64,000 nucleotides of DNA from Colwellia sp. TT2012 (lineage in GTDB: Bacteria > Pseudomonadota > Gammaproteobacteria > Enterobacterales > Alteromonadaceae), in contig NZ_LJYX01000002.1 of NCBI RefSeq assembly GCF_001440345.1, forward strand, positions 62,001 through 126,000, given 5' to 3'. Below are positions 1-64,000 of the stretch, piece by piece. The notes beneath the pieces were generated by a model that saw only the letters and a program-made list of their open reading frames with translations, was not told the origin of the DNA and searched no databases. The position numbers and the translations under genes were made by a program. Numbering within the stretch: position 1 is the stretch's first letter; each line of letters starts with the position of its first letter.

Positions 1-1
1 T

Positions 2-418
2 GAAATTGCCGTGTTGATGTCCTATTGGTCAGCAGACTTAGTGGCGGCTTATAATTTTTTACGCAAAAAAGTGGATAATAGCAAAGGTATCTCAATTGTT
101 GCTAGTGGTTGTGCGGGTACCTATGCGATAGCGTTAGCTGAAAAAGTGCACTTAAACTCTATGGTGTTATTAACGCCTGACATGTCTTATGCCGATAAAG
201 AACGCTATAAAAATTTGGTGGATATTCCCAGTTATTTTGTTAGTTCAGCGCAGCATGCCATAAGCTATGCTACGGCACAGGAGCTCTTTGCTTGGAGTGG
301 CGCAAGGCATTCAAAACTACAAGTGTACAAGGGAGAACGGCTAAATTATCAGCTAATTAGGGCCAATAAATATTTGGTGGATGATATAGCCCAGTGGTTG
401 AAGCTCACTTTGCGTTAA
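2..418 (+). CDS. Alpha/beta-hydrolase-like protein, C-terminal part (5' end outside window)
   Basis: The reading frame is already open at base 2, with no stop or convincing start before the first GTG (11), so this is the 3' part of a longer gene. About 138 residues are visible. They show the alternating strand/helix pattern of an alpha/beta hydrolase: a strand and turn ending in SGCAG that could be the nucleophile elbow, then a strand with LLTPDM where the acid residue could sit, and a C-terminal helix. If SGCAG is the elbow, the nucleophile would be cysteine, as in dienelactone-hydrolase relatives, but the first glycine of the usual GxCxG is serine. I cannot name a substrate. It ends about 60 bases before the convergent Lrp-type gene. 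The fold assignment is tentative because the N-terminus is missing. Confidence 0.45.
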   Translation, partial: EIAVLMSYWSADLVAAYNFLRKKVDNSKGISIVASGCAGTYAIALAEKVHLNSMVLLTPDMSYADKERYKNLVDIPSYFVSSAQHAISYATAQELFAWSGARHSKLQVYKGERLNYQLIRANKYLVDDIAQWLKLTLR

Positions 419-478
419 GGCCGCCTAATCGCTTAAATAAGCGTTGGCGGTATTCAGGGCGGTGGCAAAAGGGTAGGG

Positions 479-907
479 CTAACGCTCAAAGATGGTATCA
501 AGAATAATAGCAGAGTTGGTTCTCTCTACGCCTTCAGTTGAGCATACTATATTGAGTACATCACTGAGTTTTTCTAGTGTGCTGGCTTGTATGGTAACCA
601 ATAAGTCATATTCGCCACTTATCGAATGGATATGACTAATTTGGTGAACTTTTCTTAAGGCGATACCAATCGTTTTTCGTAAGTTTGGCTTTACTTTTAA
701 CGAGACATTAGCAGAAATCAAGCCACTGGTATATGCGCTGCCGAGCACAACGCTGTAGCCTTTAATTACATTATTATTTTCAAGCTTATTGAGTCGATTT
801 TGTATAGCTGTTCTAGAAACGCCTGTGGCTCTGGCGATATCTGAAATACTTGCTCTTCCATTCAGCCGTAATATTGACAGTAATTCTTCATCTTTTTCGG
901 TTAACAA
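479..907 (-). CDS. Lrp/AsnC-family transcriptional regulator
   Basis: An N-terminal winged helix-turn-helix (ELLSILRLNGRASISDIARA, then VSRTAIQNRLNKLE) is followed by an Lrp-type ligand-binding domain (the GEYDLLVTIQA segment is typical). Such proteins bind amino acids and control amino-acid genes. It lies divergent to kbl-tdh with about 230 bases between starts, so control of threonine/glycine catabolism is a reasonable inference. Start choice: the frame is open to a TTG at 943, and there is a GTG at 919, but a GGAG about six bases before the TTG at 907 gives a protein beginning LTEKDEELL, which matches where family members normally start. The family is clear; the target is inferred from position. 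Confidence 0.85.
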   Translation of the reverse strand: MLTEKDEELLSILRLNGRASISDIARATGVSRTAIQNRLNKLENNNVIKGYSVVLGSAYTSGLISANVSLKVKPNLRKTIGIALRKVHQISHIHSISGEYDLLVTIQASTLEKLSDVLNIVCSTEGVERTNSAIILDTIFER

Positions 908-1014
908 ACTAAACTCCACTTTAGTAATTATAGCCGTTATCAATCAAGATGCATCTTGCCCACGCTTTGAATGATAACGGTTATATATTCATAATATAGT
1001 CATTACCTTACACT

Positions 1015-1034
1015 TTGACAGGTTTAGGTGTCAA
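1015..1034. promoter_or_regulatory. Inverted repeat in the kbl/lrp-type intergenic region
   Basis: TTGACA and its reverse complement TGTCAA are separated by eight bases. TTGACA is also a perfect -35 hexamer, with a weak AACTAT 17 bases downstream that could serve as -10 for kbl. It could be a kbl promoter overlapped by an operator for the divergent Lrp-type protein. A second palindrome, AAGATGCATCTT, lies at 946-957. Function is inferred from position only. Confidence 0.3.
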
Positions 1035-1141
1035 TTTAACTATTAAAAAGGTCATATTACCAAGTAGTGTCACTTTTATTCTAATACGATCTGGGTTGAT
1101 AATATGACTATTAAACGACAATCATTATTTAAGGAATTTAC

Positions 1142-2350
1142 ATGACTGATTCTGTATCGACAAAAGATTTTTACTCGCATTTAACCGCGCAAATAGACCA
1201 AGTTAAAACAGATGGTTTATATAAAGCCGAACGTATTATTACTACTGCGCAGCAAGCGAAAATTTCCGTTGCTAGTGGTGAGCAAGTAGTTAATTTTTGT
1301 GCCAATAACTATTTAGGTTTAGCAAATCACCCTGAATTAATTGCTGCGGCAAAAACCGGCTTAGATGAACATGGCTTTGGTATGGCATCGGTACGCTTTA
1401 TTTGTGGTACACAAGATATTCATAAAACCTTAGAGCAAGGTATTAGCCAATTTCTCGGTATGGAAGATACTATTTTGTACTCTTCTTGTTTTGATGCCAA
1501 TGGCGGTCTATTTGAAACCTTATTAGGACCAGAAGACGCTATTATCAGTGATGCCTTAAATCATGCCTCTATTATTGATGGTGTGCGTTTATGTAAAGCT
1601 AAGCGCTTCCGTTATGCTAACAATGACATGGCGGCTTTAGAGCAAAGCCTGATTGAAGCTGATGCCGCGGGTGCACGTTTTAAATTAATTGCTACCGATG
1701 GTGTCTTCTCCATGGATGGCGTTATCGCTAACTTAAAAGGTATTTGTGATTTAGCCGATAAATACAATGCCATGGTGATGGTTGATGATTCCCATGCGGT
1801 AGGTTTTGTTGGTGAAGAAGGTCGTGGTAGTCATGAATATTGTCAGGTAATGGGTCGTGTCGATATCCTCACTGGCACTTTAGGCAAAGCTATGGGTGGC
1901 GCATCAGGTGGCTATACTTCAGCGAAAAAAGAAGTGGTTGAGTGGTTACGTCAACGTTCACGTCCTTACTTGTTTTCAAATTCACTAGCACCGGCAATTG
2001 TTAATGCGTCATTAAAAGTACTTGAATTATTAGCTGATGGTGGAGCTTTACGTAAAACCTTAAAAGATAATGCCGCATATTTCCGTAGCAATATGGAAGC
2101 CGCTGGTTTTACTTGTGCGGGTGCGGACCATGCGATTGTGCCGGTAATGCTAGGTGACGCTAAAGTTGCTAGTGCAATGGCGGAGCGTTTATTAGCGGAA
2201 GGTATTTATGTTATTGGTTTCTCTTTCCCGGTTGTACCGAAAGGGCAAGCACGTATTCGTACGCAAATTTCTGCCGCCCACAGTAAAGAGCAGTTGGACC
2301 ACGCCATTGCAGCCTTTATCCGTATTGGTAAAGAGATGGCCGTTATTTAG
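1142..2350 (+). CDS. kbl: 2-amino-3-ketobutyrate CoA ligase (glycine C-acetyltransferase)
   Basis: This PLP-dependent enzyme converts 2-amino-3-ketobutyrate and CoA to glycine and acetyl-CoA, the second step of threonine breakdown after Tdh. The 402 residues match the usual length of about 398. The PLP lysine is K249 in [13 protein letters not shown], and the DDSHAVGF cofactor-binding segment of the alpha-oxoamine synthase family is at 215-222. AAGGAATTTAC precedes the ATG. tdh follows after about 118 bases on the same strand, the usual kbl-tdh order. The assignment is firm. Confidence 0.97.
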
Positions 2351-2468
2351 TTAAAAGAGCCTAATTAAAGGTATCTAATTAGTACTTTTATAGCCCAATG
2401 ACAATAATAGCTTGAGATTGGCTATACAACTTATCGTATGTTAAACATCACAAAGATAGAGAGCGACA

Positions 2469-3494
2469 ATGAAAGCTTTAGCTAAATTAAAAGCAGAACC
2501 AGGCATTTGGTTAACCCAGACCGAAAAGCCGAAACTAGGTCATAACGATCTACTTATCAAAATCAAAAAAACCGCCATTTGTGGTACCGATATCCATATT
2601 TATAACTGGGATGAATGGGCACAAAAAACTATTCCTGTGCCTATGGTGGTCGGTCATGAATATGCGGGCGAAGTCGTCGGTATTGGCCAAGAAGTAAAAG
2701 GCTTTACTATTGGTGATCGTGTTTCCGGTGAAGGTCATATTACTTGTGGCCATTGTCGAAATTGCCGTGGTGGAAAAACTCACTTATGTCGTAATACCAT
2801 AGGTGTTGGCGTAAATCGCGAAGGTTCATTTGCTGAATTTTTAGTGATACCTGCTTATAATGCCTTTAAATTACCGGATGAAATTTCAGATGACTTAGCG
2901 GCAATTTTCGACCCCTTTGGCAATGCAGTGCACACCGCCTTGTCATTTGATTTAGTCGGTGAAGATGTCTTGATCACAGGTGCCGGTCCTATCGGTATTA
3001 TGGCGGCGGCAGTGGCCAAACATGTTGGTGCTCGCCATGTCGTTATCACAGATATTAATGAGTATCGCCTTGATCTAGCAAGAAAAATGGGCGCAACTCG
3101 TGCGGTAAATGTCAGTACAGAAAAACTAGAAGATGTCATGAGCGAATTAGGCATGAATGAAGGTTTTGATGTTGGCATGGAAATGTCAGGTGTCCCAGCA
3201 GCATTTACCAGTATGTTAGAAAATATGAATAATGGCGGTAAAATTGCCATGTTAGGTATTCCCAGTGGCGAAATGGCCATTGATTGGAGCCAAATTATCT
3301 TTAAGGGCTTAACCATTAAAGGTATTTATGGCCGTGAAATGTTTGAGACCTGGTATAAGATGGCGAGCTTGATCCAATCGGGCTTAGATCTAACACCAAT
3401 TATTACTCACCATTTCAAGATTGATGACTTCCAACAAGGCTTTGATATGATGCGATCTGGTCAATCTGGCAAGGTCATTTTAGATTGGACCTAA
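2469..3494 (+). CDS. tdh: L-threonine 3-dehydrogenase
   Basis: A zinc-dependent medium-chain dehydrogenase that oxidises L-threonine to 2-amino-3-ketobutyrate with NAD. The 341 residues equal the usual length. The catalytic zinc site is C38 with H63-E64 (GHEYAG). The structural zinc loop has C93, C96, C99 and C107. The NAD-binding Rossmann motif is GAGPIGIMA. The characteristic Tdh signature [13 protein letters not shown] is present. It works with the upstream kbl. A hairpin that may end the transcript follows at 3520. Confidence 0.97.
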
Positions 3495-3519
3495 ATTGGT
3501 TATACTAGCGGTTACAAAA

Positions 3520-3549
3520 GCGCTACCTTAGCTGGGTAGCGTTTATATT
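3520..3549 (+). terminator. Hairpin after tdh
   Basis: GCGCTACC and GGTAGCG form a stem around a loop of about six bases, followed by TTTATATT. It sits 25 bases after the tdh stop. The T tail is weak, so termination may be partial. Confidence 0.55.
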
Positions 3550-3621
3550 AAGTTGAGCGAAACCAAAAAATCACTGTCATCAAGGCCGTGATTTAAATAA
3601 AGGTTAATTGAGGAATACATA

Positions 3622-3948
3622 GTGTCAGAGAATAGTTTTAAACATATGTCAGTCAGTGAGCTGCAAGCAGTTATGGCAGATAAGTCACATGTTGTTGTAG
3701 ATATTCGAGATGAAAATTCCTTTGCCAATGGCCACATTACCGATGCGATTAATTTAACGAATGAATCAATGGCTGACTTTTTACGTACAGCAGATCTGGA
3801 TGCACCGCTAGTTGTTTGCTGTTATCACGGCATTTCCAGTCAACAAGCCGCACAATTTCTCATTAGCCAAGACTTTACTGACGTCTACTCTCTTGACGGC
3901 GGCTTTACTCAATGGCAAACAGACTTTCCTGATAATATTGAGCGATAA
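3622..3948 (+). CDS. glpE: Thiosulfate sulfurtransferase GlpE (rhodanese)
   Basis: A single-domain cytoplasmic rhodanese that moves sulfane sulfur from thiosulfate to cyanide or thioredoxin. At 108 residues it matches E. coli GlpE in length. The active-site loop CYHGISSQ carries the catalytic cysteine (C67), and the DIRD and GHI segments of the rhodanese fold are present. The start is GTG, preceded by GAGGAA. The rhomboid protease gene glpG follows after five bases, as in other gammaproteobacteria, although no glycerol-regulon genes are seen here. Confidence 0.93.
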   Translation: MSENSFKHMSVSELQAVMADKSHVVVDIRDENSFANGHITDAINLTNESMADFLRTADLDAPLVVCCYHGISSQQAAQFLISQDFTDVYSLDGGFTQWQTDFPDNIER

Positions 3949-3953
3949 TTAGC

Positions 3954-4844
3954 ATGACAAATGAGTCTGCTGAGAATATGGATACTTTACAGCCTCTGGT
4001 GCAAGTTAAAGATCATAATATTGCCTTATTATTTAGTAACTATTTACAATCTTTGGGTATTCAAGCGCAGCTTAAAGCAAACTCAGAGCAGGGCTATATG
4101 ATTTTGTGCCCTAAGAATAAGATCTCACAAGCAAAAACAGAATTTGATGCCTTTATTTTGCAACCTTATGCTGATAAGTATCAACAAGCAGCATGGGATA
4201 GAGCTGAAACAGTCACCTTAAATGCGGATGATTTCAGTTTATTAGCTAACTTCAAAGAAAACTTTTTAGCTCATGCCGGTATTGTTACCTTAGTGATTTT
4301 TAGCCTGTGCTGGCTAGTCTTTCTAGGTAGTGAGCTGGGTTGGGCACAACAAATTTTCAATAGCTTACAGTTTTATCCGCAACTATCAGTGGATGCTTTT
4401 TTAGCAGAGCCGCTACGTTTAATTGGCCCTGCATTTTTTCATTTTTCTTGGTTGCATATTGTCTTTAATACCATGTGGTGGTGGCAGTTGGGTGGCAGTA
4501 TTGAGCAAACTTTAGGTAAAAAAACACTGATAAATATACTACTTATCTCGGCGATTGTTTCTAACCTAGGCCAATATTTAGTCTCAGGGGCTAATTTTGG
4601 TGGCTTATCTGGCGTGGTCTATGCGCTGGTGGGTTTTGTCTGGTGGTTTGGCTATTTAGCACCAGAGCGCGGCTTGTCGCTGGCTAAACCTTTGGTTGGT
4701 TTTTTACTGTTCTGGTTGCTGCTTGGTTTTGTCGACTTACTACCAGTTAATGTTGCTAACACTGCGCATTTGTTGGGCTTATTGTCAGGGTGTTTTTTAG
4801 CGTTAGTTACCGTGAAAGTCATCGGTATCAAGGTTAAAAAATAA
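3954..4844 (+). CDS. glpG: Rhomboid intramembrane serine protease
   Basis: An inner-membrane protease that cuts transmembrane segments of other membrane proteins. The first roughly 95 residues are the soluble cytoplasmic domain of the GlpG subgroup; about six membrane segments follow. The catalytic dyad is S219 (GGLSGVVYALVGF) and H272 (NTAHLLGLLSG). H168 and N172 in HIVFNTMW are the oxyanion-hole residues of the family. The gene probably shares a transcript with glpE. Confidence 0.95.
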   Translation: MTNESAENMDTLQPLVQVKDHNIALLFSNYLQSLGIQAQLKANSEQGYMILCPKNKISQAKTEFDAFILQPYADKYQQAAWDRAETVTLNADDFSLLANFKENFLAHAGIVTLVIFSLCWLVFLGSELGWAQQIFNSLQFYPQLSVDAFLAEPLRLIGPAFFHFSWLHIVFNTMWWWQLGGSIEQTLGKKTLINILLISAIVSNLGQYLVSGANFGGLSGVVYALVGFVWWFGYLAPERGLSLAKPLVGFLLFWLLLGFVDLLPVNVANTAHLLGLLSGCFLALVTVKVIGIKVKK

Positions 4845-4918
4845 CGATACAGCTTATATTTACTCGCTCTCAGCGCTTCACTTACTAAGAGATTACTCTT
4901 GCTGGCGCTTGGCTTAAA

Positions 4919-5308
4919 TTAGTTATCTAACCATTGGGTAAAGAGTAATTTTTTAATCAGTGGTTGGCCGGTCTCTTTAATAAGTAACTCTTTTACTTGC
5001 TCTTCACACTGCAACAGAATTTCGGCTCGGCCTTTTATTGATTTCACTTTTGCTTCAGATTGCTGACCAATAATATTGATGATGGCGTCGCGTAATAAAG
5101 GCGCATGGTGTTCTACTATGCTTAAGTCATCACCTGCAACCATCAACTCTACCGTTAAGCGAACATAACCCATTTTCTTTTTCACCGCGACATAATTGGT
5201 GACAATGTCAGGTTCAAAACCATAGTAAGCATAATCGCTGGCATTGGCTCGAGAGAAGCTAGTGCATAATGTCAGTAAAAAAGAACAGAGAATTAAGGTT
5301 TTAAACAT
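4919..5308 (-). CDS. FliL-like secreted protein
   Basis: The 129 residues begin with a signal peptide (MFKTLILCSFLLTLCTSF, likely cut after the following Ala-rich stretch). The mature part resembles the FliL periplasmic domain: a YV-V-L-VEL strand, the HAPLLRDAIINII helix and a terminal LLIKETGQPLIKKLLFTQW region. FliL stabilises the flagellar motor, but this gene is outside any flagellar cluster and has a cleavable-looking signal rather than a long anchor. It converges on glpG. A flagellar role is not shown by context. Confidence 0.65.
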   Translation of the reverse strand: MFKTLILCSFLLTLCTSFSRANASDYAYYGFEPDIVTNYVAVKKKMGYVRLTVELMVAGDDLSIVEHHAPLLRDAIINIIGQQSEAKVKSIKGRAEILLQCEEQVKELLIKETGQPLIKKLLFTQWLDN

Positions 5309-5551
5309 AAAATAACAGTCGGTTGAGTATGATTGAACTTATCCTTATCATAACCCGATTTTATTTTTTTTCCTTATTATTTTGATAAATGTAGCGTTTT
5401 TTTATTTCATTGATTGAGATAAATGAGATTACTGTTTAGGTCTGCTACTATAGCTACGATCTTATACCTGTGCATCTTGAAGTAGAGCGGGTATCTAGCA
5501 AATAAATTAGTACCCTTGTTATTAACACCCTATTATCTATAAAGTAAATTC

Positions 5552-6208
5552 ATGCAGCACAAAACAGATAACTTTCCGATAACCTTTCCGGTAACCTTAT
5601 CGGGTCAATGGCAATCGCCTAGCGCTGGGAGCTTCTCTGAGTTGTCAGTGCCCCTAAAAGATTGGTTGCTTGATGAAGGTTCACTGACAGCTCGTTTAAA
5701 AAATCGTGGTAAAGACTTTAAAGTGAAGGTGATTGGTGAGCAAGAGCAATTATGTTCAGCAGCAGAAGCGGGTGACTTTATTAAAGTAGGTGAGCCTGTT
5801 TTAGTACGGGAAGTCATTTTATATTGCGACAATGTGCCACAGGTTTTTGCCCGCAGTTTATTGCCTTTAGCTAGCTTGACCGGTAAAGAGCAAGTGTTGG
5901 CAAATTTAGGTGAGCAACCCTTAGGGCAAGTACTGTTTAATAACCCGACATTACAACGTCTAGGATTAGAGCTCTCCGCTTTTGCTAGTGATTCTAGTGT
6001 TGCCATCTTAGCCGTTAAATTAGCAACCACACTATCTAATCGCTCATCGGATAAAGTACCACTAATACCAGAGCAAGAGTTATGGGGACGACGTTCCATC
6101 TTTATGGTGGCTGATAAACCCTTGATGGTCGCTGAGGTGTTTTTACCCGAGGCATTTGCTTATCAAAAAACAGCAGTACCGAAGGCATTAAACCAAGAAA
6201 GCTTATAA
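5552..6208 (+). CDS. ubiC: Chorismate pyruvate-lyase
   Basis: It removes pyruvate from chorismate to give 4-hydroxybenzoate, the first committed step of ubiquinone synthesis. At 218 residues it is longer than E. coli UbiC (165); the excess is at both ends. Family features are the [17 protein letters not shown] segment, [20 protein letters not shown], and the late LWGRRSIF plus MVAEVFLPE. ubiA follows 39 bases later and uses its product, so the two are very probably co-transcribed. Confidence 0.93.
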
Positions 6209-6247
6209 ACAAAACTATTAAACGAAACTATTAAAAGAAACAGATAA

Positions 6248-7111
6248 ATGCTGAAAAAAATTCAACAAAAATGGTTAGCAATTAAGTTAATTACCCGCAT
6301 GGATAAACCTATTGGTACCTATCTACTATTATGGCCAACGTATTGGGCCTTATGGATTGCTAGTGATGGCTGGCCTAACATGCATCTACTGTTGATTTTT
6401 AGCCTAGGTGTTTTTATCATGCGTAGCGCGGGTTGTGTGATCAATGATTACGCCGATCGAAAAATAGATGGCCAGGTTGCCCGCACTAAAAATAGACCGC
6501 TTGTTAATGGCATGATGACCAGTAAAGAGGCCATTACTGTATTCGGTCTATTAATTGGCATGGCACTTGGCTTAGTGCTTACCCTTAGTTGGACCACTAT
6601 TTACCTCTCTGTTGTTGCGGTGTTTTTAGCTGCGCTCTATCCCTTTATGAAGCGCTATACCCAGTTTCCCCAAGTATTTCTTGGTGCCGCCTTTGGCTGG
6701 GGCATGATCATGGCATTTTCAGAGGTACAAGGTCAGATACCGTTAGTTGCTTGGTTACTTTTTTCGGCTAACCTCTGTTGGACCGTTGCTTACGATACCA
6801 TATACGCTATGGTCGATAGAGATGATGATGTTAAAATAGGGGTGAAGTCGACCGCTATTTTATTTAGCGATAACGATAAACGTATTATCGGGTTTTTACA
6901 GTTAATGACCTTGGCTTTATTGTGGACAGTAGGTGATATTTTAGCTTTTGGTTGGCCATATCAGTTGTCTCTTATTGTGGCTGCAGGCTTATTTAGCTAT
7001 CAACAGCTATTGATTGTTAATAGAGATCGCGATGCCTGTTTGCAAGCTTTTTTGCATAACCATTGGGTAGGTTTGATTGTCTTTGTCGGAATATCCATTG
7101 AGTATTTATAG
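6248..7111 (+). CDS. ubiA: 4-hydroxybenzoate octaprenyltransferase
   Basis: An inner-membrane prenyltransferase that joins the polyprenyl chain to 4-hydroxybenzoate in ubiquinone synthesis. The 287 residues contain about eight to nine membrane segments. The first aspartate-rich motif is NDYADRKID (66-74) and the second is around YDTIYAMVDRDDD (182-194); both bind Mg-diphosphate. It follows ubiC directly and converges on the truncated GGDEF-EAL gene with a 12-base gap. The assignment is firm. Confidence 0.96.
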   Translation: MLKKIQQKWLAIKLITRMDKPIGTYLLLWPTYWALWIASDGWPNMHLLLIFSLGVFIMRSAGCVINDYADRKIDGQVARTKNRPLVNGMMTSKEAITVFGLLIGMALGLVLTLSWTTIYLSVVAVFLAALYPFMKRYTQFPQVFLGAAFGWGMIMAFSEVQGQIPLVAWLLFSANLCWTVAYDTIYAMVDRDDDVKIGVKSTAILFSDNDKRIIGFLQLMTLALLWTVGDILAFGWPYQLSLIVAAGLFSYQQLLIVNRDRDACLQAFLHNHWVGLIVFVGISIEYL

Positions 7112-7123
7112 TTTTTCATTACG

Positions 7124-8704
7124 TTAGTTAAACAATTGAACAAACTTATCAAAGGGTAGCGGTTTACTAAAATAATAACCTTGGTATTGATAACAACCAA
7201 GGTCCTTTAAACAATTGAGCTCTGCCACTGTTTCAACTCCTTCAGCTAAAATGTCCATTTTAAGGGTTTTGCCTAAGCTAATAATCATACTGGCATTGGC
7301 GGCACTTGCACTGCTTTGCTCTATATTGGCAACAAAAGAACGATCTATTTTCAATAAACTGGCGGTAATACGCTTCAAGTAGGTAAGCGAGGAGTATCCA
7401 GTACCAACATCATCAATGCTACAATCAATAGAGTTTGCTTTAAGCTCGGCAATTAACTTGATTGAATCTTCGATATTTTCTACCAAAAGGTTTTCGGTTA
7501 GCTCTAATGCTAAACGTTCCGCTGGAATATCATTGAGCTTGATAGCGCGCATTATCTTGTCTTGAAAGTCATGCTGAATTAATTGTTTGGCGCTGACGTT
7601 TATGGCTATTTTCTTAAAGGTCTGTGGCAGTGGCAATCGCTCAAGCTTTTTAATGTCACGACAAGCTTGCTCTAATACCCATTGGCCAATAGCGAGAATT
7701 AAATCACTTTCTTCAGCAATAGGGATATAAACCGATGGCGATTCCATCCCATGAACAGGATGTTGCCACCTTAATAGCGCTTCGGCGCCAATAATGTCAC
7801 CATAATGATTATATTGCGCTTGGTAATATAATTTAAAGTCGCCATTTTCTAGCCCTTGCTTCATATCATCGACATAAGCTAAGCGCCTTTTTATTTTTTC
7901 AGACATAGTCTTCTGGTATTGTTTACCCTGTTTACTTTTAGCACGCTTAGCTTCGTACATGGCAATATCGGCAAACTTAATGAGATTATTCACTGTACTG
8001 CTTTGTAACGGAAATAGCGCATAACCAATACTACAACTGAACTTATATGAGTTAGCATCAATAACAAAAGGTATTACCAGTAATTGATTAATCTGGGTAA
8101 TTATGTCTTTGATATCATCTTGATAGTTGTGGTTAAGGTTCTTGATGATAATGATAAATTCATCACCACCAAAGCGACCCACATCAATATGTTCACTTGT
8201 TAAGGAATGCAGTCGGTTGGCCAGGGTGAGTAATATTTTATCGCCGACAGTATGACCCATAGCATCATTTATTGGTTTAAAACGATAGAGGTCTAGAAAA
8301 ATGATGGTGCCAATTTTTTTATTGCGATGAGCATCGTCGATGGCATTGCTTAGTAAATGATTAATATGTTGGCGATTGAATAAACCGGTTAAACCGTCGT
8401 GTTGTGCTTGAAAGGCAATTTTTTCCTCAATGAGTTGTCTTGAATGTACTTCTTTAACAAGAGAGTCGTGCACTAGTGAGGTATAACAACTTGTGGCGAG
8501 TTTTTGTAAAATGGGGAATAACGCCTTTTGCACTTCATCAGCCAAGGTATAATGGGTTTCAAAAATAAGTAAGCCATGTTCAGGAATGATAAAACCAAAC
8601 AGATACTGACCATTTTCACATTGAAAAGAAATATTGTGCTGAGCCTGGTTAAGTTGCTGGGCAAAGTCGGTTAGTACAGGATTTTTCTGCCATGTTAGCC
8701 ATTT
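7124..8704 (-). pseudogene. GGDEF-EAL protein, 5'-truncated
   Basis: From the N-terminus the remaining frame encodes a partial sensory segment, a GGDEF domain with an intact GGDEF motif (RFGGDEF, no RxxD I-site) and an EAL domain with GAEALLRW and the DDVGTGYSSL loop. It would make or break c-di-GMP. The open frame runs back to 8704 (…NPVLTDFAQQLNQAQ…) but has no ATG before it meets a stop; the first usable start is a TTG at 8545, inside the sensory segment. Immediately beyond, the opposite strand holds the end of an unrelated transporter gene that also lacks its 5' part. A deletion therefore seems to have removed this gene's promoter and N-terminus. A shortened protein from TTG 8545 cannot be excluded. 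Confidence 0.75.
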
Positions 8705-8988
8705 TTATTTTAGGCTTATTTATCGACTTTTTAGTGGTACCTATTTTACTGCCGGTCGCTATTGCCTTAGATATTAACCTAGTCTGGTTTGTCATTCTTA
8801 TTTCGATGAATTTACAAACCTCGTTTTTAACACCGCCCTTTGGTTTTAGTCTCTTTTACTTAAAAGGCGTGGCGCCTAAATGGATGAAAACGACGACCAT
8901 TTATAAAGGTGTTGTGCCCTTTATTTTAATGCAAATCATGGTGTTGTTATTGGTGATACTATTTCCGGAGCATTTTATTATTTCTTAG
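8692..8988 (+). pseudogene. TRAP transporter large permease (DctM type), C-terminal remnant
   Basis: The 98 residues match the end of a TRAP-transporter large membrane subunit: FIDFLVVPILLPVA, then NLQTSFLTPPFGFSLFYLKG, a hallmark of DctM C-termini, and a final membrane helix. Full-length DctM proteins are over 400 residues, so more than three quarters is missing. In-frame sequence upstream of the ATG (to a stop near 8650) does not look like DctM, which places the break close to 8690. The small and solute-binding TRAP subunits are absent. Almost certainly non-functional. Confidence 0.8.
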
Positions 8989-8999
8989 CGAGCTAAAAT

Positions 9000-9021
9000 A
9001 GCTCAGTAAGGTTACTGAGCT
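9000..9021 (+). terminator. Hairpin after the DctM remnant
   Basis: AGCTCAGTAA and TTACTGAGCT form a 10-bp stem 11 bases after the stop. The tail is only moderately T-rich. It is probably the original terminator of the lost TRAP operon. Confidence 0.5.
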
Positions 9022-9238
9022 TAGGATAATTTAATTAATAATAAGTTGTTAACGTTTTCCTAGGCTCTTTACGGGATTTACTAGTTAGTCGATAAATAGC
9101 TACAGTTAAACGTCAAATTTTCATGTTAACAATTGTTTTTTATTTATTTTGCTTAGTTTGGTGAATGACTTCCACATTGAATAATCAGTAATGTTGATAT
9201 ATATTTTATATATTCCTTAACCGTTGGTTGTTTGTTGT

Positions 9239-10486
9239 ATGCTTTTAGTACAATGTAAAAATTATTTATGCTTTGTTTTTTTTGCTCTTGCCTTTCATGC
9301 CGCAGCAAATGAAGCTGGTAATGACAAATTACAATTTAGTGGCTTTGCTACGCTCGGAGCTGTTTATTCTGACTCTGATCACCATGGCTATCGAAAAAAT
9401 GTCGGCTCAGACAATGCTGTTTATTCAGGTGATATTGATTTTAAGCAGCACTCTTTGCTTGGTTTGCAAGCAAACTGGAATATTTCGTCAAGTTTTGATG
9501 TTGTATATCAAGGTGTGCTCAGAGATTTAGTTAAACCCTCATTTGATAGGTATACCACGCTGGCTTTTTTACGTTATGAAGTGAATGCCAATTGGAGTGT
9601 TAGACTTGGCCGGACAGCACCGGATATTTTTTTACTGACCGAATACCGTGATGTCGACTTCTCTTATATTTGGGCCACTGCTCCTAATGAAGTCTACGGT
9701 ATTATCCCTTATCGCAGTATTGATGGGCTTGATGTTACCTATAGCCAAAGAGCTTTAGGTGGGGTCTTTACCACAAAGCTATTTACCGGTGCAAGTGAAG
9801 CTGAAATTTCTGCAAATTCAGTCGTTGAAGAGATTAAAATTGAGGATATTATCGGCATTTCGCTCTCATTTGATCACTTTAACTGGATAGTACATGCAAA
9901 ACATAGCCAAGTTAATATTGCCAATGAACCTAAAATTAACGCTTTGTTAGCGGCGAGCATTAGTCAAATCCCCGATTTTTTATGGCCTAATTCAGATGTA
10001 TTTGCTCAGTCAATACTGATGGAGGGGCAAGAGGTAAACTATTCATCAATCAGTGGTCAATATCAGTGGCAACATTGGTTGGCATCAGCCGAGTTGTCAC
10101 ATATTAACTCAGCAAGTGAAGTCATTCCGAAAGTAATCAGCGGTTATGTGGCCCTATCATACCAATTAGAGGCTCACCAATTTTATAGTATTTATGCTGC
10201 TACTGACTCTAACAATTATATTTTTTCTGAGTCCGGAGTCAATGAACAGGCACTAGAAGAAATTATTCATGGCACTACGTCAATGATGAATTTCTATGCT
10301 AGCAACCAGCAAACAATATCCTTAGGTTGGCGTTGGGATATTAGCAGTTATATGGCCTCATCGTTACAATGGAATTACACTCGTATAGATGACGGTGGTG
10401 GTACCTTGTGGCTAAATGAAGCGGCTCACCATAATGTAGCAGAAGATATTAATACCGTTTTACTGACTTTGAGTTTGGTTTTCTGA
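9239..10486 (+). CDS. Outer-membrane channel (porin-like beta-barrel)
   Basis: About 415 residues with an N-terminal hydrophobic signal (CFVFFALAFHAAA), then alternating amphipathic strands and a C-terminal phenylalanine (LSLVF), the signature of outer-membrane barrels. The start of the mature part, KLQFSGFATLGAVYSDSD, is typical of porin-like proteins. I take ATG 9239; the frame is open a little further up to 9224. The stop overlaps the next start by one base, so it is translationally coupled to a periplasmic PstS-like protein and two c-di-GMP proteins. It may admit the ligand they sense; that is inference. Confidence 0.7.
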   Translation: MLLVQCKNYLCFVFFALAFHAAANEAGNDKLQFSGFATLGAVYSDSDHHGYRKNVGSDNAVYSGDIDFKQHSLLGLQANWNISSSFDVVYQGVLRDLVKPSFDRYTTLAFLRYEVNANWSVRLGRTAPDIFLLTEYRDVDFSYIWATAPNEVYGIIPYRSIDGLDVTYSQRALGGVFTTKLFTGASEAEISANSVVEEIKIEDIIGISLSFDHFNWIVHAKHSQVNIANEPKINALLAASISQIPDFLWPNSDVFAQSILMEGQEVNYSSISGQYQWQHWLASAELSHINSASEVIPKVISGYVALSYQLEAHQFYSIYAATDSNNYIFSESGVNEQALEEIIHGTTSMMNFYASNQQTISLGWRWDISSYMASSLQWNYTRIDDGGGTLWLNEAAHHNVAEDINTVLLTLSLVF

Positions 10487-10920
10487 TGAATAAACTCCCT
10501 CAAACTATCATCATATTAATGCTGGCACTATTGAGTGTGATAGTTCAGGCACAAGAACCTATTGCTGTGGTGGTTAACAAGATCAATCCTGTTGATGAAT
10601 TATCCCGCTCTGAACTGATTGATTTATTTATGGGGAAATATGTGGCCTTTCCTAATGATAGTAAGGCTATCCCGGTTGAGCTTAAGGGCGATCATGCGAT
10701 CAAAGTTAAGTTTTATAAAAATCTTGTTGGTATGCCTTTATCTCGCGTTAACGCCTATTGGTCTAGATTACGTTTTACTGGTAGAAAGCGCGCCGCGGTA
10801 TTTCAGTCAAATGAAGATGACCTCATTGCTTTTATTATAGCGAATGAACAAGCGATTGGTTATGTACCGCAGTCACTTATCACAGATGATTTAAAGGTGG
10901 TTTATATTTTAAATGAATAA
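10486..10920 (+). CDS. Small periplasmic PstS-like (phosphate-binding-like) protein
   Basis: The 144 residues begin with a signal peptide (ILMLALLSVIVQAQ) and continue with a compact fragment of the periplasmic-binding-protein fold: VVVNKINPVDELSRSELIDLFMGK, then VNAYWSRLRFTGRKR, and AFIIANEQAIGYVP. These are the hallmarks of short PstS-like proteins, about half the size of true PstS. It overlaps the channel gene by one base and the diguanylate cyclase gene by eight, so the three are co-translated. It could present a ligand to the cyclase's periplasmic domain. No phosphate transporter genes are near. Confidence 0.75.
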   Translation: MNKLPQTIIILMLALLSVIVQAQEPIAVVVNKINPVDELSRSELIDLFMGKYVAFPNDSKAIPVELKGDHAIKVKFYKNLVGMPLSRVNAYWSRLRFTGRKRAAVFQSNEDDLIAFIIANEQAIGYVPQSLITDDLKVVYILNE

Positions 10921-12508
10921 ATCGGGCTTAGTTATTCGATTGGCAGTCGTTATTGTCTTTACAGCCGTTATTGTTGGGTTTATTACTACCCAGCTTTTCT
11001 ATCGTTATACCTTTCTTAACGAGCAACGACTGGGAGAACAAAGTATTAAGCAATTGTATAACACGGTTTCCCCGACGGCCTCTATTGCCAGTTATTTAGG
11101 TGATGAAGAACTAGCGAAAGAGGTTATTAATGGCTTGATTAGTAATGATCTTATCACTGCTGCCGCGATTAAAACCGATGTGCTTATGGTGAAAAGTGAT
11201 AACTATCAAGAGTCGGCAGCTATGCTTAAATTTATCTTGTTTTCGCCTTTTCAACCAGAACGCAGTGTCGGCGTACTTTTTGTCAAAGCAAATGAAAAAT
11301 ACCTCGTTGAAAAAGCCAATAATATAAGTGCTACTAATACTATAGTGGTCGCGGTTGAAGCCTTAATTATCACTATTATTTCAATTTTTGTTACTTATTA
11401 TGTTATTACCCGCCCTATTTTAAATATTAGCAAAGCATTGCATGTCATCAGCCCAGGAACGCGAGAACGAATAAATAAACCTTTATCACATCAAAAGAGT
11501 GAAATAGGTCAATTAGCGGATGATGTAAATAGTTTATTAGCAAAAGCCGAGCAACAAATGCTTAGAGAAAAAAGCCTTAGAAATGAAGTACAAGTCTTAG
11601 AGTCAAGATTTAGAATGCTATTTGAAAATGCAACTTCAGCAATAGTGTTGGTTGAGCCGCAGGGAGACATTCTACTTTATAATCAAACATTTGAACAGCT
11701 GATTGAAAAGCTTAAACTGCCATTGAAAAAGAATTATGGTAACTATTTGCAAGATCTTTTTATCATGAAAAAAGATCTGCATGAACAGATTCGTATTGCT
11801 TTTACTAATGATGAGTCAGCCGTGGCAGAGCTAGAATTAATATCGTATCAAGAAGAAAAAATTTGGGTACAAATAGTGGTGACTCAGCTAATAACCGATG
11901 ACTTTCAAGAAAACTATCAAATCACCTTACATGACATTTCCAAGCGTAAACAACAAATATCATTACTTGCTCAAAAAGCCAATTATGATAGCTTAACCAA
12001 GTTACTTAATCGCCAAGCGGCAGAGCAGCATTTAAAACAACTAATATTCTCTAGAGTACCTTTCGCGCTGATAATGATGGACTTGAATGATTTTAAACCG
12101 ATAAATGATATCTTTGGCCATGATGCGGGTGATGAAGTACTGATTCATGTTGCAGGTAAGTTAATGAAAAGCCTGAGAAAAGACGACATCCTATCACGCT
12201 GGGGCGGCGATGAGTTTGTAATTATTTTGCCTAATGCTCTTCAAAAAGAGGTGACTAATGTCTGTGAGAAATTGGTTGCACAGTTGAGTAAACCTTATCA
12301 TTTATCCCAGTACAATAAGAGTGTTTGTGTTACAGCAAGTATGGGGGTTAGTTTTTATCCAGACGATAAATTGGAGTTATTAGAGCTCATTAGAGCGGCA
12401 GATAAAGCCATGTATCAAGTAAAAAAAGAAAAATCGATCAACAAAGAGCTGTATTTAGCCTTTAGTAGTGATCTTGCTAAGCAAGCCAATGATGGCACGT
12501 CAGCATAA
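10913..12508 (+). CDS. Membrane diguanylate cyclase (periplasmic sensor, HAMP, PAS, GGDEF)
   Basis: A first membrane helix at about 7-30, a periplasmic domain of about 110 residues, a second helix at about 142-165, a HAMP linker, a PAS domain at about 230-345 (FRMLFENATSAIVLVE) and a GGDEF domain from about 355. The active site is intact (RWGGDEF, motif 431-435), and an RxxD inhibitory site (R422-D425) sits five residues before it, so product inhibition is expected. It should convert two GTP to c-di-GMP. It overlaps the PstS-like gene and, by one base, the GGDEF-EAL gene that follows. Confidence 0.9.
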   Translation: MNKSGLVIRLAVVIVFTAVIVGFITTQLFYRYTFLNEQRLGEQSIKQLYNTVSPTASIASYLGDEELAKEVINGLISNDLITAAAIKTDVLMVKSDNYQESAAMLKFILFSPFQPERSVGVLFVKANEKYLVEKANNISATNTIVVAVEALIITIISIFVTYYVITRPILNISKALHVISPGTRERINKPLSHQKSEIGQLADDVNSLLAKAEQQMLREKSLRNEVQVLESRFRMLFENATSAIVLVEPQGDILLYNQTFEQLIEKLKLPLKKNYGNYLQDLFIMKKDLHEQIRIAFTNDESAVAELELISYQEEKIWVQIVVTQLITDDFQENYQITLHDISKRKQQISLLAQKANYDSLTKLLNRQAAEQHLKQLIFSRVPFALIMMDLNDFKPINDIFGHDAGDEVLIHVAGKLMKSLRKDDILSRWGGDEFVIILPNALQKEVTNVCEKLVAQLSKPYHLSQYNKSVCVTASMGVSFYPDDKLELLELIRAADKAMYQVKKEKSINKELYLAFSSDLAKQANDGTSA

Positions 12509-14415
12509 TGGCAGTAACTGGGCGTTCTTCAATAATACTATTTTCACAACAGGCAAAAGTTCATCGACTTAAATTAACGCTGAAAATTTTGCTGACTATT
12601 TTTATGCTGCTATTGCTTAGCGAACTATTTTTTAATGGTCAATCGGTGTTAGCTTTTGCCATGTTTTCATCGATTAGCCTGTTAGTGGTGTTTTACTATT
12701 GGGCTTCTGCCGATACCTGCAGCGTTATATCTGGCATGGTGTTATGGTCTATTGCCGTATTTATTACTTACGCTTGTTGGCTGGGTGAAGGTATCTTTGA
12801 TGCGGCGGTATTAGCGTTTCCTTGCCTCTTGATGTTAGCTATAGTTCTATCCGGTAAGCTGATTTTTATTTCATTGTTTGTCTATCTTGTAAGTGCTTTA
12901 TGTTTCTTTACTTTGGCCCATAAACAGGGGTTTTTAGTGGCTAGCGGACTGTTTGATACGTTACCCATGTGGGGGCGTGTCTTTAGTTATGTGGTCATGT
13001 TGACCTTCTTTTCGGTCGGGGTTTTTTATATGTTTGCCGATATAAGAAAAAGGTTCAAATACATTTTACAAAAGAATGCTGAGCTTGAATTAGCCATTGC
13101 TCAATTAAGAAAAAGTAGTCGCTTTGATCAACTCACGCAATTACCCAATGAAAATGCTTGTAAAACTGATCTTGCACAAAAGCTCAAGCAACAAAAATCG
13201 TCAGGTCATCTCTTAGCTTTTATTACCTTGAATGTGGGTAATTTACACTTAATTAAGATGAACTATAGCCATAATATCTGTGATGAAACACTTAAACTCC
13301 TGGCAAAAAGATTGCTGTCTTTTGCCAATGACAAGACAGTTGTCTATCGGTTTCAACAAAATGAATTTGTTATTTTAAAACACTCCATTGATTATCGTGG
13401 TATCAGTAAATTTGCGGAGCAAATGCAGCAAGTTTGTTCCCAAAGTTATCATGTCACTGACTTTGAAGTTGCGCTGCAACCTGATATTGGCATTGCTCTT
13501 GCTCCTTTTGATGGTAGTACTATGGCAGAGTTGCGGCATAACTCTCACTTAGCCATGCATGCTAAGGGCGAAGAGGGTAAAGCTGATTTTAGTTTCTTTG
13601 ACCGAGTGATGGCGGTGCAAGAGCAAGAAAAGCTGCAACTAACTAAAGCGTTAAAAAAGGCCATTAGTAATAATGAGTTAGTTGTCCACTTTCAGCCAAA
13701 AATAGACTTAGCTACCGATCAAATAACCGGTGCCGAGGCTTTAGTACGCTGGCTTAGTCCAGAGCATGGCTTAGTACCGCCAACGATCTTTATTCCTTTA
13801 GCGGAGCAATCAGGAGTAATAACTGATATAACTCAATGGGTTATAGAGCAATCAGTTGCCGCGTGCAAGCAATGGCATCAGTTAGGTTTTAATAAGTTAT
13901 CTATTGCGGTGAATTTATCCGCGGAAGATTTTAAACGCGGTAACCTATCAACACATACCCTGAGTGCTCTTACTAAGGTTAACCTAGCGGCACATTTTTT
14001 AGAGCTAGAACTGACTGAATCCATGTTGATGGATGATATCAATTATATTCAAAAACAAATTAATGAGTTGCGCTCTTTTGGTATTTCATTTGCCATTGAT
14101 GATTTTGGTACTGGCTATTCTAATCTAGGTTATTTAACAAAATTTAATGTCTGTACACTTAAGTTAGACCGTTCTTTTGTTAAAAATATCTGTCATTCAA
14201 CTAATGAACTACAGATTGTTAAAGCGATAATAGGCATGAGTAAAAGTTTGAGCATTACCAATGTCGCTGAGGGCATTGAAGATAAAGCAACCGCAGAGTT
14301 ACTGGCAGAACTAGGCTGTGATATGGGCCAGGGTTACTTCTGGTCTGAACCGGTAGTACAGCAAGAATTTATTGCTTTATTAGTAAAAAAACAGCCCCTG
14401 GGTGTTAGCGTTTAA
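12508..14415 (+). CDS. Membrane GGDEF-EAL protein, probably a c-di-GMP phosphodiesterase
   Basis: About six membrane helices occupy the first 180 residues, followed by a degenerate GGDEF domain and a full EAL domain. The cyclase motif reads QQNEF instead of GGDEF, so synthesis is unlikely. The EAL domain keeps GAEALVRW (about 408-415), the NLSAEDF and ELTESML segments, DDFGTGYSNLGYL and KLDRSF, so c-di-GMP hydrolysis is expected. Its start overlaps the cyclase stop by one base: maker and breaker of the same messenger are made together. It converges on the next gene with an 11-base overlap. Confidence 0.88.
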   Translation: MAVTGRSSIILFSQQAKVHRLKLTLKILLTIFMLLLLSELFFNGQSVLAFAMFSSISLLVVFYYWASADTCSVISGMVLWSIAVFITYACWLGEGIFDAAVLAFPCLLMLAIVLSGKLIFISLFVYLVSALCFFTLAHKQGFLVASGLFDTLPMWGRVFSYVVMLTFFSVGVFYMFADIRKRFKYILQKNAELELAIAQLRKSSRFDQLTQLPNENACKTDLAQKLKQQKSSGHLLAFITLNVGNLHLIKMNYSHNICDETLKLLAKRLLSFANDKTVVYRFQQNEFVILKHSIDYRGISKFAEQMQQVCSQSYHVTDFEVALQPDIGIALAPFDGSTMAELRHNSHLAMHAKGEEGKADFSFFDRVMAVQEQEKLQLTKALKKAISNNELVVHFQPKIDLATDQITGAEALVRWLSPEHGLVPPTIFIPLAEQSGVITDITQWVIEQSVAACKQWHQLGFNKLSIAVNLSAEDFKRGNLSTHTLSALTKVNLAAHFLELELTESMLMDDINYIQKQINELRSFGISFAIDDFGTGYSNLGYLTKFNVCTLKLDRSFVKNICHSTNELQIVKAIIGMSKSLSITNVAEGIEDKATAELLAELGCDMGQGYFWSEPVVQQEFIALLVKKQPLGVSV

Positions 14416-15205
14416 TTGGCAGTTTAGCTTGTACCTTCTGCATATGTTCTCGAAAACTCGTATCGAATTTACTTTCCCCACAAGCAAAGTATGAAGTTGT
14501 TGCTTCAATTGGGCTACCGATCATTTGCTCCGTCACCATAGTGCAGCTACCGTTGTCATGTTTAGTAATACGGGTGTTATTAGAAACACTGGTATTTAGC
14601 TTATGTTTTTGATCGCGAGTCAAAGGAACCACAGTATGAGGCACGGGAAAGGGCTCACCATGCATGATGGAAGCGGAACGCTTTTGTGTTAGCTCAGCAA
14701 AAGCTTGTTCTTGTTGCTGATTGGCAAGCTTGTTTCGTAATCGTGTTAAGCGATCATAACTTGAAAAACTGCCTTGGCTTACACTTGGCACTTTATTTTC
14801 AGTTGTCGAAGTTTCATTTTTAACGGCATTAGTAACCTGTGTAGACAAGGTCTTAGTGACCGGTTCTTTAGCTACTAGCGGCTTGGAATTCTTCTGTTCG
14901 GACGCTAAATTTTCTGCTATTAACTTTTTTACGGCAGCCTTTTTCGGCGGCTTTATTTTAGTAACAATGTTATCAGTGGAGTCTTTGCTTACTACGTTTT
15001 TTTTAGTGGTAACTGTCTTAGCTTTGTTTAGCTTGGGTTTGAATACCTTGGGGGCAGTGTACAAAAAACTTTTGATAACGGTGACCTTAGGCTTATTTTT
15101 CTTGATAGCTTTAGGTTGTTTATTTGCACTATAGATTAATGCCAATAACACTAATACATGCAGTAGTACTGATATCACAATGGCAGTGTAAGATCCCTTT
15201 ATCAC
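14405..15205 (-). CDS. Membrane-anchored Lys/Pro-rich protein of unknown function
   Basis: The 266 residues contain one N-terminal membrane helix (TAIVISVLLHVLVLLALIY), a Lys/Pro-rich stretch to about 120 that could span the periplasm as in TonB, and a C-terminal domain with two cysteines (NGSCTMVTE and SYFACGES). The layout is TonB-like, but I do not see the TonB C-terminal YP motif and there are no exbB/exbD neighbours. It lies downstream of plsB on the same strand, separated by a terminator. Function unknown. Confidence 0.6.
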   Translation of the reverse strand: MIKGSYTAIVISVLLHVLVLLALIYSANKQPKAIKKNKPKVTVIKSFLYTAPKVFKPKLNKAKTVTTKKNVVSKDSTDNIVTKIKPPKKAAVKKLIAENLASEQKNSKPLVAKEPVTKTLSTQVTNAVKNETSTTENKVPSVSQGSFSSYDRLTRLRNKLANQQQEQAFAELTQKRSASIMHGEPFPVPHTVVPLTRDQKHKLNTSVSNNTRITKHDNGSCTMVTEQMIGSPIEATTSYFACGESKFDTSFREHMQKVQAKLPIKR

Positions 15206-15253
15206 AGAATATTCAGTACTTTTGTTGGTAATTGGTAAGCCTATAGACTAAAC

Positions 15254-15287
15254 AAAACACCGTAAGTTCAAAATAGTACGGTGTTTT
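15254..15287 (-). terminator. Terminator after plsB
   Basis: AAAACACCGTA and TACGGTGTTTT form an 11-bp stem, followed on the minus strand by a T-rich tail. It lies 26 bases past the plsB stop and separates it from the Lys/Pro-rich gene. Confidence 0.75.
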
Positions 15288-15313
15288 TCGAGTAGTGTTT
15301 AATGATGTAAGTT

Positions 15314-17749
15314 TTAGCGGGCGATACTTTGTAATACTTCAATATCGACCAAGTTAATGACGGTGGCTTTTATTTCAGCCATGCTACTACTGGCGATCAG
15401 TAAACCATCATCATTTATTTCAATATAGCCTTGCTGACGGATACTGGCGATTAACGTTGATTGAGCACGTTTGTCGGTAAACTCTGGGGCATTAATATTA
15501 TTTAATACCGATAAACGCTTGGCAATAGCCACTACTTTACTTTCTAAATCACGTTTACTTAAAGGCCCTAAACGACTGGTTAATGACGTGATAATCGCTA
15601 GGCGCTGTAAGCTTTCATCAACACACTCTGCCATGGCGTGAACTTGGCTTAGGAGCACCATATCGTCAGTCAGTGACCAAAAACCAGCTTTACTTAATTT
15701 TGTAATATCCTTTGCTTGTAATGTGGCTAATATTTGATGAGTTTGTTTAGCGACCTGTTCGCTATCTTGGTATAAAAATAAATCTTCTTTGAGCAAGGCC
15801 ATTAATGTTTGTACTTTGGCAACTAATTCGTCTTGATTAATTTTGTTATGTCTATCGAGCAAACGACAAATAAGTGCCGGCAGCACAAAAGTATGCAAAA
15901 TATTATTGCGGTAATAGCGCATTTCAAGCTTGGCGGTATCAGAAAGTGAGACCAAGCTACCAAAGCTATCTTCAGTGATAGTCACTTTATTCAGTGAAAT
16001 AACATGTGTCAGTAACTGGGCACCTGTTTCTTCTGGAATGGTCAGTTGCTCACTAAAAGGCGCTTGGCGTTGTAAATTCAAGAAAAAATCGAGTTGTGTT
16101 TGTAATTCTATTTTAGATAACGCTTTGTTTTTACTAGCATGTAAAATCAACGCGGTTAAAGCTACCCCGTTCAATGCGGCACTTTTATTGATGTTTTCCA
16201 TGACTTTATTCGCAAGTATATTGACCGTCGGCGTTAACCACGTTGGTTTTTGTGGCGCAATAGGATCTATGGCATCTTTCCAGTCGGGAACTTGTTTATT
16301 TAAAAATTCGTTGATATTTATCGGCTCACCAAAGTTTACATAACCATTGCCATAGTTACGTAAGCTCTTAATGGCTTTTAGCACGCCAAACATCGATTCA
16401 CCTTTTTTCTCGCCACCACTTAATTCTTTATGGTAAGTGCCTACTTCCATAACGTGCTCATAGCCTAAGTAAACAGGCACTAAAGTGAGCGGTCTATCAA
16501 TGCCACGCAGTAAACTTTGAATAGTCATCGCTAGCATGCCGGTTTTCGGTGCTAACAATCTACCTGTGCGGCTTCTGCCACCTTCAGTGTAGTATTTAAC
16601 GCTATAGCCACGTTCAAATAAAAGTCCTAAATATTCGCGGAAAATAGTCGAATATAAACGGTTGCCACCAAAGCTACGCCGAATAAAAAAGGCGCCGCCT
16701 TTTCTAAATACGGTACCTGCGGGCCAAAAATTTAAGTTAATGCCTGCGGCAATGCGTGGCATGACTAAGCCTTCTTGCAATATGACATAAGAAAGCAATA
16801 AGTAATCCATATGGCTACGATGGCATGGTACATAAATTATTTCATGGCCATCTTGTGCCAATTTACGTAATACCTTGGCATTACTGACGTTAATGGCGCT
16901 GTATAATCTCGCCCATAACCAATGCAAAATAATCTCACCAAAACGTACCCAAGAAACACTGTAGTCACCAGCAATCTCATTCATTATGGCTAGCGCTTGT
17001 TTTTTAACGTCTGCTTCCGGTATTTTTTTACTTTTCGCTTCGTCACTGATGATGCGCTTTATTGAAGGATTGGCAAACAAGGCAGTAAACATTTGCTTGC
17101 GATGCATTAATCTTGGGCCTTTAGCGGCAATGGTTTGACGATGAAAATGAAAACGAGCAACGCGTAAAAATTTATGAGTGGCAACTTCATCGCTACCGTG
17201 GTTGTTAGTGATATCTCTAAAAGAAAAAGCTTCGCTAAAACGTACTAAGGTATCGCGACCTAAAAAGAGTACGATAAAAAATTTACGTAACCAATTTGGT
17301 GACTCTTGATCCGCAATCAGCGTGCCGATATTAAGGTTTTTACGCTCTTTGGTTGGTGTCCGGCCCCATATTAAATTGACTGGAATTAATTTTGCATCGA
17401 GACTTTCATCAAGTGCATGTAGCTTTAAAAGCTCTAAACCTTGACTGCTTGCCGCTGTTTCACTGGTTTTACACCATGAAAAAATGGGGGTTGGTTTGGC
17501 TAAACATAAGGTGCGATTAAACGTTTTTCCGTTAATGCTAACTTGGCCAAGAGGGTCGGGAAGGTTTTGCTTTTTACAAGCACTTTGCAGGGTCAGTAAG
17601 TCGGAAGCGGATTGATGACGAACAATATAAAAAATAGGTTTATTTAGCGGTTCGGTCGCACTTTGACTGTCGTTGATGATTTTACAGCGAACCAGTAATT
17701 TAAGAGGAAAATTCAAGAAAAAATAAAAAAAAGAACGTAAGGCTAACAT
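15314..17749 (-). CDS. plsB: Glycerol-3-phosphate 1-O-acyltransferase
   Basis: The membrane-associated enzyme that puts the first acyl chain on glycerol-3-phosphate in phospholipid synthesis. The 811 residues match the usual length of about 800-810. The catalytic acyltransferase motif is CHRSHMDYLLLS (H310, D315), followed by RIAAGINLNFWPAG, FFIRRSFGGNRLY, the YYTEGGRSRTGR phosphate-binding segment and the LVPVYLGYEHV motif. Uncertainty is small. Confidence 0.97.
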   Translation of the reverse strand: MLALRSFFYFFLNFPLKLLVRCKIINDSQSATEPLNKPIFYIVRHQSASDLLTLQSACKKQNLPDPLGQVSINGKTFNRTLCLAKPTPIFSWCKTSETAASSQGLELLKLHALDESLDAKLIPVNLIWGRTPTKERKNLNIGTLIADQESPNWLRKFFIVLFLGRDTLVRFSEAFSFRDITNNHGSDEVATHKFLRVARFHFHRQTIAAKGPRLMHRKQMFTALFANPSIKRIISDEAKSKKIPEADVKKQALAIMNEIAGDYSVSWVRFGEIILHWLWARLYSAINVSNAKVLRKLAQDGHEIIYVPCHRSHMDYLLLSYVILQEGLVMPRIAAGINLNFWPAGTVFRKGGAFFIRRSFGGNRLYSTIFREYLGLLFERGYSVKYYTEGGRSRTGRLLAPKTGMLAMTIQSLLRGIDRPLTLVPVYLGYEHVMEVGTYHKELSGGEKKGESMFGVLKAIKSLRNYGNGYVNFGEPININEFLNKQVPDWKDAIDPIAPQKPTWLTPTVNILANKVMENINKSAALNGVALTALILHASKNKALSKIELQTQLDFFLNLQRQAPFSEQLTIPEETGAQLLTHVISLNKVTITEDSFGSLVSLSDTAKLEMRYYRNNILHTFVLPALICRLLDRHNKINQDELVAKVQTLMALLKEDLFLYQDSEQVAKQTHQILATLQAKDITKLSKAGFWSLTDDMVLLSQVHAMAECVDESLQRLAIITSLTSRLGPLSKRDLESKVVAIAKRLSVLNNINAPEFTDKRAQSTLIASIRQQGYIEINDDGLLIASSSMAEIKATVINLVDIEVLQSIAR

Positions 17750-17985
17750 GTTGTCTTGCTCGGATTAGTCATTAACTGCTATAAAAAAGGATTTTAACAT
17801 CATTAATTAATATTGTCTTGGTTTGTAGCTAATGGTTATTCAGGAGGCTAGACTCATTTTTTTGCTGCTAATTCATCCATGCCTTGCAAAGTATTCCCTT
17901 CTTTATGCACAATGGTATAAAGTGGTCGCACACTAGCTCATCGCGTTTAATCAGATAAAAAGACCTTTAATTTCAGGAGAACACC

Positions 17986-18459
17986 TTGAAAAAAATAGCT
18001 GTATTTGTCGATGTACAAAACATTTATTACACCACCAGAGATGTATTTTCTAAGCAATTTAACTACCGTTTATTGTGGCAAGAGTTGATGGCGCAAGGTG
18101 ATATTACTATTGCCAATGCTTATGCCATTCAACGCAGTGATGATCAACAGCATAAATTTCAAAAAGCGCTGAAGCACATTGGTTTTGAGGTCAAACTAAA
18201 GCCTTATATCCAACGTCGTGATGGTTCTGCCAAAGGTGATTGGGATGTGGGCATAACCATAGATATCATGGAAGCTGCTGCTGACGTTGATACCGTTATA
18301 TTACTTTCCGGCGATGGTGATTTTGATGTGCTGCTGCGTAAAGTTCGTGAAAAATATGGGGTTACTACAGAAGTTTATAGTGTTGCCAGCTTAACGGCAA
18401 AATCCTTAGTGGATGCTGCTGATGTGCACCATAAAATTGAACAGAGTTTATTGTTGTAG
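17986..18459 (+). CDS. NYN-domain protein (LabA/DUF88 family, PIN-like nuclease fold)
   Basis: The 157 residues are a single NYN domain: the first acidic strand AVFVDVQNIYY (D9, N12), the GDWDVGITIDIM segment and LLSGDGDFDVLLRKVREKYG carry the conserved aspartates of the metal site. Relatives are predicted RNA-processing nucleases; the bacterial LabA-type role is mostly unknown. The start is TTG, chosen because AGGAG lies about eight bases before it and the fold begins at once. It stands alone, convergent with the TVP38-type gene. Confidence 0.85.
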   Translation: MKKIAVFVDVQNIYYTTRDVFSKQFNYRLLWQELMAQGDITIANAYAIQRSDDQQHKFQKALKHIGFEVKLKPYIQRRDGSAKGDWDVGITIDIMEAAADVDTVILLSGDGDFDVLLRKVREKYGVTTEVYSVASLTAKSLVDAADVHHKIEQSLLL

Positions 18460-18489
18460 TGTTAGACAGAAGATAGGAAGTTGTTAATA

Positions 18490-19230
18490 TTATTTCACTT
18501 TCATTTTATGTTTTTTCACTAAATAGGCGCTTAACAACAGCGCAATAATAAATAGACCTGCGCTAGCCATTAACTCATTTTGTGCACCTAAGCGTATACC
18601 GCTGCCAGCAAGAGCAAAGATGATCATTTGTGGGATAAAACCGACAAATGAGCCACTAACATAAGCGGGCATTGATACCTGACTCACCCCAGCAATAATA
18701 TTGGTGATAAAATTACTCCCTAGCGGTAATATACGAATAATGATGGCTTTTAAGAAGGTTTGTTCACCAAGGAAAACCGATAATTTTGCTAGCTTACTTG
18801 GGTACTTACGAGTAATGCTATCGCTTAGTAGGTAGCGGGCCACAGTAAAGGTAATTAAACAGCCAAGCGTTGCCGCCAATGTCGCGATAATCATGCCGAT
18901 AAAAGCACCCAAGTTAATACCCGCGACTAAAGCGGCAATTTGTCTAGGTAAACCTATACTAGTTGCCAGGGATAAAAAAACCAACAACACCAAGGTATTA
19001 TAAGACGTTGAGCTGCCTTCTTCTTGCCAGTTAAGCTTATCAACTAAGGCTATGGTCCACTGACTTAAATTAAAGCCAGCTTCTGCTGCGCTAAGTGTTG
19101 TCGCGCCAGTTGCTGGTGTCTGTATTAGCCACTGATATAAGCCTGTCACGATAATAATGATCATGATAAGGCTAGCCAGTATTCTAGTGGTATGTACGTG
19201 AGAGGAAAAAAGAACAATCTTAGCAAGCAT
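18490..19230 (-). CDS. TVP38/TMEM64 (DedA-superfamily) membrane protein
   Basis: The 246 residues have an N-terminal helix, a central VTT (SNARE-associated) domain with GLPRQIAALVAGINLGAFIG and RILPLGSNFITNIIAG, and a C-terminal helix with a basic tail. The F/Y-x-x-R and G-x-x-x-[VIT]-G type motifs of the superfamily are recognisable. DedA-superfamily proteins are linked to lipid or lipid-carrier flipping. A dispersed repeat fragment begins four bases before the ATG, so the normal ribosome-binding region has been replaced and no Shine-Dalgarno sequence is visible. Confidence 0.85.
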   Translation of the reverse strand: MLAKIVLFSSHVHTTRILASLIMIIIIVTGLYQWLIQTPATGATTLSAAEAGFNLSQWTIALVDKLNWQEEGSSTSYNTLVLLVFLSLATSIGLPRQIAALVAGINLGAFIGMIIATLAATLGCLITFTVARYLLSDSITRKYPSKLAKLSVFLGEQTFLKAIIIRILPLGSNFITNIIAGVSQVSMPAYVSGSFVGFIPQMIIFALAGSGIRLGAQNELMASAGLFIIALLLSAYLVKKHKMKVK

Positions 19231-19234
19231 GGTT

Positions 19235-19301
19235 ATACCAAATAGATTAATTAATTGCCCACTTAGCGATAATTATAAAGCTTATAGGTAAGGCATTGAT
19301 T
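19235..19301. repeat. Partial copy of a dispersed inverted-repeat element
   Basis: These 67 bases align without gaps to the left end of the 276-bp element at 54875, beginning ATACCAA and ending AAGGCATTGATT in both; CACTTAGCGA is shared in the middle. The copy stops there, so only the left end is present. It abuts the start of the TVP38-type gene. Confidence 0.7.
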
Positions 19302-19434
19302 GTGGAACATAGTGATTTAGGACATTTTGTTTGAATAATTACTCAGGATAATAGCTCCTGCATTATCTCATAAGGTACCTCCTGTACCGCCTACATTTTT
19401 TAGTAAGCTAGATGCGTGCCTTACTAGCGAAATA

Positions 19435-21624
19435 TTACTCAGTTTTATTTAAACAGTCCAATAATTTGGCTTTCGCTTGGGAAAATTCATCAGTACTTAA
19501 AAAGCCTTGTTGTTGTAGTTTAACTAATTTTTCTAAGGCATTCACCAACTCTGTTTCTACTTTGGCCGCTGTTATCGCTGTCGAGTCATGATAGTTAGAT
19601 AAAATGATCACATCGTTATTTCCCTGAGCTATTGGTACTTCAGGCGTGGGGACTTGTTCATTATCAGCTAAAGTTGGCTGAGGGTGGGTGGCCGGCCTAA
19701 TAATAGCGGCTTGGGTATGCAGAGGGATATCATCATGGCTCTTGTGCTCTGCTAGAGCTATATCTGCGGCAGTGATACTAGCTGTTAAACCACGCTTGCT
19801 GGTATGTTGGCTATTGATCTTGGCTGCAATTAACCAGCACCAATTAATGACATCATCGACCACGGCAAAGTAACTGTTTTTGGTTATTCTATCGTTACCT
19901 TTGCGTAGGTATAAACAAATGATGTACTTATTTTTTTCACCGGTATTGATTGATAAGCTAATGCGCCTAACTTTACCATCAACCATTTTATCAACTTGCT
20001 CGTTATGAAATATCTCACGTAAGGCCTGTTCTTGTTGATCATTAAAACCATGAGCCAAGGTGGTGTTAATTGTCGCAATGACTAAATCACCCAGTAAAAG
20101 TTGACACTGCTTAATCTGAGTCAGGGCTATCACAGTCTCAGCCTTGCGTTGATGGCGTTTAAATAAGTTTAAAGCTAACTTATCATCAGTCAATGCTAAG
20201 TGAGAAAACTCTCGACGTACCAATGATTTAACTGAATTTCGTTGGCTGTTTACTTGGTATAAAATATATCCACCAAGTAAAGTGAATAGGCTAATAAAAA
20301 ATAAAGTAATATCCGCTAAGCCGCTTTGTTTTATTGCTTGATTACCTTGTATATGACCTTGGCCTGGCATTATATCCTGTTGATATAGCTGATAGATAGC
20401 GCCAGAGTCCTCATTGAAAAAAAGCAGTTCACCACGATTATCACGAAAAAGAGATAATTGCTTAGTGATTAACTTTGGCTGCGGTAATGGCCACTCTAGT
20501 TGCGGTGTTGATAAGGCTTTTTGTTGTTGTACGCCCAATTTAGCCACTGGATTACCATTCGTTAATGAGCTCAGTTGCCATTGCCGCTTTTTTTTCGTCA
20601 GTAATAATAGCTTGTTGCGCAAGCTTGGTGCATTTTGACCTCGGTATACTAGCAAGCTATTGGCCGTTAAAGGTTGGTCGTTTTGGTAGAGAAACTGTTT
20701 AGGTGAGTATGCCCGCCAATCTTCCCCGCCATAGCTATAAGATAACCAATGTTTTACTGTATTTTTATAGCGGTATAAATGTGATATCAGTAATTTATTA
20801 GAGTATTTATCAGGCCAAATAAATTGCTTTATTTGCCCGGCACCCAGTAAATAAATGGCGGCTGAAATCTCGTTATTAGCGAAAAAAGGGTTGTTATCAG
20901 GCACGCTATAACTAGCCGTAGTAATTTCTTGTGGATTAATACGTAAAATGGCACCGGAATAAAGTGGGTATTGGCTTAATTTTTGGTTTTGTGCAAGTGC
21001 AATATAGAGCTGAGCAAAGTCATCATGCCATGATTTACTGTAGGGATTAAAGCTCAATTGTTTAATGCCAGTTGTTACGCTGGCAATTGCTATTCTCAAT
21101 ACTTCTCTTTGACTTGAAATATCGACTTGCCTCGCGGGGTTTAATTGCCATTCAGTGATTACGGCATCGAAGCTGAGTGCTATGGTGACCGCCGATTCTT
21201 GTAAGCGCTTGGCTCTGCTGAGGGTAGGCGATTTTTCTACATGAGCGGTATAAAAAGTGCCATAACCGCTATGCTCATTCAAGGCAAAGTTGGGGTGTAA
21301 AGCAAAAGCGCTGAGTTGTAGTATTGGCTCTTTAGTCGAGACTTGCTGAAAATCTAGTAATAAAGAGCTGTTAATAGCGTTATCTTGTGCTAACTGATAA
21401 ATTTGACCCTGTCTATTCGCAAGATAATAATATTGGCTGTTACCCGGTTGCTCAAGCAGTTGCAGCCACTGGCTATGTTTTCCTTTAAGTAGAGGCGCTT
21501 GCGCTATTTTTTGTAGTAAATATTGATTTTTTTCACTGGTGCTATTATTGGCATGGCTGCTGCGGGTGAATAGCACTAGCCATAGAAAAAAAAATAAAAA
21601 GAGAGTGTATTTTACGGTAAGCAT
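19435..21624 (-). CDS. Beta-propeller (glucose/sorbosone dehydrogenase-like) membrane protein with C-terminal SHOCT domain
   Basis: The 729 residues start with a signal peptide, then about 400 residues resembling the PQQ-dependent glucose/sorbosone dehydrogenase propeller (YYLANRQGQIYQL, the FALHPNF and SGYGTFYTAH segments, YSGAILRINPQE, PDNNPFF, FRDNRGELLFFNEDSGAIYQ). A membrane helix follows at about 440-462 (ITLFFISLFTLLGGYILY), then a cytoplasmic region of about 230 residues and a terminal SHOCT-like motif (LVKLQQQGFLSTDEFSQAKA). It probably displays the propeller in the periplasm. Whether PQQ is bound cannot be judged. The combination is unusual. Confidence 0.75.
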   Translation of the reverse strand: MLTVKYTLFLFFFLWLVLFTRSSHANNSTSEKNQYLLQKIAQAPLLKGKHSQWLQLLEQPGNSQYYYLANRQGQIYQLAQDNAINSSLLLDFQQVSTKEPILQLSAFALHPNFALNEHSGYGTFYTAHVEKSPTLSRAKRLQESAVTIALSFDAVITEWQLNPARQVDISSQREVLRIAIASVTTGIKQLSFNPYSKSWHDDFAQLYIALAQNQKLSQYPLYSGAILRINPQEITTASYSVPDNNPFFANNEISAAIYLLGAGQIKQFIWPDKYSNKLLISHLYRYKNTVKHWLSYSYGGEDWRAYSPKQFLYQNDQPLTANSLLVYRGQNAPSLRNKLLLLTKKKRQWQLSSLTNGNPVAKLGVQQQKALSTPQLEWPLPQPKLITKQLSLFRDNRGELLFFNEDSGAIYQLYQQDIMPGQGHIQGNQAIKQSGLADITLFFISLFTLLGGYILYQVNSQRNSVKSLVRREFSHLALTDDKLALNLFKRHQRKAETVIALTQIKQCQLLLGDLVIATINTTLAHGFNDQQEQALREIFHNEQVDKMVDGKVRRISLSINTGEKNKYIICLYLRKGNDRITKNSYFAVVDDVINWCWLIAAKINSQHTSKRGLTASITAADIALAEHKSHDDIPLHTQAAIIRPATHPQPTLADNEQVPTPEVPIAQGNNDVIILSNYHDSTAITAAKVETELVNALEKLVKLQQQGFLSTDEFSQAKAKLLDCLNKTE

Positions 21625-21675
21625 TTAGTTGAGTCATCCATAGTTCAGTGTCTTGCTAACGATTTAATTTTTCTT

Positions 21676-22374
21676 TTAGGTGCCCTTAAACAAATGCACG
21701 TTTTTTACTTCAATAAACTGATCTTTGTTAACACCACTGGTGTAACTTAGTTTTCCCTCTAACATCAGTTCATCGCCAATATTACCATGTTCTGCTAAAT
21801 ACAGTGCTTGTTTGCCCCAAGCATGAATGGCTCGTTCCACAGTAATTGTCTGCCATATTTGTTTATCGGTATTATAAATATGCTGATTAATGACAATGTT
21901 GGCTTGAGTTATCTCTTTGTTTTGTTCGGTTAACATCAGTTTTGGTTGAGACGTTAGCTGGGCACTACAATGTATTTGGTTAATGGCTTGAGTATAACCT
22001 TTGCTGAATTTTTGCACAAAGTTAGCGTGGACAATACCCGGATGATTAGTGGTTTTATCCGTTGCTTTAGCCTTAATATTACTTAAATAGCCATGAAGTA
22101 AAATAATATCACCTTTGTTGGCTTGTAATAATGCCTGCTCGACCAATTCACCTTCTACCTTGACATGATGGTAACTAGTCCATTCTTTATATTTGTTAGT
22201 ATTTTTATCTAACCATTTACTCGATGTCGCTAAGACAATCTCAGTCACTGCGGTGGCAGGGTTTGCGCGATAGCGAATATCTGGCGTTGCCACTAAATTG
22301 CCCAACAAGGTCACGGCACAAAGCTGTGGGCTTGGTGTTTCTAGGCGTTTATTCATAGCATCGGATAATGACAA
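21676..22374 (-). CDS. Single-stranded-DNA-binding-like protein with two OB folds
   Basis: The first half (about 18-125) is a recognisable SSB OB fold: VTLLGNLVATPDIRYRANP, TEIVLATSSKWLDKNT, then WTSYHHVKVEGELVEQA and GDIILLHGYLSNIK. The second half (about 130-232) appears to repeat the pattern in diverged form, with a HCSAQLTSQPKLMLTEQNK beginning and GDELMLEGKLSYTSG matching GDIILLHGYLS. The acidic tip that lets SSB recruit partners is absent. The start is TTG with AGGA upstream; an ATG lies at 22356. It is not the main chromosomal SSB. Role unknown. Confidence 0.7.
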   Translation of the reverse strand: MSLSDAMNKRLETPSPQLCAVTLLGNLVATPDIRYRANPATAVTEIVLATSSKWLDKNTNKYKEWTSYHHVKVEGELVEQALLQANKGDIILLHGYLSNIKAKATDKTTNHPGIVHANFVQKFSKGYTQAINQIHCSAQLTSQPKLMLTEQNKEITQANIVINQHIYNTDKQIWQTITVERAIHAWGKQALYLAEHGNIGDELMLEGKLSYTSGVNKDQFIEVKNVHLFKGT

Positions 22375-22504
22375 AGGTTTTTCCTATGAGGTTAAAAAAG
22401 TATATAAATTACTCAGTTATCTATTATCACTGTGTGTGATTAAAGGAGCAAGTGTTTATATTTTAATATGAATACGCTGAGGATGTTAATAGTTTGTAAG
22501 GTGA

Positions 22505-22666
22505 ATGGGCTTGAAATTTAATTTAAAAGCCTCTTTAGCCGCAATTAACTACCCATTTGAGTGGTTAGTGAAAGACAAAGAAGGCCATGGCTTTTATAAT
22601 GAAGACAATATTTTAGAGTCAAACCAAAGAATCTTGTCTTTCTTGGACAAGCACATAGGAAGCTAA
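22505..22666 (+). pseudogene. Prolyl-oligopeptidase (S9) C-terminal remnant
   Basis: A 53-residue frame from ATG 22505 reads, in order, [26 protein letters not shown] and [11 protein letters not shown]. This is the very end of S9 prolyl oligopeptidases/dipeptidyl aminopeptidases: the EGHGF histidine is the catalytic one, and FLDKHIG the usual C-terminus. The rest of the enzyme (over 550 residues, including the serine and aspartate) is missing, and a stop lies just upstream. Its TAA overlaps the ATG of rsmJ by one base, so translation of the stub, if any, may now feed ribosomes to rsmJ. Confidence 0.75.
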
Positions 22667-23484
22667 TGAGCGCAATTATTGCCAGCGAATACCTTAATAA
22701 CATCGCCCTAGGTTATGTCGATAGTGTCGATAGCGAATACGCTAAACGACTGGCGAAAAAATGGCATTTCAATTATCTGGGGGATGTCGCCGCTGCCAAA
22801 AAACAGCCACAGCTTGAATTTATCTTGCAAGTGCACCATCACGCTTTAGAGTTATGTAAATTAGACGAACCTAAATTGGGCGCTATCAAAGTAGACTTCG
22901 TTGCAGGCGCGGTCGCCCACCGACGTAAATTTGGTGGCGGTCGCGGTCAAGATATTGCCAAAGCGGTGGGCTTAAAGCATGGTTTTACTCCCCATGTTTT
23001 AGACGCTACCGCCGGCCTTGGTCGTGATGCCTTTGTTTTGGCTGGCTTAGGTTGTCAATTAACCTTAATGGAACGTATGCCCGTCGTGGCTGCACTTTTA
23101 GAGGATGGCATTGAGCGTGCGAAATTAAATCATGAAGTTGCCGATATAGCTAATAACATGCAGTTAATTCACGGTTCATCAATAGAGGAAATGGACTTGG
23201 CCAGCGCGCCTGATGTGGTCTATCTAGATCCTATGTTTCCACACCGGGAGAAATCTGCTGCAGTTAAAAAAGAAATGCGTATTTTTCAATGCCTCGTTGG
23301 TGAAGATCTTGATGCCGATGGCCTACTTGAACCTGCACTCGCGTTAGCTAAGTACCGAGTTGTGGTAAAACGACCCAGTTATGCACCACCACTGGCAGGT
23401 AAAAAACCGTCGATGAGCATTAAAATGAAAAAAAATCGTTTCGATGTTTATGTTAATCAAGCCATTCCAAAATTGACTACTTAA
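22666..23484 (+). CDS. rsmJ: 16S rRNA m2G1516 methyltransferase
   Basis: An SAM-dependent methyltransferase that modifies G1516 in the small-subunit rRNA. The 272 residues contain the [20 protein letters not shown] segment typical of RsmJ, the SAM-binding motif [18 protein letters not shown], and the catalytic motif [15 protein letters not shown]. Length is close to the E. coli protein (250). The ATG overlaps the stop of the S9 remnant. The family assignment is firm. Confidence 0.95.
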
Positions 23485-23591
23485 GTCTAGCTCGGCTTAC
23501 CCAATTACATAAATCCGTCATATTTATGTAACCTTACTGTCATATTAATACGTGATTATTGCCTTTAATTTATCTTAAAGGCAATGTTATC

Positions 23592-25541
23592 ATGCGCGTT
23601 TCTAGCTTCTCCCGCTTGTCTGTTGCGGCAATCAGTATTTTTGCAGTAATTTTTTTGGCAACCATGTATCACGTCGGTGAATCTTTAAGTAAAAGCCAAG
23701 CGCAATACCAGGGCTATCAAGCACTTATTTCTTTAACCAGTATTGAGTTTAATCGCACCATTACTGAGTATTTACAAAGTGGTGATGCGGCTTTGCTGAA
23801 TAAGGCGCAAAAGCAACTCGCTAATATTGTTAAACAAACACATCGTTTGAATATCGATAAATTGTCTAAGCAAATAGACGGGCAAGCAGAGGCACTTGCT
23901 AACAATATCGACACTAAATTTCGCGCCATGGGTAAGCTCAGTGGCGATCCTTTAGTGTTATTGCGTAATAGTGAACAAGCAATGCTGGCCATCAATAACC
24001 ATCTCGCTAACTATGTGCAAAAAACCCGGGTATTATCGCTAACGGCACAGTTTAACTACCTCATTAAAACCCAAACTATAGGGAAATTATTGGCCGATTT
24101 AGTCAGTGCTCGAGAGGCTGTTTTTACTAAGCAACAAGGGAGTATTGAATCGATAACGGCCCTCTTAGATGAGTTAAAAGATTTAGGTCGTTTCTTAGCA
24201 ATACAACCGGCTTTAGCGATTTATGCAGCAAGTGATGAGGACTTATTTGATGAGGATGACGTACTTGGCGAACCCGAAGAGCTTCAAGATGTAAGTATAG
24301 AAGCCATTAATGAATTGCAGTCTTTATTTAATCGCTATCAACGAGAGCTAAAAAACACCCTAGCTCAGCAGCAGCAACGACAAATGGGCTTAGCATTATT
24401 GGCCGAGCAAGTAGGCAACATTGAACAAGCTATCATGGCAGGTGAAGCGGATATCTCCCAACAGCAAGAGCAAATGAATGAGCAGCTTTATTTTATTGTC
24501 ATTGGACTATTAATATTTTTGGTGGTTTTTCTGTTAGCAAACTATGCCTTGCAGCGTAGTGTTATCCTTAAACCACTACGACATTTACGTGATAGTTTTG
24601 TGCAATTAATGGCACAAGGCAAGGTAGATAACATCACTAATATTGATAAAAGCACTGAGTTTGGTGAGATCTCAACCAGCTTTAATCATATGGTTAATAA
24701 GCTAGCGCAAGACGATAAAGACAAAGCACAGCAACTTGATTTAGTGGCCAAAGCATTAACCACCATGGAAAGTCAGGTAAAAAGAATTTACCAGTCATCA
24801 CACACCACCAGTGAACATGTGCAAGGGGCGAGAAAAATAATGCAAGCCTTAGGTGAGGCCACCGAAACAGTGAATACCCTCTCAGGACAAGTGGTTAATA
24901 ATGCCCAGGCTACCAAAAAAGCCATGGCAGTAAGTCAGCATCATGTTGCGCAAGTACTGGCAGCAAGTGAGTCGACCAATTTAGCAGCAAAGGAAAGTAA
25001 AAGTGCTATTACCTCTCTCTTTCACTCGGTTGAATCGGTTAATTCTATTGTTGATGTCATTAGCGCCATTGCGGATCAAACCAATTTATTGGCACTCAAT
25101 GCTGCCATTGAAGCGGCAAGGGCCGGTGAGCATGGCCGAGGGTTTTCTGTGGTCGCCGACGAAGTTCGCAAACTCGCGGGTAAAACACAAGCATCACTCA
25201 AGCAAATTTCAGCGCGCTTAAATCAATTGCACAGCGCCAGCAATTCAATAAAAGGCATTATTAATGACATTGAAAAAGCGTCACATAAGCAACGTATTAT
25301 CGCCGATGAATTGCAAGAAACAGCACTAGCCGTTACTGGGCAAGCGCAAGTTTCAGCAACGGTTGCCCAAGACACCCTTGAGCAAATTACCCGTCAACGC
25401 CAGCACTTTATCGCCTTTGAGCAAGCCATGGCCAATGTTGATAAAGAAGTGAGTGACTCTCAACAATTATCCAGTGTTATCTCTATTGATGTCACTAAGC
25501 AAGTAAACGCTATTGGCCTGACCCTGAATAAAGCCTCTTAG
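23592..25541 (+). CDS. Methyl-accepting chemotaxis protein
   Basis: About 649 residues from ATG 23592, chosen over a TTG at 23559 because AAAGG precedes it and the first membrane helix begins right after. A periplasmic, mostly helical sensor of about 270 residues lies between helices at about 8-27 and 305-325, followed by HAMP and a signalling hairpin with the conserved tip [19 protein letters not shown] and [10 protein letters not shown]. The sensor contains an acidic patch ([16 protein letters not shown]). The ligand is unknown. Confidence 0.92.
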
Positions 25542-25624
25542 TGAGATATTATGTTAAGTTTCTAAAGCTAGGTATAATTAACGTTCATCCGGATAAGTTA
25601 CTCGAAAACTTATTTCCATTACTA

Positions 25625-25658
25625 ATACCAAACGGATCAATAAATTAGTCCGATTGGT
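25625..25658. repeat. Palindromic repeat (paired element ends)
   Basis: ATACCAAACGGATCAAT is followed after two bases by ATTAGTCCGATTGGT, an imperfect palindrome. Both arms match the terminal inverted repeats of the 276-bp element at 54875-55150, as if the two ends remained without the middle. It lies 25 bases before the peroxiredoxin start. Confidence 0.65.
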
Positions 25659-25682
25659 TTGACAACAAATAAAGGTGTTTTT

Positions 25683-26156
25683 ATGATTAAGCAAAATAGT
25701 TTAATGCCCGTAGGCGAATTACAACAATTAAAAAATGGCGAAATGATCACGCATAAAACTGCTGAACTGTTTGCTAATAAAAAAGTGGTGTTATTTGCCG
25801 TACCCGGTGCTTTCACGCCAACCTGTTCCGCCGCACACTTACCTGGTTATGTGGTTTCGGCGGATGAATTTAAAGCTAAAGGTGTAGATGCCATTATCTG
25901 TTTATCTGTTAACGATGCATTTGTGATGAATGCCTGGGGCGAGTCGCAAAATGCCGAAAATATCATGATGTTAGCCGATGGTGATGGTAGCTATAGCAAA
26001 GCATTAGGTTTAAGCATGGACACCGCTAGTTTTGGTGGCTTGCGCTCTCAGCGTTATGCCATGATTATTGATAATGGCATAGTGAGCCATTTAAATGTTG
26101 AACAAGCCAAAGCGTTTGAAGTCAGTAAAGCCGAAGTCATTCTTGCTCAGCTGTAG
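25683..26156 (+). CDS. Peroxiredoxin (Prx5/AhpE-like redoxin)
   Basis: About 157 residues from ATG 25683 (AAAGG upstream; the frame is open to 25659). It reduces peroxides with a thiol. The peroxidatic cysteine is in VPGAFTPTCSAAHLPGY, the signature of the Prx5 subfamily, and the conserved arginine is in GLRSQRYAMIIDNG. No fused glutaredoxin domain. A strong terminator follows, so it is probably a single-gene transcript. Ferritin downstream suggests, without proving, a shared oxidative-stress role. Confidence 0.93.
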   Translation: MIKQNSLMPVGELQQLKNGEMITHKTAELFANKKVVLFAVPGAFTPTCSAAHLPGYVVSADEFKAKGVDAIICLSVNDAFVMNAWGESQNAENIMMLADGDGSYSKALGLSMDTASFGGLRSQRYAMIIDNGIVSHLNVEQAKAFEVSKAEVILAQL

Positions 26157-26263
26157 CATTAATAGCCGTTATAGTATTGGTTATTAAGGCGGTATTTAAT
26201 AATAGCCGCTTTATAAAGTGGATACTAAAAGCAATAAACAAGAGAACACAAACAAGAATGATT

Positions 26264-26297
26264 AACCTTATTAACTCATTGGTTAATAAGGTTTTTT
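26264..26297 (+). terminator. Terminator after peroxiredoxin
   Basis: AACCTTATTAAC and GTTAATAAGGTT form a perfect 12-bp stem with a six-base loop, followed by TTTTTT. A textbook intrinsic terminator. Confidence 0.9.
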
Positions 26298-26378
26298 ATG
26301 TAGTTTATGCTATTTTTACTTGAATGTTCTCGGATAAAAAGGCAGAATTCACCCAATTAAAATATTCAAGGTAAAATT

Positions 26379-26906
26379 ATGTTAAAAGCTGACATGGTAG
26401 ACAAGTTAAACAAACAACTTAATTTAGAGTTTTACTCTTCAAATTTGTATTTACAAATGAGTGCCTGGTGTGAAGAAAAAGGCTTTTCTGGCGCGGCAGA
26501 ATTTTTACGTAAACATGCTAATGAAGAAATTCAGCACATGAACCGTTTATTTACTTACGTAAGTGAAACGGGCGCCTTACCTATTATTGGTGCTATTGAT
26601 GCGCCGCCGCATGAATTTGAAAGCTTAGGGCAATTATTTCAACTAACTTACGACCATGAATGTTTAATCACTGAGCGCATTAACTCACTTGCTCATGAAG
26701 CATTCACTAATCAAGATTACTCTACCTTCAACTTCTTACAGTGGTATGTGGCTGAGCAACATGAAGAAGAGACTTTATTCAAAGGTATTTTAGATAAAAT
26801 CAACCTAGTAGGTAACGATGGTCATGCGTTATTCTTCGTTGATAAAGATTTAGCCGAACTTGCCAAAACTGGCAGCACCAGCATAATGACAGGCGCCACA
26901 GTATAA
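26379..26906 (+). CDS. Non-haem ferritin
   Basis: The 175 residues form a four-helix ferritin with the dinuclear iron site: E17 ([11 protein letters not shown]), E50 and H53 ([11 protein letters not shown]), E94 region ([15 protein letters not shown]) and Q127-type helix ([15 protein letters not shown]). It oxidises Fe(II) and stores iron in a 24-subunit shell. Similar to FtnA of E. coli in length and sequence; a second ferritin gene elsewhere cannot be excluded, so no symbol is given. Confidence 0.93.
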
Positions 26907-26941
26907 GCGCCTAGCTATAGCGCTTAAAAATACGGTTTAAC

Positions 26942-27000
26942 TAACTGCTGCCCTTAAAAGTTTGCACGTCCTTAAAGGGAAGCTTTGAGGGCAGCAGTTA
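26942..27000. terminator. Long hairpin between ferritin and the winged-helix gene
   Basis: TAACTGCTGCCCTTAAA (26942-26958) pairs with TTTGAGGGCAGCAGTTA (26984-27000) with one mismatch around a 25-base loop. It sits between two converging genes and could terminate both, though neither side has a run of T. Confidence 0.5.
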
Positions 27001-27049
27001 ATATAATCATTGCGTCTTTTAGTTAAGTATTTAAGTTAAAGAATGGATA

Positions 27050-27379
27050 TTAAGGTTTTAAAAATATATATCCCCGTCCCTTCACTGTTTTAATAACCGT
27101 ACGCTTCGATATCACCAGTAACTTCTTTCTTAAATTGGCCATGTGACTATTAATACTTTTATCACAACGGGCAAGCTTACGTTGAAAAATCCGCTCAGCA
27201 ATAACCTCTCTAATCACTAGCGAACCGGCATTGTTCATAAGTAACGCCAGCAAATTAAATTCTAGCCCAGTAGTACTCATAGGCTGTTCTAAAAATATTA
27301 CCGAGCGATTTAAAAAACTTAACTCAACTTGCGCAATCAATAATTTGTCTACGGTTAGCTGTTGCTCTTTAGTTAACAT
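27050..27379 (-). CDS. Orphan OmpR-type winged-helix DNA-binding protein
   Basis: About 109 residues from ATG 27379 (the frame is open to 27460 inside the upstream gene). It consists of only the DNA-binding domain of an OmpR/PhoB-type response regulator: STTGLEFNLLALLMNNAGS, then the recognition region KLARCDKSINSHMANLRKKL and the wing KTVKGRGYIFLKP. It most resembles CpxR. No receiver domain is present in any frame upstream, so it cannot be switched by phosphorylation in the usual way. It follows the broken lipoprotein gene by 10 bases and was probably co-transcribed with it. Confidence 0.75.
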   Translation of the reverse strand: MLTKEQQLTVDKLLIAQVELSFLNRSVIFLEQPMSTTGLEFNLLALLMNNAGSLVIREVIAERIFQRKLARCDKSINSHMANLRKKLLVISKRTVIKTVKGRGYIFLKP

Positions 27380-27389
27380 GAGACTTACC

Positions 27390-28717
27390 TTATTCTTGTT
27401 CGGGCGTTTGGCTAAACAGGGTTGTTTTATAGCCTGTTGGCGAAGTCTCACTGCTTTCAAGCACTAAAAACTGTTCATTTGATTGCTCATTAATGATTAA
27501 TTCAAATGAATTTAAGATAATCGAGCTGCCATTATTATTGGCGATAACAAAAACGTGATAGCTGTTATTTTTTAATAATATTGAGCCAGTGTTTTTATAG
27601 CTAAGTTCTCGGTGATAAATGGCAGAGCTTATGCTTTCATCTTGTCTAACAAAGAAAACGGCTACTTGAGTAAAATCATCAGATTGAATTAAGTTTACTA
27701 TTTCAATCTCATGCTGATAGATACTGCTCAGTACACTATTCTCAACCATCAAAGAGAAAACATTAACGTCAATTTCATCAATGATGCCATCACCATTTTC
27801 ATCAATATTACCGTCGTTATCATTATCGACATATTCTTGCTCCGCATAGAAAAAGAGTGTTTTATTAGTATTTCCCACTAAAGATAATAAATGATTGCTC
27901 ATTAACGGCGTATTATCCTCGGTGCTGGTGAGATCTACGCTGTAGTCACCACTTGCTAAGACCAAGGCATTACTAATTTCGCCATAGGGTAGGACAGCGA
28001 TAACCGGGCTATCACCAACGCCATTAATATGTAAAGCAAAGACTTCTTGGTAGCTGGTTATTGCTCATGATTGGCAACGGCATTATAAGCCCTAAATTGT
28101 GCTTCAGCTTCGGCGTCTACATACTCTATGACCGCAGAATCTGACATTTTATCTAACACATAAGGTGAAGAACCGGCCCCCATGTTATCTTTTACTATCA
28201 TAATGTTCTGCGAGCTATAGGCAAAAGGGATGCTGCTTGAGCTAAATAACACCTCATCGTTACCAGCAGTGGTGATATAAAAAATATAGTCATCTTGAGC
28301 AAGTTTTTTATTGTCAGATAATTGCTGATAACTGTATTGGCCCACTAAAATAGTCTCATTAAAACTTTCATTTTTTTAGATAGATAAAAATCACCGGCTT
28401 GCTGGTTTGAATGCATATTTAGCACCCTAAGATTAAAAAGATCGTTAGTGGTATCATCGTCATCATCTATGACAGGAATGCTGTGTACCATAAGCAATGG
28501 CGGTATAGGTTTGTTCAAAATGCTCATCTTCATCGTTATCCTCAGTAATATCTTCATCTATGGTTAAATAAATACTGGGTGAGTATTTAGATAAATTATA
28601 GAGTTTGACATAACCTGTCCCGCTGCTGTCCTCACTAGATTCACAACCGAGTAATGTCAATAATATGCTGCCAGCAAGCCAGCTCTTTAAGGTTTGTAGG
28701 GTTTTAAGTGTTTTCAT
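27390..28717 (-). pseudogene. Lipoprotein gene interrupted by three frameshifts
   Basis: Read from ATG 28717, the protein starts with a lipoprotein signal (WLAGSILLTLLGCESS) and VKLYNLSKYSPSIYLTIDED, which recalls DUF4397-type surface lipoproteins. The frame then breaks near 28488 (an extra G in TATGGTACAC), near 28371-28377 (a run of seven A on the minus strand where eight would keep frame) and near 28058-28064 (one base short). Joining the pieces gives one protein of about 440 residues with Asp-rich stretches (DNDNDGNIDENGDGIIDEID) like calcium-binding loops. All three breaks leave continuous, similar-quality protein on both sides. Real decay, phase variation or sequence error are all possible. 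Confidence 0.75.
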
Positions 28718-28997
28718 GTGTTTTTCGTAAGGTAAAGTTGCAATAAATTTTTGTCGAATGTGATGCAGCAATAGATAGGTAGTTGAGGCAAGAATTCCTA
28801 CCTTTACACACTCTTTGCATTTCTTTACTTAGCGTGACGTTTTCTTGCACAATCGCGTAATTTACTGCACTTTTATCGGGTAAATCAACGAATTTGCAGC
28901 AAATGTGCAAGGAGCATCTTCCGTAAAAAGACTTATAACAGCAACCACAGTAAAACGCTAAGGTAAGTTTTTGTATACGACCTATTTGCATACAGAT

Positions 28998-29003
28998 TAT
29001 AAT
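28998..29003 (+). promoter_or_regulatory. Possible -10 box for the flavoprotein gene
   Basis: A perfect TATAAT 40 bases before the GTG start. TTGTAT at 28971 is the nearest -35-like hexamer, but the 21-base spacing is too long, so this is only a candidate. Confidence 0.3.
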
Positions 29004-29042
29004 AGCGGCGAAATTTTCAGGTTTTCTTCTTAAGGTATAACA

Positions 29043-30227
29043 GTGATCACAACAGACGTATTAATAATTGGTGCCGGCGCGGCAGGCTTAATGTGTGCCG
29101 CACAAGCAGGCTATCGTGGTAAAAGCGTTGTTGTGGTTGATATGGGGAAAAAGCCGGCGAGAAAAATATTAATCAGCGGCGGCGGCCGTGCCAATTTCAC
29201 CAATGAAGGAGCAAGTCCTGAAAATTACCTGTGTCAAAATCCACATTTTGTTAAATCAGCACTTAGTCGCTATAGCGCGCAAGACTTTATTGATTTAGTT
29301 GATAGACATGGCTTGCAATACCACCATAAAACCCTAGGTCAGCTATTTTGTGATGATAGCGCGCAAGATCTGGTTGATATATTGATGACCGAATGTGAGT
29401 GGGCCGGAGTAGCCGTAAACTTGCGCACAGAGGTATTGTCGGTTACTAAAAATAGTGAGGGTTATTTAGTTACTACGAGCGATAAAAGTTACCAATGTAA
29501 ATCGTTAGTGGTGGCTTCAGGTGGCTTAACCATGCCTAAATTGGGCGCAACACCTATTGGTTATAAAATTGCCGAGCAATTTGACTTAAATGTATTAGAA
29601 ACCATCGCCGCACTAGTACCATTCACCCTACATGATCACGACAAACAACGCTTCGATGGCCTATCTGGCATCAGTTTATTAACCGAAATAACTAGCGAAG
29701 ACGGTACTAGTTTTAAAGAAAATATCTTATTCACCCATCGTGGTTTATCAGGGCCGGCGATATTACAAATATCCTCTTTTTGGCGCGCAGGGCAGGCGGT
29801 AACCATTAACTTATTGCCAGAATATAATCTTAGCGATACCCTAACTCAGTGGCAAAGTGAGCAAGGGCAAAAATCGGTAAAAAATCTGCTGGCGACGTTA
29901 TTACCAAAACGCTTTATTGAAGTGCTGGTCAAAGATGGCGTAATTGCCGACAAGCCAATAAAACAACTAAATCACCCCGAAATAAAGCAGTTAAGTGAAT
30001 ACTTACATGCGTGGCAGATTAAGCCAAACGGCACCGAAGGTTATCGCACCGCCGAAGTAACTTTGGGCGGGGTAAACACCGATGAACTATCTTCAAAAAC
30101 CTTTGAAAGTAAAAAGCAGCCAGGCTTGTTTTTTATCGGTGAAGTCATTGATGTCACAGGTTGGCTCGGGGGCTATAATTTCCAATTCTGTTGGGCCAGT
30201 GGTTTTGCTTGTGGGCAGGTGGTTTAG
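29043..30227 (+). CDS. FAD-dependent oxidoreductase, HI0933/YhiN (BaiN-like) family
   Basis: The 394 residues begin with the FAD-binding Rossmann motif (LIIGAGAAGLMCAAQAG), then the family hallmark KILISGGGRANFTNEG, an internal domain, and the C-terminal FAD motif (GLFFIGEVIDVTGWLGGYNF). Members are flavoproteins of largely unknown substrate; some are linked to reduction of bile-acid-like or unsaturated ring compounds. The start is GTG with TAAGG upstream. It is divergent from the broken lipoprotein gene and seems to be a single-gene unit. Confidence 0.92.
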   Translation: MITTDVLIIGAGAAGLMCAAQAGYRGKSVVVVDMGKKPARKILISGGGRANFTNEGASPENYLCQNPHFVKSALSRYSAQDFIDLVDRHGLQYHHKTLGQLFCDDSAQDLVDILMTECEWAGVAVNLRTEVLSVTKNSEGYLVTTSDKSYQCKSLVVASGGLTMPKLGATPIGYKIAEQFDLNVLETIAALVPFTLHDHDKQRFDGLSGISLLTEITSEDGTSFKENILFTHRGLSGPAILQISSFWRAGQAVTINLLPEYNLSDTLTQWQSEQGQKSVKNLLATLLPKRFIEVLVKDGVIADKPIKQLNHPEIKQLSEYLHAWQIKPNGTEGYRTAEVTLGGVNTDELSSKTFESKKQPGLFFIGEVIDVTGWLGGYNFQFCWASGFACGQVV

Positions 30228-30659
30228 TTGGATCTTCATAACTGATGAGATGTGCGTCATCGTCTGAGAAAATTCAACATATTGGTTATGTTTTATGACT
30301 GTCCCTAATGCTTGAGGTTAACGATCACTTTTACCACGAAGCGGTCGGTTTTTGTGAACTAAATTCATCTCAGCTAAGGGGCAGTTTAGATACGGAAGCG
30401 GACATTAAAATTTTTTGATAAATAGACTGGTTAGTGCGTATTACACTCACTATATGAAGATTTTTCGCCTTATCTCTTTTCTAATGCATTATTTATGTCA
30501 TTTTACTAAATCGACCTCGTAACATTATACTTTAGATGAAGATTGTGTTTTTGTTGTTTTTAATTGAAATAATGGGATATTTATATCAATTAAAATCATG
30601 GAAGGGACACTCCTAGTTGGCCCCATTATAAACGCCAACGGAGTGGGATATTCATGAAG
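30228..30659. other. Gene-free stretch between convergent genes
   Basis: No convincing gene in 432 bases. GAAGCGGTC and GAAGCGGAC occur as a near-direct repeat about 55 bases apart near 30338 and 30396 in a patch of higher G+C, which looks like debris of a lost element. At about 30603-30648 an interrupted stem (ACTCC-GTTGGC against GCCAAC-AGGAGT on the minus strand) lies just past the kinase stop and may end its transcript. Confidence 0.4.
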
Positions 30660-32336
30660 TTATGTTAATACCCAGCGATTTTTTAGCTCATTATTTATTA
30701 AGTCATCATTTCGTTGATAACGTGTAGATAAAGTTCTTTCTAGCTCGGTTATTAAAAGGGGTTTAGGGATAAAGTCATCCATACCTACAGCGGCACAATT
30801 TTCTCTATCTGCTTTTAATACATTAGCCGTCATGGCAACGATAATGGGGCGAGCTTGGCCATAACGTTTGACTATTTCTTTTGTTGCAGTCAAACCATCC
30901 ATTTCTGGCATTTGCAAATCCATGAAAATAATACTGTATTCTGAACTATTTAAGGCCGCTAACGCTTCAAGACCATTAACGGCTACATCACATTCAAAAC
31001 CCAATTTTGATAACATCATTTTTACGATGGTCTGATTTATACGTACATCTTCAACAACAAGTATTTTATGATTAAGATTGATGGAATTTGCTAACTCATT
31101 TTCTGGACTTTTTTGAACACGGGAGTTTTTAAGGTTTTGAGCGGCTTTTAATGGTAAAGATAAGTGGAATGCTGTACCTTTTTTTTCTTCGCTTTCTACA
31201 CGAATAGTGCCATTCAACGCTTTGGTAAGGTTAGCTGAAATAGCAAGCCCGAGACCTGTGCCGCCAAACGTTCTACTCATTGAATTATCGGCTTGAGTAA
31301 AGGGTTGAAAGATGTTTTTCAGGGCGCGTTTACTAATACCAATTCCAGTATCTTTTACAATTATATTAACTTGATAGAGAGAAACAGCTGTTTTTTCACA
31401 CTCCACTATTATATTAACTTCACCTACTTGGGTGAATTTAATCGCGTTATTTAACAGATTAATTAATATTTGTTTTATTTTTGCTACATCCCCCTTCAGC
31501 ACTACAGGCGTAGCGTTATCAAACAAAGTGGTTATGTTAAGTCCTTTAAGCTGAGCCGTAGCAGAGGATAGTTTAACCACCTCTTCTACAGACTCAATAA
31601 CGTTAAAATCAACTTCATCCAACTCCACTTTACCGGTTTCTAAATGACTATAATCTAATATGTCATTAAGTATTTTTAATAAGTCGTCACTGCTATTCGT
31701 TATTGCGCCAAGCATTTCTGTTTGTTGGTTATTAAGCGGCGTATCTTTTAACATCTGAACAATTCCCAAAATACCATTCATTGGTGTTCTTATTTCATGA
31801 GATATAGTGGCTAAAAACATAGACTTTAGCTTATTGGATTCTTCTAAAATCACTTTTTCATTTTGTAATTGTCTATTTTTAAATTCGTTATTTTTTGTTT
31901 CTAATGATTTTTTTACGGATGTACAAAATAGTTCTAACACTATTGAAATTTGGGAAGAGAATCGCTCTGAACGTTGTAAAAAAAGCATCAACTTAGAGTT
32001 TTTACTGTCTTTATGTAACACGTTGTAAAATAGGTAATAGTCGTTGTCAGATAACGATATAGGCATGTTTTGCGTATATTTTACAATAGGTAATTGCGTT
32101 AACGACTCGAAGTCATGGTTTGTATCCTCGTTGTTTAAAACGAGTTCAAGGTGACATTTTGTCGACTTCTCAAGGATAATACATAGATCAAAATTGATAA
32201 TCCACATCAATTTATCAACCGACTGACTTATTATTTGGCTAACGTCTACAGAAGGGTTAATACTGTCTTCTGCCATCGCATTTGTTAGCTCAATTAGAGA
32301 CGCTAATTGGTAAGTATCAATTAATTTTTTAGCCAT
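30660..32336 (-). CDS. Soluble hybrid sensor histidine kinase (HisKA-HATPase-REC)
   Basis: The 558 residues have no membrane helix. The first 165 form an undefined, possibly GAF-like sensory region, followed by a coiled linker. HisKA carries H180 (ATISHEIRTPMNGILG). The ATPase domain has the N box NLLNNAIKF, G1 DTGIGIS and G2 GGTGLGLAI. The C-terminal receiver has the acidic pair in LVVED and the phospho-acceptor D473 (FMDLQMPEMDG). There is no output or Hpt domain, so phosphate must pass to a partner elsewhere. Its start overlaps the end of the AhpD-like gene by eight bases. Confidence 0.92.
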   Translation of the reverse strand: MAKKLIDTYQLASLIELTNAMAEDSINPSVDVSQIISQSVDKLMWIINFDLCIILEKSTKCHLELVLNNEDTNHDFESLTQLPIVKYTQNMPISLSDNDYYLFYNVLHKDSKNSKLMLFLQRSERFSSQISIVLELFCTSVKKSLETKNNEFKNRQLQNEKVILEESNKLKSMFLATISHEIRTPMNGILGIVQMLKDTPLNNQQTEMLGAITNSSDDLLKILNDILDYSHLETGKVELDEVDFNVIESVEEVVKLSSATAQLKGLNITTLFDNATPVVLKGDVAKIKQILINLLNNAIKFTQVGEVNIIVECEKTAVSLYQVNIIVKDTGIGISKRALKNIFQPFTQADNSMSRTFGGTGLGLAISANLTKALNGTIRVESEEKKGTAFHLSLPLKAAQNLKNSRVQKSPENELANSINLNHKILVVEDVRINQTIVKMMLSKLGFECDVAVNGLEALAALNSSEYSIIFMDLQMPEMDGLTATKEIVKRYGQARPIIVAMTANVLKADRENCAAVGMDDFIPKPLLITELERTLSTRYQRNDDLINNELKNRWVLT

Positions 32337-32886
32337 TATTAAGTAAACTCACAACCTTTTGGTCAACGTTAATCATCATGCCTTGCGCAAGTGTATTCGA
32401 ATAATTGACCAAACTAACCAGAGCCATTAATTCAAATATTTGGCTTTTGGTGAGCCCAGAGTCGAGTAAAGTCTGATGGTCTGCTTCAACGATTAAGGCT
32501 GGATTTATAGCCATTTTTTTAGAAAACTCAATGGAGAGTTTAACCCTTTTGGGGTTTAAGTTAGTTGCTTTTTCTAGTACTTTTTGAATATCACCCTCAT
32601 TTACATTAAGAAGCTTACACATCGCAGTATGAATATCGGTGCAATAGCTACAGTTTTTTTCATTGGAAACAGCAACAAAAACAAGTTCCTTTAATGACCG
32701 AGGTAATTCACCTTTCACTAAAATATTTTTTAGAGCATTCCATGTCACGTCTAATACCATAGTGTTGTAATTACCAAGCACTTTAAAATAATCGACAAGC
32801 CCTTCGTTGCCTAAACACTCGAATATATCGTCGTAAATTTCTTTTACTGATTCAGAAGCTCCTTCATATTCCAAAACACTATACAT
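32329..32886 (-). CDS. AhpD-like (carboxymuconolactone decarboxylase family) protein
   Basis: The 185 residues form an all-helical AhpD-like domain with the redox signature CSYCTDIH (C79, C82, H86), preceded by ELVFVAVSNEKN. Such proteins use the CxxC pair for peroxidase or disulfide chemistry. The typical C-terminal helix (LTKSQIFELMALVSLVNYSNTLAQ) is present. The eight-base overlap with the hybrid kinase gene means the two are translated together, which suggests that the redox protein feeds a signal to the kinase, or is its input. No alkylhydroperoxidase partner (AhpC) is adjacent. Confidence 0.85.
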   Translation of the reverse strand: MYSVLEYEGASESVKEIYDDIFECLGNEGLVDYFKVLGNYNTMVLDVTWNALKNILVKGELPRSLKELVFVAVSNEKNCSYCTDIHTAMCKLLNVNEGDIQKVLEKATNLNPKRVKLSIEFSKKMAINPALIVEADHQTLLDSGLTKSQIFELMALVSLVNYSNTLAQGMMINVDQKVVSLLNNG

Positions 32887-33306
32887 TTTAATAGCCTAAT
32901 TAAAATAGTTACAGTAATTGTAGTCAAATGTTCTGATTTCACCCAATAGTTTTGGGTAGCGTGGTGTTTATAACTCTTAACTCTATTACTGGCGAAGACC
33001 TTCTCATAAAAAATCATGTTAGACCAAGATAATAGAGTGATTTTTACATACAAAGTCTAAAGTGAAAGAAGAATTTTTATATTGAGATAAATGTCTCGTT
33101 TGTGGCAGTAGTTAGCCTTTCCAACGCAGCCAAAACAGTCTGCTTTTAGCGATCAGTTGACCTAAAGAATAGCCAGTAGCTAAGGTCAACAATGCGCACC
33201 AAGAAGTCATTAACGCTGAACTATTTGTAATTATCCATTAGTTAAGATCTAAGGTTCTTTCGCCGCCATTGCGAGTTAGAAACTATAAGTTTAAGGCCAG
33301 AATTAC
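32887..33306. other. Gene-poor stretch upstream of the AhpD-like gene
   Basis: A short minus-strand frame at 33210-33112 encodes 32 residues (MTSWCALLTLATGYSLGQLI, then KSRLFWLRWKG): one membrane helix and a basic tail. It could be a small membrane protein or the end of a lost one; no good Shine-Dalgarno sequence precedes it. The rest is A+T-rich and presumably holds the promoter of the AhpD-like/kinase operon. Confidence 0.35.
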
Positions 33307-33717
33307 TTAGCCACTACATTTGTTGTCTATTTGCTCCAGTAGTTTCTCTAGTACGCAGCGGCGCTGCACCAGCCCGACCACTTTGCCTTCCCCAACCACA
33401 GGCAGTACCCGGCGATTGTTGTGCAGGAATTTCTCCGCGATATCGACCAGGTTGCTATTGGCACCGATCGATTCGACTTCGGTTGTCATCCGGTCGCGAA
33501 CTAACTCGCCGATGGTCGAGAAGTAGCCTCCCATCAGCGCGCCGCGCATACAGTCAGCTTCGGAGAGAAAGCCGATTAGATTGTTATCGGCATCAACCAC
33601 AGGTGCACCAGACATACTGGCGGTTAGCAGCTGGCGCAGGGCGACGATCACCCCGCTATCGGGTCGAAATGATAACGGTGAACGGTCCATGATGGTTTCA
33701 GCGGTGATGGTTTGCAT
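33307..33717 (-). CDS. Two-CBS-domain protein
   Basis: About 136 residues from ATG 33717, chosen because AGGAG lies seven bases upstream; the frame is open to 33804. Two CBS modules make up the whole protein: TAETIMDRSPLSFRPDSG to VVDADNNLIGFLSEADCM, and VRDRMTTEVESIG to LPVVGEGKVVGLVQRRCVL. Stand-alone CBS pairs bind adenine nucleotides and regulate other proteins. The region is strikingly G+C-rich (38 of 60 bases at 33361-33420, against about 40-43% nearby), which points to recent horizontal gain from a higher-G+C relative. The partner is unknown. Confidence 0.88.
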   Translation of the reverse strand: MQTITAETIMDRSPLSFRPDSGVIVALRQLLTASMSGAPVVDADNNLIGFLSEADCMRGALMGGYFSTIGELVRDRMTTEVESIGANSNLVDIAEKFLHNNRRVLPVVGEGKVVGLVQRRCVLEKLLEQIDNKCSG

Positions 33718-33804
33718 GTTAGGCTCCTGAAGCGGTGGGTCGCTCGTTTGGGTATTGTTGATTGTTATTTGTGGTCGAATGATAGAAAGCAACAGCCGTG
33801 CCAT

Positions 33805-34298
33805 CTATAGCATATAAAAATTAACTGTTTTATTACAATCAGTTAGTTTTTTATACGACCAACAAATAACCACTGTCTGGTAATGTATAGCGGTTACTGG
33901 GTTGAAGGGGGTCTTCTTTGCACCGAAATGGTGCAGTCCGCCGAAGCGTGCATGCGGGGGTAAGACTAAGCAGAAGTCATAAGATAATGATGATGCTAAC
34001 GACCGCTTTAAGTCTTGGACCTGCCATTAGTGAGGCAGGATTAACTTCTGTAATACGCACCAAGACGACGTTAAATGGAGCAATTTATAGGTGGCTTTTA
34101 ATGTGTTTAGCACCGAAATGTAGGTGAACTGAATCATAGTATCGTGCCTGCATATAAATTATTTATATATGCGCTCAATTTTGTTTTTATTCAAAAAAGT
34201 ATGATGCTCCTTGCTGATGTTTTATTTAACTGTATGCTAATGGCTCAGTGGTCAGACCTTTGATTGCAGTCAATTATTATAGAGGCTATAAGTAAGCA
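33805..34298. other. Unassigned stretch with small hairpins and a direct repeat
   Basis: Between the CBS gene and the hydrolase gene I see no convincing gene. GCACCGAAATG occurs at 33920-33930 and again at 34110-34120. The first copy is part of a perfect hairpin (GCACC-GAAAT-GGTGC, 33920-33934). A second hairpin, CCTGCC…GGCAGG, lies at 34020-34039. The G+C content is higher than in the neighbours up to about 34060. It looks like a degraded or structured mobile fragment acquired with the CBS gene. Confidence 0.4.
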
Positions 34299-35186
34299 AT
34301 GAAGCAGCAGTCGTTATATATTCAAGGTGAAGGTTACCAACTACATCTTCGCCATATTTCCAAAAATTCAGCGGGCACACCGGTATTAATGATCCACGGA
34401 GCGATAGAGAATGGCTTTATTTTTTATACTGAGAAAGGTAAAGGTTTAGCTTGTTATTTAGCGGAACAGGGCTTTGATGTTTATGTTGCTGACCTGCGTG
34501 GTCGCGGAAAAAGCACGCCAATAATAAATGCTAATTCTGATTTTGGTCAATTTGAAGTGATTAGCCAAGATATTCCCATGCTTTTAGATTACATAGCTAA
34601 AAAAACCAACAAAGCCATGCATGTTGTTGCTCATTCATGGGGCGGTGTCTTGATGGCGAGTTGTTTAGCTCGTTATCCAGAACGTTTATCACAAGTGTTA
34701 AGTAACACCTGTTTTGGCACAAAAAGGTCGGTAACGGTCAGAAGTATAGAAAAGTTTTTAAAAGTGAATTTGTTTTGGAATAATTTTGCCATCAAGCTAG
34801 CAAATAAGCATGGTTTTTTAGACGCAAAAAGATATGGCATAGGCTCAGATAATGAAACGAAAAAATCGCTTGCACAGAGTGTTGCTTGGGTTAAAAAAGG
34901 TGCTTGGCTAGATCCTCACGATGGTTTCGATTATAACAACGCCGCTAAAAATATAGTATGGCCGCCGTCTTGGCATTTTACCGGGGTAAAAGATAAGGTG
35001 TTAGGGCATGAGCAAGATGTAAAAGCTTTTATTGCCGAGTCATATAATCATCAAGCTAAGTTTAATTTACTGTCAAAGAAAAATGGCAATGCCCTAGATT
35101 ATGATCATATTAATATTCTGACTCACCCACAGGCGGTTACCGATCATTTTCCACTGTTGGCTGTATGGCTAAAAACGCATCAATAA
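34299..35186 (+). CDS. Alpha/beta hydrolase
   Basis: The 295 residues show the oxyanion HG motif (MIHGAIENGFIFY), a DLRGRGKS loop, the nucleophile elbow AHSWGGVLMAS (serine), an acid in FTGVKDKVLG, and the catalytic histidine in DYDHINIL. No signal peptide, so it is cytoplasmic. Family members are esterases, lipases or thioesterases; the substrate cannot be read from sequence. Single gene, followed after 133 bases by a chemoreceptor. Confidence 0.88.
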   Translation: MKQQSLYIQGEGYQLHLRHISKNSAGTPVLMIHGAIENGFIFYTEKGKGLACYLAEQGFDVYVADLRGRGKSTPIINANSDFGQFEVISQDIPMLLDYIAKKTNKAMHVVAHSWGGVLMASCLARYPERLSQVLSNTCFGTKRSVTVRSIEKFLKVNLFWNNFAIKLANKHGFLDAKRYGIGSDNETKKSLAQSVAWVKKGAWLDPHDGFDYNNAAKNIVWPPSWHFTGVKDKVLGHEQDVKAFIAESYNHQAKFNLLSKKNGNALDYDHINILTHPQAVTDHFPLLAVWLKTHQ

Positions 35187-35319
35187 TTTGAGTAAAGGCT
35201 CGCTAGATAGCCATTTCATTCGAGCCATGATACAGTTTTTGTCTTATCAAAATTAACATTTTGATTTCAGATAATAAAAGCTCAAACTTGTTCAACACCA
35301 ACCATGCAGTAGGAAGTTC

Positions 35320-37323
35320 ATGTTTAATTTTATAAACCGTTCTATTATGCGTCAGTTAGTTGCTGGCATATCAGGTGCAGTGGCGCTATTACTGATCATC
35401 ACGTCATTTTTTATCCTGTCAAATGTCAGTGATAACACGCGAACACAAATCATTAACTCAATTGAAGATATTGTGAAACTGCAATCGGCAGAGGTGCGTG
35501 GTTTTTTTGAAGCGAAAGGACAAATAGTGCACAGTGTTTTTGCTAGCCCACAAGTTATCGACTGGTTTTCCAACTATGACCAAAGACTTGCAGATATCGA
35601 TAACAATAAGCAATACCAACAAGTCACTGAATATTTTAAATTTTTCTCAACTAAAGATCCTGCCATTAAAAGTGTCTTTTTTGGCAGTGAAAATACCCAT
35701 GAATATTTTGACTTAAATGGTCGCTATACCGATGCCGACTATTACACCAATCAACGACCTTGGTGGACTTATGGTATAGAGCAAGGGCAAATGTATGTTA
35801 CCGACCCTGCCGTCGATAACAATGATGGCTCTATTTCAGCGACAGTAACCGGGCCTTATTACTTACCTAATGGCAAACTATTAGGCATTGGTGGTATTGA
35901 TATTTTAATCTCCACCATAGGTAAAGATTTACTGTCAAAAATTAAATATCAAGGTGAAGGTGACGCATTTTTAATGACAGATACCGGTAAACTGGTATTT
36001 TTTCCTGGTTTTAATACGCGCTTCTCGCCAGGTGATTTGATGCAAGACATAGACACTAAGTTTGCTGATGCGTCGGGCTTTACCCAATTACAGCACCTTG
36101 CCTTAAATAATTCTTCCGGTATAGGCAGTGTTGAGTGGCAAGGTGAACAGTATACAGTTGTCTTTAATCAGGTACGCAGTGATTTTCCTAAAATGAACTG
36201 GAAGCTAGGTTTTATGGTGCCAGAAAAGCTTATTTCTGAACCCGTTACCCAGGCTTTTTGGTCATCAAGCTTTATCGTCTTGATTATCATCGTCTTAATC
36301 TCGGTAGTTGTTTATGTGATGGTTTTACCGCTGACTAAACGTATCATTCGTTTACAACAAACTATGCATGATATCGCGGAAGGTGATGGTGATTTGACTA
36401 AGCGTATTGAACCGCTTAAAGATGATGAAATTGGTCAATTAGTCAAAGAATTCAATACATTCATTGATAAAATTCAAGCGTTAGTGAAAGAAACCGTGGT
36501 GATTACTGCCGAAGTGGGGCAATCAACCAAGATTGCTTCCGCTATTAGTAAGCAAACTATCGAAATTATTGCTGAGCAAAAACAAGAAATTGCTTTGGTG
36601 GCCACTTCGGCGAATGAATTGGCGCAAAATAGTAGTGAAATATCTTATAACGCTAATTTATCACAAGAGTTGGCCAATAGTGCTGAAGCTCACGTTGCTC
36701 AAGGGGCATCCGTGGTTAATCAAGCCACTGCCGGTATCAGCAAGTTAGCTGAAAATATTAGTGCCGCGGCAACTGTGGTTAATAAACTGAAAGAAGATAG
36801 CCAGAGTATTGGTGACGTGTTGAGTGTGATTCGCGGTATTGCCGATCAAACCAATTTATTAGCCTTAAACGCCGCCATTGAAGCGGCCCGAGCGGGTGAA
36901 CAAGGTCGAGGTTTTGCCGTGGTTGCCGATGAGGTGAGAACGTTAGCCTCGCGGACACAAGAATCAACGGCGAGTATCGAAAAAATTATCGATGAGCTAC
37001 AAACCACAGCATCAAAAGCGGTGACAGTGATGGAAAGTAGCCGAGTCGAGGCTCAGTCTAGTGTTGAGCTTACTGAGCAAGTGCAAGCGGTGTTAACTGA
37101 GATCACCGGTGTTATTAGTAACATTCAAAGCCAAACACAAGAAATTGCGCTCTCGGTTACTCAGCAGTCAACCGTTGCTGAAGAGGTCTCGAAAAACATC
37201 GAAAATGTGCGAGCGTTGACCGAAGATACTGTACAAGGCGCCGCAGAAATGCGTGAGGGTTTACAGGGTTTACAAACCTATTCGGAAAATCTGACTACGG
37301 TAGTGAATCAATTCAAAGTTTAA
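35320..37323 (+). CDS. Methyl-accepting chemotaxis protein with dCache sensor
   Basis: The 667 residues have an N-terminal membrane helix (about 10-30), a periplasmic double-Cache domain ([18 protein letters not shown], then [18 protein letters not shown]), a second helix at about 310-335, HAMP ([20 protein letters not shown]) and a signalling domain with [20 protein letters not shown] and [10 protein letters not shown]. dCache receptors commonly sense amino acids, amines or organic acids. Given the chitinase cluster 1.6 kb on, a chitin-derived ligand is a guess only. A strong terminator follows. Confidence 0.94.
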
Positions 37324-37348
37324 TCATTAAACTAAATTAACAAAACTT

Positions 37349-37381
37349 AAGCGTGCAGATGTTCATCAGCACGCTTTTTTT
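37349..37381 (+). terminator. Terminator between chemoreceptor and LRR-kinase genes
   Basis: AAGCGTGC and GCACGCTT form an 8-bp stem followed by a run of seven T. It serves the chemoreceptor gene and, more weakly, the converging LRR-kinase gene. Confidence 0.85.
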
Positions 37382-37387
37382 GTGCTG

Positions 37388-38656
37388 TTAATAGTGTACT
37401 CGCTCATTTAATACCTTAAACGCTTCACTAGCTCTATCTTCTTCAGCGCAAATAGTTAATAAATCTTCAATAAAATTATTTAGCGCTCGGTGTTCAATTT
37501 GTCGTACTTTTTCTTGCTGTACTGGCGTTAACATTTGATAGCTAGTAGCAGCACCAAAGTCGCCAAAAATGATATTACCTTGAGTATCAAATAAGGTGTT
37601 ATGGGCGTATAAATCACCGTGACATACTTTGCTTTTATGTATGTGGTTAAAGACATCTTCCATTTGCTGCACTATGTTGGTGATGAGGGTAATAGTTAAA
37701 CTAAAACCTTGTGGAAATGTGTCACGGGTACAACTTTTAAAGCAAGGTGGCAGACCTAGGTTTTTATAGTGTTCAGGAATTAAATTCATGATTAACGCTA
37801 GGTACTTACCTCCTGAGTTTAAGTCTTCCTTCACTTGCGCCAACGATTGTATTAAATTTGGGTGATTACCGACTTGCAAACACGCTTGTAATTCATCTTC
37901 TGGGTAGCCGTCACTGGTTACGTCACCTTTAAATACTTTTACGGCAATGTCATCAGGGAATTGAGACTGGGCACTATGCCAATGGGCTTTTGAAATAACG
38001 CCAGAAGCGCCTTGGCCAAGGACATGCTCTAAATTGTAGCTAGCTGATGATAGCTCAGGTACCGATTTCGCCTTAGCTTTTTCTCTGGCACTAAGTTCTG
38101 AGAATGGGTTACCGGCAAAAGCCAGCCAAGCTAACTTTGGTAAGTTTAATAACTGCTCAGGACATTCAGTTAACTTATTGGCTGAAATTCGAATCAGTTC
38201 AAGGTTATGAGCTCGGGCTAATGATTGCGGTAATTGCGTTAAGCGGTTACCTGCTAAGGCTAGCTTTTGTAATCTAGGTCGTTCACCTAAAGAGTCAGGT
38301 AAGGTGGTAATTTGATTATCGGTTAATATTAACCAACGCAATTTCGTCGGCAGTGAGTTTGGCGCTACGTGTGTTATTTGGTTTGATTTAAAGCCAACCA
38401 TCTCTAAGTTAGGTAACTTTCCTAACACTTCGGGCAGGTGTGAAAATTTATTTTGCGAAGCGAAAATTATCTTCAATTTGGTTAGTTGTACGAGTTCTTC
38501 CGGAAGCGATGACAAGTCATTACTTGATAAGTCGAGTATCTCTAAACTGTCAGCCAAGGTTAAAATTTCTAGGGGGAATTCGGTTAAATTTTCAGCGAGT
38601 TTTAACTGATTAATGCCGGCGAGTTCACCAGAGCGAAGCTGAGCAAGAGTATGCAA
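37388..38656 (-). CDS. Leucine-rich-repeat protein kinase
   Basis: The 422 residues start with about seven leucine-rich repeats (LDLSSNDLSSLPEEL, LILTDNQITTLPDSL, LALAGNRLTQLPQSL and others, about 15-190). A eukaryotic-type protein-kinase domain follows: glycine loop LGQGASGV (213-220), lysine K240 (IAVKVFKG), catalytic loop HGDLYAHN (346-353, D348) and DFG (366-368). The HRD arginine is glycine, as in many non-RD kinases. There is no membrane helix or signal, so it should act in the cytoplasm. It appears to be a single gene; substrates are unknown. Confidence 0.9.
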   Translation of the reverse strand: MHTLAQLRSGELAGINQLKLAENLTEFPLEILTLADSLEILDLSSNDLSSLPEELVQLTKLKIIFASQNKFSHLPEVLGKLPNLEMVGFKSNQITHVAPNSLPTKLRWLILTDNQITTLPDSLGERPRLQKLALAGNRLTQLPQSLARAHNLELIRISANKLTECPEQLLNLPKLAWLAFAGNPFSELSAREKAKAKSVPELSSASYNLEHVLGQGASGVISKAHWHSAQSQFPDDIAVKVFKGDVTSDGYPEDELQACLQVGNHPNLIQSLAQVKEDLNSGGKYLALIMNLIPEHYKNLGLPPCFKSCTRDTFPQGFSLTITLITNIVQQMEDVFNHIHKSKVCHGDLYAHNTLFDTQGNIIFGDFGAATSYQMLTPVQQEKVRQIEHRALNNFIEDLLTICAEEDRASEAFKVLNERVHY

Positions 38657-38784
38657 AATAAAGCGTCCATAAGAGTGATTGAAAATGGCGCTAGTGTACT
38701 TAAATTCTGGCTGTAATGCTCATGCTATACGATCTAATGTGAATTTCCGCCACATTAGTCAAGCGAGTTTGTGGTTTTACTTTT

Positions 38785-38822
38785 TGAAAAAAGCACCTAG
38801 GCTCATAACTGAAACTAGGTGC
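38785..38822 (-). terminator. Terminator after the chitinase cluster
   Basis: GCACCTAG and CTAGGTGC form an 8-bp stem. On the minus strand it is followed by TTTTTTC. It lies about 105 bases past the last chitinase stop. Confidence 0.75.
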
Positions 38823-38927
38823 AAAAGTGTAGGGAGTTAATTAGTCGCCTTGTAGCAAAATCCTGTAATCAAGGTAGGAGTCCACTTCCGTGTGAGAAAG
38901 ACGGGTAATTAGTTACAGCATTTATTC

Positions 38928-41546
38928 TTACTTTTTCCACACACTGGCAACACCAGGCTGTTCACCTTTAGTCCACCAAGCAGCGGTATACGTTACGTTA
39001 TTATGTGACACTTTATCGCCGCCGTTATACACTAAATCTGCGCGCCATGCTCTTACTTGGCCATCATCAGGAATAACTTCCGACCATGCAGCACTTTGAT
39101 CTGGCTGTTCACCTTTAGTCCACCAATTGGCTTTATAAGTTACCTCGTTATAAATAACAGTATCGCCAGTATTATAGATTTTACTGCTGTCCCAAGTACC
39201 ACTGCCGCCGGTATCTTTGTTAGTTACCGTAACGGTGAAACTTTGTGAAGTAACCGCAGTACCATCACTAACGTCAACACTTACCGTATAACTAGTATCA
39301 GCAGTTACGTCGCCAGCCGTTAAGGTGATATTGGCACCTGAGCCTGCAAGTGTTAAACCGGTAGGTACTTGCCAGGTGTAAGTTAGTGCGTCGTTATCAG
39401 CATCTGTAGCAACAACAGTAATACTTGCTGGCATTGTTTCTTCTAGCGTTACATCACTAATAACGTTAACAACAGGCGCAGTATTACCCGTACTCGGTGC
39501 AACGACGGTTAATGTGGTAGATTTACTTACATTTGTTTTACCATCAGATACTGTCAGGGTTAATACATAGTTAGTATTTTTTGTTACAGTACTTGCGGTT
39601 ATATCAACATTAGCAGCATTAGTTGCGCCCGTTGTTAAGGCACTATCAACGGCCCAGCTATAGGTTAAGGCATCATTATCGGCATCCGTTGCTGTCGCTG
39701 CGATAGTAATCATTTCACCAGCGTTAACCGAAAAGCTACTCGCTAATGAAATCACCGGTTTTTTGTTAATTGGACCAACACTACCACCTAAACCTTCATG
39801 CATGGCATTAAGAATATCGCCATTATCAGCATCAATTTCCCAGGCAAATAAACCACCTAAACCACTGGCTTTAACATATTGACCTTTAGCAATAACAGAA
39901 CGTGGGCTATCGTAAGTCACTAAAGTGCCTGATTGCTTGTTCCATACATAAGCAGCATCAGCCATTTCATCATAACCAACTTCAAAACCATTAACACCAG
40001 TACCGGCAGCGCCAACCATATGCTGAGCAAGGCCTTTGTAATCAATAATGCCAGCTTCCCAAACACCTTGGGTAGTAGAGCCAGTAAGTTTACCAGTACC
40101 GTCAGCAGTCATGGGGTTGTCTAAAATGCTGGTGTTATCAGGTGATACGCCTTGCCAGCCACGACCATACATAGCGGTACCAACAACAATTTTCTTCGCC
40201 GGTACGCCTTGTGCTAATAATAAATCTACCGCATTGGTGATGGTATAAGCAGGGCCTTTACGTGGTTCGCCTTTATCATCCAAACCCGTGCCATTACATT
40301 CATCAACACTCAAATGGCTACCACAATTTAAACCAGTTTGATGACCGGTAACGTTGTTCCAGCCGCCAAAAAAGTCATAAGTCATGGCAAAAATGTAATC
40401 CATAAACTGCGCAGCTGCGGCGTAGTCGACATCTTCAATTTTGTCATAACCTGAGCCGATTGCTGAGGTTAATTCATAGGTGCGACCGGTATCCGCTTCT
40501 AACTCGTTTAACATGGTGCGCAACTCTTGCATTAAAGCAACATAAGCTGGACCATCATTAATCGGGTCACCTAATGTTGATGAAGCACCACTACCACCAG
40601 GAAATTCCCAGTCAATATCAACGCCGTCGTAGAATTTCCATGTTTTTAAGAATTTCTTCATTGAGGCAACAAACACATCACGGTTAGCTTTCTCAGTAAA
40701 ACCATAGAAAGGGTCTGATAACGTCCAGCCACCAACAGAAGGCAGTATTTTTAAATCAGGGTTACGTTGTTTTAACGCCATCAACTGCGCGTAGGTACCA
40801 CGAATAGGCTCGTTTGAGTTTATACCGGGTAAGGTTTTTTGTACTGCTGCCCAGGGGTCATGAATAACCACTTCATAATCAGCCGAGCCAGCACAGGCTT
40901 TTTCTAATGCGCGCCAGCTATTGCCATTCTCTATTTCTTTGAGTGACTCATTAGCGCCACAAATTGGAATAAAGCCGTATAATAAATGCGTTAAGTTATC
41001 CGCGGGTATTTGGCTAACATCATAACCACGGCCGTAAATTCCCCACTCAACAAAATAAGCACCAACAACATTATCTATCTGTTTTGGATAGCTTTTATTA
41101 TTCGGATCTATATTCATGGTTAGGGGGGCTAAATGACCGCCATCGGTATCGGCAATAACGATTTCTTTTTGCGCACTGGTTGCACACACTGTGCCTTCAC
41201 ACAATTCGATAGTTAGCTGATGACGACCAGATCTATCATAAGGAAAGTTAATAACGCCGCTTTTAGTGCCTGCAGCGAAAGTGCCTTGATTAACCAGTGC
41301 ATTATCGAAATACACTTTGTAGCTATCGCCACCAGAGCCGCTCCAGGAATTCCATTTAATAGAAATATCAACTTGCTCTTTTACTGTCACTAAATCTTTA
41401 TAGGAGCCATTGCCTTCAAGGTCTACTTCTACAAAAGAGTAGGTTTGTGGGGTCCAATCTATACTTGGTGCAGCGGGTGCTGCCGCAGCTTGTTGCGATG
41501 ATAGTGCGGCACTGATTGCGCACATTGTCAGTAATCTTCTATTCAT
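38928..41546 (-). CDS. Secreted GH18 chitinase (ChiA-like) with two CBM5/12 modules
   Basis: The 872 residues comprise a signal peptide (about 1-23), a ChiA-type N-terminal fibronectin-like domain (about 24-135), a GH18 barrel (about 155-590) with the catalytic motif DGVDIDWEF (E314, close in number to Glu315 of Serratia ChiA), two PKD/Ig-like linkers (about 595-775), and two chitin-binding CBM5/12 modules at the end (YKANWWTKGEQPD and YTAAWWTKGEQPG). It should cut chitin processively outside the cell. It is last of three chitin genes on the strand. The enzyme class is firm. Confidence 0.96.
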   Translation of the reverse strand: MNRRLLTMCAISAALSSQQAAAAPAAPSIDWTPQTYSFVEVDLEGNGSYKDLVTVKEQVDISIKWNSWSGSGGDSYKVYFDNALVNQGTFAAGTKSGVINFPYDRSGRHQLTIELCEGTVCATSAQKEIVIADTDGGHLAPLTMNIDPNNKSYPKQIDNVVGAYFVEWGIYGRGYDVSQIPADNLTHLLYGFIPICGANESLKEIENGNSWRALEKACAGSADYEVVIHDPWAAVQKTLPGINSNEPIRGTYAQLMALKQRNPDLKILPSVGGWTLSDPFYGFTEKANRDVFVASMKKFLKTWKFYDGVDIDWEFPGGSGASSTLGDPINDGPAYVALMQELRTMLNELEADTGRTYELTSAIGSGYDKIEDVDYAAAAQFMDYIFAMTYDFFGGWNNVTGHQTGLNCGSHLSVDECNGTGLDDKGEPRKGPAYTITNAVDLLLAQGVPAKKIVVGTAMYGRGWQGVSPDNTSILDNPMTADGTGKLTGSTTQGVWEAGIIDYKGLAQHMVGAAGTGVNGFEVGYDEMADAAYVWNKQSGTLVTYDSPRSVIAKGQYVKASGLGGLFAWEIDADNGDILNAMHEGLGGSVGPINKKPVISLASSFSVNAGEMITIAATATDADNDALTYSWAVDSALTTGATNAANVDITASTVTKNTNYVLTLTVSDGKTNVSKSTTLTVVAPSTGNTAPVVNVISDVTLEETMPASITVVATDADNDALTYTWQVPTGLTLAGSGANITLTAGDVTADTSYTVSVDVSDGTAVTSQSFTVTVTNKDTGGSGTWDSSKIYNTGDTVIYNEVTYKANWWTKGEQPDQSAAWSEVIPDDGQVRAWRADLVYNGGDKVSHNNVTYTAAWWTKGEQPGVASVWKK

Positions 41547-41660
41547 AATTGCCTCTTATTATAATATTGCTGAATTTTATACCCTTGGTATTATCAGCAT
41601 TGTTGTTGGTATTATTTTGTGGGGGATTCTTGAGCAAAGGCCTTTTCCTAAGGCAGGGAA

Positions 41661-43253
41661 TTAACGTTTTTGCCAAACCTTGCTGACATCAGGCTGGTCA
41701 CCTTTGGTCCACCATTTGGCTTGGTAGTTAATTTGTTGATAGCTAACCACAGCACCTTGAGAGTATTCATTTTTAGCATGCCAAATGACCATGCTACCGT
41801 CGGTGGGTGAGTCGAGTTGCCAAGCATTGCCGCTGCTAGGAAATTGGTTTTTATTCCACCATTTGGCCGAATATGCTTTATTTTCATAACTAACTTTATC
41901 GCCAGTAGAGTAGGCTGTAGTACTTTGCCATAGCGGAACGCTTGGCTCGACTGGGCTGTTAGTGACCGTGACGGTAAAGCTTTTTGTGGTGGTTAACAGG
42001 CCATCTGAAACTTCGACACTGAGGTTAAAGTTAGTGTCGTTATCAACAGCCGGGGCAACTATAGTGATATTGGCATCAGTGCCGGTATAGCTTATTTCAT
42101 TAGGTATTTGCCAAGTGAAGTCCAAGTTCACTTGTTCATCATCAAAGGCATGCACATGAATGTCCTGTGCGGTAGACTCTGCTATAACAATATTGGCAAT
42201 GTCATTTACTATCGGTGCGGTATTTACTGGTGCAGCTTGGATAGTGAGAGCAAAAGTATGATCTTTATCGGTTAGATAAGTGACATTGCTGAGTAAGTTT
42301 GTTGAATCAAAAGCAATATCACCTTGGGCATCTTCTACACCAATATTAAGTAAGTGGCTGTAATCAAGGTTCAATGATTGCGCAAAGTCACTGGCCCAAC
42401 TTGCATGATTTAACTCGGTTATGGTGAGCTGTTGCTTTATTAACTCTTGGCCGGTAGCGTTGAATACTCGTAAGCTGACGGTTTCACCAGCAACTACTTC
42501 TTGCCCTTGTTTTACGTAGAAACCAGCATCGAACCAAGTGTCAGGCTGAACATTATCTCGGACTATGGTGATGTCACTACAGTTATAAAAGCCCTCACCA
42601 GCTGCGTCATCTCGCTGCCAGCGGCTATATAAAATGGCATCGCCAACTCTATCTGCGGGTATGTTGACATCCATCTGATAAAAACGTCTGCCATCGTCAT
42701 CTTTAATGAAATCGACATTAGCGTGTGACTGCACCAAGGTGATATCTGACCAAGTTAGTGGCATGGTGTTGCCATCATAGTTAGGGTTAGATAAATAAAA
42801 CTGCCAGAAGCTAGGGTTATGTGGCGTGCTGGCTAAAAACTTTATTTTTATATCGCCATTGGCATTTGGCACCACGTCACTGCGTTGCCAATAAGGTGAA
42901 GGCAAGTTCATGCCTTTTTTCTTGTCATCGCCACCGGCACATAAAGTACCATCGGGTATGTTGGCTTTCACGGCAGCTAAATTAGTATAATCAGCAGTAT
43001 TGACTGCAAATTCATGATGCTGGACAAATTGAAAGTGACCAGAGCTTAAGTAAGCGGCACGACAAGCCGCATTGGGAATATTAGAGCCATCTTCAGGCCA
43101 CCAGTAACCTTGTTGTAATTGACAAAATGCTTGGCGAGCCATAGGGCTGAACATATAACCATGGGCAGCAACTTGCATACTGGCGCCAGATAAGACACTG
43201 GTTAGTACTAAAGCCAAGGTAGTGGACTTAAATTTTAGCTGATTTTTAGACAT
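41661..43253 (-). CDS. Secreted AA10 lytic polysaccharide monooxygenase with two CBM5/12 modules
   Basis: A copper enzyme that cuts crystalline chitin by oxidation and opens it for chitinases. The signal peptide ends exactly before H31 (HGYMFSP), so the mature N-terminal histidine forms the copper brace with H145 (ASTPHNPSFWQFY). A GbpA-like middle region, a PKD/Ig-like domain and two CBM5/12 modules (YSAKWWNKNQFP and YQAKWWTKGDQPD) follow. It lies between the two chitinase genes. A long palindrome sits just ahead of its Shine-Dalgarno sequence AGGGGAA. Confidence 0.95.
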   Translation of the reverse strand: MSKNQLKFKSTTLALVLTSVLSGASMQVAAHGYMFSPMARQAFCQLQQGYWWPEDGSNIPNAACRAAYLSSGHFQFVQHHEFAVNTADYTNLAAVKANIPDGTLCAGGDDKKKGMNLPSPYWQRSDVVPNANGDIKIKFLASTPHNPSFWQFYLSNPNYDGNTMPLTWSDITLVQSHANVDFIKDDDGRRFYQMDVNIPADRVGDAILYSRWQRDDAAGEGFYNCSDITIVRDNVQPDTWFDAGFYVKQGQEVVAGETVSLRVFNATGQELIKQQLTITELNHASWASDFAQSLNLDYSHLLNIGVEDAQGDIAFDSTNLLSNVTYLTDKDHTFALTIQAAPVNTAPIVNDIANIVIAESTAQDIHVHAFDDEQVNLDFTWQIPNEISYTGTDANITIVAPAVDNDTNFNLSVEVSDGLLTTTKSFTVTVTNSPVEPSVPLWQSTTAYSTGDKVSYENKAYSAKWWNKNQFPSSGNAWQLDSPTDGSMVIWHAKNEYSQGAVVSYQQINYQAKWWTKGDQPDVSKVWQKR

Positions 43254-43264
43254 AGAGTTCCCCT

Positions 43265-43292
43265 AGCGATAAATACTTAAGTATTTATCGCT
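43265..43292. promoter_or_regulatory. 28-bp perfect palindrome before the LPMO start
   Basis: AGCGATAAATACTT is followed directly by its reverse complement. On the minus-strand mRNA it would fold into a stable hairpin ending 11 bases before the LPMO start. It could end or shield the upstream chitinase transcript, or be an operator. There is no T run, so strong termination is unlikely. Confidence 0.6.
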
Positions 43293-43330
43293 GGTTAATT
43301 ATTAAAAAATATTTGAATTAATTGCTGCGT

Positions 43331-46300
43331 TTATAAACTACAGACGTCATCCCAGTCAGCGCCGCCTGGCTCTGAGCTTGTCCACCACTTTGCTTTAAAT
43401 ACAGCATTGTTGTGCACAACCATATCGCCTTGATTGGCATGGCTAGAGTTACCGGCCCAGTCTTTTTGCGGGAATTCTGGGTAGACCGATAATGTCGCAA
43501 CATCAACGCCGTCACATGCATCGCCTGTTCCGCCACCTGTGTCACCGCCGCCAGATGTTGCTTCCGGTAAGCTTGGGTACTCAGCTTTGAAGGCAAAAAC
43601 TTTACCGTCTTTTTCTATGGTGAAGTTAACTGGGCCACTAATTGGCATGTAGTACATCACCTGAGCATTCACGGTTTGACCTGGTGCAAATGGTTCAGCT
43701 GCGCCGCCCCATTCGTCAGTCAAGGTAATTGAGAAACGATGGTAATCATTTTCAAAACCGCCAATGTTATCACCAGCAGCATTAGAGGCATTGTTATCAA
43801 TAGCCATGTTAAGTTTTTTAGTGGCATTCCAATTTGACTTGAATATGGCTGACGTAGATACGGGCACATCAAATGATATTTTTGCCCCTGAAAAATCAAT
43901 GGTAGAGTTGTTAGTAAAGGCAAAAGTAGGACTAATAGGGTAGTTATCATCACCACTTGGGAAGTCTTTAGCGGTAAAGCTTACATCAACCATTTCTGCT
44001 GGTTTTATAAAGTTCTTATTACCTTTATCTATACCATAGGGTGTACCACTTTGATTGAATTTGTCATAAGCAATGGTGGTCATGGTTGAGCCCATAAAGT
44101 ACTCACCCTTTGTGACATCATAATCAAAATCACCAGCGAGTTCCCAGAACATTACGCCACCTAAACCATTATCGATAACGTAATCAACTTTAGTTGCCAT
44201 AGATTCTTCATCTTCGGTTGAGATAAAGACTTTTTTACTGTCGTTCCATAACCAAGGTGCAATGGCAACGCTGTCATAATGACGGGTATAAGTGCCCGTT
44301 AATTTATCACTTGGCTCATTTTCTGGATCAAGGCCGTAAGCGGCTGAGTAGCTGCCGACAATACCTTTTTCTAAGTTTTTAATGTGCCATAGTGGGTTAG
44401 AGCCAGCAGGCACTTCACGATCATTTTCGGTATCATGCCAAAGGTTGTCGATACCGACAGCGCCATTACCGCAGCTATTTTTATCGCCTTTACCTGTACC
44501 TTTAGGACAGTTAGCTTGATCTGGGAAAGCTGCTTGGCCCCATAAACCATTGGTACCACCAGTAACATCTTTAAAACCACGGGTGTAATAAGGAATACCA
44601 ATATTGATACGACCAGCGGATAAACCACCGCGGAAGTATTTAACCGCCCAGTCGGTATTTAAATAACCAATGCCTTCAAACTCTTTAGTGCCGTAGACAT
44701 CCCATGCGGCTAGCTCAGAATCTAAACCGGTATCAAACAAGGAAGCATTGTGACCTACGTGTGAATTCCATGCACCGTGCAAGTCGTAAGACATGATATT
44801 TACGTAATCAAGATATTGTGTTGCTTGGAAGGTTTCCATACCGCGTAATAAGTAACCCGATGATGGTGAAGCTATGGTCAGTAAATAATGTTTACCAGCC
44901 GCTTCACCGGCAATATCGAGACTTTCACGTAATGATTTCATTAATACCTGATAGGAAGCATTTAGATGAGCTCGACGGGCATTCGAAAAAGTGAAATCGT
45001 CTGGATGACCAGAGTCCGCCATTGATGATGGGTATTCGTAATCAATATCAACACCATCGAAACCGTATTTTTCAATAAATTCAACCGCGCTGGCGCTAAA
45101 GGCTGAGATTGCTGCATGATTAACTGTGCCATCGGCATTGGTGGTTAAGGTATAAAAACCGCCATCAGCAACACGACCATTGTCAGCAAAGTGACCACCT
45201 GTTTCAGCCCAACCGCCTACCGAAATTAAGGTTTTTACCTTAGGGTGTAACTTTTTATATTTATTTAACAGGTTGAAGTGACCTTTGTACGGCAAGCTAG
45301 GATCAAGCTCTGCACCGACAACACCAGGCCATTCCATATTGGTGGCAGGATTGTTGGCTGAATTTGGCTCACCAATGGATACTTTATTGTTAGCGTCTAT
45401 ATGGGCAAAGGCGTAATTGATATGGGTGACCTTGTCCCAGGGAATATCATTAACCAAGTAACTTGGTTGATTGTTTGCGCCATTTCGCCAACTGGTGAAG
45501 TAACCAATAATACGGCGCGGGTGATCTACGCCCATCAACTCACGACCATCTTGATCGTAAATTGTACAGTATGGCGTGTTCACGCCTGGCGTTTGGTATA
45601 AGCCTTCAGGGCGACAGGCGTCAGCATCGTTACCTGTTTGTCCATCGGTAACTACGGTAAAGTTGATAGTATTACTGAGTGCAGTTGCACCCTGGTCATC
45701 GGTTGCTGCAACAGTAAAAGCTTGCGGACCTAAGGCGGTTGCTGTCCAGGTAAAGCTGCCTGAAGCGGCATCGATGGTATTTATCAGTACACCATTGTTA
45801 AGTAACGATAACTGAGTCACTTGACCGTCGCTATCAGTGGCGGAATATTCAAAATTTATGGTATTCGCCACTAAAATTTTACTGGGCAAGGTTGCCATTA
45901 ATGTTGCCGTTGGTGCTTCATTGACCGGAGGCGTATCTTTAGCTGTTACCGTTAGTGTGGTGTTTTCCGTACTCGCTTGTGCACCTTTATCATCAAAGGC
46001 AATTGCTTTTAACAGATGTTCACCTAAGACTGCAGACCAAGTGAATTGGTAGGGCGAGCTAGTTAACGTAGTTAACATAACATCGTCTAAATACAGTTCA
46101 ATTTTGGCAACACTACCATCTTCATCAGCAGCGAACACGGAAAAGACAACGCTGTCATTTTTAAAGAAAGAACTATTTTTTGCCGGTGAGATGATAGACA
46201 CAGTAGGTGGACTGTTTTCAACCACGACACCAGCACAAGTGCCTAGGTTTTGCCATTCTTGCCATTCGCCAGAATGAGTTACCGGGTCGGTCTTGTTCCA

Positions 46301-46483
46301 CCAGTTTGCTTTAAACGCTTGCTCAGCTGATTTTACTATTTGCTCTGCTACCGATACTTGCTCTGCTTGCCATTGGGTTAAATTACTACAATCATAAGTG
46401 GCCGCATAAACAGAATTACTCAGTAAAGCGACGAATAGCGCACTTAACTTTAAGGCCTTATTTATTTTTATTATTTGTTCCAT
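43331..46483 (-). CDS. Large secreted GH18 chitinase with N- and C-terminal chitin-binding modules
   Basis: The 1050 residues comprise a signal peptide (about 1-28), a CBM5/12-like module (about 29-83, FKANWWNKTDPV), two Ig-like domains (about 90-180 and 188-278), a GH18 barrel (about 322-840) with DGVDIDYEYP (E483 catalytic) and SVGGWAETGG, a beta-sandwich domain rich in aromatic residues (about 870-985), and a terminal CBM5/12 module (FKAKWWTSSEPG). First gene of the chitin cluster; AAGGAAGAGT precedes the ATG. The different barrel sequence suggests a role complementary to the ChiA-like enzyme. Confidence 0.95.
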   Translation of the reverse strand: MEQIIKINKALKLSALFVALLSNSVYAATYDCSNLTQWQAEQVSVAEQIVKSAEQAFKANWWNKTDPVTHSGEWQEWQNLGTCAGVVVENSPPTVSIISPAKNSSFFKNDSVVFSVFAADEDGSVAKIELYLDDVMLTTLTSSPYQFTWSAVLGEHLLKAIAFDDKGAQASTENTTLTVTAKDTPPVNEAPTATLMATLPSKILVANTINFEYSATDSDGQVTQLSLLNNGVLINTIDAASGSFTWTATALGPQAFTVAATDDQGATALSNTINFTVVTDGQTGNDADACRPEGLYQTPGVNTPYCTIYDQDGRELMGVDHPRRIIGYFTSWRNGANNQPSYLVNDIPWDKVTHINYAFAHIDANNKVSIGEPNSANNPATNMEWPGVVGAELDPSLPYKGHFNLLNKYKKLHPKVKTLISVGGWAETGGHFADNGRVADGGFYTLTTNADGTVNHAAISAFSASAVEFIEKYGFDGVDIDYEYPSSMADSGHPDDFTFSNARRAHLNASYQVLMKSLRESLDIAGEAAGKHYLLTIASPSSGYLLRGMETFQATQYLDYVNIMSYDLHGAWNSHVGHNASLFDTGLDSELAAWDVYGTKEFEGIGYLNTDWAVKYFRGGLSAGRINIGIPYYTRGFKDVTGGTNGLWGQAAFPDQANCPKGTGKGDKNSCGNGAVGIDNLWHDTENDREVPAGSNPLWHIKNLEKGIVGSYSAAYGLDPENEPSDKLTGTYTRHYDSVAIAPWLWNDSKKVFISTEDEESMATKVDYVIDNGLGGVMFWELAGDFDYDVTKGEYFMGSTMTTIAYDKFNQSGTPYGIDKGNKNFIKPAEMVDVSFTAKDFPSGDDNYPISPTFAFTNNSTIDFSGAKISFDVPVSTSAIFKSNWNATKKLNMAIDNNASNAAGDNIGGFENDYHRFSITLTDEWGGAAEPFAPGQTVNAQVMYYMPISGPVNFTIEKDGKVFAFKAEYPSLPEATSGGGDTGGGTGDACDGVDVATLSVYPEFPQKDWAGNSSHANQGDMVVHNNAVFKAKWWTSSEPGGADWDDVCSL

Positions 46484-46527
46484 ACTCTTCCTTTACATTT
46501 ATTTAACATCATTCATCATGTTATTTA

Positions 46528-46555
46528 AAAGTAACACATAAGTTTTAAAGGTCAA
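46528..46555 (-). promoter_or_regulatory. Promoter candidate for the chitin cluster
   Basis: On the minus strand TTGACC (46555-46550) and TACTTT (46533-46528) are 16 bases apart, about 45 bases before the ATG of the first chitinase. A reasonable sigma-70-type promoter by sequence only. Confidence 0.45.
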
Positions 46556-46667
46556 TATGTCGCCATTTGTAGACAAAAATTAGCAGGATAATAATTAGTT
46601 TGTTTTTATTTAGTAAAATCAGTTGGTTGAGAATGTTTTCAGAACGACAGTAAAAAACTGTAATTTT

Positions 46668-46697
46668 AGACATATTCAGACATATTCAGACATATTT
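46668..46697. repeat. 10-bp direct repeat, three copies
   Basis: AGACATATTC occurs three times in a row, the last ending in T. The 10-bp period places each copy on the same face of the helix, as for a cooperative DNA-binding protein. It lies about 185 bases before the first chitinase gene. Confidence 0.6.
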
Positions 46698-47022
46698 GGA
46701 TGTATATGGTGGTGTTAATGGGATGTTAATTATATTGTAGCTGTTGTTTAATAGGACTGTCAGGTTAAAAAATAATCATTTGAATATTAAGTTATAAGGT
46801 ATTCCAAATAAATATATACTACTTGTTTTTTGTGGCGAATAAGATAAAAAGTCTCAAAAAATTAAAGGTTTAGCGAGTGATATTTAGAGTTTTTATTCTA
46901 TTTTTAGTGTGTAAAAGACCATAAGTAAGTTATTAATAACGATTGGTGCAATCAATATAGATGCAGTGAAATTGTACTGGTCCGTTAACTTTGCCGATGT
47001 AATATTAGTTAAAGTAACTGGC

Positions 47023-47756
47023 CTAAAACACCGTGGCATTATGGGCTACTATAGGGAAAAGCAAACTGCCAGTTTTCTCTCGCAACCACAGCAGAGCTAA
47101 GCCATAAACACTGGAAAAAACAATACTGATATAAAAAATATGCCAATGTGATTGTTGCCAAATTAGGCCATTTACTAGCGCAAAAAGCAGCACCAGCAAA
47201 ATGCCGGCAATATTAACTTGTGCACGATAAATAGGGTAACGTGCCGAAATAATTGCTTTCGACATTACATAGAGTAATACCCCACGATAAAGCATCTCTT
47301 TATCTAACCCTGACATTGTCGCTAAAAATAAAAGTTCTTCAGGATCGGTGGAACCATCATCACCACCAAATAAACTGGAAAAAACAAACCTAAACGCTAA
47401 CAGTAGCAACAGCATTTTTATTGCTGGAATAAGTGAGTTAGGTGCTTGTTTTAAGGTAAAGCCAGCATCGGCTAGGCTAAATTTTTCTGCCCTAACCATA
47501 GAAGAAGTAGAGCCAGAAAACTGCATGTAATTACGGAGAATTTATCAGCCCAAGGCCAAGCGAACTGGGCAAATAAATGTTCTAAAGGTAATAGAGTGTT
47601 CAGCATGCTAGGAGCTAAGACATAAGCAGAAAATAAGGCAATAGCGACTAAGGACCAATTAAGTTTAATCTTAATAAGTTTACGTTGTGATAAAGCTAAA
47701 CACAGCACGGCAATAATGGATATATAAGCAGTGAGTGGTATTAATAAATCAACCAT
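47023..47756 (-). pseudogene. CPBP-family intramembrane protease gene with one frameshift
   Basis: The first 90 residues (from ATG 47756) and the last 160 are in different frames and join at a run of five A (minus strand, 47486-47482) where six would restore frame, giving LLWLGQK followed by SLADAGFTLKQAP. The joined protein of about 240 residues has several membrane helices and the CPBP/Abi active-site helix DKEMLYRGVLL, with a late FPIVAHNATVF. Such proteases act in prenyl-protein-like processing or bacteriocin self-immunity. Broken gene or single-base sequence error. Confidence 0.7.
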
Positions 47757-47851
47757 ACAATATTGACTGCTCTGTTAAGTAGTTTATTTTCATTAACTTA
47801 AAGATAACATGAGTGAGGTAAAAAAAATCACCTAGGTAGCCGTGTTATTGG

Positions 47852-47891
47852 TTAAAAGAGCTAACGGCAAGTTTGCCTTTAGCTCTTTTAA
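47852..47891 (-). terminator. Hairpin after the small secreted protein gene
   Basis: TTAAAAGAGCTAA pairs with TTTAGCTCTTTTAA around a short GC-rich loop. It lies about 30 bases past the minus-strand stop at 47925. Confidence 0.6.
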
Positions 47892-47924
47892 TTTTGGGTC
47901 TAGCGCTAAGGGCTAGTTGCTTAC

Positions 47925-48227
47925 TTACTCTGCTTGATATTTAGGGTACAGTTTTAAATAATCACACCAAACACTAAAGTGAGAATGATTAAAGCGCACA
48001 TCAGTTGCGGTAAACCACCGAGAAGATTCTATTGCTTTTAGGCGAAACAATACTTTATGACCGTCGATGGCAATATGACAAATCAAATTTTCCATGGTGC
48101 CATTACTGACTTGTACTTCGGCAAAGCCTTTGACATTACGTTGATGTTTTACCATTATTTTAGGCATGGCTATGGCACTAGTAATGAATAATAACAAAGT
48201 GAAAAAAGTAAAAAGCTTAACGGCCAT
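47925..48227 (-). CDS. Small secreted protein of unknown function
   Basis: The 100 residues have a clear signal peptide (LFTFFTLLLFITSAIA, cut before MPK) and a mature part of about 80 residues with two cysteines (LICHIAID and SVWCDYLK) that could form a disulfide. The pattern of beta strands suggests a small compact periplasmic domain. I do not recognise the family. Divergent from the SapC gene. Confidence 0.6.
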   Translation of the reverse strand: MAVKLFTFFTLLLFITSAIAMPKIMVKHQRNVKGFAEVQVSNGTMENLICHIAIDGHKVLFRLKAIESSRWFTATDVRFNHSHFSVWCDYLKLYPKYQAE

Positions 48228-48395
48228 AATCCTATTTTTAAAAGTATTTATAAAATAATATTAAGTTTAGCATTGAAAGCTGAATTAAGTGTCTCCATAA
48301 CTTATAGCAACGCAGTAATTTCATTCTAGTTATAGCAATTCAATTACAATATTATAACAACATGCTCCATAGAAGCATTTATACGAGATAAAATC

Positions 48396-49175
48396 ATGGC
48401 TAATTTTGTAGCAATTAAAGCAGACAAACATCAAAATCTTAAAGTTTCAAAAAAACGAAACTTAGCACATGTTGCTAACCAGCATATCACTAGCATAACG
48501 GCAGCAGAATATGCACAAGCTTCTGCTAGCTTTCCAATAGTACTGGTTAAAAACCCCGATTCACCACGCTACCGTAGTGTTGTCATGTTAGGTTTAGAAG
48601 CAGGTGAAAATTTATATTATAATGATGACAAGTGGTCGGCTTTATCTGTTCCGCAAAGTATTGGCATGGCACCATTCTCTTTAGGTTTAGATCCAGACAA
48701 AGAAAAAACCTTAACGGCATGTGTTGATGTCGATAGTGAATTTGTTGGTGAAGATAAAGATTTAGCGTTATTCGAAACTGAGGGTAAAGAGTCAGAATTA
48801 TTAACGAATGTACAAAATTCACTTGGTCGCTTATATGAAAATGAAAAAATGACTGAGGACTTTATCAAAGAGTTAGAAGAAAATGATCTATTACAAGAGC
48901 TTGAATTAAAAGTTGACTTAAGTAGTGGTGAAAAGAAAAAGCTTACCGGTCTTTTTACTATTAATGAAGATAAAGTGAAATCATTAGCCGATGATAAAGT
49001 GTTAGATTTCCACAAACGTGGTTTATTTGTACCAATCTATGCCATGTTAGGTTCTTTAGGACAAATGAATCGTTTAGTGCAACTTCGCAATCTTACCGGT
49101 AAAAATCAAATTGCCGGTATCCAAATTGCGCCATTAGCTAAACAAGAAACGAAAGAAGAAGTTACTGAGAGTTAA
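48396..49175 (+). CDS. SapC-family protein
   Basis: The 259 residues match the SapC family (PF07277 type): the FPIVLVKNPDSPRYRSVVML segment, a YNDDKWSALSVPQSIGMAPF stretch and LTACVDVDSEFV near the middle. No signal peptide or membrane helix. In marine bacteria these genes often sit near TonB-dependent receptors, but their function is not settled. It has its own terminator and so appears to be a single gene. Confidence 0.85.
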   Translation: MANFVAIKADKHQNLKVSKKRNLAHVANQHITSITAAEYAQASASFPIVLVKNPDSPRYRSVVMLGLEAGENLYYNDDKWSALSVPQSIGMAPFSLGLDPDKEKTLTACVDVDSEFVGEDKDLALFETEGKESELLTNVQNSLGRLYENEKMTEDFIKELEENDLLQELELKVDLSSGEKKKLTGLFTINEDKVKSLADDKVLDFHKRGLFVPIYAMLGSLGQMNRLVQLRNLTGKNQIAGIQIAPLAKQETKEEVTES

Positions 49176-49216
49176 TCAACGGTCAAATAGTGACTTAAAT
49201 ATTTTTAAAAAATGAT

Positions 49217-49242
49217 AAAAGGGGCTTCGGCCTCTTTTTTGT
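49217..49242 (+). terminator. Terminator after the SapC gene
   Basis: AAAAGGGGC-TTCG-GCCTCTTTT forms a stem with a stable TTCG loop and a T run. A strong intrinsic terminator. Confidence 0.9.
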
Positions 49243-49336
49243 TTCTATTTGTTAAAAAAAGTTACTTTTCATATTCCGGTACTGGTGTACCTGTGGTAAT
49301 TTAGAGACAGTAGAGATTTATAATAATGAGAATGAT

Positions 49337-50905
49337 ATGGTCGATAAAAGTACACTTTCTAAGGATATAGAAGAGCAAATACAAAGCCTAGCAAGTGATG
49401 TTTACATTCAGGTTGAAAAGAAATTAACTAGCTTGATAACTGCTGCAGTGAATAAGGAAATTAGTAAAAGTACCGATCAACAGAGTAAAAACCTATCAGC
49501 ACAAGAGCAATCATTACAGCAAAATTTTTCTGAAAAACTAAAGCTGCAAGAGCAAGAACTTGCCCAAATTAAACAAGTATTAGCAGAAAAACAAGCGGAT
49601 GAAGAGACAACTAAACAGAATTTTCAAGTAGAGCTCACGCAAAATACTATTAATTTTAGCGAGACCATAGAGCGTCTAGAAAAAGAAGTCTCTAACTTAA
49701 AGCAGCACAGTACTCAGCAGCATGATGAAAAGCAAAGTAACGATGATAGGTTAGAAGAGAAACTACTCGAAGTTGAACAAGATTTAAATGATAAAACTCA
49801 AAAAATTGATGGCTTAAATGGCCGTATCATGGTGCTAACAGAGCAAGATCAAAGTTTAACTAAAAAATTGACCCAAGCAAAAGAGCAAGTGAATACGGTT
49901 GTAGTACAACAAGTTGCGGCACTTAATGACGCTAAAAAGCAAATAAACGCCGCTGCACAAAAGCAAATAGATGTCTTGGCTGAAAAGCTGCAACAAGCTC
50001 ATAGTGAAATTAGCCATGTTAAAGCGCAAGCACTGCAGAGTAATGATAAGGTTGTAGAGGGGTTACAGCAAAAAAATGCCCGGCTGACCGAGCAAGTTCG
50101 ACAAGAACAAAATGGCAAGGCCGAATTACAACAACAGTTATCAGTCCAGCAAAAATCTATTGATACCGAGCAAGATAAAAACAAGCAAGCCGAGCGAAAA
50201 ACATCCGATTATCAGGCGCAAGTGATTAAACTAGCAGAGCAAGCTGTGCAAAATAGCTCAGACCATCAGGGGCAAATAGCTAAGTTAGTAGAGCAAGCTG
50301 TGCAAAATAGCTCAGACCATCAGGGGCAAATAGCTAAGTTAGTAGAGCAAACTGAGCAAAATAGCTCAGACCATCAGGGGAAAATAGCTAAGTTAGTAGA
50401 GCAAACTGAGCAAAATAGCTCAGACCATCAAGCACAAATTACTAAGCTAAATGAACTCACCGCTAGTGGGAGACAAGCTCAGCTTGATGAAATAAAGCAA
50501 ATGAATGCAGCGGCTGTACAAGCAAAACAATTACAAGACATGGCGCAACAAAAAATTATTGAATTAGATAAAGCTAATGAGCTACTTAGTAAGCAAGTTA
50601 CCACAGAGCAAGATGATATAAAATTATATCAGCAGGAAGTTGTTGTGCTTAATGAACAAGTTAAGGTAGCGCAAGAGGGGCAAGAAAATATCTTAAAACG
50701 CTTTAATAGTAATCGTGATAAACAAGAATTAGAAAATAATAAAGTGAGAGAAACGATTAAGTTCTTACGTGATGAAAATCATGATCTGCTTGGCGCGAAC
50801 ACTGAGCAAGCCACTAAATTCACCGACGAACTCAATGTGGCCGAGTATAAATTGACTGAATATCGTTTGAAATTCGAGTATGCCCAGAAACAATTAACCA
50901 GCTAA
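49337..50905 (+). CDS. Long coiled-coil protein with internal tandem repeat
   Basis: The 522 residues are almost wholly Gln/Glu/Lys/Ala-rich heptad-like sequence, predicting one long coiled coil. No signal peptide, membrane helix or catalytic motif. Residues about 301-372 contain four copies of an 18-residue unit (core NSSDHQGQIAKLVEQ). The N-terminal 40 residues (DIEEQIQSLASDVYIQVEKK) and the C-terminal 60 (FLRDENHDLLGANTEQATKF) are less repetitive and may be binding ends. It resembles structural or scaffold proteins; function unknown. Confidence 0.65.
   Translation: MVDKSTLSKDIEEQIQSLASDVYIQVEKKLTSLITAAVNKEISKSTDQQSKNLSAQEQSLQQNFSEKLKLQEQELAQIKQVLAEKQADEETTKQNFQVELTQNTINFSETIERLEKEVSNLKQHSTQQHDEKQSNDDRLEEKLLEVEQDLNDKTQKIDGLNGRIMVLTEQDQSLTKKLTQAKEQVNTVVVQQVAALNDAKKQINAAAQKQIDVLAEKLQQAHSEISHVKAQALQSNDKVVEGLQQKNARLTEQVRQEQNGKAELQQQLSVQQKSIDTEQDKNKQAERKTSDYQAQVIKLAEQAVQNSSDHQGQIAKLVEQAVQNSSDHQGQIAKLVEQTEQNSSDHQGKIAKLVEQTEQNSSDHQAQITKLNELTASGRQAQLDEIKQMNAAAVQAKQLQDMAQQKIIELDKANELLSKQVTTEQDDIKLYQQEVVVLNEQVKVAQEGQENILKRFNSNRDKQELENNKVRETIKFLRDENHDLLGANTEQATKFTDELNVAEYKLTEYRLKFEYAQKQLTS
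50237..50452 (+). repeat. 54-bp tandem repeat inside the coiled-coil gene
   Basis: Copies begin at 50237, 50291, 50345 and 50399, each starting GAGCAA and containing AATAGCTCAGACCATCA. The first two are nearly identical; the last diverges in its second half. The period is a multiple of three (18 codons), so gain or loss of copies keeps the frame. Confidence 0.95.
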
Positions 50906-51011
50906 TTGTTCTGCGATAAATATAATTTTGCCGCTATAAAGCCAAGCTATTCGCATTTTGAATAGGCTTGGGTATAATCCAGTTAATTATCGCAACTGAG
51001 TATAAGTATAA

Positions 51012-51677
51012 GTGGCTATTTACCTTCCCTTTGTCAAATTAAGTCAATGGCAGCAAATTGCTTTTTCCGCGGCGCTACTTGAGCGTATGTTACCTAACTA
51101 TCAAATGTTTAGTGAGGCCGTTGATTTTGGTGATGCTAAAATACTGCGCAATCAACTCGATATTATTTGGCAATGGCTTGCCAATCGTAATACGGTGAAA
51201 ATTAATATTGATGCCCAACTACTCAAGTTGGAGGCTGAAATACCGGATCCCGAAGCATTTGATTCTTTTGGTGTCTTCCCCGCACTGGATGCTTGTATGG
51301 CGTTAACCGCGTTATGGCAATTAATGCAAAGTAAGCCACTGAAAAGATCGACAGTGTCAGAAGTGGATCTAGAGGATATCAAAAGTATTAGTCGCTTATC
51401 CCATAATAGTGTTAGTTATTATGTTGAGTTGCTTTTACTTGAAGAAGCTGAGGAAGTGGCAGAGACTAATGAAGTCGCTCAGCAACCTATTACCGAAGCG
51501 CTTGAGATCACGGATGAACAAATGAATGCCCATCCATTAATGCAATGGGAAAAAGATAGCCAAAATGAGCTGTTCGACTTTCTAAAATTTGCGGCTGAAG
51601 ATAAGCGTAGCTGTCAATTAGCTAAGCAGATGAGCCTATCTGAAGGTTTATCGAATTTGGGTATAGAGATCTCTTAG
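51012..51677 (+). CDS. DUF416 family protein (YjaG-like)
   Basis: The 221 residues match the YjaG/DUF416 family: LSQWQQIAFSAALLERMLPNY at the start, a central PDPEAFDSFGVFPALDACMAL, and VSYYVELLLLEE. A helical, acidic cytoplasmic protein of unknown function, conserved in gammaproteobacteria. An insertion of about 30 residues near the C-terminal third makes it slightly longer than E. coli YjaG (about 196). The start is GTG. Confidence 0.88.
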   Translation: MAIYLPFVKLSQWQQIAFSAALLERMLPNYQMFSEAVDFGDAKILRNQLDIIWQWLANRNTVKINIDAQLLKLEAEIPDPEAFDSFGVFPALDACMALTALWQLMQSKPLKRSTVSEVDLEDIKSISRLSHNSVSYYVELLLLEEAEEVAETNEVAQQPITEALEITDEQMNAHPLMQWEKDSQNELFDFLKFAAEDKRSCQLAKQMSLSEGLSNLGIEIS

Positions 51678-51754
51678 TTTAATAGTGGCTAAGGAAAAGC
51701 AAAGCTTAACCTAGCGCTTAAATAAAAATAATAATGTTAATAATAGGAAGAAAA

Positions 51755-53362
51755 ATGAAGTTACTCAGTAACACATTGTTTTCAATCACCTTGATTTTCA
51801 CCTTAAGCTTATTAGTGGCTACTCCGCTGCAAGCAAGTAGTATGGTAGAGAAAAACACTAAGATTGAACAAGCCATTAGCCAAGCCATGAATACCTTTCA
51901 AGTGCCAGGTGTAGCGGTCGCTATTATCAAAGATAACCAGGTGGTGATGAGCAAAGGTTTTGGTGTTATTGAGCAGGGTCAATCAACTAAAGTGACTGCG
52001 GAGACCTTATTTGGTATTGCTTCAAATACTAAAGCGATGACAGTCGCATTATTGGCGAGCTTAATTGATGAAGGTAAGTTGACTTGGCAAACTAAAGTCA
52101 TTGACGTTATTCCTGAATTTCAAATGCCTGATGCCTATGTCACTCGTGCATTCACTATGGTTGACTTGTTAGCCCACAATTCAGGTTTAGGCCTAGGTGC
52201 TGGTGATCTGATGATTTGGCCAAACACTAGCTTAAGCAATGCCGATATCCTCAACGGTTTAAAATATTTACCGGAAGTGTCTAGCTTTCGTAGTGAATTT
52301 GCTTACGATAACTTGATGTACATTATTGCCGGGGAAGTGATTGCTCGTATCACCGGACAATCGTGGCAAGAGGTCATCCAACAGCGTATTTTTACGCCAC
52401 TTGGCATGAACAATACCCGAGCAACCTTCTCACAAATTGAAAAAACAAATAAAAATGTCGCCAGAGCGCATGTGCCACTTAACGGAAAATTACATGTGGT
52501 TGACGGTGATTTCTTAGAAAAATTCTCCTCCGCGGGCTCTGTTGCTTCAAGTGTAAATGATATGAGTTTGTGGCTGTTGGCTCAGCTTAATCAAGGCCAG
52601 TATGGCGACATAGCCGAGGCTGGTATTATTGATGGCAAGGCAGCTCGATTATTTTCAGCCAAACAAAGTCGTGCCATGTGGCAGCCGCGCACCTTATTAT
52701 CGGTTACTGATAAAGCGACTCAACAAGATAAAACCCATTTTTCTGCCTATGGTTTAGGCTGGTTTATGAAAGACTACCATGGGGTGAAATTAATTCATCA
52801 CAGTGGTGGTATCTTAGGCATGGTGTCAAAAGTGGTATTAGTGCCAGAAGAAAATTTGGCTATGGTGATCCTGACCAACCAGCAATCGGGTTATGCTTTT
52901 AACGCTATCTACCACGAGATCTTAAATGAGTACCTTGAGTTAGAAGAAAAAGATTGGATCGCTTACTATCACGCGAAACAGCAAAAAAACAGAGCAAAAG
53001 AGAAAAAGCGCTTAGCTAAAATGGCGGATTCAGTCAATAAAAACTCAGTACATTCGTTGGCACTACGTGATTATGCACAAAGCTATGTTGATAATTGGTA
53101 TGGAGAAATTCATATTAGTTTTAAAAATAATAAGCTGCATATGCAATTTTCTAATACCGCAGCGTTACAAGGTACACTAGAGCACTACCAGCATAATACC
53201 TTTATTGTCCGTTGGCATGATAGAACCCTTGAGGCTGATGCCTTTGTGAATTTCAATTTAAATGAAGAGGGTGGTATTAACTACGTCACCATGAAGGCGG
53301 TATCGTTGGCGACCGATTTTAGCTTTGATTTTCATGACTTGAAATTAGTACCTAAAAAATAA
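51755..53362 (+). CDS. Serine hydrolase of the class-C beta-lactamase/DD-peptidase family
   Basis: About 535 residues from ATG 51755, chosen because AGGAAG precedes it (the frame is open to 51734). A signal peptide (ITLIFTLSLLVATPLQA) sends it to the periplasm. Active-site motifs: SxxK in FGIASNTKAMT, YxN in AYDNLMY, and HSG in IHHSGGILG. A C-terminal domain of about 110 residues resembles DUF3471. Relatives are esterases, D-amino-acid-containing peptide hydrolases or penicillin-binding proteins; beta-lactamase activity should not be assumed. Confidence 0.9.
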   Translation: MKLLSNTLFSITLIFTLSLLVATPLQASSMVEKNTKIEQAISQAMNTFQVPGVAVAIIKDNQVVMSKGFGVIEQGQSTKVTAETLFGIASNTKAMTVALLASLIDEGKLTWQTKVIDVIPEFQMPDAYVTRAFTMVDLLAHNSGLGLGAGDLMIWPNTSLSNADILNGLKYLPEVSSFRSEFAYDNLMYIIAGEVIARITGQSWQEVIQQRIFTPLGMNNTRATFSQIEKTNKNVARAHVPLNGKLHVVDGDFLEKFSSAGSVASSVNDMSLWLLAQLNQGQYGDIAEAGIIDGKAARLFSAKQSRAMWQPRTLLSVTDKATQQDKTHFSAYGLGWFMKDYHGVKLIHHSGGILGMVSKVVLVPEENLAMVILTNQQSGYAFNAIYHEILNEYLELEEKDWIAYYHAKQQKNRAKEKKRLAKMADSVNKNSVHSLALRDYAQSYVDNWYGEIHISFKNNKLHMQFSNTAALQGTLEHYQHNTFIVRWHDRTLEADAFVNFNLNEEGGINYVTMKAVSLATDFSFDFHDLKLVPKK

Positions 53363-53429
53363 CTCACTAAGCTGAACTCTGGATAATGGCTGATTGCTCG
53401 CTAAGTGCAGTTTAACGAGTTTACTAATG

Positions 53430-53463
53430 AAAAAGGAGTGCTAATCTGGCACTCCTTTTTTGT
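53430..53463. terminator. Bidirectional terminator
   Basis: AAAAAGGAGTGC and GGCACTCCTTTTTT form a stem with A and T runs on both sides, between the converging hydrolase and ogt genes. Confidence 0.9.
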
Positions 53464-53499
53464 TTTTAGCCAATAAGCTAATCCAATTCAGCGTGGATA

Positions 53500-54063
53500 T
53501 TAGCGGAGAAATTGTGTTTTTGCTTGTCGTTTATGAATCACATTATTGATATCTAGCTGGGTGTATTCATCAGAGGCTTTAACGCTGACCCCTTCATGCT
53601 TTAATAACCAGAGTTTACGTTCAATACCTCCGGCATAACCCGTTAAAGCGCCATCAGCACCAATAACGCGATGACAAGGTACTATTAAAGTAATAGGATT
53701 TCTGCCATTAGCGCCACCAACCGCCTGGGCAGCTTTTGGCTTATTGAGCATCTTGGCTATGTCGCCATAGGATTTTACTTGCCCAAAAGGAATTTCTGTT
53801 AGACAACGCCATACTGATTGTTGAAATGATGTTCCTAGTGGATCCAGCGGCAGGGTAAATACTTGGCGCTCACTGGCAAAGTATTCTGTTAATTGCTGTT
53901 TGCACAGTGCCGTGATGTCATTAGTTTTGCCTTGCGCTTGTTCACCACCACAAACTTTATCACCACAAAAAATAGCTTGGCAAATGCCTTGCTCGGAGGC
54001 CATAAATTCAAATAAACCTAATGGCGTGTCGAGATAGTCGGTATACATACTTGTTGTTGCCAA
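53500..54063 (-). CDS. ogt: Methylated-DNA--[protein]-cysteine S-methyltransferase
   Basis: A suicide DNA-repair protein that moves the methyl group from O6-methylguanine to its own cysteine. The 187 residues carry the catalytic IVPCHRV (C130), the helix-turn-helix region IPFGQVKSYGDIAKML, the GGANGRNP arginine finger and the YAGGIERKLWLL end. No Ada-type regulatory domain. The start is TTG, supported by GGAGG six bases upstream; an ATG lies five codons in. Confidence 0.93.
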   Translation of the reverse strand: MATTSMYTDYLDTPLGLFEFMASEQGICQAIFCGDKVCGGEQAQGKTNDITALCKQQLTEYFASERQVFTLPLDPLGTSFQQSVWRCLTEIPFGQVKSYGDIAKMLNKPKAAQAVGGANGRNPITLIVPCHRVIGADGALTGYAGGIERKLWLLKHEGVSVKASDEYTQLDINNVIHKRQAKTQFLR

Positions 54064-54132
54064 AAGTTGCCTCCAGTGCTTTAATTTATTGTTTCAAGTT
54101 ATGACTTCAAAATATTGTTACCAATAGCGAAA

Positions 54133-54756
54133 TTAGGCTTTATATTGATAGAGCTGATAGACAACCTGACCGGCGATTTTTTCTTTTAATAATTGCCAGT
54201 TTTCTGGCATAAGCTGTTTGCTTTCAACTTCCATTTCGACATAAATGAGTGCTTGCTCAGCTAAACCATATTGATTTAATAATGCTGCCGCTTGCTCTAC
54301 TAGCTGTTTTCTAAAAGGAGGGTCGAGAAAAACTAGATCAAAGGGCTTGTGGCTACTTGCCGTTTTCCCCAACTTAAGAAAAGCAAGTGCATCACGGTTA
54401 ATCACCATGACATTGTCAGCTTTAAGTAGCTCTTTATTGGCTTGTAGTTGTTTAGCCGCGGCTTTATTTAATTCCACTAAGGTAACTTGAGCAGCGCCAC
54501 GTGATAATGCTTCAAAACCTAAGCCACCAGAGCCAGCAAAGCAATCTAAGCAATTAGCTTGATTAATGTAAGGCATTAGCCAGTTAAAGACGGTTTCTTT
54601 TACTCTATCGGTGGTTGGCCTTAGACCATCAGCCATTAATACCGGTAATTTCCTGCCTCTATATTTTCCGGCAATAATGCGGATCTTACCGGTAGATTTT
54701 TCCTGAGTCATCCCCGCAGGAGCTTTTCTATTAAGTTGTTTTTTTGCTTGTTTCAT
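54133..54756 (-). CDS. rsmD: 16S rRNA m2G966 methyltransferase
   Basis: An SAM-dependent methyltransferase acting on G966 of 16S rRNA. The 207 residues show IRIIAGKYRGRKLPV, GLRPTTDRVKETVFNWL, the SAM loop LDCFAGSGGLGFEALSRGA and the catalytic DLVFLDPPF. It faces away from ftsY, the standard rsmD/ftsY arrangement; the gap is enlarged here by a repeat element. Confidence 0.96.
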   Translation of the reverse strand: MKQAKKQLNRKAPAGMTQEKSTGKIRIIAGKYRGRKLPVLMADGLRPTTDRVKETVFNWLMPYINQANCLDCFAGSGGLGFEALSRGAAQVTLVELNKAAAKQLQANKELLKADNVMVINRDALAFLKLGKTASSHKPFDLVFLDPPFRKQLVEQAAALLNQYGLAEQALIYVEMEVESKQLMPENWQLLKEKIAGQVVYQLYQYKA

Positions 54757-54818
54757 ATCACTGACAATTTTGCTATTAAGTGCTAATATAGCGCCAATTT
54801 TATCCTTGTTTGGCCTTT

Positions 54819-54850
54819 ATACCAAGTAGATTAATTAATCCAATTGGTAT
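54819..54850. repeat. Palindromic repeat (paired element ends)
   Basis: ATACCAAGTAGATTAAT runs into TAATCCAATTGGTAT, an imperfect palindrome. Both arms resemble the ends of the 276-bp element that starts 25 bases further on and the copy at 25625. Confidence 0.65.
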
Positions 54851-54874
54851 TATCGCAAACAAATCCATACTGTA

Positions 54875-55150
54875 ATACCAATCGGACTAATGAACTGATC
54901 ACTTAGCGAGAATTAAAAGGCTTAGAGGCAAGGCATTGATTGATGAGAATGGTTATTCCCTTGTCAAAATCAATAACGCCGCATGTAAGCCTTTACTTTT
55001 TATTAGGTACTCGCCCTTCGGGAACTCGTTAGCAAACTGATAACGTCACAAAATGAATGAAATATAGAATAACTATGTTTAACTCATTTTGTTTGTTCTA
55101 AGCTCACTAACGTAGTTCTAAGTTGGTCAGTTAATTAATCCGTTTGGTAT
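54875..55150. mobile_element. 276-bp miniature inverted-repeat element (MITE-like)
   Basis: ATACCAATCGGACTAATGAA (left end) and the reverse complement of the right end, ATACCAAACGGATTAATTAA, match at 16 of 20 positions, and the similarity continues to about 27 bases. The 220-base interior holds no gene. Its left 67 bases recur at 19235, and both ends recur as short palindromes at 25625 and 54819. This is what a non-autonomous transposable element looks like. The transposase source is not in the window. It fills the rsmD-ftsY gap, so ftsY probably reads from within or beyond it. Confidence 0.75.
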
Positions 55151-55171
55151 AATATATTTAGGTAGCTAAAA

Positions 55172-56635
55172 GTGTCGAAAAAAAAAGGTATGTTGTCTTG
55201 GTTAGGCTTTGGCAAAAAAGCCAAGCAAGCAAGCGCTGAAAAAAGCACAGCAGAAAGTTCAACAGAGCATCTTCCCGATGCTAAGCTTGCACCAGCGCCC
55301 GTAGTTGAGCCACTTGTCGAACCGATAAGCGAACCGACCAGTGAGCAAACCGCTGAACTAAGCACAGCAGATGTCGCTGGGCCAGAGAAAATTGTCCCGG
55401 CAGTTAATGATGCGAGCAGCGTCGAACATGAAAGTGGCGAAGAGCAAAAAGTCGAGCATGGCATTAAGGTTGCCGAACCAGTCGCTGACGTTGTCGACAG
55501 CATTATTGCTCTAGCTGATGAAGTGCTACCCGAGGAAAAATTATTAGCTGAGATGACCGCTAGTGAGCAAGGTGAAGAAACAACTGAAGCTGAGTCTGCT
55601 CATGAGTCAGTGCAAAATAAACCAGTACCAGCAGGCAGCTCAACAACGCTTGAGCCGAGTGACATCAAGACCGTTGCGGACCAAGATGAAGAAAAAACTG
55701 AAACAAAAGCGGAAGCTAAGCTGGGTTTCTTTGCTCGCTTAAAGCAAGGATTAAGTAAAACTAGGCAAAATTTAGGTGGTGGCTTAATTGATTTGTTTCG
55801 AGGTAAACAAATTGACGATGACTTATTTGAGGAGTTAGAAACCCATTTGTTGTTGGCCGATGTTGGTATTGAAACCACCATGAAAATTATTGATTCATTA
55901 ACGAAAAGTGCTAGTCGAAAGCAGCTAAAAGATGCTTCTGCCTTGTATGACTTACTGAAAATAGAATTAAAGAAAATCATTGCAGATGTTAGCCAGCCTT
56001 TAGTTATCCCAGAGAGTGACGGACCCTTTGTTATACTGATGGTTGGCGTAAATGGTGTTGGTAAAACCACTACTATAGGTAAATTGGCTAAGCAATTCCA
56101 AGCTGAGGGTAAATCCGTAATGCTTGCTGCAGGGGATACGTTTAGAGCCGCTGCCGTTGAGCAATTGCAAGTTTGGGGAGAGCGTAATAATGTTCCTGTT
56201 ATTGCGCAACATACCGGTGCTGATAGTGCTTCTGTTATTTTTGATGCCATTAGTGCCGCAAAGGCGCGTAAAGTTGATGTCCTCATTGCTGATACGGCGG
56301 GTCGTTTACAAAATAAAGCCCATTTGATGGAAGAGTTGAAAAAAATCGTGCGGGTAATGAAAAAATTAGACGTTAATGCCCCACATGAAGTGATGCTTAC
56401 CCTTGATGCGGGCACCGGGCAAAATGCTTTAAGTCAAACTAAGTTGTTTGATGAAGCGGTCGGTTTAACGGGGTTAACTGTGACTAAGCTAGATGGTACC
56501 GCCAAAGGTGGTGTTCTTTTTGCTATTGCCGATAAACATAATATTCCTATTCGTTATTTAGGTGTGGGTGAAGGTATCGATGATTTAAGACCCTTTAATG
56601 GTGATGACTTTATCGAGGCAATTTTTAGCAAATAA
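55172..56635 (+). CDS. ftsY: Signal recognition particle receptor FtsY
   Basis: The GTPase that docks SRP-bound ribosomes at the membrane. Residues 1 to about 190 are the acidic, variable A domain (rich in Glu, Ala and Ser). The NG domain follows: GVNGVGKTTTIGKLAKQ (P-loop, about 292), DTFRAAAVEQL, DTAGR, and TKLDGTAKGGVLFAI. The start is GTG, as found in relatives, directly before SKKKGMLSWLGFGKK. The 487 residues are close to the E. coli length (497). Confidence 0.97.
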   Translation: MSKKKGMLSWLGFGKKAKQASAEKSTAESSTEHLPDAKLAPAPVVEPLVEPISEPTSEQTAELSTADVAGPEKIVPAVNDASSVEHESGEEQKVEHGIKVAEPVADVVDSIIALADEVLPEEKLLAEMTASEQGEETTEAESAHESVQNKPVPAGSSTTLEPSDIKTVADQDEEKTETKAEAKLGFFARLKQGLSKTRQNLGGGLIDLFRGKQIDDDLFEELETHLLLADVGIETTMKIIDSLTKSASRKQLKDASALYDLLKIELKKIIADVSQPLVIPESDGPFVILMVGVNGVGKTTTIGKLAKQFQAEGKSVMLAAGDTFRAAAVEQLQVWGERNNVPVIAQHTGADSASVIFDAISAAKARKVDVLIADTAGRLQNKAHLMEELKKIVRVMKKLDVNAPHEVMLTLDAGTGQNALSQTKLFDEAVGLTGLTVTKLDGTAKGGVLFAIADKHNIPIRYLGVGEGIDDLRPFNGDDFIEAIFSK

Positions 56636-56646
56636 ATAAGCACAGC

Positions 56647-56711
56647 CTCAAACGACTTTAAAACAGATTATTGCTTGGTGATGCTAAATAAGCATTTTAA
56701 AGCCGTTTGAG
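56647..56711. terminator. Long hairpin between ftsY and ftsE
   Basis: CTCAAACGACTTTAAAA (56647-56663) pairs with TTTTAAAGCCGTTTGAG (56695-56711) with one mismatch. No T run follows. It may reduce read-through or protect mRNA ends between ftsY and ftsEX. Confidence 0.5.
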
Positions 56712-56770
56712 TATATTGCGGGGAACTGTGCTAAGTTATCCTGCTAATCAGGGCAAAATATAAAAACAAT

Positions 56771-57460
56771 ATGATTAATTTCAATAAGGTAAATAAAACC
56801 TATCCCGGTGGGTTTTTGGCATTAAAACAAGTGAGTTTTAGCTTGGCAAGCGGTGAAATGGCATTTTTAACGGGCCATTCAGGCGCAGGTAAAAGTACTT
56901 TATTAAAATTAATCTCACTGATGGAAAAGCCTAGCTCTGGCAGTATTCAAGTAAATAATACCGAGCTAGCTGACATTAAATATAAGCAGGTTCCTTATGT
57001 GCGCCGTGGTATTGGCATGATTTTTCAAAGTCATAATTTACTTAAAGATCGCACCGTTTTTGATAATGTCGCTTTACCTTTAATTATCGAAGGTGTCAGC
57101 CATAAAGAAATAAAAAAACGGGTTGCTACTGCATTGGATAAAGTGCATTTAGCGGCCAAATTAAAATGTTACCCACATATGCTTTCGGGTGGTGAACAAC
57201 AGCGTGTTGGCATTGCCCGCGCCATTGTCAACAAACCGCCTATTCTGCTTGCCGATGAGCCAACAGGTAATCTAGATCCCAAGTTATCGCTAGATATTAT
57301 TCATTTATTTGAAGAGTTTAATGCCGCAGGTGTCACTGTGTTGATTGCTACTCATGACCTAGGTTTAATTGCCCGCATGAAATATCGTACCCTGACGCTA
57401 AAAGAGGGCACCATGATTAATGATGGTATTGTAGATGGCTTACAAGTGCAGGGGGGTTAG
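56771..57460 (+). CDS. ftsE: Cell-division ATP-binding protein FtsE
   Basis: The ATPase half of the FtsEX complex, which links the division ring to septal peptidoglycan hydrolases. The 229 residues have Walker [10 protein letters not shown], the Q loop FQSHNLL, ABC signature LSGGEQQR, Walker [13 protein letters not shown] and the switch histidine ATHDLG. Its stop overlaps the ftsX start, so the two are translationally coupled. Confidence 0.97.
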
Positions 57461-58437
57461 TGATGAACAATATGCATAGCAGTGGTTTAACAGCACGTTC
57501 AAGTTTATTAACACGCCTTTTAACCTTACCGATACGACATGTGCAGCAAGCCATAGGTAGCTTAGGTGATTTATGGCGGACACCTTTTACTACCGTGATG
57601 ACGATTTTTGTTTTAGGGATCAGTTTGGCTTTGCCTGCTACTTTGCACCTTTTTGTTAAGAATGCCCAGCAAGTTAGTGAACAATGGGATAGTGCTGCGC
57701 AAATCACCCTGTTTTTAAAGCTATCAACCAGTGAAAAGAGCACACAAAACCTGATAAAACGTATCAGCCTTTATAATGAAGTCGCCGAAGTTCGATATAT
57801 TTCCGCCGAACAAGCCTTAAAAGAGTTTAAAATTTTATCCGGTTTTGGCCAGTCACTTGACTATTTAGAGACCAACCCATTACCAGCGACATTGCTGGTG
57901 ACACCAACACAAAGAGCCAGCCAAGCGCAAGCCGCTAATGCCTTATTAGCAAAATTGAATAAAGAGCGCGAAGTTGACCAAGGTAAGCTAGATTTAGAAT
58001 GGTTAACACGTTTAGAGGCCATAGCGCGCTTAATTGAAGATATTGTCCTTGGTGTCGCCTTATTGTTATGTTTATCTGTGGTGCTTATTGTTGGTAATAC
58101 CATTCGCTTAGCTATTTTAAATGAAAAAGATGCTATCGCTATTATGAAATTGGTGGGTGCAACCGATAGTTTTATTCAGCGGCCCTTTTTATATGCGGGT
58201 ATTTGGTACGGTATTTTTGGCGGCATACTTTCATGTATTGCCGTTACCTTACTTGCTTGGTATCTAGGTTATGCGATAAGTGATTTAACTGAACTTTATC
58301 AAAGTAGTTTTCAATTACAGGGTCTTGCTGGCAGTGAAGCCTTAATGCTTATTGCTTTTGCTGTTGTGCTGGCTTTACTGGGTAGTTATATCTCGGTCAG
58401 TCAACATATCAAGGCAATAGAGCCCAATGCGGATTAA
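57460..58437 (+). CDS. ftsX: Cell-division membrane protein FtsX
   Basis: The membrane partner of FtsE. The 325 residues contain a cytoplasmic N-terminus, a first helix (TVMTIFVLGISLALP), a periplasmic domain of about 110 residues (ITLFLKLSTSEKS, VAEVRYISAEQALKEF) and three more helices with the FtsX-type IMKLVGATDSFIQRPF loop. GTG at 57460 overlaps the ftsE stop; an ATG lies one codon later. rpoH follows, the standard ftsYEX-rpoH block. Confidence 0.96.
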   Translation: MMNNMHSSGLTARSSLLTRLLTLPIRHVQQAIGSLGDLWRTPFTTVMTIFVLGISLALPATLHLFVKNAQQVSEQWDSAAQITLFLKLSTSEKSTQNLIKRISLYNEVAEVRYISAEQALKEFKILSGFGQSLDYLETNPLPATLLVTPTQRASQAQAANALLAKLNKEREVDQGKLDLEWLTRLEAIARLIEDIVLGVALLLCLSVVLIVGNTIRLAILNEKDAIAIMKLVGATDSFIQRPFLYAGIWYGIFGGILSCIAVTLLAWYLGYAISDLTELYQSSFQLQGLAGSEALMLIAFAVVLALLGSYISVSQHIKAIEPNAD

Positions 58438-58677
58438 CAACGAAAAAATAAGTTTGATTGCAACGGATTGTTTTCTTACTTATCTGTTTGTTTCTTCGCT
58501 TGTTTAAAGCTGAAAAGTAAAGCCCCTTACAAAGTGTCACATTTAATTCATCAAAAATTTGAAAGATCGCCTTGTGCCCCCCTTTTTATTAGGCTAATGT
58601 TCATGTCCCCGCTATCGCAAAGAGTGTCGAACTATGTTACTATCGCGGGCGAATCAAAGAGAGAAAGGAGAGTTATT

Positions 58678-59535
58678 ATGAGTCAAACAATGCAACTTAC
58701 CCTACCAAAAAGTGGTAGCATCGAAGCATATATGCAATCAGCGTATAACATTCCTATGCTTACGGCTGAAAAAGAGCATGATCTGGCTACTCGTCTTTAT
58801 AACGACAATGATTTATCAGCGGCACAAGAATTAATTATGTCGCACTTACGTTTTGTTATTCATGTTGCTAAAGGTTATTCAGGTTATGGTTTGCCTCATG
58901 CTGATTTAGTGCAAGAAGGCAACGTCGGTTTAATGAAAGCGGTTAAACGCTTTAACCCCGAAGTAGGTGTACGTTTAGTGTCTTTTGCTGTTCATTGGAT
59001 TAAAGCAGAAATTCATGAATATGTGCTTAAAAACTGGCGCATTGTCAAAGTTGCCACCACTAAAGCGCAACGTAAATTATTTTTCAATCTACGTAAAAAT
59101 AAAAAACGTTTAGGCTGGTTCAGCACCGAAGAAGTAAATACGGTAGCAGAGAGTCTTGGTGTAACCACTAAAGACGTTATGGAAATGGAATCTCGTATGA
59201 GTAGCCATGACCAATCGTTTGAATTATCAAAAGACGATGATGATAATATTGGCGCCGGTAGTTTTTCACCTGCGCAATACTTGGAAGATAAACAATCAGA
59301 TTTAGCCGTTGAAGTTGAAAATGATAATTGGGAACGTCATGCCAATAAGCGTTTATCAACCGCACTGGTGACACTGGATGACCGTAGCCAAGATATTATT
59401 AAAACACGTTGGTTAACAGAAGATAAAACCACCTTGCAAGAGCTAGCTAATAAATATCAGATATCAGCAGAGCGGGTAAGGCAGTTAGAAAAAAATGCTT
59501 TATCTAAATTAAAAAATACCATGGTATTTGATTAA
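58678..59535 (+). CDS. rpoH: RNA polymerase heat-shock sigma factor (sigma-32)
   Basis: The 285 residues from ATG 58678, preceded by AAGGAGAG; the frame extends upstream to 58468 without a stop, but the protein proper starts at [10 protein letters not shown]. Region 2 ([32 protein letters not shown]), the RpoH box ([10 protein letters not shown]) and region 4 ([20 protein letters not shown]) are all present. The roughly 240-base upstream region is likely to hold its promoters and a structured leader. Confidence 0.97.
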
Positions 59536-59568
59536 GCTTTATCTAAACTCAAAAAAACCTATGTAAAG

Positions 59569-59593
59569 AAACCGACTTGATGTCGGTTTTTTT
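59569..59593 (+). terminator. Terminator after rpoH
   Basis: AAACCGAC and GTCGGTTT form an 8-bp stem with a short loop, followed by a run of seven T. Confidence 0.9.
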
Positions 59594-59620
59594 ATGGCTA
59601 AATTTTACTGCATAGTCATG

Positions 59621-59783
59621 TTATAGCAATTTCATTAAATGATTGCCCACTTGTGCTGGTTAAAATACTCCAAGGCGGCGTTGCTCTCAATCCCAATAGC
59701 CAGCTATTGGTCAATCGAGCGCCTTTCCCTGATTTATTTTCCCTACGCACAACAAGATCACAAACTTAATGAAAATGGTATTA
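59621..59783. mobile_element. 163-bp miniature inverted-repeat element (second family)
   Basis: TTATAGCAATTTCATTAA at the left matches the reverse complement of the right end (TAATACCATTTTCATTAA) at 15 of 18 positions. The middle holds a strong hairpin, CCAATAGC-CA-GCTATTGG (59693-59710), flanked by imperfectly paired GGCG and CGCC arms. It codes for nothing convincing. It differs in sequence from the 276-bp element. Confidence 0.65.
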
Positions 59784-60030
59784 TCAAATTTATCCCCACC
59801 TTATCGCTAGTCATTAATCCCATTAGAGCGTTATTTATTTTGCCACCAGCTAAAAAATAACCTTTCAGGTAACAGTTGGTTACAACTATAGGCTTAAAAG
59901 TCACCAGTTCGTTGCAGCTTTAACTAAATTACCACACTTGAAAACGAACTTTTGCAAATAGATCGCGCAGTATTAATAGGAACGGGTATATATCAGTTCC
60001 CAATACATTAACGATAAAAAGGTAGAAGTA

Positions 60031-62496
60031 ATGAGCCTAAGAACAGCCAGAAAGAATATTGTCAGCCGCGCAGTAATGTTTGCCCTTGCCGCAACATCAA
60101 TGACTACAGTACAAGCAATTGCCCAAGAAGGCGCAGAAGAAGTTGAACGTATTGCCGTAACCGGTTCTCGTATTAGCAGAACAGATATCGAAACCGCTAG
60201 TCCAATCACAGTGATTTCTGCAGATTTTATCGCTAAAAGTGGTTTTACCTCAGTACAAGAAATATTAGCAATGCAACCTGCTGCGGCGGGTATGAGCTTA
60301 GGTGCTACCTCGAATAATGGTTCAGGTGGCTCAGCAACAGTTAACTTACGTGGTATGGGAACTCAACGTACGTTAGTGTTATTAAATGGTCGTCGTATGG
60401 TGGCTTCAGGTACAGGTGCTAATTCTTCCGTAGATTTAAATACTATTCCGGTATCAATGATCCAATCCATTGAAATCTTGAAAGATGGTGCTTCGGCGGT
60501 ATATGGCTCAGATGCTATCGCTGGTGTAATTAACATTATCACCAAAAAAGATTTTGTAGGTACAGAAGTCACTGCTGATGGCAGCATTACCGACAAAGGT
60601 GATGGTGAAAGTGGCGGTTTTAGTATTTTACACGGCAGTGAATTTGCCGGTGGTAACCTAGTGCTTGGTGTGCAGTACTCAAAGCGTGGTGAAGTTATTC
60701 AGTCGGATCGTGATTTTGTGCCTGCAGGTGAGTCATCATTTATTCCCGGTGGTAGCTTAGGTGGCATGATGCCAGATGGTAATGGTGGCTTTAAACCACG
60801 TGACGAGAGTTATGATTATACCGATGATAGTTATGCACAAACGCCCAATGAATTGTTAAGTTTATTTACTAGCTTTAACAGTGAAATTGCTGACGATACC
60901 GAGCTTAGTATTGATCTTATGTATACGCGTCGTGAGTCAAATCAGCAAATGGCACCACAACCAGCAAATATCGACTTAGATACTGCATTGTTAGATGATA
61001 AATATACCGATCAATTTAAAGATGAAGATGGCAACACGCTAGACTCTTTAAATTATAGACGTCGTATGACTGATGCGGGTCCTCGTATTTATGGCCAAGA
61101 AACAGATACTTACCGAGCTTCAGTTGGTTTAACTGGTTATTTGAGTAATGATTCGCAGTGGGATATGTCAGTGACTTATGGCCGTAATGATTCAAAAGAC
61201 AGTGTTGCTAACTCTATCCATGCCGGTAATATGGAAAAAAGTATCTACAACAATCAAGAAGATTGGTTCAGTGGCGACCCTATGGATAATGCCTTCCTAG
61301 CAAGTGAAGGCATTATGTACACTGAAAACAATGAAGGTGGTAACGAGCAATTTATCTTAGCCGCAGGTTATAGTGGTATTAATGACGCTGATATTGGTTA
61401 TGCCATTGGTGTTGAAAGCCGTTTTGAAAGTGGCTACTACACCCCTGATCAAGTCACCCAAGACGGTGAAAGCACTGCGGCACAACAAGACCCAACTGAA
61501 GGTAACTATTCAGTACAATCTATTTATGGTGAAGTTTCAATACCTGTTACAGATTCATTCTCGCTAGAAGCAGCGACTCGTTACGATAACTACTCAACTT
61601 TTGGTGGCGCAGCCACGTGGAAGTTAGGAGCTACTTATACCATTATCGATGGTTTAATGTTTAGAGCAGTAGCGGCAACAGGCTTTAGAGCGCCAAGTGT
61701 TAGTGAATTATACAGTGGTAACTCAGGCTCTTTTGATTACTTAGATGATCCGTGGGGCAACGAACTAGACGCTCAAATTAAAGTTAATTATATCGGCGAT
61801 GCCAATTTACAACCAGAAGAAAGTGAGTCATTCACTGCCGGTGTGGTATGGGAAGTCACTGAGGGTTTATCTACTACTGTAGATTACTGGTCGTTTGATA
61901 TTACCAATGCCATTAGCCGGGTAAATGTGCAAGTTGAAATGGATAAGTGTAAGGCTGGAGACGCAACAGCATGTACAACCATTAATATCACCCAAGATGG
62001 TGATTTATCTAACATGACGGCAATGTTGACGAATATAGGTCATCAAAATACTTCCGGTATAGATTGGAATGTTAGCTACACTGCGGGCATCTTTAGAATA
62101 ACGCTTGATACCACTTACTTGATAGAGTTTGAAGAAGACAATGTTTCCTATGAAGGTACCATTGATGGCAATATGGGTGGTTACTCGCAGTTAAAGTCTA
62201 ACCTAAGTATTAGTGCTGATATCACTGAAGACTTAAACCTACTTTACACGGCTAACTACATTCAAGGTATGGACGGTGTTAACTACGAAGACGTATTTAC
62301 CACGGATGACGTGGTCTATCACAATATATCAACAGCTTACCATGTTAATGATGCTTGGCAGGTAACCGGCGGTATCAAGAACTTATTTGATACTGAACCA
62401 GAAGAAGTACCAAATGGTAATGACATGAATACAGTACCCAACATTTATGATGTGGTCGGTCGTATTTTCTTTGTTAATACTTCTTACAAATTCTAA
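60031..62496 (+). CDS. TonB-dependent outer-membrane receptor
   Basis: The 821 residues comprise a signal peptide, then a likely TonB-box region and plug (VERIAVTGSRISRTDIETAS, VNLRGMGTQRTLVLLNGRRM, DAIAGVINIITK), and a 22-strand-type barrel with FRAPSVSELY and the terminal KNLFDTEP and FVNTSYKF motifs ending in phenylalanine. It imports a large or scarce ligand with energy from TonB. Ligand unknown; chitin oligomers, other glycans or iron chelates are all possible. It stands alone between two terminators. Confidence 0.93.
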   Translation: MSLRTARKNIVSRAVMFALAATSMTTVQAIAQEGAEEVERIAVTGSRISRTDIETASPITVISADFIAKSGFTSVQEILAMQPAAAGMSLGATSNNGSGGSATVNLRGMGTQRTLVLLNGRRMVASGTGANSSVDLNTIPVSMIQSIEILKDGASAVYGSDAIAGVINIITKKDFVGTEVTADGSITDKGDGESGGFSILHGSEFAGGNLVLGVQYSKRGEVIQSDRDFVPAGESSFIPGGSLGGMMPDGNGGFKPRDESYDYTDDSYAQTPNELLSLFTSFNSEIADDTELSIDLMYTRRESNQQMAPQPANIDLDTALLDDKYTDQFKDEDGNTLDSLNYRRRMTDAGPRIYGQETDTYRASVGLTGYLSNDSQWDMSVTYGRNDSKDSVANSIHAGNMEKSIYNNQEDWFSGDPMDNAFLASEGIMYTENNEGGNEQFILAAGYSGINDADIGYAIGVESRFESGYYTPDQVTQDGESTAAQQDPTEGNYSVQSIYGEVSIPVTDSFSLEAATRYDNYSTFGGAATWKLGATYTIIDGLMFRAVAATGFRAPSVSELYSGNSGSFDYLDDPWGNELDAQIKVNYIGDANLQPEESESFTAGVVWEVTEGLSTTVDYWSFDITNAISRVNVQVEMDKCKAGDATACTTINITQDGDLSNMTAMLTNIGHQNTSGIDWNVSYTAGIFRITLDTTYLIEFEEDNVSYEGTIDGNMGGYSQLKSNLSISADITEDLNLLYTANYIQGMDGVNYEDVFTTDDVVYHNISTAYHVNDAWQVTGGIKNLFDTEPEEVPNGNDMNTVPNIYDVVGRIFFVNTSYKF

Positions 62497-62520
62497 GTAG
62501 TATTCATTGCGGGTAATAAT

Positions 62521-62586
62521 GGCTGATCTTCATTAAGTTGAATATCAGCCACTAAAATTTAAGGCGACTACTTAGTCGCCTTTTTT
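62521..62586 (+). terminator. Tandem hairpins after the TonB-dependent receptor gene
   Basis: A first hairpin GGCTGAT…ATCAGCC (62521-62550) is followed by AAGGCGAC…GTCGCCTT with six T (62561-62586). The second is a strong intrinsic terminator. Confidence 0.85.
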
Positions 62587-62853
62587 GATCGGTTTTATTG
62601 AAGCACTGCTTTATCGCCAGTTTGAGGGCTATTTAATTGTCGGCGTGGCTGGTATTCTGACTGGTTATTTGAGCGATTATTATCGAAACTGACTTACCGA
62701 CAAAATAAATATTGTTTTAGCTCATCATTTCCCCACTCATTTACTGTTTTTACTCGTTTCCCAGTATTATTTAGGTATATAATGTTGATACAAAAAGCAT
62801 GAACTAGGGTATTGCTTAGTCATGTGAACATCAAATAGCAGGAGTAATTTATT
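62587..62853. other. Upstream region of tatABC
   Basis: A 35-residue frame (TTG 62585 to 62692: FIEALLYRQFEGYLIVGVAG, then ILTGYLSDYYRN) reads like the end of a membrane protein, but it has no start signal and overlaps the terminator, so it may be chance or a remnant. The remaining 160 bases should hold the tatA promoter. I see no clear one. Confidence 0.35.
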
Positions 62854-63123
62854 ATGGGTGGCATCGGAATTTGGCAACTAGTTATTATTGCCGTGATTGT
62901 CGTGTTATTATTTGGCACTAAAAAGCTGCGTAATTTAGGTGGTGATTTGGGCTCAGCGATTAAAGGTTTCAAAAGTGCTATCGGTGAAGAGAAAGAGCAA
63001 AATAATAGTGTCGAAAAATCTAGTGCTGAAAAAAACTCGGATAGTTTAGCTGATAACTCTAGTAGTGCAGCAGAAGCAAGTAGTAAAGCCACCAGTAAGA
63101 CTAAAGAAACCGATCAGGCTTAA
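62854..63123 (+). CDS. tatA: Sec-independent translocase subunit TatA
   Basis: The pore-forming subunit of the twin-arginine pathway for folded proteins. A single N-terminal membrane helix ([16 protein letters not shown]) is followed by the hallmark [19 protein letters not shown] amphipathic helix and a Ser/Glu-rich tail. The 89 residues match E. coli TatA in length. AGGAG precedes the ATG by 11 bases. tatB begins three bases after the stop. Confidence 0.96.
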
Positions 63124-63126
63124 TTT

Positions 63127-63615
63127 ATGTTTGATGTAGGTTTTTGGGAATTAATTCTTATTGCAATTATGGGCTTGGTTATTTTGGGTCCTGAGCGTTT
63201 ACCCGTTGCAATTCGTACGCTGCGCAGCTGGATAACGGGTGCACGTAAATTTAGTGATACCGTTAAAGCTGAGCTTACTGAAGAGTTACGCATTCATGAG
63301 TTGCACGCTAATTTGAAAAAAGCCGAGCAAAGCAATTTACAAAACTTAAGTCCAGCAGTCGCCGAGTCATTAAAAACATTGCAAGAGGCGGCAGCCTCGG
63401 TCACTGAACCCTTTAAAAAAGTGGACAATCAAGCTTTAGATGCCATGATTTCCTCTTCGTCGCTATCTTCAGTGAATACTGAAGTGGAGCAAGACGATAG
63501 TGCTAAAAGCCCGAGTACCGATAGTGCAACGGTAGCCGAAACAAGTTCCGCAGCACAATCAGCTGAACAATCAACAAAAGTAGCTAACCCAGAAAGTGAT
63601 AAACGCCAATCATGA
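63127..63615 (+). CDS. tatB: Sec-independent translocase subunit TatB
   Basis: TatB binds twin-arginine substrates together with TatC. The [20 protein letters not shown] start, with the typical [16 protein letters not shown] turn, is followed by a long amphipathic helix ([20 protein letters not shown]) and an acidic, Ser-rich tail. 162 residues. The stop overlaps the tatC start by three bases. Confidence 0.96.
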
Positions 63616-64000
63616 GCACAGCCCCAGCACCTAGTGCCAGCCTATTTGATCACCTGTTAGAATTACGTAATCGTTTATTACGCGCCATTTTAGCGGTGTT
63701 AATTGTCTTTTGTTGCTTGGTATACTTTGCCCAAGATATTTACCAATATGTGGCACAGCCATTGTTAGCAACTATGCCTGAGGGCTCACAAATGATAGCA
63801 ACCGATGTTGCTTCGCCGTTTTTTGCCCCCTTTAAATTAACCTTGGTATTATCACTCTTTATTGCTATGCCATTTGTCTTATATCAAATGTGGTCATTTG
63901 TGGCACCAGGTTTATACAGTAATGAAAAACGTTTGATTGTGCCATTAATGTTTGGTTCTACGCTACTGTTTTATAGCGGTATTGCTTTTGCTTACTTTAT
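63612..64000 (+). CDS. tatC: Sec-independent translocase subunit TatC (3' end outside window)
   Basis: The frame starts with ATG 63612, overlapping the tatB stop, and is open to the window end: about 129 of roughly 255 residues. It shows [19 protein letters not shown], the first helix (VFCCLVYFA), the conserved [18 protein letters not shown] loop and the second helix region with [12 protein letters not shown]. TatC is the membrane receptor for the twin-arginine signal. Confidence 0.95.

Follow-up and report, generated by a model that had tools for sequence, protein, structure and literature searches.

An AhpD-like protein of the CMD family as a possible input partner of a soluble hybrid histidine kinase in Colwellia sp. 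TT2012

In a stretch of 64,000 nucleotides from Colwellia sp. TT2012 (the window), the gene of an AhpD-like protein of the CMD family was found to overlap the gene of a soluble hybrid histidine kinase, and the same pair was recovered from other genomes. It was also observed that distant CMD genes in related genomes lay on the same strand as, and at most 30 nt from, other signalling genes, which is a new observation. We proposed that the AhpD-like protein is a dedicated input partner of the kinase, whose N-terminal domain is predicted to be of the GAF type. This proposal, which we regard as evenly poised, gained support from the repeated occurrence of CMD genes next to further signalling enzymes. 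A thiol redox signal for the kinase-paired type is suggested more tentatively and must be considered somewhat doubtful.

The AhpD-like protein of 185 residues was encoded at 32329..32886 of the minus strand and the kinase of 558 residues at 30660..32336 of the same strand. The eight-base overlap of the two genes described in an earlier note on this DNA was confirmed, since the reading frames 32886..32329 and 32336..30660 shared the 8 nt at 32329..32336 (minus strand). A CBS-domain gene (Pfam) was located upstream of the CMD gene, and no ECF41 sigma factor gene was present among the direct neighbours of the CMD gene, namely the kinase and CBS-domain genes. A leader or promoter region of ~0.1 kb directly upstream of the CMD gene (32887..33010, minus strand; boundary approximate, set by eye on the alignment) was partly conserved in four genomes, and the likeness between the window and the L070 locus extended further upstream. 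A sigma-70 scan was uninformative, giving no site in 32887..33010 and 8 sites overall, when 11.4 ± 3.0 were expected. The G+C content of the pair was 34.5% against 39.5% in the window; the third-position G+C of its two genes equalled 0.328 and 0.295, which was 0.6 and 1.5 sd below the mean of 0.349 (sd 0.035).

Two other observations were made in the window. A Redoxin-family gene of the peroxiredoxin type (25659-26156, plus strand) was followed by a ferritin-like gene (26379-26906, plus strand) ~4 kb from the pair, and this peroxide theme is perhaps a coincidence. Further, leucine-rich repeats and a Pkinase domain were joined in one protein encoded at 37388-38656 (minus strand), which was considered unusual for such a bacterium.

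The smaller protein was assigned to the CMD/AhpD superfamily by its match to Pfam PF02627 (36.9 bits, cut-off 23), and the cut-off of the AhpD core domain TIGR00778 was also exceeded (29.8 over 27.8 bits). The cut-offs of AhpD proper (TIGR00777; 17.8 vs 191.95 bits) and of the NCBIfam family peroxid_rel (63.9 vs 81.8 bits) were missed. No second match to the protein was recorded in the Colwellia sp. TT2012 genome at E ≤ 0.01. The CxxC cysteines were present at the positions previously given for them, within an active-site-type motif C79-x-Y81-C82-xxx-H86 (32629..32652, minus strand) that was invariant in six of six orthologues, and E67 was located 12 residues before C79. All of E67, C79, C82 and H86, and also C90, were kept in the six CMD orthologues. 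The earlier reading had been made to depend on C79 and C82 being conserved in homologues of the pair, and it held in this respect. We took E67, C79, C82 and H86 to be equivalent to the catalytic Glu, the two Cys and the His of mycobacterial AhpD. The AlphaFold2 model of the protein was poor (pLDDT 46.2); by sequence profile, its solved relatives included 3c1l, 2pfx, 6k40 and 6ohi, and among the solved relatives were proteins named as enzymes, the debrominase Bmp8 (6ohi) and AhpDs.

Three domains of the larger protein scored above the Pfam cut-offs, all on the minus strand: HisKA (PF00512, residues 171-235, 31632..31826) with the presumed phospho-acceptor H180 (SHE at 179-181), HATPase_c (PF02518, residues 282-397, 31146..31493), and a C-terminal receiver (Response_reg, PF00072, residues 425-534, 30735..31064) with the presumed phospho-acceptor D473 (FMD at 471-473). 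With these phospho-acceptor positions present, the protein was classified as a hybrid histidine kinase. No 19-residue stretch passed a hydropathy cut of 1.6, and the kinase was therefore soluble by this test, in agreement with its previous description as a soluble, cytoplasmic hybrid. The best NCBIfam equivalog match was TorS, at 358.5 of the required 676.5, and the scores for BarA, LuxQ, ArcB and NahK were below their cut-offs too. No output domain followed the receiver, and neither an Hpt nor a DNA-binding domain was detected by Pfam.

The kinase had been said to have no known sensor domain. For sequence profiles this was upheld, as residues 1-165 (31842..32336, minus strand) gave no Pfam match, GAF included, at E ≤ 1; for the fold it was not, as the modeled structure was of the GAF type. 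The AlphaFold2 model of this region, built from three alignment rows, reached a pLDDT of 80.0 and a pTM of 0.76, the five models ranging from 80.0 to 49.0. By VIA-align the model matched an Idiomarina phytochrome photosensory module (Z 12.6, rmsd 3.3, 147 residues aligned) and the GAF proteins 3mmh (Z 11.3) and 3trc (Z 10.5), phytochrome and GAF modules among the best 50 rows having Z of 10.3-12.6. Foldseek gave weaker matches, with a best E of 8.4e-4 and, in most of the rows listed, a TM of 0.45-0.61; GAF-containing proteins made up most of its best 50 rows, the LuxR-type CepR2 and a small GTPase being among the few exceptions. Because the model matched GAF and phytochrome folds, residues 1-165 are most likely a divergent GAF-type domain missed by Pfam. 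Among the cysteines of the kinase, C52 in this region was invariant in the six orthologues and C138 was present in five of six.

The pair was found in six genomes, with gene spacings of -8, -8, -8, -11, +2 and +2 nt, that of the window being -8. A contig scan gave two orthologues, L024 (Colwellia sp. DT_20) and L025 (Pseudoalteromonas phenolica), whose CMD genes directly preceded a homologous hybrid kinase gene. Three more carriers of the pair came from searches of genomes: G139 and G193, which belong to another family of the order, and G891. G808 was counted as the Colwellia sp. DT_20 genome and not separately, since the reading frames agreed. The recurrence in five other genomes at tight spacing indicated that the pair was more than chance, and the worry that the pairing might be unique to this genome was removed by the neighbourhood search. 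The gene neighbourhoods differed among the pairs, with L040 and L041, from one genus, sharing theirs. The distribution of orthologous pairs was sporadic. Within the window's own genus, 3 of 39 genomes gave a match at E ≤ 1e-12, where only the own genome held the orthologue and the other two held distant CMDs; matches were recorded in 2 of 11 genomes of the genus of G139 and in 2 of 6 of the genus of G926 (G891 and G808). The searches of phylum genomes (2 of 349 matched at E ≤ 1e-25) and class genomes (2 of 369 at E ≤ 1e-20) gave a single match besides the own genome, G750, in which the CMD gene was unpaired. In L070 (G891), a 336-aa reading frame was noted at 3142-4152, ~550 nt beyond the kinase end, which presumably resembles a REP-associated transposase.

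The CMD proteins of the window and G139 were 86% identical, and the two organisms belong to different families. Compared with L024 and L025, respectively, identities were 63 and 60% for the CMD protein, 44 and 33% for the kinase N-terminal domain, 50 and 42% for the kinase core and 64 and 53% for the receiver. Hence, in the distant orthologues the CMD protein was better conserved than the kinase N-terminal domain and core and about equal to the receiver. In four comparisons of close orthologues, dN/dS was 0.037/0.48, 0.071/0.45, 0.071/0.57 and 0.048/0.26 for the CMD gene (ratio ~0.08-0.18) and 0.080/0.43, 0.092/0.38, 0.118/0.40 and 0.056/0.13 for the kinase gene (ratio ~0.18-0.45), values that point to purifying selection on both genes.

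Distant CMD genes were paired with several types of signalling genes. In L072 the CMD gene was followed at +9 nt by the gene of a 458-aa HATPase_c protein, and in L078 two tandem CMD genes were followed at -1 nt by that of a HisKA-HATPase protein of 630 aa, whose receiver match stayed below threshold (19.7 of 30.2 bits). In L042 and L043 an EAL protein gene came after the CMD gene, at -4 and +11 nt, respectively. The order was reversed in L079, L080, L082 and L083, where a GGDEF protein with an intact motif preceded the CMD protein, at -4 (L080), +1 (L082) and -4 nt (L083), and at -89 or +7 nt in L079 depending on the start chosen. The two EAL proteins (L042 5256-7175 and L043 6051-8000) carried a degenerate GGDEF part without the GGDEF motif; ESF/ESL stood at the EAL position, and DDFG was present only in L042. 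They are possibly receptors rather than enzymes, because of the degenerate GGDEF part and, in L043, the lack of DDFG.

The active-site residues were not uniformly kept. The four GGDEF-paired CMD proteins all lacked C79, their motif being V/A-P-Y-C-xxx-H with C82 and H86 retained, while the second tandem CMD protein of L078 lacked C82 and the second of L076 lacked H86. In these tandem genes (L078 6088-7266 and L076 2934-4118) each second copy was thus short of one active-site residue, and the arrangement resembles the pairing of a catalytic subunit with a pseudo-enzyme. Because of such losses, it was concluded that the paired CMD proteins share the family and a part of the pocket, not CxxC, and that the thiol state cannot be the signal in every pair, since the four GGDEF-paired proteins are without C79 and the second L078 copy is without C82. 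The earlier proposal that the thiol state of the AhpD-like protein is the kinase input may therefore apply where C79 and C82 were kept, in the six orthologues, and failed as a general rule. The N-terminal regions of the partners were compared with the window type by hhalign: that of L078 was related at E 1e-4 (probability 57.5), and those of the remaining partner types were not detectably related. A GAF docking site shared across partner types was thus not supported by the N-terminal profile comparison, L078 excepted. Pfam gave only a sub-threshold GAF in L082 and a sub-threshold PAS in L080 for these N-terminal parts.

In family genomes searched at E ≤ 1e-20 (13 of 295 matched), 10 of 19 CMD places were tightly paired, a count that includes the first CMD copy of L078, which reaches the kinase through the second copy, and that favours paired relatives because the search began from a paired query. 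Nine were not paired (L073-L075, two in L076, L077, L081, L084 and L085). A search at E ≤ 1e-12 (10 of 394 genomes matched) gave 5 paired of 10 CMD places. At E ≤ 1e-15 (72 of 394 genomes matched), none of the 25 loci L104-L128 had a tight histidine kinase, EAL or GGDEF neighbour within ~1.5 kb on each side, and five extra regions (L129-L133) were all unpaired. No histidine kinase, EAL or GGDEF match occurred in the fetched stretches of 24 other distant CMD loci, which comprised the 22 loci of one search other than the own one, together with L033 and L036; five of these genes were also in the tree described below, and the protein end of L007 was identical to a tree row. One of the 24 had a receiver-type reading frame on the opposite strand. 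As a background, 25 of 647 genes in 40 stretches of G891 were signalling genes (histidine kinase, EAL, GGDEF) and 7 of 549 other inner genes had one on their own strand at a distance of up to 30 nt, these numbers coming from one genome with mechanically called reading frames.

A tree of 61 CMD rows (45 unpaired), in which one gene is held twice (L047 and L105), required at least 7 changes of the pairing label. The six rows of the window type formed a single clade (99/99), as did, separately, the GGDEF-paired rows and the EAL-paired rows. Two enzyme-like clades (13 and 16 rows) contained only unpaired-labelled rows. Residue W49 was found in all 16 paired rows (the doubtful L026 included), in 10 of 16 other unpaired rows and in none of the 29 rows of the two enzyme-like clades. 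When the tree was split by eye into 16 lineages, five were tightly paired, the doubtful Adhaeribacter being left out. A rough binomial P against 7/549 was 1.3e-6 for 5 of 16 lineages, and 4.3e-5, equally rough, for 4 of 16 with L072 and the EAL type taken as one origin. Both values depend on the by-eye division, on a single-genome background and on a search whose query was itself paired.

Several further candidates were rejected. No natural CMD-kinase fusion was found, as the long open frames of L033 and L036 (404 and 405 aa), considered in this respect, gave no kinase, GGDEF or EAL match. The Adhaeribacter swui pair, a plasmid hit of 31.9% identity and, as the best match, the one for which neighbours were covered in the plasmid collection, was doubtful, the next protein of 277 aa matching HisKA only below threshold (E 0.096). 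L076 was counted as unpaired, since its HATPase fragment, of the same strand, lay ~640 nt upstream at the contig end, and so was L084, with an adjoining hybrid kinase on the opposite strand.

Since the pair occurs in several marine bacteria and its relatives stand beside other signalling enzymes, the AhpD-like protein may serve as a sensor in its own right and not as a housekeeping enzyme. We proposed that the two genes encode a two-protein cytosolic sensor. The AhpD-like protein would act as the detector that binds or reacts with the signal, and would dock on the kinase at its N-terminal GAF-type domain, altering the autophosphorylation or phosphatase state of the kinase. In the kinase-paired type the C79/C82 dithiol, together with H86 and E67, would most likely respond to an oxidant or some other electrophile as the signal. 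Phosphate would then pass from H180 to D473 and onward to a separate Hpt protein and a response regulator, because the kinase has neither an Hpt nor an output domain. The physical contact, the kind of signal, the direction in which control runs, and the part played by an Hpt protein and a regulator are what we infer.

It is plausible, judging from the domain content, that the kinase feeds a separate phosphorelay, as the earlier note had argued. An Hpt search of the own genome gave nine matches, seven of them in open frames of 704-1748 aa and another at the end of a receiver-GGDEF protein of 452 aa (domains assigned by eye). One of the nine was a stand-alone Hpt reading frame (L181 647-1806) of 128 aa, or 120 aa from GTG, and the gene adjoining it qualified as an ArcA equivalog, with 382.1 bits against a cut-off of 334. 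A route from the kinase through this Hpt protein to ArcA would be a guess, and an unlikely one.

In place of direct contact, the CMD protein could enzymatically produce or clear a small molecule bound by the GAF-type domain of the kinase, and likewise by the N-termini of the GGDEF and EAL partners. Small ligands are commonly bound by GAF domains, the kinase-paired CMD proteins have the full set of active-site-type residues, and the solved relatives include, as noted above, proteins named as enzymes. Against this, the overlapping or near-touching genes suggest a complex instead, and the GGDEF-paired proteins without C79 and the second L078 copy without C82 are still paired, which makes them more like binding partners; we consider this explanation unlikely on the whole.

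The kinase pathway might also control the CMD protein as an output or protective enzyme of the same operon. In L118 (707-2046) the CMD gene directly followed an OmpR-type response-regulator gene of the same strand, which lay 2 nt from the longest CMD reading frame. As pairing was defined by histidine kinase, EAL and GGDEF genes, this locus, which belongs to the enzyme-like clade of 13, was scored as unpaired, and it fits control of the CMD gene since CMD genes can evidently adjoin plain regulators too. The leader region common to four genomes and the ECF41 precedent, in which neighbouring CMD genes were the sole detectable targets in the available text of the source (PMC3426412), speak for the same explanation. 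However, a DNA-binding domain is missing from the kinase, partners of the GGDEF and EAL types do not regulate transcription, and CxxC is broken in 4 of 4 GGDEF pairs, so that control of this kind seems very unlikely. Least probable is that the genes are plain operon neighbours moved jointly by horizontal transfer with no functional link, as the sporadic presence and the low G+C (34.5 vs 39.5%) suggest unit transfer only weakly, whereas the recurrence with varied signalling genes is well above the 7/549 background and both genes appear to be under purifying selection.

If the AhpD-like protein is the input, a family of antioxidant and catabolic enzymes also supplies kinases and c-di-GMP enzymes with an exchangeable sensor. 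Orphan GAF kinases and cyclases of marine bacteria would then have a concrete input that can be tested, and some "carboxymuconolactone decarboxylase" annotations beside signalling genes would refer to sensors. A broader and rather speculative proposal is that the W49-marked branch of the CMD/AhpD family is a further class of stand-alone cytosolic sensors beside H-NOX and NosP in marine gammaproteobacteria, with interchangeable outputs (hybrid kinases, diguanylate cyclases and EAL proteins), where dithiol members would sense redox and members without C79 something else in the same pocket.

Among the papers matched, as judged from titles and the beginnings of abstracts in the matches listed, most subscription papers lying outside the scope, no description was found of a CMD/AhpD protein partnering a kinase or cyclase. 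The protein resembles AhpD and the peroxidase-related CMD proteins (3c1l, 2pfx, 6k40, 6ohi) in its profile relation and E-CxxC-H type residues, and differs from them in scoring under the NCBIfam AhpD and peroxid_rel cut-offs. In a Sulfurospirillum region a CMD gene, reductive dehalogenase genes and a kinase/regulator pair occur together, with no link between them stated in the available part of the source (PMC8865925). The nearest CMD precedent is ECF41: as far as the available text goes, adjoining CMD genes were the only detectable targets of the sigma factor, and co-expressed YdfG left sigma activity unchanged (PMC3426412). As in those ECF41-COE loci, a CMD-family gene is conserved here beside a signalling gene; there, however, the CMD protein is a target with no signalling role seen, whereas here the partners are kinases and c-di-GMP-type proteins. 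By analogy, ECF41 and L118 may be taken as fair warnings against reading CMD proteins as inputs.

In the HbpS-SenS-SenR system of streptomycetes, an accessory protein changed by oxidants, HbpS, is described in the available text as controlling kinase autophosphorylation (PMC4991794). An accessory protein and a kinase are likewise proposed here, but the secreted HbpS has a membrane kinase as its target, whereas the CMD protein and its kinase both appear cytosolic. H-NOX is a haem NO/O2 protein, and NosP is a haem NO/O2 protein related to FIST; no Pfam match to H-NOX or FIST families was found in the CMD protein at E ≤ 1. According to the portions of the sources available, H-NOX is a stand-alone sensor of HnoK/HqsK kinases or of DGC/PDE enzymes (PMC10746521) and NosP one that controls NahK/VpsS (PMC11237717), each often encoded by a neighbouring gene. 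The common plan, proposed here for the CMD protein, is a stand-alone cytosolic sensor protein with a soluble (hybrid) kinase or a c-di-GMP enzyme. By this analogy the proposed sensor-kinase arrangement resembles the known H-NOX and NosP logic, and the sensor family differs, the candidate here belonging to the CMD family.
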